Source: Novosphingobium sp.
GTDB taxonomy: Bacteria > Pseudomonadota > Alphaproteobacteria > Sphingomonadales > Sphingomonadaceae
Direction: 5' to 3'
Length of the DNA: 38,654 nucleotides
NCBI GenBank assembly: GCA_019510335.1
Contig: JAEKKO010000088.1
Location: 1-38,654, forward strand
The notes beneath the pieces are model-generated. The model was not told where the DNA came from. It searched no databases and saw nothing but the letters and a program-made list of their open reading frames with translations. Position 1 is the first letter of the stretch; each line of letters begins with the position of its first letter. This document shows positions 1 to 38,654 of this stretch, in pieces. The position numbers and the translations under genes are program-made.

Positions 1-2
1 CC

Positions 3-137
3 AGCGGGGCCACGCCGGTCGCCAGCAGCGCGGCGGCCTCGCCGAGCAGCGATCCGCTGGCCGATCTCGGCGTCGTCCCTTCGGCGGCTCCGGTCGACGG
101 ACCCCGCGCCGAGCGCAATGGACGCCGCCAACGCTGA
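3..137 (+). CDS. C-terminal fragment of an upstream protein (low-complexity Ala/Ser/Pro tail), product unknown
   Basis: Open frame from the window edge to TGA 135-137: SGATPVASSAAASPSSDPLADLGVVPSAAPVDGPRAERNGRRQR*. Not in the ORF track because it has no start in the window. Confidence 0.35.
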   Translation, partial: SGATPVASSAAASPSSDPLADLGVVPSAAPVDGPRAERNGRRQR

Positions 138-436
138 GCGGCGTGGCGCGGGGATCTCGAGCCTTCCTGTTCCGTCCTTCCTGAGTTCGTCGGAGGACCG
201 TCGGCGCTCACGTGAACGCCACCCCTTTGCGCCTGCCCGCAACACAGCCGCTCAGGAGTTGCTTCGACGGCCCCCACTCCCTCGGCAGATTCGGGGATAT
301 CACGGGAACCGGCCTGCAGATTCGCCGTGGGCACGGACTTCTACGCATAAGGTGCGAGAACAGAACCAATACAGCAGATCCCGGCGGTCGCGGTTTTCCA
401 CACCAACCTGCGGGTAAAACAGCCATTTACCATCCG

Positions 437-472
437 ATCCCGTGATTTCCCGTGATTTTCCCTTCCATCCCC
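437..472. promoter_or_regulatory. Tandem 10-bp repeats upstream of mraZ (candidate MraZ operator)
   Basis: TCCCGTGATT (438-447) TCCCGTGATT (448-457) T TCCC (459-462), then TCCCC (468-472); GGGA cores on the minus strand at about 10-bp spacing just upstream of mraZ. Confidence 0.5.
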
Positions 473-493
473 GCGCGCTACGCGGTAAAGCGA

Positions 494-1015
494 ATGTGTC
501 GGGAGGACTTTTCCACGCCGCCAAACAGCGACGACCGGCTGCGCCCGCGCGCGGCCGGGCGGAGAAGTCGTTTCAAGGGCCGCTTCGTGCTGCCGCCCCA
601 GTTCCGCAAGTGCGTGCGCGAATCGAGCGGCGGCACCCGCGTGCTGTGCCTCGCCAAGCATGATCGCTGGACCTGCCTGACCGGGTTCGGACTGTCCCGC
701 CGTGGCGAGTTCGCCGCGCAGCTCGATCGCGAGGAGGCGATCGCCACCCAGGCCGGCCGCGAGTTCGACCGCGATCTGCGGGCGATGCAGCTTTACGGCT
801 TCACCGAAGTGCCGTTCGACGACAGCGGCCGCTTCATCATGCCCGACCACCTGCTCGAGCTCGGCGGGATCGACGGATCGCTGTTCTTCCAGGGCGCCGG
901 CACCTTTTTCACCCTGTGGAACCCCGGCCAGCTGGGCAAGATGGGCGCCGGGTGGGAGGGCGCGCAGGCGGCTTGCGCCAATCTCGCCCGCGATGCCGAA
1001 CGGGGGCGCAAGTGA
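494..1015 (+). CDS. mraZ: Transcriptional regulator MraZ
   Basis: [21 protein letters not shown] and [18 protein letters not shown] motifs of MraZ; first gene of the dcw cluster. Start uncertain (ATG 494 is in frame; the best SD GGGAGGA at 501-507 has no start codon after it). Confidence 0.85.
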
Positions 1016-1968
1016 GCGGCGCGTTCGGGCCGCACGTCCCGGTCCTGCTCGATGAAGTCATCGCCGCGCTGCGCCCGGAGCCAGGCAGCGTGATCGTCGA
1101 CGCCACGTTCGGAGCCGGCGGCTACAGCCGCGCGCTGCTCGCTGCCGGGGCCACCGTCCACGCTTTCGACCGCGACCCAGATGCGATCGCCGCGGGCGAG
1201 AGGTGGGACGAAGCGCGCGCCGAGCCGCCGCGGTTGGTGCTCCACCCGCGCCGCTTCTCGGAAATGGTCGCTGCGCTGGCCGAGGCCGGCGTTGCCCGCG
1301 TCGACGGCGTGGCGATGGACCTCGGCGTCTCGTCGATGCAGCTCGACCGGGCCGAACGCGGGTTCGCTTTCCAGCTCGACGGGCCGCTCGACATGCGCAT
1401 GGGGCCCGACGGGCCGAGCGCGGCCGACTTCGTCAACACCGCGCCCGAAGCCGAAATCGCCGACGTGCTGTTCCGCTACGGCGAGGAGCGCCAGTCGCGC
1501 CGGGTCGCCCGCGCGATCGTCGCGGCGCGGCCGCTGACGACCACCGGCGCGCTGGCGACCGTCGTGCGCAAGGCCCTCGGCCACCGCCCCGGCGCGCCCA
1601 AGGACCCGGCGACGCGCAGCTTCCAGGCGATCCGCATCCATGTGAACGCCGAGCTCGAGGAGATCGAGTGCGGACTGGCCGGGGCCGAGACCCTGCTGCG
1701 CAGCGGCGGCCACGTCGCGGTGGTCAGCTTCCACAGCCTCGAGGACCGAATCGTCAAGCAGTTCCTGCGAGACGCAAGTGGCGCCATCGCCGGCGGCTCG
1801 CGCCACCTGCCGCAAGCTATCACCAAGTATTCCCCGACTTTTTGCGAAATCTCACGCGCTGTGCACCCTTCGGCTGGGGAAATCGCCCGCAACCCGCGCG
1901 CCCGCTCGGCCACGCTTCGCTACGCCACCCGTACCGCCGCACTCCCCCGGGAGAGGAGGGTCGCATGA
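1012..1968 (+). CDS. rsmH: 16S rRNA (cytosine(1402)-N(4))-methyltransferase RsmH
   Basis: [50 protein letters not shown] motifs; GTG start overlaps the mraZ stop (GTGA). Confidence 0.95.
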
Positions 1969-2468
1969 ACATGACGCGAGATCGCCTGCAGTCGATCGGC
2001 TGGGCCGTCGTTTTGACGGTGTGCGCCGCGCTGACGCTGGCCCTGACGTTCCGGGTCAACGCGGTGAAGAGCCAGGTCCGCCTGGCCGATCGGGAGATCG
2101 TGGCGCTCAAGCAGGAAAAGATGTTCCTCGAGACCGAGTTTGAGACCCGCGCCAACCAGCAGCAGCTCAAGGCGCTGAACGACGTCGAGTTCGGCTACGA
2201 TGCGCCGACCGCCGGGCAGTACGTTGAGAGCGAGCGCCAGCTCGCGGTCCTCGGCAAGGCCAGCGGTCCGGGGGCGCCGACGCCGATCCGCGTCGCCAGC
2301 ACCGCGGGTGATAAAGCGGGCGAAGGCTTTCCGGCGATGGTTTCGCCGCTGACCGGCAAGGCGATGGCGGCCGAAGTCCCCCCGGGCGGGGTGCACAAGG
2401 CGGTGACCGCAGCCGGGCTCAAGGACCGCCTGTCGCACGTCGAGCCCGAGAAGGCGGCGCGCGAATGA
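1965..2468 (+). CDS. ftsL: FtsL-like cell division protein
   Basis: Small protein with one N-terminal TM helix and a coiled-coil ([21 protein letters not shown]) between rsmH and ftsI. Confidence 0.8.
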
Positions 2469-4177
2469 CCGCGATCACCGTCTCCACCGCGATCTCGACC
2501 GGCCGGGTCGAGCTGGTCAACGTCCGCCAGCGCTCGCTGCTGGTGGCGAAGTGGCGGGTGCTGTGGGTGCTTGCCCTGTTCGCCCTGATCGCAGGCTCGG
2601 CGCTGCTGCGGATCGTCTACCTCGGGCTGTTCGAAGGCGCCCCGCCGACGTTTGCCGGGCTGCTGCCCGACCGCGGCGACATCGTCGACCGCAACGGCGT
2701 GCCGCTGGCCCGCGCGTTTCCCGCTTATGCGCTGTGGTACAATCCCAAAGTGCTCGGCGACGGGCCGCCGCTGGTCAAGTCGCCGGCGGAAGTCGCCGCG
2801 GCGCTGGTCCGGATCTTTCCCGACGAGGACGTGGAGGCGCTGACCGCGCGGCTCGCCGCCGGCAAGCCCGGTTACTTGCGCCGGCGCATCCTGCCCGAGG
2901 ACGCCAACCGCATTCACGCGCTCGGCGAGCCGGCGCTCGAGTTCCCGCGCGAGAACGAACGGTTCTATCCGCAAGGCTCGATGGCCGCGCACGTCCTCGG
3001 CTTCGTCGATGCCGAGGGGCATGGCCAGGTCGGGATGGAGCAGGTCTACGACCGGCACTTGCGCGATCCGGCGACCCGCGGCACCCCGTCGGTGCTGTCG
3101 ATCGATGCGCGGGTTCAGGGTGCGCTCGAGGACGAGCTCAGCCGCGGGATGCAGCTGAGCAACGCCAAGGGCGCCGCCGGGGTCATCCTCGATGTCGACA
3201 GCGGCGAGGTGCTGGCGCTGGCCTCGCTGCCCTCGTTCAACCCCAACCTGATCGACAACGCCGGCAGCGGCAACATCTTCAACCGGGTGACCAACGAGGT
3301 CTATGAGCTCGGCTCGGTGATCAAGCCGATCACCGTGGCCAGCGCGATCGATGCGGGGGTAGTCACCGACCTGGCCAAGCGCTGGCCGGCGGGCCCGCTC
3401 CACGTCGGCAAGTTCACGATCCACGATCACGAGAACTTCGGCGCCTCTCTCAACGTCCCCGAGGCGCTGATCCATTCGTCCAACATCGTCACCGCCCAGG
3501 TCGGCGACCAGCTCGGCGGCGTCCGGCTCAAGGCGGCGATGGAGCGGCTCGGCTTCAACGAGCGCCCGCACATCGAGCTGCCGGCACGCGGCTTTCCGCT
3601 GTGGCACAAGGGCGAATGGCCGCGGCTGACGACGATGACGGTGTCGTTCGGGCACGGCATCGCGCTCACCCCGCTGCACCTCGCCTGCGCCTACGCGGCG
3701 CTGGTCAATGGCGGGGTGTGGCATCCGGCGACGCTCGAAAAGGTCGCGCCCGGCCACGTCGCTCCCGGGCGGAGGGTGTGGACGGCCTCGACCAGCGCGC
3801 GGATGCGCCAGTTGCTGCGGCTGATCGTCAGCGACGGCACCGGGCGCAAGGCCAACGCGCCGGGCTTTCGCATCGGCGGCAAGACCGGCTCGGCCGAGAA
3901 GCCCGGCGCCGGCGGCTACCGCAAGAACGCGCTGATCACGACGTTTGCCGCGGCGTTCCCGATGGATCACCCGCGCTACGTGGTCATCGCCACGCTCGAC
4001 GAGCCGCAAGGGACCCAAGCCACTTCCGGGCAGCGCACCGCGGCGTGGAACGCGGCGCCGGTGGTCGGCCGCGTGGTCCCGCGCATTGGCCCGCTGCTCG
4101 GGGTGATGCCCGACGCCGCCCGCGACATCGACATCTCCGACCTGAGGCCGCTGGTCGGAAACGGGGAGGGGGAATGA
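2465..4177 (+). CDS. ftsI: Peptidoglycan transpeptidase FtsI / PBP3
   Basis: RGDIVDRNGVPLA, SXXK (ELGSVIKPIT), SSN (HSSNIVTAQ), KTGSAEK motifs; ATGA overlap with ftsL. Confidence 0.95.
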   Translation: MTAITVSTAISTGRVELVNVRQRSLLVAKWRVLWVLALFALIAGSALLRIVYLGLFEGAPPTFAGLLPDRGDIVDRNGVPLARAFPAYALWYNPKVLGDGPPLVKSPAEVAAALVRIFPDEDVEALTARLAAGKPGYLRRRILPEDANRIHALGEPALEFPRENERFYPQGSMAAHVLGFVDAEGHGQVGMEQVYDRHLRDPATRGTPSVLSIDARVQGALEDELSRGMQLSNAKGAAGVILDVDSGEVLALASLPSFNPNLIDNAGSGNIFNRVTNEVYELGSVIKPITVASAIDAGVVTDLAKRWPAGPLHVGKFTIHDHENFGASLNVPEALIHSSNIVTAQVGDQLGGVRLKAAMERLGFNERPHIELPARGFPLWHKGEWPRLTTMTVSFGHGIALTPLHLACAYAALVNGGVWHPATLEKVAPGHVAPGRRVWTASTSARMRQLLRLIVSDGTGRKANAPGFRIGGKTGSAEKPGAGGYRKNALITTFAAAFPMDHPRYVVIATLDEPQGTQATSGQRTAAWNAAPVVGRVVPRIGPLLGVMPDAARDIDISDLRPLVGNGEGE

Positions 4178-5622
4178 ACCTCTCCGCGCTGGCCGAGCGC
4201 GCCGGCATCGAACTCGAAGGGCCCGGCGACGCGCCCGTCACCGGCTTCGCCATCGATCACCGCAAGGTCGCCCCGGGAACCGTGTTCGGCGCGTTTCGCG
4301 GGACTCGCGTAAACGGCGAGGAGTTCATTCCGGCGGCCGTTGCATCGGGCGCGGTGGCGGTGGTCGCGCGGCCCGAAGCGCACGTCGCCGGCGCCGTCCA
4401 CATTCCCGATCCCGAGCCGCGCCGCGCCTTCGCCCGCCTGGCGGCGGTGTTCTTCGCGCCCGTGCCCGACAGGGTCGTCGCGGTCACCGGCACCAACGGC
4501 AAGACCTCGACGGTCGAGATGACCCGCCAGCTGTGGCGCATGGCCGGCTTGCGCGCGGCCTCGATCGGCACCCTTGGGGTGACCACGCCCGACGAGTCGG
4601 TCTCGACCGGGCTGACCACGCCCGACATCGTCACCTTCCTCGCCAATCTCGCCGGCCTCGCGCGCGAAGGCGTGACGCACGTCGCTTTCGAGGCGTCGAG
4701 CCATGGCCTCGACCAGTACCGCAACGAGGGCGTGCGCGTCGCCGCCGGGGCGTTCACCAACCTCAGCCGCGATCACCTCGACTACCATGCCGACATGAAC
4801 GACTACTTCCGCGCCAAGATGCGGCTGTTCGACGAAGTCGTCGCCGCGGACGGCACGGCCGTGATGTGGGCCGACGACGCGTGGTCGGAGCGGGCTTGTG
4901 ACCATGCGCGCAGACGGGGGTTGAGCCTGGTCACCGTGGGCGAGCGGGGGTCTGGGATCCGCCTGCTCGCCCGCGTGCCCGGCCTGCTCGGGCAGACGCT
5001 CGAACTCGAGCACGAAGGCGTCCGCCGCTCCGTCACGCTGCCGCTGATCGGGGCCTATCAGGCCGCCAACGCTCTGGTCGCTGCCGCGCTGGTGCTCGCC
5101 ACGGGCGGTGAGCCGGGGCAGACCTTCGATGCGCTGGCGCGGCTCCAGCCGGTGCGCGGCCGGCTGGAGCGGGCGGCGATCGCCCGCTCCGGCGCCCCGG
5201 TCTACGTCGATTACGCGCACACGCCCGACGCGCTGGCGGCGGCCATCGCCGCGCTGCGGCCGCATGGGCAGGGGCGGCTTTTCGTGGTATTCGGCGCCGG
5301 CGGCGACCGCGATCAAGGCAAGCGCGCGGAGATGGGGCGGGTCGCCGGCGAGGCTGCCGACGTCGTCATCGTCACCGATGACAACCCGCGCGGCGAAGAT
5401 CCGGCGGCAATCCGCCGGATGGTTCTGGCGGGCGCGAGCGGCGCGCGCGAGATCGGCGACCGGCGCGCGGCCATCGCCGCGGCCGTCGCCGAGGCGGGGC
5501 GCGATGACATCGTGCTGGTCGCCGGCAAGGGGCATGAGCAGGGGCAGATCGTCGGCGCCGGCGAGGCGCTGCGGATTCTGCCGTTCGACGATGTGACCGT
5601 AGTCAGGGAGTGTATTGGATGA
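4174..5622 (+). CDS. murE: UDP-N-acetylmuramoyl-tripeptide synthetase MurE
   Basis: VAVTGTNGKTSTVEM, EASSHGLDQYR, DNPRGEDP (meso-DAP type), YVDYAHTPDAL motifs; start ATG 4174 overlaps the ftsI stop. Confidence 0.95.
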   Translation: MNLSALAERAGIELEGPGDAPVTGFAIDHRKVAPGTVFGAFRGTRVNGEEFIPAAVASGAVAVVARPEAHVAGAVHIPDPEPRRAFARLAAVFFAPVPDRVVAVTGTNGKTSTVEMTRQLWRMAGLRAASIGTLGVTTPDESVSTGLTTPDIVTFLANLAGLAREGVTHVAFEASSHGLDQYRNEGVRVAAGAFTNLSRDHLDYHADMNDYFRAKMRLFDEVVAADGTAVMWADDAWSERACDHARRRGLSLVTVGERGSGIRLLARVPGLLGQTLELEHEGVRRSVTLPLIGAYQAANALVAAALVLATGGEPGQTFDALARLQPVRGRLERAAIARSGAPVYVDYAHTPDALAAAIAALRPHGQGRLFVVFGAGGDRDQGKRAEMGRVAGEAADVVIVTDDNPRGEDPAAIRRMVLAGASGAREIGDRRAAIAAAVAEAGRDDIVLVAGKGHEQGQIVGAGEALRILPFDDVTVVRECIG

Positions 5623-7088
5623 TCGCCCGTTCGCCGATGATTGCATGGCCGGCCGAGGCGGACGACGCGCTCCCTCTGGCGCTGTGGGACGCTGTGGCCA
5701 TCGCCGCGGCGACCGGCGGTACCCGCAGCCACGATTTCCAGGTCTCGGGCGTCGAGATCGACTCGCGCGACGTGCTCGAGGGCGACCTGTTCTTCGCGCT
5801 CAAGGGCGGCTCGACCGACGGGCACCGCTTCGTCGACGGCGCTTTCGCCCTCGGCGCGGCCGCGGCGGTGGTCGAGCGGCCGGTCGCCGGCCCGCACATC
5901 CTCGTGCCCGACACCACCGCGGCGCTCGAGGCGCTGGGGCGGGCGGCGCGGGCGCGCAGCAGCGGCCGGATCGTCGGCGTCACCGGCTCGGTCGGCAAGA
6001 CGGGGGTCAAGGAAGCCCTGTTCGCCGCGCTTGACCGCGCCAGCCGCGGCGCCGCGCACCGTTCGCTCAAGAGCTACAACAACCACGTCGGCGTGCCGCT
6101 GAGCCTCGCCCGGATGCCGGCGCGCGCCAGGTACGGCGTGTTCGAAATGGGCATGAACCACGCCGGCGAGATCGCCGCGCTGACCCGCCAGGTCCGCCCG
6201 CACATCGCGCTGATCACCACCATCGCGCCGGCCCACATCGAGATGCTCGGCAGCGAGGAAGCCATTGCCGACGCGAAGGCGGAAATTTTCGGGGGGCTCG
6301 AGCCCGACGGGATCGCAATCATACCTGCGGACAGCCCCCACCATGCCCGGCTGAACGCGGCCGCCGAACGCCATGCAGGCGCGGTGGTCTCGTTCGGCCG
6401 GGCGCCCCATGCCGACGTCCGCCTGCTCGATGCCGTGCCCGCGGCGCGGGGGGGATCGCTGATCACCGCCGACCTTGGCGCCAAGCTCGGCGGCCGGCGA
6501 TTGTGCTTCACCGTCGCCGCGCCGGGCGAGCACTGGGTGACGAACGCGCTGGCGGTGATCGCCGCCGTCGGCGCCGCGGGTGCCGACCTCGGCGCAGCGG
6601 GCATCGCGCTGGCCGAAATGGAAGGGCTGGCCGGACGCGGCCGGCGCACCGAGATCGCGGCGGCGGGCGGCACCGCGCTGCTGATCGACGAGAGTTACAA
6701 CGCCAATCCGGCTTCGATGCGGGCGACGCTGGCGCAGCTCGGGCAGACTCCGGCGCGGCGCCGGATCGCGGTGCTGGGGGCGATGAAGGAGCTCGGCGAC
6801 TTTTCCGATGGGCTGCACGCCGGCCTGGCCGAGCCGCTCGTCGCCGCCGGCGCCGATTATGCGGTGCTGGTCGGGGACGAAATGCACGCCCTGGCCGACG
6901 AATTGGGGAAATCGCGGCGCACCGCGCTTGGCAAGGCGATCCCCTTCGCCCATTGCGATAATGCCGCCGCTGCTGCCGAGGCTTTGGCGGAATTCGGCGT
7001 GGAGCGTGGCGATGCGATCCTCGTCAAAGGGTCGAACTCGGTGGGGCTGAGCTCGCTGGTTGCAACGCTCGTCCGCAAGGAAGGCTAG
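5619..7088 (+). CDS. murF: UDP-N-acetylmuramoyl-tripeptide-D-alanyl-D-alanine ligase MurF
   Basis: [37 protein letters not shown] motifs; start ATG 5619 overlaps the murE stop. Confidence 0.95.
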
Positions 7089-7101
7089 GTCACCGCGCGC
7101 G

Positions 7102-8172
7102 ATGCTTTATCTGATCGCCGACTGGTTGCATTTCGCGGGCGTGACGAACCTCATCCGCTACCAGACTTTTCGCGCCGGCGCGGCGCTGATCACCGCCCTG
7201 GTGATCGGCCTCATCATCGGGCCGAAGTTCATCCTCATGCTCCGGGTCCGCCAAGGGCGGGGCCAGCCGATCCGCGAAGACGGGCCGCAAAGCCACCTCG
7301 CCAAGCGCGGCACGCCGACCATGGGCGGGCTGATGATCCTGATTTCGCTGGTGATCTCGATGGTCCTGTGGATGGACCTGACCAACCCGTTCGTCTGGGC
7401 GTGCCTGGCGGTGACTTGCGGGTTCGGGGTGATCGGCTTCCTCGACGATTTCGACAAAGTCTCCAAGCGCAGCCACAAGGGCGTGCCCGGCCGGGTGCGG
7501 CTGCTGCTCGAGTTTCTGGTGGCCGGAATCGCCGCGTTCATCATCGTCCGGCAGATCAACAACAACCTCTACGTCCCATTCCTCTCCGACCGCTATATCC
7601 CGCTCGGCCCGTTCTATTATGTCTTCGCGGCGTTCGTGATCGTCGGCGCGGGCAACGCGGTGAACCTGACCGACGGGCTCGACGGGCTGGCGACGATGCC
7701 GGTGATCATCGCTGCCGGCACGTTCGCGATCATCGCCTACCTCGCCGGACGCATCGACTATGCGCATTATCTCGGAATCCCGCACGTTCCGCGCGCGGGT
7801 GAGCTGGCGATCCTGTGCGCCGGGATCATGGGCGCGGGGCTCGCGTTTCTATGGTTCAACGCGCCTCCCGCGGCGGTGTTCATGGGGGACACCGGCAGCC
7901 TTGCTCTGGGCGGCGCGCTCGGGACGATCGCCGTCGCGGCGCATCACGAGATCGTCCTCGGCATCGTCGGCGGGCTGTTCGTGCTCGAAGCGGCCTCTGT
8001 CATCATCCAGGTGTTCGTCTACAAGCGCACCGGCAAGCGGGTTTTCCGGATGGCTCCGATCCACCACCACTTCGAACAGCTCGGGTGGAAGGAATCGACC
8101 GTCGTGATCCGCTTCTGGATCGTTTCGATCGTGCTCTCTCTCGCCGGACTTGCGACGCTCAAATTGCGATGA
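7102..8172 (+). CDS. mraY: Phospho-N-acetylmuramoyl-pentapeptide-transferase MraY
   Basis: Multi-[56 protein letters not shown] motifs. Confidence 0.97.
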
Positions 8173-9521
8173 TCACCAGCCCCGCCTTCTCCGGCAAGCG
8201 CTATGCCGTTCTCGGCCTCGCCCGCACGGGGATGAGCGCGGTCCGCTCGCTGCTCGCCAGCGGGGCGCAGGTGATGGCCTGGGACAGCCGCGAGGAGCCG
8301 CGCCACACGCTGCTGCAGATGTTCCGTGAGGGCGTCGAGATCGCCGACCCGGCCACGGCCGACCTCACCGGCACCGACGGCGTGGTGGTCTCTCCCGGGG
8401 TGCCGCTCAACCGCCACCCGATCGCCGCGGCGGCGAGCGCCGCGGGCGTTCCACTGATCAGCGACATCGAGCTGTTCGCGCTCGCCCGGCCGAGCCTGCC
8501 GCCGCACCGCATCGTCGGGATCACCGGGACCAACGGCAAGTCGACCACCACTGCGCTGGTCCACCACCTGCTGAGGAGCGCCGCGGTGCCGGTGCGGATG
8601 GGCGGCAACATCGGCGTGCCGATCCTCTCGACCGAGCCGCTGCCGCCCGGCGGGGTCTACGTGCTCGAGCTGTCGAGCTACCAGATCGACCTCACCCATA
8701 GCCTCGATTGCGAGGTCGCGGCGCTGCTCAACATCACCCCGGACCACCTCGACCGCTACGACGACATCGCCGCTTACGCCACGTCGAAGGCGCGGCTGTT
8801 CGCGATGCAGGGGCCGTCGCACCAGATGATCGTCGCTTCCGACGATCCCGAGACCCGCGGCATCGCGCTGGCCGAGGCGGCGCGCCGCGACCCGGGCAAA
8901 GTCGAGCGCGCCGATCCCGTGGCGATCGCGCCGCACCAGGAGAACTGGCCCTCGCTGCAAGGCCCGCACAACCTCCAGAACGCCGCCACGGCAGTGGCGA
9001 TCGTCACCGCGCTGGGCCTCCGCCGCGAGCAGATCCTCCCGGCGCTGGCGACTTTCCACGGCTTGCCGCACCGCATGGAGCGGGTCGCCGAGGCCGGCGG
9101 GGTGCTGTACATCAACGACAGCAAGGCGACCAATCCGGCCTCGACCGCGCCCGCGCTCGCCGCGTTTCCGCCGCGGCCCGACAAGCGCATCCACTGGATC
9201 GTCGGCGGCCTGCCCAAGGGCGAGACGCTCGACGAGTGCGCGCCGTGGTTCGGCAACGTCGCCGCGGCCTACACCATCGGCGAGGCGGGGCCGCACTACT
9301 CCGAGCTGCTCGCGCCGGTGATGCCGGTGCGGCGCAGCGAAATGCTGTGCGAGGCCATCCGCCAGGCGATCGAGGCAGCCAGGCCCGGCGACGTCGTCCT
9401 GCTCTCGCCGGCGTGCGCGAGCTTCGACCAGTTCCGCGACTACGAAGCGCGTGGCGACACCTTTCGCGATATCGTCATGGCCCTGACCACGCCGACCAAA
9501 GCCGGCGCGGGGGCCGCCTGA
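8169..9521 (+). CDS. murD: UDP-N-acetylmuramoylalanine-D-glutamate ligase MurD
   Basis: [46 protein letters not shown] motifs; ATGA overlap with mraY. Confidence 0.96.
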
Positions 9522-10735
9522 TGGCCAGCAATCCGCCCTATGTCCCTGGTGCCGGCCGCTTGCCGGCCTCGGCCCAGCGCTACCGCCGGACCCGCCGCGG
9601 CGAGCTGGCGATCTGGTGGCGCGAGATCGACCGCGTGCTGCTGACGCTGATCCTGGCGCTGATGGCGATCGGCACCGCCGCGGTTGCCGCCGCCTCGCCG
9701 GCGAGCGCGCGGCGGCTGTCGACCGCGGCGGTCAAGCTCGACGACCTGCACTTCTTCGTGCTCCACGTCCGCTGGCAGGCGCTCGGGCTGGCGACGATGT
9801 TCGGGGCCTCGCTGCTGTCGAAGGAATCGGCCCGGCGCGCGGGGATCCTGCTCGGCTTCGCAATGCTTATCGCGCTGATGCTGGTCCCGGTGGTCGGGAC
9901 CTCGGTCAATGGCGCCAAGCGCTGGCTCAATCTCGGCATCTCGCTCCAGCCGTCGGAGTTCCTCAAGCCGGCGTTCGCAATCGGCCTGGCCTGGATCCTC
10001 TCGTGGCGGGTGCGCGATCCCAACCTGCCGGTGCTGAAGATCTCGATGGGGATCATGGGGCTGGTTGCGGTGCTGCTGATGGTCCAGCCGGACTTCGGCT
10101 CGACGATCCTGTTCGCGGCGGTGTGGTTCGTCCTGGCGCTGCTCTCGGGACTGCCGCTGCGGCGCATCGCCATCGCCGCGGGGGCGGGCATCCTCGGGAT
10201 CCTGGCCGCCTATCTGTTCTACGCCAACGCCCGCCACCGGATCGACAGCTTCCTCGGCGGCGGGACCGCGTTCGACCAGGTCGACCTCGCCAGCCGCACG
10301 TTGCTCGCCGGAGGCTGGACCGGCAGCGGGCTGTGGCTCGGGACCAAGAAACTCGGCCTGCCCGAAGCGCACACCGACTACATCTTCTCGGTGATTGGCG
10401 AGGAATTCGGGCTGATCGTCTGCGCGGTGATCGTCGTGCTTTACCTGGCGATCATCGCCCGGGTGCTGGTCCGCCTGACCGAGGAGGAAGACCTGTTCAC
10501 GGTGCTCGCCGCGACCGGCCTTACCGCCCAGCTCGGCGGACAGGCGTTCATCAACGTCCTCGTCAATCTCCAGCTGTTCCCGTCGAAGGGGATGACGCTG
10601 CCGCTGATCAGCTACGGCGGCTCGTCGACGATCGCGCTGTGCCTCGGGGTCGGGTTCCTGCTGGCGATCACCCGGCGCAATCCCTTCCTCCAGCGCGATC
10701 GGCTGAACTTCCGCAACACGGGGGTGCTCAAATGA
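9521..10735 (+). CDS. ftsW: Peptidoglycan glycosyltransferase / division protein FtsW
   Basis: SEDS family: NGAKRWLNLG-ISLQPSEFLKPAF, DFGSTILF, GLPEAHTDYIFSVIGEEFG, GMTLPLISYGGSS. Confidence 0.96.
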   Translation: MASNPPYVPGAGRLPASAQRYRRTRRGELAIWWREIDRVLLTLILALMAIGTAAVAAASPASARRLSTAAVKLDDLHFFVLHVRWQALGLATMFGASLLSKESARRAGILLGFAMLIALMLVPVVGTSVNGAKRWLNLGISLQPSEFLKPAFAIGLAWILSWRVRDPNLPVLKISMGIMGLVAVLLMVQPDFGSTILFAAVWFVLALLSGLPLRRIAIAAGAGILGILAAYLFYANARHRIDSFLGGGTAFDQVDLASRTLLAGGWTGSGLWLGTKKLGLPEAHTDYIFSVIGEEFGLIVCAVIVVLYLAIIARVLVRLTEEEDLFTVLAATGLTAQLGGQAFINVLVNLQLFPSKGMTLPLISYGGSSTIALCLGVGFLLAITRRNPFLQRDRLNFRNTGVLK

Positions 10736-12072
10736 GCCCGGTCAACCGCCACTACGTGCTCGCCGCCGGCGGGACCGGCGGGCACCTGATCCCGGCGTTC
10801 GCCCTCGCCGCCGAGCTCGAGCGGCGCGGCCACCACGTCGCGCTGGTCACCGATGCGCGTGGGGCCGCGATCCCGGGCAAACCGGCGTCGCTGACCGCCC
10901 ACGTCCTCCCCGCCGGCCGGCTCGAGGGCAAGAACCCGCTCGGCTGGGTCCGAGGCGTGCAGGCGATCCTCGAAGGCCGGCGCATGGCGCTGCGCCTGTT
11001 CGAGAGCTTCGAGCCGTCGGCGGTGATCGGCTTCGGCGGCTATCCGGCGCTGCCGACGCTGCTCGCCGCGAACGCCGCCGGCATCCCCAGCCTGATCCAC
11101 GAGCAGAACGCGGTGCTCGGCCGGGTCAATCGCTATCTGGCCAACCGCGTCAACGCCATCGCCACGGCCTACCGCCAGGTCGATCGGCTTTCCCCCAAAC
11201 TCGCCGAGAAGGTCCACCTGGTCGGCAACCCGGTGCGCGCCGAAGTGCTGGCGCTGCGCGAGGCGCCGTTCCCGCCATTCACCGAGAACGGCGTGCTGCG
11301 CGTGCTGGTGACCGGCGGTAGCCAGGGTGCGCGAGTCCTGTCGCACGTCGTGCCGGACGGCCTCGCGATGCTCCAACCGGCGCTGCGGACGCGGCTGCAG
11401 GTGACGCAGCAATGCCGCCCCGAGGACATCGAGGAAGTCCGCGCGCGTTATTCGGGGCACGACATCCCGGCCGAGCTCGGCACGTATTTCGAGGACATGG
11501 CCAGTCGCCTGGCCGATTGTCACTTGTTCATCGGCCGCGCCGGCGCCTCGACGATCGCCGAGCTGACGGCGGTCGGGCGCCCGGCGATCCTCGTCCCGCT
11601 GCCGATCGCCACCGACGATCACCAGGCCGCCAACACCCGCGAGATCGTCGCCGCCGGGGGTGCCCGGGCGATCCGTCAGGAGCGGTTCAGCGCCGTCGAA
11701 CTGGCCAAGCAGATCCAGGCGATGGCCCAGCGCCCCGACACGCTGGCGACCGCGGCGCATGCGGCGTGGAACTGCGGTTATCCCAATGCCGTGCCCGATC
11801 TCGCCGACCTCGTCGAGAGCTTCGGCGGCAGCCCGATGATGGACGTGATCCGCGTCGCCCAGGGGGTTGGCGCGGCGGGCCAGGAAGCGGTCGCCGTCGG
11901 CGCGCGCGCTTCGATGAGCCGGGTTCAGTTCCGCGGTCGCGCTGGCGCACCGTCATGGCTGCGGCGGCTCGTCCGCGCCTCGCTCTCCCGCCTTCCGGCA
12001 CTCTTCCCGCGCCGCGGCCCGCTGCTGCTGGGCATGGCGAAGCCGCTCCGCGACGGGGGCGCGCGCGGATGA
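10732..12072 (+). CDS. murG: UDP-N-acetylglucosamine transferase MurG
   Basis: [65 protein letters not shown] motifs; basic C-terminal extension after [12 protein letters not shown]. Confidence 0.95.
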
Positions 12073-13484
12073 AGGGCGTCGGCACCGACATCGGCACGAT
12101 TCACTTCGTCGGCATCGGCGGGATCGGCATGTCGGGCATCGCCGAGGTCATGCACAATCTCGGCTACCGCGTGCAGGGCTCGGACATCGCCGAGGGCTAC
12201 GTCGTCGAAGGCCTGCGGGCGCGCGGGATCAAGGTGATGATCGGCCATGCCGCGGCCAACCTTGGCGATGCCGCGGTGGTGGTGACCTCGACCGCCGTCA
12301 AGCGCGACAACCCCGAAGTCGTCGCCGCGCTCGAGCATCGCGTCCCGGTCGTTCGCCGGGCGGAGATGCTGGCCGAGCTGATGCGGCTCAAGAACACCGT
12401 CGCCGTCGCCGGGACCCACGGCAAGACCACCACCACCTCGATGATCGCCGCGCTGCTCGATGCCGGCGGGATCGATCCGACGGTGATCAACGGCGGGATC
12501 ATCAACAGTTACGGCTCCAACGCCCGGCTCGGCGCCAGCGAGTGGATGGTCGTCGAAGCCGACGAGAGCGACGGCAGTTTCCTCCGCCTCGACGGGACGC
12601 TTGCGGTCGTCACCAACATCGATCCCGAGCACCTCGACCACTACGGCAGCTTCGACGCGGTCAAGGAGGCGTTCGTCGAGTTCATCGAGAACGTTCCGTT
12701 CTACGGCGCGGCGGTGCTGTGCATCGACCATCCCGAAGTCCAGGCGGTGATTCCGCGGGTCCGCGATCGGCGGGTGATCACTTATGGCTTCTCGGCCCAG
12801 GCCGACGTGCGCGGCGAGGCGGTGACGCCGGTCCCAGGCGGCAACCGCTTCACCGCAGTGGTGCGCCAACGCGACGGCGTTCAGCGGCGGATCGAGTCGA
12901 TCGAGCTGCCGATGCCGGGGCGGCACAACGTCCAGAACGCCCTCGCCGCGGTCGCGGTGGCGATCGAGATGGGCTGTTCCGACGGCTGCATCCGCACCGG
13001 CTTCGCCCGCTTCGGCGGGGTCAAGCGGCGCTTCACCAAAGTCGGCGAAGTCGGCGGCGTCAGCATCATTGACGATTATGCCCATCACCCGGTGGAAATC
13101 CGCGCGGTGCTCGCCGCCGCGCGCGAGGGCGTCCGCGGGCGGGTCATCGCGGTCGCCCAGCCGCACCGCTATACCCGCTTGCGCGACCTGATGGACGAGT
13201 TCCAGACCGCCTTCAACGATGCCGACGTGGTCTATGCCGCCCCGGTCTACCCGGCCGGCGAGGCGGCGGTCGACGGCGTCGACAGCGCCGCGCTGGTGGC
13301 CGGGCTCAAGGAACGCGGCCACCGCGCGGCATTCGTCGTGCCCGACCGGCGGGCGCTCGCCGAAGCACTCGCGACGAGCATCGAGCCAGGTGACGTGGTG
13401 GTCTGCCTCGGCGCCGGCGACATCACCAAGTGGGCCGCCGGCCTTGCCGACGCGATCGCCGGGCAGGGGGCCAAGGCGGCGTGA
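12069..13484 (+). CDS. murC: UDP-N-acetylmuramate-L-alanine ligase MurC
   Basis: [49 protein letters not shown] motifs; ATGA overlap with murG. Confidence 0.97.
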
Positions 13485-14329
13485 TGGCGCAAGCGATCCC
13501 ATTGAAGGCGAGCGAAGTCGAAGTCCCCCGACTGCGCTCGGGACGAACGGAGGGCGGCGGCAAGCTCACCGCCGATGCGCCGCTCGCGCCGCTGGTGTGG
13601 TTCAAGGCCGGCGGGGCGGCCGAGTGGCTGTTCGAGCCCAAGGATTTGGCCGACCTTCGGGCGTTCCTCGCCGATCTCGATCGGCAAGTGCCGGTGATGG
13701 CGTTGGGGCTCGGCTCCAACCTGATCGTCCGCGACGGCGGCGTGCCCGGCGTGGTCGTGCGGCTCGGCAAGGCGTTCGCGCGCGTCCAGAAGCGCGATGC
13801 GACGACGCTCGATTGCGGCGGGGGAGCCTCCGGCATCCTCGTCTCCTCGACCGCGCGGGATGCGGGAATCGCCGGGCTCGAGTTCCTCCGCTCGATTCCG
13901 GGCACGGTCGGGGGTTTCGTGCGGATGAACGGCGGCGCCTACAGGCGCGAGGTCAAGGACATTCTTGTCGATTGCGACGTCGTCCTCCGCTCGGGCGAGC
14001 TGGTGACGCTGCCGCTGGCGGCGCTCGGCTACAGCTATCGCCACTCGGAGCTGCCGGACGGCGCCATCGTCGTCGCCGCGCGGTTCCGCGGCGCGCCCGG
14101 CGAGCCGCAGGCGATCCAGGCCGAGATGGACCGCATCTCCGCCTCGCGCGAAGCCTCGCAGCCGCTGCGCAGCAAGACCGGCAGCGAGAAGCACACCAAC
14201 TTCCTGATCAACACCGGCAGCGCGACCGCCGGCGAGATCGAGGCGCTCGGCGAAGACGTGCGGCGCCGCGTGCGCGAGAGCCAGGGCGTCGAGCTGGAGT
14301 GGGAAATCCAGCGGGTGGGGCGCAAGTGA
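13484..14329 (+). CDS. murB: UDP-N-acetylenolpyruvoylglucosamine reductase MurB
   Basis: GLGSNLIVRDGGVPGVVVRLG, IPGTVGGFVRMNGGAY, SYRHSELP motifs; unusual N-terminal segment IPLKASEVEVPRLRSGRTEGG encoded by a palindromic repeat. Confidence 0.94.
   Translation: MAQAIPLKASEVEVPRLRSGRTEGGGKLTADAPLAPLVWFKAGGAAEWLFEPKDLADLRAFLADLDRQVPVMALGLGSNLIVRDGGVPGVVVRLGKAFARVQKRDATTLDCGGGASGILVSSTARDAGIAGLEFLRSIPGTVGGFVRMNGGAYRREVKDILVDCDVVLRSGELVTLPLAALGYSYRHSELPDGAIVVAARFRGAPGEPQAIQAEMDRISASREASQPLRSKTGSEKHTNFLINTGSATAGEIEALGEDVRRRVRESQGVELEWEIQRVGRK
13509..13550. repeat. Palindromic repeat element inserted in frame in the 5' end of murB
   Basis: CGAGCGAAGTCG (13509-13520) and CGACTGCGCTCG (13529-13540) form an inverted repeat (11/12) with loop AAGTCCCC, followed by GGACGAACGG. 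Confidence 0.7.
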
Positions 14330-14350
14330 GCGGAGCCGCGCAACTCCGCA

Positions 14351-14479
14351 CCGGGATGGGGAGGGGGACCACCCGCAGGGTGGTGGAGGGGGGAAGCCGG
14401 TCGGCGCACGCACTCGTTGGTCGCGTCAACACGAGAGCCCCCTCCACCGCCGTTCCGGCGGTCCCCCTCCCCATCCCGG
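14351..14479. repeat. Nested inverted-repeat element (two REP-like hairpin units in opposite orientation) between murB and ddl
   Basis: Left arm 14351-14392 and reverse complement of right arm 14438-14479 agree at 37/42 positions; each arm holds its own 7-bp hairpin (ACCACCC-GCA-GGGTGGT; reverse complement ACCGCCG-GAA-CGGCGGT). Confidence 0.9.
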
Positions 14480-14492
14480 GGAGGAATTTGGC

Positions 14493-15443
14493 ATGAGCCT
14501 CCACGTCGTCGTGCTGATGGGCGGGTGGTCGTCCGAGCGCGAAGTGTCGCTGCTCAGCGGCAACGGCGTCGCCGATGCGCTCGAGGCGCGCGGCTATCGC
14601 GTCACTCGCATCGACATGGATCGCCAGGTCGCGCTGCGCCTTGCCGAAGCCAGGCCCGACATCGTCTTCAACGCGCTCCACGGCGCGCCCGGCGAGGACG
14701 GCACGGTCCAGGGGATGATGGACCTGATGGGCCTCGCCTACACCCATTCGGGCCTGACCACCTCGGTCATCGCGATCGACAAGGAGCTGACCAAGCAGGC
14801 GCTGATCCCCCACGGGGTGCCGATGCCGGGCGGGCGGATCGTCGCGTCGGAGGAGGTTCACGAGCGCGATCCGCTGCCGCGGCCCTACGTGCTCAAGCCG
14901 ATCAACGAAGGCTCGTCGGTCGGGGTGGCGATCGTCACCGCCGAAAGCAACTTCGGCAACCCGATCGCGCGCGATGCCGCCGGGCCGTGGCAGGAGTTCG
15001 AACGCCTGCTCGCCGAGCCCTACATCCGCGGCCGCGAGCTGACCGCGGCGGTGATCGGCAGCGGCGAGAATGCCCGCGCGCTGATGGTCACCGAGCTCAA
15101 GCCCAAGTCCGGCTTCTACGATTTCGCCGCCAAGTACACGGACGGGATGACCGAGCACGTCTGCCCGGCCGAGTTGCCCGACGTGATCACCGAGGCGTGC
15201 AAGGAGCTGGCGCTGCGGGCGCACCGGCTGCTCGGCTGCGGCGGGTGCAGCCGCTCCGACTTCCGCTGGGACGACGAGCAGGGCCTCGACGGGCTGTTCC
15301 TGCTCGAGGTCAACACCCAGCCGGGGATGACTCCGCTGAGCCTGGTTCCCGAGCAGGCGCGGCACATGGGGATGGACTACGGCGACCTGGTCGAGGCGAT
15401 CATCGCCGATGCGCTGGTCGAGCGGCGGGAGCCGGTGGCATGA
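14493..15443 (+). CDS. ddl: D-alanine-D-alanine ligase
   Basis: VVVLMGGWSSEREVSLLSG, NALHGAPGEDGTVQGM, KPINEGSSVGV, LLEVNTQPGMTPLSLVPEQA motifs; SD GGGGAGGA at 14478-14485. Confidence 0.96.
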   Translation: MSLHVVVLMGGWSSEREVSLLSGNGVADALEARGYRVTRIDMDRQVALRLAEARPDIVFNALHGAPGEDGTVQGMMDLMGLAYTHSGLTTSVIAIDKELTKQALIPHGVPMPGGRIVASEEVHERDPLPRPYVLKPINEGSSVGVAIVTAESNFGNPIARDAAGPWQEFERLLAEPYIRGRELTAAVIGSGENARALMVTELKPKSGFYDFAAKYTDGMTEHVCPAELPDVITEACKELALRAHRLLGCGGCSRSDFRWDDEQGLDGLFLLEVNTQPGMTPLSLVPEQARHMGMDYGDLVEAIIADALVERREPVA

Positions 15444-16456
15444 GCCGCAAGCTCAAGCGCGGCGGGACCAGCGTGCGCAAGGTCGCGGCGCAGCAAGGCA
15501 CGGCGCGCAAGGTCCGCACCGCCAAGGCCAAGACCGGCTCGCTGCTCGATCGGATCGTCTCCTCGCTGCCGTTCAGCGAGGCGCAGCTGCACCGGGTGTT
15601 TCTCGCCGCAATCCTCGGCGGGGCGGTCGTGCTGGCGTGGGTCGTGGCGAGCTTCGCCGGGGTGCCGGCGATGGCGCAGGAGCAGGTCGCCTCGCTCGCC
15701 GCCGACGCCGGCTTCAAGGTCCGCCGGGTCGAGCTGCGCGGGGTCAATCACCTCAACCAGCTCAAGGTCTATGAGCGGGTCCTGTCCGAGCGCGACAGGG
15801 CGATGCCGCTGGTCGACATCGGCCGCTTGCGCGACGAGCTGCTCGAGCTGTCGTGGGTCGACGATGCGCGGGTTTCGCGCCAGCTCCCCGACACCCTGGT
15901 GATCGACATCGTCGAGCGGGTGCCGCACGCGGTGCTGCGCAAGGCCGACCGCCTGGTCCTGATCGATGCCGAAGGCCATGAGCTCGAGCCGATCTCGCCC
16001 GAGCGGGCGCGCGGCAAGCTGGTCCTCGCCGGTCCTGGCGCGGGCCAACAGGTGACGGCGCTGTCGGCGCTGCTCGACGCCGCGCCCGCGCTCGGCCCGC
16101 AAGTCCACCAGGCCGAATGGGTCGGCAACCGCCGCTGGAACTTGACGTTCCAGACCGGGCAGATCCTCGCCCTGCCCGAGGGCGAGAAGCCGGCGGCGAA
16201 TGCGCTGGTGTCGTTCGCACGGCTCGACGGCACCAATCGGCTGCTTGGCGGGCGCGTGGTCGCATTCGACATGCGCGCGCCCGACCGGATCTATTTGCGC
16301 GTCCCCAACCGCGCCGCCGACGCCGCCGCCGCGGCCCAGGCGAGCGCCGCGGCGCTGGCCCGGGCCAAGGCCGCGGCGGCCGGGACCGCCCGGCATGAGC
16401 TCGCGGTTCCGCACCCGACCAAGTCCCCGTCCGCATCCCAGAAGGAGGCCCAATAA
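15440..16456 (+). CDS. ftsQ: Cell division protein FtsQ
   Basis: Single TM then POTRA (FKVRRVELRGVNHLNQLKV), WVDDARVSRQLPDTLVIDIVERVPHAVL; ATGA overlap with ddl. Confidence 0.93.
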   Translation: MSRKLKRGGTSVRKVAAQQGTARKVRTAKAKTGSLLDRIVSSLPFSEAQLHRVFLAAILGGAVVLAWVVASFAGVPAMAQEQVASLAADAGFKVRRVELRGVNHLNQLKVYERVLSERDRAMPLVDIGRLRDELLELSWVDDARVSRQLPDTLVIDIVERVPHAVLRKADRLVLIDAEGHELEPISPERARGKLVLAGPGAGQQVTALSALLDAAPALGPQVHQAEWVGNRRWNLTFQTGQILALPEGEKPAANALVSFARLDGTNRLLGGRVVAFDMRAPDRIYLRVPNRAADAAAAAQASAAALARAKAAAAGTARHELAVPHPTKSPSASQKEAQ

Positions 16457-17736
16457 TGGCTTCTCCCCGTATCGCCCGCGTGTTCGGGGCGGTCAACATC
16501 GGCTCGTTCCGCATTTCCGCGATCGTCGCCGGGCAGACCGACAGCGGCGAAATGATCGTGCTCGGCTCCGGCCACCGCGGCGCCGAAGGGATCAAGCGCG
16601 GTTATGTGACCGACATGGCCGCGGCGACTTACGCCGTGCGCGACGCCATCGAAAAGGCCGAGAAGATGGCCAACACCAGCGTCTCGAGCGTGTGGATCGG
16701 CAGCTCGGGCGCCGGGCTCGCCAGCCAGATCGCCCAGGTCGAAGTCGAGATCGGCGGACGGCGGATCGAGCAGGACGACATCGACCACCTGCTCGTCGCC
16801 GGGCGCGACGTGATCCAGCCCGATGGACGCATGGTGCTCCATGCCCAGCCGGCGCACTACACCCTCGACGGCGCCCACGGCGTGCCCAATCCCCGGGGGC
16901 TCCATGCCGAGCGGCTCGGGGTCGACATCCACGTCATGCTCGCCGACGGGGCGCCGGTGCGCAACATCACCGAGGCCGTGCAGAACGCTCACCTCGAAGT
17001 CGAGGCGGTGGTCGGCTCGCCGATCGCCGCCGGCCATTCGTGCCTGACGCCGGAAGAGCGCGAGCTCGGCGTTGCATTGGTCGAATTCGGGGCCGAAGTG
17101 ACCAACGTCGCCGTCTATGCCGCCGGGATGCTGGTCGGGCTGACCTCGATCGCGATGGGATCGGGCGACGTTACCGACGCCATCGCCTCGGGTTTCGGCA
17201 TCCGCCGGTTCCAGGCCGAACGGCTGAAGTGCGTTCACGGCTCGGCCATCGCCAGCCCGGCCGATCACCGCGAGATGATCCCGGTCAACGGCCCCGGCGA
17301 GGACAGCGGCACGCCGCTCGCCCGCCATGCCGACGACAAGAACCGCGTGCCCCGCGCCGAGCTGGTCTCGGTGATCACGACGCAGCTCGGGCGGCTGATG
17401 GAGGAAATCTCGAAGGCGCTGAAAAGCATGGGCTTTACCGGCGCGCGCGGGCAACAGATCGTGCTCACCGGCGGCGGGGCCGAGCTCGCCGGGCTGGCCG
17501 ATTATGCCCAGGCGGCGCTCGGCAAGCCGGTGCGGATCGGCAAGCCGCCGGTGCTCAAGGGCTTGCCCGATGCCCACGCGACGCCGGGCTTCACCACGCT
17601 CACCGGCCTGGTGCTCTATGCCGCGGCCGATCCGGTCGACATCCGCAAGGTCGGGCCGAGCTACCAGCCGACCATCCGCTATGCTGGGCTCGGCCTCGTC
17701 GGGCGGGTCTATCGGGCGCTGCGGGAATACTTTTGA
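16456..17736 (+). CDS. ftsA: Cell division protein FtsA
   Basis: Actin-fold FtsA: IKRGYVTDMAAATYAVRDAIEKAE, GHSCLTPEERELGVALVEFG, QQIVLTGGGAELAGL; between ftsQ and ftsZ. Confidence 0.95.
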   Translation: MASPRIARVFGAVNIGSFRISAIVAGQTDSGEMIVLGSGHRGAEGIKRGYVTDMAAATYAVRDAIEKAEKMANTSVSSVWIGSSGAGLASQIAQVEVEIGGRRIEQDDIDHLLVAGRDVIQPDGRMVLHAQPAHYTLDGAHGVPNPRGLHAERLGVDIHVMLADGAPVRNITEAVQNAHLEVEAVVGSPIAAGHSCLTPEERELGVALVEFGAEVTNVAVYAAGMLVGLTSIAMGSGDVTDAIASGFGIRRFQAERLKCVHGSAIASPADHREMIPVNGPGEDSGTPLARHADDKNRVPRAELVSVITTQLGRLMEEISKALKSMGFTGARGQQIVLTGGGAELAGLADYAQAALGKPVRIGKPPVLKGLPDAHATPGFTTLTGLVLYAAADPVDIRKVGPSYQPTIRYAGLGLVGRVYRALREYF

Positions 17737-17759
17737 TGGTTAACAAATCCGCGCGATCG

Positions 17760-17813
17760 TTGTGGACAAGCGCCAGATTGGCTTTGCCTCGCCGAGTCGA
17801 ACCGTGCAGAATC
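17760..17813. promoter_or_regulatory. ftsA-ftsZ intergenic: DnaA-box-like 9-mer and two GANTC sites
   Basis: TGTGGACAA at 17761-17769 (one mismatch from the reverse-strand TTATCCACA box), GAGTC 17794-17798, GAATC 17809-17813. Confidence 0.4.
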
Positions 17814-17856
17814 GCACCAATTCGTTCGGGCCGGTGAGCCCCGACAGGAGACCAGC

Positions 17857-19298
17857 ATGAGCATCAATATCGGCCCGCCCGCCATCGAGGAGCTTCGCCC
17901 GCGGATCGTGGTGATCGGCGTCGGCGGAGCCGGCGGCAACGCCATCGCCAACATGATCGGGGCCGAGATCGAAGGCGTCGACTTCGTCGTCGCCAACACC
18001 GATGCCCAGGCGCTCAACAACGCCGTGGCCGAGCATCGCATTCAGCTCGGGCCCGACATCACCCAAGGGCTCGGGGCAGGCTCACGGCCAGAGGTCGGCC
18101 GCGCCGCCGCCGAAGAGACCCTGCCCGACATCGAGCGGGCGCTCGAAGGCGTGCACATGTGCTTCATCGCCGCCGGGATGGGCGGCGGCACCGGCACCGG
18201 CGCCGCTCCGGTTATCGCCAAGGCCGCGCGCGACAAGGGCGTGCTGACCGTCGGCGTCGTTACCAAGCCGTTCCTGTTCGAAGGCACGCGCCGGATGCGC
18301 TCGGCCGACGCGGGTATCGAGGAGCTGCAGAAGCACGTCGATACCCTGATCGTCATCCCCAACCAGAACCTGTTCCTGGTGGCCAAGGCCGAGACCACGT
18401 TCAAGGAAGCCTTCGAGCTCGCCGACGAAGTGCTCCAGCAGGGGGTGCGCTCGATCACCGACCTGATGGTCATGCCGGGCCTGATCAATCTCGACTTCGC
18501 CGACGTCCGCTCGGTGATGGGCGAGATGGGCAAGGCGATGATGGGCACCGGCGAGGGCTCGGGCGAGAACCGCGCGCTTGAGGCGGCCGAGCGGGCGATC
18601 GCCAATCCGCTGCTCGACGGCGTCTCGATGCAGGGCGCCAAGGGCGTGATCATCTCGATCATCGGCGGCGACGACATGAAGCTGCTGAGCAGAGCGCCGA
18701 GCAGGCCGAGATCGCCTCGCGTCCGCTCAGCTTCGGCTCACGCGGCCCGGCGCGGCCGACGCTGGTGACGCCCGCGTCCGAGCCGCTGTTCACCCGGGAA
18801 GCGGCGGGAACGCCGTCGCCGGCTCCCGTCGCCGTGCCCGAGCCCGAGCCGATCGCCGCGGAAGACGAGGACGAGGGCGAAGAGGAATCGAGCGCCGTCT
18901 ATGCTTCGCTCGACGCCGGCATTGACGCTGCGGCGGAAGAGCCCCTCGATCTCGAGCCGGAGATGGAAGAAGCTCCCGCGATGGCCGCGACGGCCCCGGA
19001 AAGCCCCGCGAGCGGCGGCCACGACGAGCTGCTGCTCGACGCCAGTCGGCTCGCCGAAGAGGACGAGCCGGTTCCTTCGCCGATGAGCGGACGCCGCCGC
19101 GGCCTGATTTCGGGAACCGCACAAAGCGCGCCCGCTGCGGCTCCGACCCGTCCGGCGGTCGGCGGCGGAACGCTGTTCGAGCGCATGGCCAACCTTTCGC
19201 GCGGCCGCTCGACGCCCGAGGAAGAGGACGACGACGAGGACGGCGAAGGCTCGGCAATCAGCATCCCGCGGTTCCTCGGCCGCCAGAACAACCAGTAG
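17857..19298 (+). pseudogene. ftsZ: Cell division protein FtsZ, disrupted: N-terminal GTPase ORF 17857-18768 plus out-of-frame C-terminal tail ORF 18765-19298
   Basis: [44 protein letters not shown] present; after [10 protein letters not shown] the frame is lost. [13 protein letters not shown], an acidic linker and the terminal SIPRFLGRQNNQ continue in another frame. Confidence 0.9.
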
Positions 19299-19452
19299 GC
19301 CGCGGCGAGGCCACTCGCCCCCGGGCGGCCCGCTGACCGCGTGATCCGCAGCGAGCGGAGCGCCCGGTTCGGCGGTGGTTAATGTGCCGACGAGCAAAGG
19401 GCGCGGCCTCTCGCCGCGATCGCGCGGGGCTGCAGAAGGGCTGAAAGCGAGC

Positions 19453-21309
19453 ATGGCTGGCGCACCTGGGTATCGGCGGAGTGGGCGGCTGGGCCGCGCT
19501 GTCCGCGTGGCCGTGGTGCTGTCGGGCGCGGCTCTGACGCTTGCCGCCGTTCCGGCTTCGGCGCAAGTGGCACGCGCGGTGGTCCAGCCCACCACCGCCA
19601 ACGATCGCACGATGCTCAACACGGCGCTGGCGCGGCTCGCCCGGAACCCGCGCGACGTCGATGCGCTGATCCAGGCCGGCACGGCCTCGCTCGCGACCGG
19701 CGACCCTGACGCCGCGGTCGGCTTCTTCAACCGCGCAGATCAGCTTTCGCCCGAGAACCCGCGGATCAAGGGCGGGCTCGCCAGCGCGTACTTGCGCAAG
19801 CAGGACCCTTTCGACGCGCTGCCGCTGTTCGCCGCGGCCGAGCGCGGGGGCCCGCTCGACAGCACCCAGTTGTCCGAACGCGGCCTCGCCTATGATCTCG
19901 TCGGCGACAATGGCAGCGCCCAACGGTTCTACGTCGAGGCGCTGCAGCGCGGGTGGGACGACGAGACTGTCCGGCGCTTGGCGCTGAGCCAGGCGATCGG
20001 CGGCGATCGCCGCGCGTCCGAGGCGACCCTGTCGCCGCTGCTGCAACGGCAGGACCGCGCCGCCTGGCGGACTCGCGCTTTCGCCCTCGCCATCGTCGGC
20101 CAGGAGGAAGAGGCCGTCTCAATCGCCAAGTCGACGATGCCCGGTCAACTCGCCGATGGGGTCGCGCCGTACTTGCGCTACATGCGCCGGTTGACCCGCG
20201 CGCAGCAGGCGGCGGCGGCGAACCTCGGCTTTTTTCCGCGCGCCGCCGACATTGGCCGCGACGACCCGCGGGTGGCGCTTTATGCCCCGGGCAACGCCCG
20301 CATGGCCGGCGCCGACAGCCGGCTGATTCCCTCGGGCGAGCCGCTCGGGCGCCGTTCATCCGCGCGCGCCGCGCCGGTGCCAACCCAAGCTGTCGCGGCG
20401 CCTGCGCCAGTGCGGCCGGCGGCTGCACCGCGCCAGGCGCAGCTCGAGGCGGCGCCGCCGCAGCTCGCCAGCACCCACGCGGGTCCGCCGGTCGCCTTGA
20501 CGTTGCCGCCGGCGCCGCCGCCGACCCACGTCGCCGCTGCACCGCAGCCGGCGCTGGTTCTGCCGACGCCAGCCCGGGCCTCGACGCCGGCGCTCGAGCT
20601 GCCGGCCGTGGCGGCGGCACCCGCGGCGGAACGGCCTGGCTTCTCGTCATTCACGTTGAGCCCGGCGCCGGCGCCGGCGCGAGCGCCCAGCACCATAGCG
20701 GCAGCTCCGGCCGCGACCGCGCCGGCTCCGGCCCCCGCCCCGGCCGCACCCGTCGTTCCGGCTGCAGCTCCCGTGACGGTTGCGGCGGCCGCGTCCGAAC
20801 CGGCCCCGGCCAAGCCGCGCTCGCTGGCCGAAGCGTTCGCCGACTTCGCCAAGCCGACCGTCGATGCCGCGCCGGCCCCGGGCGCGATCGACATCCGCAA
20901 GCTCGGCGACGGCGCGCCGCCGGCTGCCGCTGCAGCCGCGAAAACGGCGGCCTCGGCACAGAACAAACCCATGGCCGCGGCACCGAAAGCCCCCAAGCCG
21001 GCCCACGCGAAACCTCCGCCGCCGCCGCGCGACCCGAGCCGGGTCTGGGTCCAGGTCGCCACCGGTCGCGACACCGACGCCCTAGCGTTCGACTGGCGCC
21101 GGATCACGCGCGAAGCCGCCGCCGCCATGCGCGGCCGCAGCGGTTACGTCAGCGACTGGGGCAAGACCAACCGGCTGGTCACCGGCCCGTTCGATGATGA
21201 AGACGCGGCCACGGCGTTCATCGCGCAATTGCGGCGGGCACACGTCACCGGCGCGTTCGTCTGGACCAGCCCGGCCGGGCAGGCGGTCGAGCCTCTCGCA
21301 GGCAAGTAG
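19453..21309 (+). CDS. Exported TPR and SPOR domain protein
   Basis: Signal-like N-terminus (VVLSGAALTLAAVPASAQ), TPR-like repeats (DALIQAGTASLATGDPDAAVGFFNRADQLSPENPRIKGGLASAYL), Pro/Ala linker, C-terminal SPOR-like VWVQVATGRDTDALAFDWRRI...GKTNRLVTGPFDDEDAATAFIAQLR. The ORF extends upstream to 19375; start uncertain. Confidence 0.8.
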   Translation: MAGAPGYRRSGRLGRAVRVAVVLSGAALTLAAVPASAQVARAVVQPTTANDRTMLNTALARLARNPRDVDALIQAGTASLATGDPDAAVGFFNRADQLSPENPRIKGGLASAYLRKQDPFDALPLFAAAERGGPLDSTQLSERGLAYDLVGDNGSAQRFYVEALQRGWDDETVRRLALSQAIGGDRRASEATLSPLLQRQDRAAWRTRAFALAIVGQEEEAVSIAKSTMPGQLADGVAPYLRYMRRLTRAQQAAAANLGFFPRAADIGRDDPRVALYAPGNARMAGADSRLIPSGEPLGRRSSARAAPVPTQAVAAPAPVRPAAAPRQAQLEAAPPQLASTHAGPPVALTLPPAPPPTHVAAAPQPALVLPTPARASTPALELPAVAAAPAAERPGFSSFTLSPAPAPARAPSTIAAAPAATAPAPAPAPAAPVVPAAAPVTVAAAASEPAPAKPRSLAEAFADFAKPTVDAAPAPGAIDIRKLGDGAPPAAAAAAKTAASAQNKPMAAAPKAPKPAHAKPPPPPRDPSRVWVQVATGRDTDALAFDWRRITREAAAAMRGRSGYVSDWGKTNRLVTGPFDDEDAATAFIAQLRRAHVTGAFVWTSPAGQAVEPLAGK

Positions 21310-21330
21310 TAAACCACCTTAATTCCCGCT

Positions 21331-21352
21331 ATTGTCCACATCTTGTGAACAG
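21331..21352. promoter_or_regulatory. Inverted DnaA-box-like pair
   Basis: TTGTCCACA (21332-21340) TCT TGTGAACAG (21344-21352), 7/9 inverted match. Confidence 0.3.
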
Positions 21353-21453
21353 GGTTGTCGAGTTTTGCGCAGGCATCGACGAGACCGCCATTGTCGCTGC
21401 GCCGCTCTCCGCCGCAATGGTCCGGCGTTAACCAAAGCTAGGAATTAGGACGA

Positions 21454-21960
21454 ATGAGAATGGCCCACAGCGAGATCGAACGCCACGAGGACGCGGCGCC
21501 GGTCGAAATGCTGGCCTCGTTGTTCGAGGCTCGCGGCTGGCCGTACGAGTTCGTCGGCGACGACGAGATCAGTGGCAATGTCCAGGGCAGCTGGGCGAGC
21601 TACCAGCTCCGCGGCATCTGGCGGCCCGAGGATCACGTCCTCCAGTTGCTGTGCCTGCCCGACATCCGTGTGCCCGACGACAAGCGCGGCGCAATGTTCG
21701 AGGTGTTGGCGCTGGTCAACGAGCAGCTCTGGCTCGGCCACTTCGACGTCTGGTCGAACGGCGGGGTGCTGCTCTACCGCCACGGCCTGATGCTGGGCGA
21801 CGACGGCTTGCTCAGCCTCGATCAGGCGCAAGTCGCGGTCGAGGCGGCGGTCGAGGAATGTGACCGGTTCTATCCGGCGTTCCAGTTCATCCTGTGGAGC
21901 GACAAGTCGCCCGCAGAGGCCCTCGCCAGCGCGCTGGTCGACGCCGCCGGCGAGGCCTGA
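21454..21960 (+). CDS. YbjN domain-containing protein
   Basis: MLASLFEARGWPYEFVGDDEISGNVQGSWASYQL...ALVNEQLWLGHFDVWSNGGVLLYRHGL matches YbjN-family proteins encoded next to proC in sphingomonads (from memory). Confidence 0.8.
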   Translation: MRMAHSEIERHEDAAPVEMLASLFEARGWPYEFVGDDEISGNVQGSWASYQLRGIWRPEDHVLQLLCLPDIRVPDDKRGAMFEVLALVNEQLWLGHFDVWSNGGVLLYRHGLMLGDDGLLSLDQAQVAVEAAVEECDRFYPAFQFILWSDKSPAEALASALVDAAGEA

Positions 21961-21979
21961 GCGCGGCGCGGCTGCGGCG

Positions 21980-22801
21980 ATGAGCGCGGCCTCCGCCCAC
22001 TCGCCGGTCGTCCTCGTCGGCTGCGGCAACATGGGCCGCGCGATTCTCGACGGGTGGCTCGCGGCCGGTGCGATGGCGCCCGAGGCGATCCGCGTCGTCG
22101 ATCCGTTCGCGTCGGAGCTGCCCCAGGGCGTGCGCCGCAGCGACGGGCTTGCCGGAGCGCTCGAGGGGATTGCGCCGTCAGCGATCGTGCTTGCGGTCAA
22201 GCCGCAGCAGGTCGAGGAAGTTGCCGAGTCCTTCGCTGGAAGCGGGCAATCCGGCGAGGTTCTGCTGCTGTCGATCCTCGCCGGCGTCGAGACGGTGCGG
22301 CTGGCGACGCTGTTTCCCGGAACGCGCGTGGTGCGGTTCATGTCGAATCTCGCCGCTGCGTTCGGCGCCGCGCCGGTCGGGGCATTCCCCGGCGGTGAAC
22401 TGCCGCGACGCGCGCAGGCGCTGGCCGAGGCGCTGCTCGCACCGCTCGGTGACCTCACCTGGCTCGCAAACGAAGACCAGTTCCACGCCTTCACCGCGCT
22501 GGCCGGGTCCGGACCGGGCTTCGTGTACCGCTTCCTCGCCGCGCTCCAGGCGGGCGGCGAGGCGCTCGGTTTCGCCCCCGAGGAGGCGGCGCGGCTGGCG
22601 CTGACCACCGTGCGCGGCGCGGTCGAGCTGGCCGGGCGTTCGCCCGACGATTTCGCCGGGCTCGCCGCCCGTGTCGCGAGCAAGGGCGGGACGACCGCGG
22701 CCGGCTATGCCGTGCTCGATGCCGATCACGCGCTCGACCGGCTGATCGCCGCGACCTTGCGCGCGGCGGCCGAACGCAGCGCCGAAATGGCCCGCGCCTG
22801 A
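21980..22801 (+). CDS. proC: Pyrroline-5-carboxylate reductase
   Basis: VVLVGCGNMGRAILDGW, VLAVKPQQ, FTALAGSGPGFVYRFLAAL, RVASKGGTTAAGYAVLD motifs. Confidence 0.93.
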   Translation: MSAASAHSPVVLVGCGNMGRAILDGWLAAGAMAPEAIRVVDPFASELPQGVRRSDGLAGALEGIAPSAIVLAVKPQQVEEVAESFAGSGQSGEVLLLSILAGVETVRLATLFPGTRVVRFMSNLAAAFGAAPVGAFPGGELPRRAQALAEALLAPLGDLTWLANEDQFHAFTALAGSGPGFVYRFLAALQAGGEALGFAPEEAARLALTTVRGAVELAGRSPDDFAGLAARVASKGGTTAAGYAVLDADHALDRLIAATLRAAAERSAEMARA

Positions 22802-22933
22802 GCTCGCTTCCACCGTATTATCCATATGATACAGGTTGCGACCCGGTTTTGCTTGAATAGCACGCAACCAATTGCGATATTCGGGGCACCGGCCGGGCCT
22901 TGAGGCACGGCCGACGAAGGAGAGTTACCGAAC

Positions 22934-23692
22934 ATGGCCAACTGGAACGACCCCCAGCCCACTCGCCAGAGCGATCGGGCGGGTTTTGGCGCGTCTCCGA
23001 GCCTCAACGGCCGCGCGATCGGCCGGGCCGGCACCACCGACGTGGGGCTGCGCCGCTACATGCTCTCGATCTACAACTACATGGCGTCGGGCGTGCTGCT
23101 TTCGGGCATCGTCGCGCTGCTGTTCGCCAGCTCCGGCCTCGCCGCGCAAATGGTCCACTCGCCGCTGTGGTTCGTCGTCGCCCTGGCGCCGCTCGGCTTC
23201 GTCATGGCGATGAGCTTCGGCGCCAACCGGATGCAGACCAGCACGCTGCAGGCGCTGTACTGGGCGTTCTGCATCGTTATGGGGCTGTCGCTGTCGACGA
23301 TCTTCCTGGTCTTCACCGGCGCCTCGATCGCCAGCACGTTCTTCGCCACCGCCGGCGCTTTCGCCGGCCTAAGCCTGGTCGGCTACACCACCCGCCGCGA
23401 CCTCTCGGCGATGGGCACGTTCATGGTCATGGGCCTGATCGGCATCCTCGTCGCGATGGTGATCAACCTGTTCCTGCACTCGACCGGCCTGCAGCTGGCG
23501 ATCAGCATCCTCGGCGTACTGATCTTCGCCGGCCTCACCGCGTGGGACACGCAGCGGCTGAAGGGGATGTACTACCAGGTCGCGGGGAGCGAGTTTGCCG
23601 GCAAGGCAGTCGTGCTCGGCGCGCTGAGCCTCTACCTCGACTTCATCAATATGTTCCAGTTCCTGCTCAGCTTCATGGGCGACCGCCGCTGA
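22934..23692 (+). CDS. Bax inhibitor-1/YccA family membrane protein
   Basis: Seven-TM pattern; SLSTIFLVFTGASIASTFFATAGAFAGLSLVGYTTRRDLSAMGTFMVMGLIGI and AGLTAWDTQRLKGMYYQ. Confidence 0.92.
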   Translation: MANWNDPQPTRQSDRAGFGASPSLNGRAIGRAGTTDVGLRRYMLSIYNYMASGVLLSGIVALLFASSGLAAQMVHSPLWFVVALAPLGFVMAMSFGANRMQTSTLQALYWAFCIVMGLSLSTIFLVFTGASIASTFFATAGAFAGLSLVGYTTRRDLSAMGTFMVMGLIGILVAMVINLFLHSTGLQLAISILGVLIFAGLTAWDTQRLKGMYYQVAGSEFAGKAVVLGALSLYLDFINMFQFLLSFMGDRR

Positions 23693-23717
23693 TCGCACGC
23701 ACGGGACGACCGATCGG

Positions 23718-23755
23718 AGCCCGGCGCGGAAGCTTCCGCGCCGGGCTTTTCTTTG
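23718..23755 (+). terminator. Rho-independent terminator
   Basis: Perfect palindrome AGCCCGGCGCGGAAGCTTCCGCGCCGGGCT followed by TTTCTTT, after the BI-1 gene. Confidence 0.85.
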
Positions 23756-23842
23756 CCGCCGCCGCCGCTTAGAGGGCCGCTTCAGCCTGGCGAAAGGTGG
23801 CGCCGATTAGCCCCGTCGTCTCGAAGAGGGGTTGCCCGCGCA

Positions 23843-24838
23843 ATGATCGAAAGAATTGGAAAGAAGGTCGCCCTGCTGGTGTTCGCCGCGGGGATGGCGA
23901 GCCTGGCCGCGTGCGCCCAGAAAGCTCCACCGCCGCCTCCCCCGCCGCCGCCGCCACCTCCCCCCGTGGTCGTGATCCCGCCGATGCCGCAGCCGCCGTA
24001 CGGCGCCGCCGGCAACCTGGCGGTCCCCCCGATCGATCCGGCAACCGGCTTGCACCAGAGCGTCAACCGCAACATCTCCCCCGCGCAGATGGTCTGGAAC
24101 TTGCGCTCGGCCTACAACGTCGCCGCGCTCAACTGCCGAACCCAGCAATACGCCGACATCCTCACCGGCTACCGCGCGTTCCTCACCAGCCACGCCAAGG
24201 AGCTGACGGCCGAGAACCGCAAGAACGACGCCGAATACCGCGCCCGGTACGGAGCCGGCGGAATCAAGGCGCGCGACGCGTTCATGACCGCGGTCTACAA
24301 CCACTACGCATTCCCGCCGACGCTGCCGCTGTTCTGCGACGCCATGCTGGCGATGAGCCACGATCCCCAGACGATCCCGCCGGGCGGGCTCGAGGGGTTC
24401 GCGATGCGGAGCCTGCCGAACGTCGAAATCGTGTTCGACGACTTCTACAAGAAGTACAGCCAGTACCTGACCGATCTCGCCGACTGGAAGGCTAAGTACG
24501 CCCCCCCGCCGCCCGCGCCGGCGCAGCCAGTCGGGCTGACCTTGCCGGGCGAGACGCCGGCGGCGCCCGCGCAGCAGCCGGTCGCGTTCGTCCAGGACAA
24601 GGCTCAGCCGCCGCAAGCGCCGATGCTCGGGTCGTCGCAGCAGCCCGCGCCGTCGCAAGCGCTGCCGCTCGTCCCATCGCAGCAGATACCACCGCCGTCG
24701 CTCTCGCTGGTGACGGCGGCCCCCTTGCCGGGACCACAACCGTCGCAGCCGACCTCCGCACTTTCGCTCTCGCCGAGCCCGGCCGGACCCCAGGCGCCGG
24801 CGGCCGCGGCGAGCTTGACGAGCAGCCCCCAGCGCTGA
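23843..24838 (+). CDS. Proline-rich putative lipoprotein
   Basis: Lipobox-like LAAC after a hydrophobic signal, 13-proline run, conserved-looking globular centre, Pro/Gln/Ser-rich C-terminus. Confidence 0.7.
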   Translation: MIERIGKKVALLVFAAGMASLAACAQKAPPPPPPPPPPPPPVVVIPPMPQPPYGAAGNLAVPPIDPATGLHQSVNRNISPAQMVWNLRSAYNVAALNCRTQQYADILTGYRAFLTSHAKELTAENRKNDAEYRARYGAGGIKARDAFMTAVYNHYAFPPTLPLFCDAMLAMSHDPQTIPPGGLEGFAMRSLPNVEIVFDDFYKKYSQYLTDLADWKAKYAPPPPAPAQPVGLTLPGETPAAPAQQPVAFVQDKAQPPQAPMLGSSQQPAPSQALPLVPSQQIPPPSLSLVTAAPLPGPQPSQPTSALSLSPSPAGPQAPAAAASLTSSPQR

Positions 24839-24927
24839 AATTTGTTCTTTCATGGGCGCAGCCTCTTGGCTAAGAGGCGCGCTTCCGCGGCCGAGCCACT
24901 CGACCGGCCGCGCGCGGACACTGGAAC

Positions 24928-25003
<76 letters not shown>

Positions 25004-25057
25004 GGGTTCTCGGCGGGCGTTCCGCATTCCGGCGCCAGGCTCCTCGAGCGCTCCTAG

Positions 25058-26095
<1,038 letters not shown>

Positions 26096-26163
26096 CGGTG
26101 AGGCGCACTGCTCGGTCGTTCAACGCGGTTCTCAAGCGGCGCATCACCGGCTAAGCGCCGCCC

Positions 26164-27306
26164 ATGCCGATTGCCCGCCTTGCCGATCTCGCCGACCCGG
26201 CCGAATGCCCGCGGCTGGTGGTCAAGGTCGGCTCGTCGCTGCTGGTCGGGCCCGAGGGGGTGCGGCGCGAGTGGCTCGCCGGCCTAGTCGGCGAGATCGC
26301 CGTGGCCCGGGCGCGCGGTCAGGACGTGATCGTCGTCAGCTCGGGCTCGATCGCGCTCGGCGCGGCGCGATTGGGGCTCGACAAGGGCGGGCGCGGCAGC
26401 CTCGCGGACGCGCAAGCCGCCGCCGCGGTCGGACAGATCGCGCTGTCGGCGTTGTGGGCCGAACTGCTCGCCGCCCACCGCCTCACCGCCGCCCAGCTGC
26501 TGCTGACGCTCGACGACCTCGAGGACCGGCGCCGCTACCTCAATGCCACGGCGACGCTGACCCGGCTGCTCGATGCCGGCGCGGTCCCGGTGGTCAACGA
26601 GAACGACAGCGTCGCGACACAGGAGATCCGCTTCGGCGACAACGATCGGCTGGCCGCGCGCGTGGCCCAGGCGGCGCAGGCCAGCGCGGTGCTGCTGCTG
26701 TCCGACGTCGATGGGCTGTACGACCGCAACCCGGCCGACCCGGCGGCGCGGCGGCTGACCGAAGTGCATGGGATCACGGCGGACATCCACGCCATGGCCG
26801 ACGGCGGTTCGGGCTCGGGTCTCGGCTCGGGTGGGATGACCTCGAAGCTCCAGGCGGCGGAGATCGCCGAACGGGCGGGGATCGTTCTCGGAATCGCCAA
26901 CGGCACGGCGGAGCGGCCGCTCGCGCGGGCGACGTGCGAGGAGATTGGCACGCTGTTCCTCCCGCGCGCCGCCCGGCGCGGCAAGGCCGCCGCGCGCAAG
27001 GCCTGGCTCGGCGGACGGCTGCGGCTGAAGGGCGCGCTGACCGTCGATTCCGGGGCGGCTCAGGCGCTCGCCGGCGGCAGCAGCCTGCTTGCCAAAGGGA
27101 TCACCGCCGTCGATGGGGCGTTCGTCCGCGGCGACGCGGTGACGATCCGCGATGCCAGCGGGGCGGTCGTCGCCCATGGCCTGGTCGAGTACGACGCGGC
27201 CGAGTGCACCCGGCTGATGGGCCGGCATACGCGCGAGCACGCCGAGCTGCTCGGCTACGCGCCGCGCCCGGCGATCGTTCACCGCGACCAGCTCGTGCTG
27301 CTGTAA
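26164..27306 (+). CDS. proB: Glutamate 5-kinase
   Basis: LVVKVGSSLLV, VSSGSIALGAARLGL, VPVVNENDSVATQEIRFGDND, GSGGMTSKLQAAEIA, C-terminal PUA domain. Confidence 0.95.
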   Translation: MPIARLADLADPAECPRLVVKVGSSLLVGPEGVRREWLAGLVGEIAVARARGQDVIVVSSGSIALGAARLGLDKGGRGSLADAQAAAAVGQIALSALWAELLAAHRLTAAQLLLTLDDLEDRRRYLNATATLTRLLDAGAVPVVNENDSVATQEIRFGDNDRLAARVAQAAQASAVLLLSDVDGLYDRNPADPAARRLTEVHGITADIHAMADGGSGSGLGSGGMTSKLQAAEIAERAGIVLGIANGTAERPLARATCEEIGTLFLPRAARRGKAAARKAWLGGRLRLKGALTVDSGAAQALAGGSSLLAKGITAVDGAFVRGDAVTIRDASGAVVAHGLVEYDAAECTRLMGRHTREHAELLGYAPRPAIVHRDQLVLL

Positions 27307-28218
27307 ATGGCATTGCTCGCGGTCACCGGCGCGACCGGGTTCGTCGGGCAGGCGCTGCTCGACCGTGCCGAGGAAGCCGGCAGCGAGGTGCGGGCGCTGG
27401 CGCGGCGGCCGCAGCCGGCGCGGCGCGGGGTCGAATGGATCGCCGGCGATCTCGGCGACCGCGCGGCACTCGCGCGGCTGGTCGCCGGGTGCGAAGCGGT
27501 GCTGCACGTCGCTGGGGTGGTCAACGCGCCCGATGCGGCCAGTTTCGAGCAGGGCAACGTCGCCGGGACGTTGGCGACGATCGAGGCGGCGCGCGCCGCC
27601 GGCGTGCCGCGGTTGGTGTTCGTGTCCTCGCTGGCGGCGCGCGAGCCGGGGCTGTCGGCTTATGGCGCCTCGAAGGCGCGGGCGGAGAAGCTGGTCCGCG
27701 CCAGCGGCCTGGAATGGACGATCGTCCGCCCCCCGGCGGTTTACGGCCCGCGCGACCGCGACATGCTCGAGTTGTTCCGCGCGGCCAAGTGGGGCATCGT
27801 CCCGACGCCCGAGGCCGGGCGTGCCTCGGTGATTCACGTCGACGATCTTGCTCGGCTGCTGCTCGCGCTGGTCCCTGGCGGAGAAGACATCGGCCACCGC
27901 GCATTCGAGCCCGACGACGGCCGGGCCGGCGGGTGGACCCATCACGAGCTCGCGCGGGCGATCGGCTGGGCGGTCGGGCGGCGGCCGTGGGTGCCGCGGC
28001 TGTCCCGCCGCACCCTCGAGTTCGCGGCGCGCGCCGACGGGGCGTTGCGCGGCCCGCGCGCCCGGCTGACGCTCGACCGGGTCGGTTATCTTAGCCATCC
28101 GGACTGGGCGGTCAGTGAAGGCGCGCGCGTGCCTCCGTGGTTGTGGCGGCCGGCGATCCCGACGCGCGACGGGCTCAAGGCGACGGCGAAGTGGTACCGC
28201 GAGCAGCGCTGGCTGTGA
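27307..28218 (+). CDS. NAD-dependent epimerase/dehydratase (extended SDR)
   Basis: VTGATGFVGQALL, LVFVSSLAAR, YGASKARAEKLV (YxxxK), IVRPPAVYGPRD motifs. Confidence 0.88.
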   Translation: MALLAVTGATGFVGQALLDRAEEAGSEVRALARRPQPARRGVEWIAGDLGDRAALARLVAGCEAVLHVAGVVNAPDAASFEQGNVAGTLATIEAARAAGVPRLVFVSSLAAREPGLSAYGASKARAEKLVRASGLEWTIVRPPAVYGPRDRDMLELFRAAKWGIVPTPEAGRASVIHVDDLARLLLALVPGGEDIGHRAFEPDDGRAGGWTHHELARAIGWAVGRRPWVPRLSRRTLEFAARADGALRGPRARLTLDRVGYLSHPDWAVSEGARVPPWLWRPAIPTRDGLKATAKWYREQRWL

Positions 28219-28445
28219 CCGCTGAGGCGCTCGCGATCGCGGTTCGGCTGCGGGGTGTTGCACAAAAGCCCGTCAGGAAGGGTCGTTCGGCCTGCCCCGT
28301 GCGCGCGCCATAACATTGCTTGACAGCGGCTTAGTCGCAATGAATGTGGCGCCCGATCGGCCCCTCGGTTTTTTACGCAACTGCGGGGCACAAAGGGGCA
28401 ACAATGGCCCGGCCACGAGCCGGCGCCGCGTCCAGGGAGTACACA

Positions 28446-31016
28446 ATGACCGGCCTTTCCCGCACCCATCTGGCGTGGACCGCTTCCGCGCTCGCGCTGA
28501 GCATCGGCGCCCCCGCTTTCGCGCAGGACGCGACCCGGGCGACCGCCACCGCGACGAGCACGGCGCAGCAGCCGTCCGGCAATGCCGACACCAGCATCAA
28601 TCCCGGCGACATCGTCGTCACCGCCCAGCGTGTCGAGCAGCGGCTGCAGGACGTGCCGATCTCGATCACGGTGTTCAACCAGGAGCAGATCAACCAGCGC
28701 AACATCGTCAATGCGACGGACCTGGCGACATACACCCCATCGCTTTCGGTCAACAATCGGTTCGGCCCGGAGAAGTCCTCGTTCGTCATCCGCGGCTTCG
28801 TCCAGGACCTTGCGACGCAGCCGTCGGTCGGCGTCTATTTCGCCGACGTCGTCGCGCCGCGCTCGGGCGGCTCGACCACTTCCGGCAACGGCGTCGGCGT
28901 CGGGCAGCTGTTCGACTTGCAGAACGTCCAGGTCCTGAAGGGCCCGCAGGGCACCCTGTTCGGCCGCAACACGACCGGCGGCGCGGTGCTGCTGGTGCCC
29001 AAGAAGCCGACCGATCGCTTCGAGGGCTACATCGAGGACTCGCTCGGCAGCTATAACATGCGCCGGGTCCAGGCGGTGGTGAACGTGCCGCTCGCCGACA
29101 CCTTCCGGGTGCGCCTCGGCGTCGACCGGATGAGCCGCGACGGTTACCTGATCAACCACGGGCTGGGGCCCAACCGCCTGGGCGACGTCAACTACTGGAC
29201 GGCGCGGATGAGCGTCGTCGGCGAGCTTACGCCGACGCTCGAGAGCTACACGATGGCGACTTGGACCAAGTCGCACAACAACGGCATCACCTTGCGCCTG
29301 CTCGGCTGCAACCGCACGCCGCCCGCGAGCATCGCTGCGAACGCCACGCTGGCCTGCGCGCAGTTCGACCGGCAGAACGCTCGGGGTGACGGACCGTGGG
29401 ACATCGAAAACGCCGAGCCGGATCCGACAGTCCAGATGGAAACCTGGCAGGTGATCAACACGACCACGTGGAAGGCGACGCCGACGCTGACGGTCAAGAA
29501 CATCGCCAGCTATGGCGAGTTCCGCGAGACCACACGCATGGACTTGCAGGGCGACTTCCTGCTGCAACCGAACGGAACGCTCGCGCGTGCGCTGATCCGC
29601 CTCAACAATACGCCCAACTACAACAACGCGAGCCAGTCGACTTATACCGACGAGCTGCAGATCCAGGGACGCTCGAGCGATGACCGCCTCACTTGGCAGG
29701 CGGGCGCCTATTTCGAAAACAGCGACCCGATCGGCTTCACTTCACAATCGACGGGGATTGGTTTGAACTGTCCCAACCTCCAGGCCCTGCAGTGCAACGC
29801 CGCTCCCGGCCTGTTCCTGGGCTCGGCGGTCGGGACGGTCTTCACCAGCACCGTTTCGCGTCCGTTCCAGAAGACCTGGTTCCGCGACCGCGGGCTCTAT
29901 GGCCAGGCAACCTACAAGATCACCGACCAGCTCTCGCTCACGGGCGGCATCCGCTACACTTGGGACCGGATGACCCACCAGTACGACGGCGAGGCGATCG
30001 CCTTCCCGGCGACCAACACTCCGCTGTACTTCTGCAGCAACACGGTACGGGTCCGCTATCCGGCCGGAACGCCGTCGCCGGTCAATCCCACACTCACGTT
30101 CCCGGTGGTCACCTCGCCATTCGGGCACGACGCTTGCGCCGTGACCTTCAGCGCCAAGTCGTCGAAGCCGACCTGGCTGCTCGACATCGACTACAAGCCG
30201 ACGCCGGACACCCTGATTTATGCGAAGTGGGCGCGCGGCTATCGCGCCGGCGGCGCGACGTCGGCCAACATCTATTTCGAGACCTGGCAGCCGGAAAAGG
30301 TCGACACGTACGAAATCGGCGCGAAGGCGACCCTGCGCGGCGGTTCCGTCAACGGCTACTTCAACGTCGCCGGGTTCTACAACGACTTCCGCAACCAGCA
30401 GATCCAGGCGTCGCTCATCCGCGCTGCGACAAGCCCGCTGCTCGGCGGCAGCGCCATCATCAACGCCGGCAAGTCGCGCATCTGGGGCATCGAGGTCGAC
30501 AGCGCGCTGACCCTGCTCAACATCTTCCGCCTGGAAGGCGGCTATACCTACCTCAATACCAAGCTCCTCAGCCTCGACCCGAGCAGGTTCGTCCTCACGC
30601 CCGAGCAGCAGCTGGTGTGGTCGGCGGTGATTCCCACCGCCACGGCCGGGGGCCCGCTGGCGTTCTCGCCCAAGCACCGGCTGTCGCTGACCGGCACGGT
30701 GATGCTCCCGCTCGATCCGTCGATCGGTAAGATCTCGTTCGGCGCGACTTACGTCCACACCGCGAGCTTCATTGGCAACCGGGCGACGGCGCCGCAGTTC
30801 CAGGTCATGCCGGCCCAGAACCTTGTAAACCTGCAGGCGAGCTGGAACGACATCGTCGGGTACCCGGTCGACCTGTCGTTCTTCATGACGAACGTCGGCA
30901 ACAAGGCTTACCCGATGTCGGTGGCGCCTGCGTGGAACTCGTACGGGTTCGAAACCGCGGTGATGAACGAGCCGCGGATGTGGGGCTTCCGGCTGCGATA
31001 CCGCTTCGGCTCCTGA
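28446..31016 (+). CDS. TonB-dependent receptor
   Basis: Signal peptide, DIVVTAQRVEQRLQDVPISITVFNQEQI (TonB box/plug), LKGPQGTLFGRNTTGGAVLL, barrel ending in GFRLRYRFGS. Confidence 0.93.
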   Translation: MTGLSRTHLAWTASALALSIGAPAFAQDATRATATATSTAQQPSGNADTSINPGDIVVTAQRVEQRLQDVPISITVFNQEQINQRNIVNATDLATYTPSLSVNNRFGPEKSSFVIRGFVQDLATQPSVGVYFADVVAPRSGGSTTSGNGVGVGQLFDLQNVQVLKGPQGTLFGRNTTGGAVLLVPKKPTDRFEGYIEDSLGSYNMRRVQAVVNVPLADTFRVRLGVDRMSRDGYLINHGLGPNRLGDVNYWTARMSVVGELTPTLESYTMATWTKSHNNGITLRLLGCNRTPPASIAANATLACAQFDRQNARGDGPWDIENAEPDPTVQMETWQVINTTTWKATPTLTVKNIASYGEFRETTRMDLQGDFLLQPNGTLARALIRLNNTPNYNNASQSTYTDELQIQGRSSDDRLTWQAGAYFENSDPIGFTSQSTGIGLNCPNLQALQCNAAPGLFLGSAVGTVFTSTVSRPFQKTWFRDRGLYGQATYKITDQLSLTGGIRYTWDRMTHQYDGEAIAFPATNTPLYFCSNTVRVRYPAGTPSPVNPTLTFPVVTSPFGHDACAVTFSAKSSKPTWLLDIDYKPTPDTLIYAKWARGYRAGGATSANIYFETWQPEKVDTYEIGAKATLRGGSVNGYFNVAGFYNDFRNQQIQASLIRAATSPLLGGSAIINAGKSRIWGIEVDSALTLLNIFRLEGGYTYLNTKLLSLDPSRFVLTPEQQLVWSAVIPTATAGGPLAFSPKHRLSLTGTVMLPLDPSIGKISFGATYVHTASFIGNRATAPQFQVMPAQNLVNLQASWNDIVGYPVDLSFFMTNVGNKAYPMSVAPAWNSYGFETAVMNEPRMWGFRLRYRFGS

Positions 31017-31038
31017 CGCCGAGGCCAACCAATCGGAG

Positions 31039-31075
31039 CGGCGGCGCGGGCGCGGGTCCGTGCCGCCGTTTCCAT
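31039..31075 (+). terminator. Likely terminator after the TonB-dependent receptor
   Basis: CGGCGGCGCG-10 nt-CGTGCCGCCG stem (one G-T pair) followed by TTTCCATTT. Confidence 0.5.
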
Positions 31076-31188
31076 TTCAGGCCGAGGGCGCTGCGGCGAT
31101 GATTCGCGGGGTGGTTGCGGATTAGCCGCCACGCCCGTGCCGTTCCGCGCTAACCGGTCGCAAGGCTCACACCGGAGATGGCAAAGCG

Positions 31189-32214
31189 GTGACTCAGCTT
31201 CGCACCAGCGCCAAGTTCGACATGCGCGCGCCGGATTTCGGCGCGCCGCTGCCGACGCTTTATGGCGCCGCGCTAGAGATGGTGGCATTCCTCGATCGGA
31301 TCGGGATCGGCTCGATCAACCTGATGGAGCACCACGGCTTCCCCGACAATTACCTGCCGACCCCGTTCGTCATGGGCGGGGGCGTCGCCGCGGTCACCCG
31401 GCGCTGCCGGATCAGTCTTGGCGCGGTGGTCCTGCCGCTGCACGATCCGGTCAAGATCGCCGAGCAGATCGGCGTGCTCGACGTGATGTCGAACGGGCGG
31501 CTCGAGGTGATCATCGGCGCCGGCTACGTCACCTCCGAGTTCACTCGCTTCGGCGTGTCGCTGAAGGACCGCGGCCGGCTGCTCGACGAAGGTCTCGAGA
31601 TTATCCTCCGCGCGCTTCACGGCGAGCGCACCGGGCCGGGCGGGCGCGACATTTTCGTCCGGCCACTGCCGCTGCAAGCGCCTGAGGCGATCCTGCGGGT
31701 TGGCGGCGGGGTCGAGGCGTCGGCAAAGCGGGCGGCGCGGCTGGGGCTCGGCTTCGCGCCGATGACCCGCGGCCTATTCGCGCTGTATGACGCCGAATGC
31801 CGCCGCCACGGCCGCGAGCCGGGGGTCAAGACCGGCCCGAGCGGGTTCGGCGACATCCACCTCTCGCACGATCCCGAGGCGACCTGGGCGAAGGTGCTGC
31901 CCTACCTCAAGCACTCGGTCGCCGATTATGCGCGCATCGCCGAGGAATCCGGCGCCGACTCGCCGTTCCGCGGCCTCCTCGCCGACGACCAGGCGCTGCG
32001 GGCCAGCGGCATGTTCCACGTGATGACGCCCGAGGAGGTGCTCGAGACGGCCAAGCAAATCGACGCGTACGGATCGATGACGTTCATGCCGCTGATCGGC
32101 GGGATGCCGCCCGAGCTCGGGTGGGAAAGCCTCGAGCTGCTCGAACAAATCATGCCGCAACTCCGCGCGATCGAACCGGCTCCGGGAAACGAAGCCGAGG
32201 GACGTGCGGCCTGA
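31189..32214 (+). CDS. LLM-class flavin-dependent oxidoreductase
   Basis: SINLMEHHGF, ISLGAVVLPLHDPVKIAEQIGVLDVMSNGRLEVIIGAGY luciferase-like monooxygenase pattern; GTG start. Confidence 0.88.
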   Translation: MTQLRTSAKFDMRAPDFGAPLPTLYGAALEMVAFLDRIGIGSINLMEHHGFPDNYLPTPFVMGGGVAAVTRRCRISLGAVVLPLHDPVKIAEQIGVLDVMSNGRLEVIIGAGYVTSEFTRFGVSLKDRGRLLDEGLEIILRALHGERTGPGGRDIFVRPLPLQAPEAILRVGGGVEASAKRAARLGLGFAPMTRGLFALYDAECRRHGREPGVKTGPSGFGDIHLSHDPEATWAKVLPYLKHSVADYARIAEESGADSPFRGLLADDQALRASGMFHVMTPEEVLETAKQIDAYGSMTFMPLIGGMPPELGWESLELLEQIMPQLRAIEPAPGNEAEGRAA

Positions 32215-32289
32215 CCAATATAATTGGTAATCCGAACGATTGCTGGTATGGGCGCCGGCGACGGGGATCATCTGAAAGGAACTTGGACT

Positions 32290-32604
32290 ATGAAGAAATT
32301 CGTGCTTGCCGCTGCCGCCGCCGTGCTCGTGCCGGCGTTTGCCGTACCCGCCCTCGCCGCCGACGCGCCGGCCGCCGCGCCGACGGTGCTGAGCACTGCC
32401 GACACCAAGCTCGGCGACCTGCTCGACAATCCCGCCGCCAAGGCGATTCTGACCAAGTACATCTCCGAGATGATCAGCAATCCGCAGATCGATCAGGCCC
32501 GCGGGATGACGCTCAAGCAGCTCCAGGGCTACGCGGCGGACGCGCTGCCCGACCTGACGCTCGCCAAGATCGACGCTGAGCTGGCCAAGCTCCCGGCGAA
32601 GTAA
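32290..32604 (+). CDS. Small exported protein of unknown function
   Basis: Signal peptide MKKFVLAAAAAVLVPAFAVPALAAD, 104 aa, SD AAGGA upstream, followed by a strong terminator. Confidence 0.75.
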   Translation: MKKFVLAAAAAVLVPAFAVPALAADAPAAAPTVLSTADTKLGDLLDNPAAKAILTKYISEMISNPQIDQARGMTLKQLQGYAADALPDLTLAKIDAELAKLPAK

Positions 32605-32636
32605 GCCGTTCGGCCGGCGCCTACGCCGACCGCCGA

Positions 32637-32666
32637 AGGGCGCCCCGTTCGGGGCGCCCTTTTTGT
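32637..32666 (+). terminator. Rho-independent terminator
   Basis: AGGGCGCCCC-GTTC-GGGGCGCCCT followed by TTTTGTTG. Confidence 0.88.
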
Positions 32667-32744
32667 TGTGCGGAAGCCGCGGGAACGGCCGCCAGCGTCC
32701 GCGCGTTCGCACTCCAACCCCGAACGGGAGCACACAGACGGCGA

Positions 32745-33491
32745 ATGGATGACGCGCGCGCGAGAGCCGAGCTGGCGCCGTCGCGCCGCGCGCGGGCAGG
32801 GGCGTTCGTCGCCGTCGCGCTGCTGCACGTGGTTGCGCTGATGGTGCTGATCCGCGCGTTCGAGCCAGAGCTGGGTCGCCAGGCGGCTCGCGCCGCACTG
32901 TCGGCTTTTACCGTCACCGTCACGCCGCCGCGGCCGAGCCCCACTCCGACCCCGAAGCCGGTCCCGCCGCTACACCCACGTGCCGCCAATGCCGGGCAGC
33001 CCCGCGCGAGCGGCAGCAAAGCCCAGCCGCAAGAAGTCGTTGCGCCCACACCCCCCGTGATCATTGCAACGACGCGGGCGCCGGCGACGACCGGCGGCGG
33101 CTTTGCGCTCAGCTCGGGGGCGCAGCAGAGCGGAAAAGGGACCGGCGCCGGAGCCGCCGGGACTGGCCCCGGTGCCGGTGGAAGTGGCTCCGGCACCGGG
33201 GGCGGGGCCGTGACGAAGCCGCTCAAGATCGCCGGCGAGATCAATTCGGCGCGCGATTATCCGAGTGAAACCCGAGACTTGCGAATCGGCGATTTCGTCA
33301 TAATCTATCTCACCGTCGGGACCGATGGCCGCGCGCACGATTGCCGAGTCGTTCGGCCGAGCCGCGATCCGCGTTCCGATGCGATCACCTGCCGCCTGGC
33401 AGTCGACCGCTTCCGTTTCGAGCCGGCGACCGATTTCCATGGCAATGCGGTGGAATCGGCCTACGGCTGGCGACAGCGCTGGTTCTATTGA
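32745..33491 (+). CDS. TonB C-terminal-domain-like periplasmic protein
   Basis: N-terminal TM, Pro-rich then Gly-rich linker, C-terminal YLTVGTDGRAHDCRVVRPSRDPRSDAITCRLAVDRFRFEPA resembling the TonB-C fold. Confidence 0.7.
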   Translation: MDDARARAELAPSRRARAGAFVAVALLHVVALMVLIRAFEPELGRQAARAALSAFTVTVTPPRPSPTPTPKPVPPLHPRAANAGQPRASGSKAQPQEVVAPTPPVIIATTRAPATTGGGFALSSGAQQSGKGTGAGAAGTGPGAGGSGSGTGGGAVTKPLKIAGEINSARDYPSETRDLRIGDFVIIYLTVGTDGRAHDCRVVRPSRDPRSDAITCRLAVDRFRFEPATDFHGNAVESAYGWRQRWFY

Positions 33492-33501
33492 GCAGTTGCA
33501 A

Positions 33502-33521
33502 CAATTGCTTGTTCGCAATTG
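33502..33521. repeat. 20-bp palindrome upstream of the GT4/GH130 pair
   Basis: CAATTGC-TTGTTC-GCAATTG perfect 7-bp arms. Confidence 0.5.
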
Positions 33522-33675
33522 CAGAAGTCCTGCCGCTGCAAACGGTGAAACGTGTATAGTTTACGCCCGAAATCCGGGCACGTGCCTGTATGTCGTGATG
33601 CAGCGGAACTGCCCTTCTGAACGAACGTTAAGGAAATCAAAGCCGAGCTCCAGCAACAGAACTGCGACCCCTTAG

Positions 33676-36027
33676 ATGAGCCAGGAAGATTGCTTGAATC
33701 CCGCGCGGCCGGCGCCGCCAGGCACCGCGCAAGTCATAACCATCCGTCCTCCGCTCGCGTCGGCCGACCGCCCGCGCCACGTCGCCCTGATCGGTACGTT
33801 TGCCCCGCGCCCGTGCGGCATCGCCACGTTCACGACCGACATCTACGAGCAGCTCGGGCGCTTCCACCCCGAGATCCGCTTCGACGTCTACGCGCTGGAA
33901 AACCGCGCGGACCGCGCCGTCGACGAGCGGGTCACGCAAGTCATTCACGCCGACCGTCGCGAGGATTACGTCCGCGCCGCCCAGCGGATCAATACCTCGG
34001 GGGTCGAGGCAGTGTGGCTGCAGCACGAATACGGCATCTTCGGCGGCAATGAGGGTGCCTACGTGCTCGACTTCGTCGACCGGCTCGCGCCACCCCTGGT
34101 CCTCACGCTGCACACCGTCATCGGGCAACCGTCGCCGCTGCAGCGATCGATCCTCGAGCACCTGATCGAGCGCGCGTCGCGGATCATGGTGATGTCCGAG
34201 CATGGTCGCAGGCTGCTGATCGACATGTACGGCGCGCCCGCCGAGATCATCGAGGTTGTCGCCCACGGCGCTCCCGATCGGCCATTCGGGCGGACCGAGC
34301 AATTCAAGCAAGCCCTCGGATTCGCGGGCAAGAACGTGCTGATGACATTCGGTCTGCTCGGGCCCGGCAAGGGCCTGGAAAAGGCGATCGAGGCCCTGCC
34401 GGCGATCGTCGCGGCCCAGCCGGACACCGTTTATCGGATCGTCGGTGCGACTCACCCGAACCTGGTCGCCCTCGAAGGGGAGCGGTACCGGGAAGGCCTG
34501 CAGGAGCTCGCCGCCCGAATTGGTGTCGCCGAGCACATCGCGTGGGACAACCGTTTCCTCGAGACGGACGAGCTTCTCGACCAGATCGAGGCCTGCGACA
34601 TCTACCTGACACCCTACCTCAATCTGCAGCAGTCGACCTCGGGCACGCTGAGCTACGCGGTTGCGCTGGGGAAAGCGGTCGTCGCGACTCCGTACATCCA
34701 CGCGCGCGAGCTGCTCGGCGACGGTACGGGGAAACTGATCGAGCGGAAATCGAGCACTGCGATCGCCGAATCCGTCAATCAGCTGCTCGGCGATCCGGCC
34801 GCGCTGACGAGGATGCAGCGGCGTGCTTACGCGAAAGGCCGGACGACGATCTGGCCGCGCTTTGCCGATGCCACCGCCGCGCTGCTCCGGCGGGCCGTGG
34901 CTCCGGCGCCGCAGCACGTGCCGCTGTTCGCCACCCCTCCGCTGGAAGCGGTTCTGGCGATGAGCGACGGTACTGGAATGCTCCAGCACTCGATCGGAAT
35001 CGTACCCGACCGGCGCCACGGTTACTGCCTCGACGATAATGCCCGCGCGCTGATGCTGATGAACGTGGCCGAGCGCGTTCCGGACGCCGAGCGGGCGCGG
35101 TGGCAAGGGGTCTACGCCTCGTTCATCCAGCACGCCTGGAACCCCGATCACCGCCGCTTCCGCAACTTCATGGCGTTCGATCGGAGCTGGTGCGAGGAAC
35201 TCGGCTCGGAAGATTCCAACGGGCGGGCGCTGTGGGCGCTCGGCCAGACGGTCGAGTGCGCGGCCGATCCCGACTTGCGACAGTGGGCGCTGCGCTGGTT
35301 CGACATCGCCCACTGCTCGTTCGAGGAGACCGCGTGGCCCCGTTCGCTGGCCCTGGCGATGCTGGGGGCCTGCGCCTTGCTGCGGGCGCAGCCCGACCAC
35401 GCGGGCGCTCGGGCCCTGGTCACCCGCGGCGCCGAAGTGCTCGGCTGGTTGCTGGCCGAAGCGCGGCGGCCCGATTGGGCATGGTTCGAAGCCGTGCTGG
35501 GCTACGACAATCCGCGCTTGTGCCAAGCGCTGATCGAGGCGGGCGAGGCGATGGATCGCGGCGATTGGACCGCGGAGGGGCTCGAGACGCTCGAGTGGAT
35601 CGCCGCGCAACAAGTTTCGGTTAGCGGGCACTTCCGCCCGATCGGGTCCGAGACCTTTCACAAGCCGCATACTTCGCTGCCGTTCGACCAGCAGCCGCTC
35701 GAGGCGCAGGCCGCGGTCGAGGCCGCCGCCAGCGCCTGGCGAGCGACCGGCGAGGCGCGCTGGTTCGAGCACGCGCGGACTGCGTATGCATGGTACTTCG
35801 GCGCGAACGACCGCGGAGCTGTCCTGGTCGATCTCGCCACTGGCCGCTGCCGCGACGGGATCACCCCACGCGGTGTCAACGAGAATTGCGGTGCAGAGTC
35901 GATCCTCGCGTTTCAGCTGGCCCATTATTCCATGCTAGCGCTCGCCCGCGCCCAGGCGGGTGATTCGACGGGAGACGGTCTTGAACAAGCACAGCGCCAC
36001 GTCCCCCAACCCGCTGCGCATTCTTGA
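33676..36027 (+). CDS. Two-domain protein: GT4-type glycosyltransferase plus C-terminal all-helical, glycosidase-like domain
   Basis: N-terminal GT-B (PRPCGIATFTTDIYEQL, LTLHTVIGQPSP, FGLLGPGKGLEKAIEALP, YLNLQQSTSGTLSYAVALGKAVVATPY); C-terminal DDNARALMLM, NGRALWALGQT, FEAVLGYDNPRLCQALI resembling an (alpha/alpha)6 barrel. Confidence 0.85.
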   Translation: MSQEDCLNPARPAPPGTAQVITIRPPLASADRPRHVALIGTFAPRPCGIATFTTDIYEQLGRFHPEIRFDVYALENRADRAVDERVTQVIHADRREDYVRAAQRINTSGVEAVWLQHEYGIFGGNEGAYVLDFVDRLAPPLVLTLHTVIGQPSPLQRSILEHLIERASRIMVMSEHGRRLLIDMYGAPAEIIEVVAHGAPDRPFGRTEQFKQALGFAGKNVLMTFGLLGPGKGLEKAIEALPAIVAAQPDTVYRIVGATHPNLVALEGERYREGLQELAARIGVAEHIAWDNRFLETDELLDQIEACDIYLTPYLNLQQSTSGTLSYAVALGKAVVATPYIHARELLGDGTGKLIERKSSTAIAESVNQLLGDPAALTRMQRRAYAKGRTTIWPRFADATAALLRRAVAPAPQHVPLFATPPLEAVLAMSDGTGMLQHSIGIVPDRRHGYCLDDNARALMLMNVAERVPDAERARWQGVYASFIQHAWNPDHRRFRNFMAFDRSWCEELGSEDSNGRALWALGQTVECAADPDLRQWALRWFDIAHCSFEETAWPRSLALAMLGACALLRAQPDHAGARALVTRGAEVLGWLLAEARRPDWAWFEAVLGYDNPRLCQALIEAGEAMDRGDWTAEGLETLEWIAAQQVSVSGHFRPIGSETFHKPHTSLPFDQQPLEAQAAVEAAASAWRATGEARWFEHARTAYAWYFGANDRGAVLVDLATGRCRDGITPRGVNENCGAESILAFQLAHYSMLALARAQAGDSTGDGLEQAQRHVPQPAAHS

Positions 36028-37291
36028 CACCAGGCTCCATGCTGATCCTTCGCGCGTCGTCCTCAGGCCGTTCCACCTTGGATGGCAGTCGACCAGCCAT
36101 GCCGGGGACCGCGCGCGGCGGCTGGTCAACGACATCCTCGCGCTGTCCGACCGTCGGACGGCGCTCGAGTACCGCCGCGTGCTCCGCGACTTCAAGGAAC
36201 GCCACTGGCAGACCGAGGCGATGTTCGACGACCGCTATGCCGAGGTCGAGCAGTCGCTGGAACTCGACGGCTCAGGCTGGTCACGGACCCGCAAGCGCCT
36301 GATCGGCGCCTATTTCTGCCACGAGTACACGTACGCCGCGGCGGCGCTGATGAACCCCTCGATTGTCCCGCATCCCGACCAGTCGGGGATGAACGGGACC
36401 GCCACCCGCTTTGTCATGAGCCTGCGGGCCGTGGGCGAAGGGCACATCAGCTCGGTCGCCTTTCGCGAGGGAATCGCGCACGACGACGGGCGCTTCAATC
36501 TGTGGCCGCAGACCGCCTTCGCCACCGCCGCCGACATCGACGACGAATCCCTGATCGACAGTGATGCGGCGGTGACGGTCCACCGGCACCCCGAGTCGAG
36601 CCTGTCGAACACGGTCATCTTTCCGATCACCGAGCAGCAACGCGGCGGGCTCGAGGACTTGCGCCTGGTCCGCTTCGATCATGGCGATCACGACTTCGAA
36701 TGGATCGGCACTTACACCGCCTACTCCGGCTCCTCGATCCGTTCGGAACTGATGCGCACGCGCGACTTCCGCAGCTTCGTGCTCGAGCCAATCGAGGGTC
36801 GCGCCGGCCGTAACAAGGGGATGGCGCTGTTTCCGGAAAAGGTCGGCGGCACCTACGCCATGCTCGGGCGGCAGGACGGCAAGAACCTGTTCCTGATCCG
36901 CTCGGACCGGCTGACCTGCTGGGATGACGACGGAGTGCTCCTGATGGAGCCGAAATACCCGTGGGAATTCATCCAGATCGGCAACTGCGGCAGCCCTTTG
37001 CTGACCGACGAGGGCTGGCTGATGTTCACCCACGGGGTCGGCGCCATGCGCAAGTATGCACTCGGCTGCGCCTTGCTCGACCGCGACGATCCCTCGAAGG
37101 TGCTGGCGCGGGTGCGCGAGCCGGTGCTGACTGCGAACGATGACGAACGCTCGGGCTACGTTCCCAACGTCGTCTACACGTGCGGCGTACTGCGGGTCGG
37201 CGAGCAGCTGCTGGTGCCCTACGGCATCTCCGACAGCGCGGTCGGCTTCGCCACCACGTCCATCGCCGACCTGCTGTCGCTGATGGACTGA
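35960..37291 (+). CDS. GH130-family-like beta-mannoside phosphorylase/glycosidase
   Basis: [60 protein letters not shown] fit GH130. Starts inside the GT4 gene; GTG 35960 or TTG 35981 (SD GGGAGA). Confidence 0.82.
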
Positions 37292-37412
37292 CTCACGGCA
37301 GCCGCTTACCGCGGCGACCCCTCGCGCGGGAGAATCTTCGGCAGCCCCGCAGGCGCCCCCCTTGATCGCGCTTCGCCGCTCCGGCACTCCGCTAGCGCAG
37401 AGGAGAGCACCA

Positions 37413-38654
37413 TTGGCCACGATCCACCCGGTTCCGCCCGAATGGGCGCAGCGCGCGTACGTCGATGCGGCGGGCTATGCCGAGAAGTACCGGCGCTCGC
37501 TCGATGAGCCCGAAGCGTTCTGGCGCGAGGAGAGCGCTCGGATCGAGTGGATCAAGCCGTGGACGGAGCTCAGCCGCAGCTCATTCGAAGAAGGCGACTT
37601 CGGCATCCGCTGGTTCGGCGACGGGACGCTCAACGTCTCGGCCAACTGCCTCGACCGTCACCTCGAGAAACATGGCGAGACCATCGCGATCATCTGGGAG
37701 GGCGACGATCCCGCGCAGCAGCGCAAGCTGACTTACCGCGAGCTCCACGCGGAGGTCTGTCGCTTTGCCAACGTGCTCAAGGACCTTGGCGCCCGGCGCG
37801 GCGACCGGGTGACGATCTACTTGCCGATGATCCCCGAGGCGGCGATCGCGATGCTCGCCTGCGCCCGCATTGGCGCGATCCATTCGGTGGTGTTCGGCGG
37901 CTTCTCGCCCGAGGCGCTGGCCGGGCGGATCGGGGATTGCGACAGCCGGCTGGTCGTGACCGCCGATGCCGGGATGCGTGGCGGCAAGCAGGTTCCGCTC
38001 AAGGCAAATGTCGACGAGGCGCTGGCCGAATGCCGCGGGGTGGAGGCCGTCCTCGTGGTGCGCCACGTCGGCAATCCAGTCGCGATGGCCGAGGGCCGCG
38101 ACCACTGGTGGGACGAGCGCCGCGCCGCCGCCTCGGCCGCGTGCAACCCCGAGGAAATCGGCGCCGAAGACCCGCTGTTCGTACTCTACACCAGCGGCAG
38201 CACCGGCAAGCCCAAGGGGGTGCTGCACACCAGCGGCGGCTATCTGACCTGGGCGGCGATGACCCACCACTACGTCTTCGACTACCGCCCGGGCGAGGTC
38301 TACTGGTGCGCCGCCGACATCGGCTGGGTCACCGGCCACAGCTACGTGGTCTATGGCCCGCTCGCCAACGCCGCGACCGTGATGATGTTCGAGGGCGTGC
38401 CCAACTGGCCCGACCACAGCCGCTTCTGGCAGATCGTCGACCGTCACCAGGTCAACATCTTCTACGGCGCCCCGACCGCGCTGCGGGCGCTGATGCGCGA
38501 GGGCGATCAGTGGGTGACGCGGACCAGCCGCCAATCGCTGCGCCTGCTCGGCACCGTCGGCGAGCCGATCAACCCCGAGGCGTGGGAGTGGTACTGGCGC
38601 GTGGTCGGCGAGGGCCGCTGCCCGATCGTCGACACCTGGTGGCAGACCGAAACC
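37413..38654 (+). CDS. acs: Acetyl-CoA synthetase (3' truncated by window)
   Basis: TTG start after [91 protein letters not shown]. Confidence 0.95.

Follow-up and report, generated by a model that had tools for sequence, protein, structure and literature searches.

Between murB and ddl of a Novosphingobium sp., in a stretch of 38,654 nucleotides (contig JAEKKO010000088.1, hereafter the window), lies a pair of inverted palindromic units that we read, with a probability of about 0.6, as a short, non-autonomous REPIN-like element, the long form of which encodes a DUF559 protein that would act on the hairpins and drive their copying. The element has a distinct anatomy and sharp ends, is dispersed in many copies, and is missing from orthologous sites in related species. 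Moreover, DUF559 genes are bracketed by the same repeats, the type of repeat follows the DUF559 clade, and repeats and clade occur together at the level of whole genomes. It is our inference that the protein would bind or cut these repeats and move them, by a process that includes a copying step.

The inverted pair between murB and ddl

The 42-nt inverted arms described in the first-pass annotation are present letter for letter at 14351-14392 and 14438-14479, and the ungapped inverted pair extends further, to 14342-14392/14438-14488 (Table 1). The five differences between the arms are also as had been described: two compensatory pair changes (A-T to G-C and C-G to G-C) and one base in the loop, with identical arm flanks of 20 nt and 9 nt. 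In addition to the stems noted at that time, each unit also carries CCTCCCC-n-GGGGAGG as an outer hairpin. A pattern with fixed arms gave two matches in the window and none in 100 dinucleotide shuffles, while the pair folds at -105.2 kcal/mol as RNA (z = -7.7) and with z = -6.4 as DNA; the arm pair is therefore beyond chance.

Table 1. Features of the murB-ddl region, in window coordinates.
Feature	Position	Strand	Remarks
murB, upstream neighbour	13430..14329	+	stop TGA 14327-14329
Left outer hairpin H1, degenerate CTCCGCACCGGGATGGGGAGG	14344..14364	+	family consensus ATCCTCCCC-n-GGGGAGG
REP unit 1, type A: GGGGAGGGGGACC-ACCCGCAGGGT-GGTGGAGGGGG	14358..14392	+	stem 14368-14374/14378-14384, loop 14375-14377
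Spacer, 45 nt	14393..14437	no strand	long element forms have the DUF559 gene here
REP unit 2, type A, inverted	14438..14472	-	stem 14446-14452/14456-14462, loop 14453-14455
Right outer hairpin H1, CCTCCCC-ATCCC-GGGGAGG	14466..14484	+	intact, element end
Shine-Dalgarno-like GGGGAGGA of ddl	14478..14485	+	from the right end of the element; putative function
ddl, downstream neighbour	14493..15443	+	

The murB stop could be located in 16 relatives, and in 12 of these it overlaps the ddl start (8 nt, stop to codon 2). The two genes are 163 nt apart in the window, and the overlap in the relatives identifies the pair as an insertion. Other, independent changes at this junction, upstream of ddl, were seen in L072 (G020), L069 (G022) and L071 (G007), in the form of an H1 hairpin at a contig edge, the remnant GGGGGAGGAT and unrelated inserted sequence. 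G006 and G007 have a long element between pntAa and pntAb, a site that is empty in G002, G014, G017 and G021. Empty sites are read here at the level of species, with one genome per species; in the near-strain pair G015 and G027, rearrangement of the intergenic region has gone too far for such a reading.

The Shine-Dalgarno-like sequence of ddl is paired in the local fold (14438-14510) and partly open in long-range folds that include both unit 1 and unit 2, and our guess is that the element could affect ddl translation. Other signals considered at the element were discarded: neither the GC hairpin with U run of an intrinsic terminator nor a promoter was found, and a structured RNA family was not recovered either, a tRNA being the only match in Rfam at gathering scores.

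A dispersed repeat family and its DUF559 genes

When the genome of the window (G000; 395 contigs, 81% complete) was searched for the arm pattern, nine strict copies were returned, or 15 without the final G, and no match to the reversed pattern, so the element is not unique. Congeners hold up to 90 type-A copies per genome. Such units had been said in the first-pass annotation to occur between genes in sphingomonads, and the multi-copy matches in this genome and its congeners bear out their dispersal in these bacteria. Among 18 distinct 35-nt copies, pairing is retained in 98.4% of stem cells and two-sided changes occur at all four inner stem pairs, the outer three being invariant as positions fixed by the search pattern. 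In total there are 20 two-sided changes versus 5.6 in shuffles, none of 500 shuffles being as high. In this family the arms are constant, the stem cores vary compensatorily, and close unit pairs stand in + then - orientation, 24-54 nt apart; the partner of many type-A units is of another kind, type B (CTCCGTC-stem-CCACCTCC). The element consists, as REPINs and BIMEs do, of two palindromic REPs, inverted, a short distance apart and present in many dispersed copies. Dispersal and covariation together uphold the original view of a BIME/REPIN-like pair of REP-type elements whose fold is kept by compensatory change.

The full element reads CCTCCCC-n-GGGGAGG-hairpin-GGTGGAGGGG-spacer-mirror image-GGGGAGG, with a T just before it and an A just after it. 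It comes in two size classes that have the same ends, one of about 140 bp, as in the window, and one of about 450 bp in which one DUF559 (PF04480) gene replaces the spacer. The T and the A next to the element are each retained in 97 of 102 distinct complete elements, conservation drops off within a few bases outside the ends, and target duplication shows no excess over shuffled flanks. Derivation of the short forms by internal deletion of the DUF559 form was considered and rejected, the spacers scoring barely above shuffled sequence (top score 15 versus 13). In one genome, G101, near-identical 140-bp short elements (L268-L272) have about 25 nt of outside sequence in common, and are therefore either embedded in a larger repeat of the same genome or carried along with one.

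Neighbourhood reading revealed that DUF559 genes adjoin some of the type-A copies. PF04480 was found in 41 of 61 genomes, and the two flanks are mutually inverted repeats at 50 of 85 DUF559 loci, all clades included, versus 3 of 236 control positions. An independent set was obtained by scanning the A/B-clade profile over named GTDB genomes, at the protein level only and with the best 80 kept; these come from Novosphingobium, Sphingomonas, Erythrobacter, Sphingopyxis, Sphingobium, others and one Brevundimonas, and some of the loci belong to genomes used earlier. Of these best 80 loci, 78 could be scored, and 73 of them are bracketed by inverted repeats, as against none of 153 displaced positions on the same contigs; among all 80, A/B repeats are found on both sides at 66 loci, on one side at 12 and on neither at 2.

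The repeats at DUF559 loci fall into types A/B, I, II, III, V and VI, as assigned by regular expressions of our own, which leave 31 rows without a typed repeat. Repeat type tracks the DUF559 tree (11 label changes versus 47.6 when shuffled, 0 of 200 shuffles reaching this). The A/B clade is a single branch (SH-aLRT 96) that comprises 22 A/B-flanked DUF559s and one untyped row, L122, in which A- and B-like sequence is present in the downstream flank. At L120 and L121 the DUF559 frame extends into the downstream repeat, so that the tail of the protein is encoded by the palindrome. Furthermore, trpA lies directly downstream of type-I-bracketed DUF559 genes (L110, L119), an in-operon position like that of the window element.

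Gene and repeats also co-occur across genomes. With the A/B clade called at E < 1e-30, the median number of type-A copies in 120 congeneric genomes is 10 in those with the clade versus 0 in those without, and 11 versus 0 when only genomes at least 90% complete are considered. In the latter, type A is present in 47/47 genomes with the clade versus 15/48 without, and at least eight copies are present in 31/47 versus 4/48 (Fisher p = 3e-9, with kinship ignored; the compared genomes have common ancestry, and co-occurrence p-values therefore overstate independence). Since the two flanks of the gene itself inflate low counts, the higher threshold gives the fairer comparison. Type V behaves in the same way: its repeat is present in 5/5 genomes with a type-V DUF559 versus 1/56 others, there as a single copy (exact p about 1e-6; the type-V gene of G031 is a fragment). 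More than one copy of this repeat, CCCCTCNTCTTNAGANGAGGGGNTTGGGGGTGG (L140, L142, L144, L145), is found only in G011, G028, G031 and G034, all of which have a type-V DUF559. Many type-A repeats without an A/B-clade DUF559 occur in G070, G026, G075, G124 and G000 (81% complete). G070 has 38 type-A copies and no A/B-clade member while being listed as 100% complete, and no A/B-clade DUF559 was found in the 81%-complete assembly of the window. These two genomes indicate that the repeats can outlive the gene or do without it.

The DUF559 partner, encoded outside the window, matches PF04480 and has a predicted nuclease fold with conserved acidic and His residues. Its AlphaFold model (mean pLDDT 87) matches PDB 3hrl, a gonococcal DUF559 protein (E 4e-6), the catalytic domain of the homing endonuclease I-Bth0305I (E 3e-4) and, more weakly, Vsr (0.03), and the nuclease fold is accordingly a predicted one of the Vsr / EDxHD-homing-endonuclease kind. 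Outside the suf clade, E54, G57 and D69 are retained by all 66 sequences and H60 by 65 of them. Within that clade (24 rows, for some of which the suf-operon position was read directly) the active-site residues are mostly lost and there are no typed repeats, so that an intact active site and the repeats go together. The suf-clade DUF559s are probably domesticated relatives of the mobile-looking nucleases. The sole DUF559 detected in the genome of the window, at G000:C57:4959-5270 (L165), belongs to this clade and is without most of the active-site residues, which means that the autonomous partner is unseen or lost. Its suf-clade relatives are L124, L125, L162, L164, L166-L177, L179, L180, L182-L184 and L186.

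Candidates for moving the repeats

In the reading that we favour, the cognate DUF559 protein would recognise the hairpins, probably in a single-stranded or cruciform state, and would nick at or near the element ends, between T and CCTCCC on one side and between GGGAGG and A on the other. Repair or replication could then insert a copy at a new intergenic position, with no duplication of the target. Two observations weigh against this reading: some genomes have many type-A repeats and no A/B-clade DUF559, and the short spacers bear no clear resemblance to the interior of the DUF559 form. The wider proposition, that DUF559 proteins, as small Vsr/EDxHD-fold nucleases, are a class of transposition enzyme undescribed in the literature searched, which disperses the palindromic repeats around its own genes, in at least six families each with its own clade or clades, stands in our judgement at about even odds.

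DUF559 might instead be a homing-endonuclease-like passenger in a site that it recognises, with the repeat pairs spread by other means, which we consider unlikely. Such a passenger would fit the match of the DUF559 fold to the EDxHD homing endonuclease I-Bth0305I, the position of the gene, exactly that of the spacer in short elements, and the genomes that have repeats without the gene. However, a homing nuclease should fill many sites, yet there are one to few clade members versus up to 90 repeats, and the six typed repeat families mostly retain DUF559 clades of their own. That DUF559 serves the cell in repair or defence as a resident enzyme, and that the palindromes are regulatory hairpins (for mRNA stability, insulation or translation control) rather than mobile ones, is quite improbable. 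The tens of copies distant from DUF559, the sharp ends and the empty orthologous sites argue against regulatory hairpins, as does the absence of an intrinsic terminator at the element, even if the window element provides ddl with a ribosome-binding site within a hairpin. A resident enzyme finds a precedent in Caulobacter, where the DUF559 protein VsrA is needed for a cytosine methyltransferase mutant to mount a DNA damage response (PMC12907096), but the DUF559s that are without active-site residues are also without repeats.

Inverted pairs, compensatory stems and lack of target duplication all resemble REPINs, and the first-pass annotation had suggested a RAYT-type partner. This suggestion is not supported: the genome of the window gave no match to Y1_Tnp, 0 of 30 Y1 loci in relatives have type A/B repeats within about 1.5 kb, and the high-copy genomes G026 and G031 are without a Y1 match, which makes a classical BIME/REPIN moved by a RAYT (Y1, HUH) transposase very improbable. 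Highly doubtful, too, is a MITE of a DDE transposase, to which the terminal inverted repeats and the TGAGC on both sides of the murB-ddl copy could have pointed. As a target duplication TGAGC was rejected, since it coincides with the stop and start codons and none is general among the 102 distinct elements, where target duplication is not above chance; moreover, it is a DUF559 gene that was found within the same ends.

Comparison with known systems

Searches of open-access literature turned up no prior connection of DUF559 with REPs, though priority is not certain. DUF559 is a common, often multi-copy and otherwise unexplained family of nucleases, for which the association described here suggests a function. 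The closest comparison is with REPIN-RAYT systems (PMC2817692, PMC3116915, PMC8266576), which likewise have short intergenic pairs of inverted palindromes, many per genome, few copies of an associated nuclease gene that these repeats bracket, no visible target duplication, and orphan repeat populations. In contrast to these, the enzyme here has a predicted Vsr/EDxHD fold (DUF559) and is not an HUH tyrosine transposase; there is no GTAG tag, the window units having no GTAG tetranucleotide at one end, and the stem cores vary while the arms are fixed. If DUF559 does copy the hairpins, short DNA could be dispersed without an HUH or DDE transposase.

The predicted fold and small size also liken DUF559 to the nucleases I-Bth0305I and Vsr. 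Unlike these, DUF559 is not in an intron or intein and is bracketed by palindromic repeats. Within the DUF559 family, VsrA of Caulobacter has an in vivo DNA-damage phenotype that was read as methyltransferase-linked mismatch repair (PMC12907096).

In the 2013 survey of REPs (PMC3733652), GTAG REPs are tied to RAYTs, whereas CGTC REPs, mostly alphaproteobacterial, are apparently without a dedicated transposase, and what moves them is left open. CGTC REPs as described there form inverted dimers, like the repeats studied here, and the type-B partners, which have a CCA tail and, next to the stem, CGTC, look like CGTC-tagged REPs in sequence. The type-A units of the window differ, reading CACC where type B reads CGTC, and the combination of a CGTC (or TGTC/CCTC) tag with a CCA tail was not found in them. 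Furthermore, while the survey found no transposase gene associated with CGTC REPs, the A/B repeats bracket DUF559, which is not annotated as a transposase. The DUF559 association thus offers one concrete candidate enzyme for the dispersal of CGTC-type REPs. If DUF559 does represent a class of transposition enzyme, it would be the non-HUH equivalent of REPIN-RAYT and would settle what mobilises the CGTC-type REPs.
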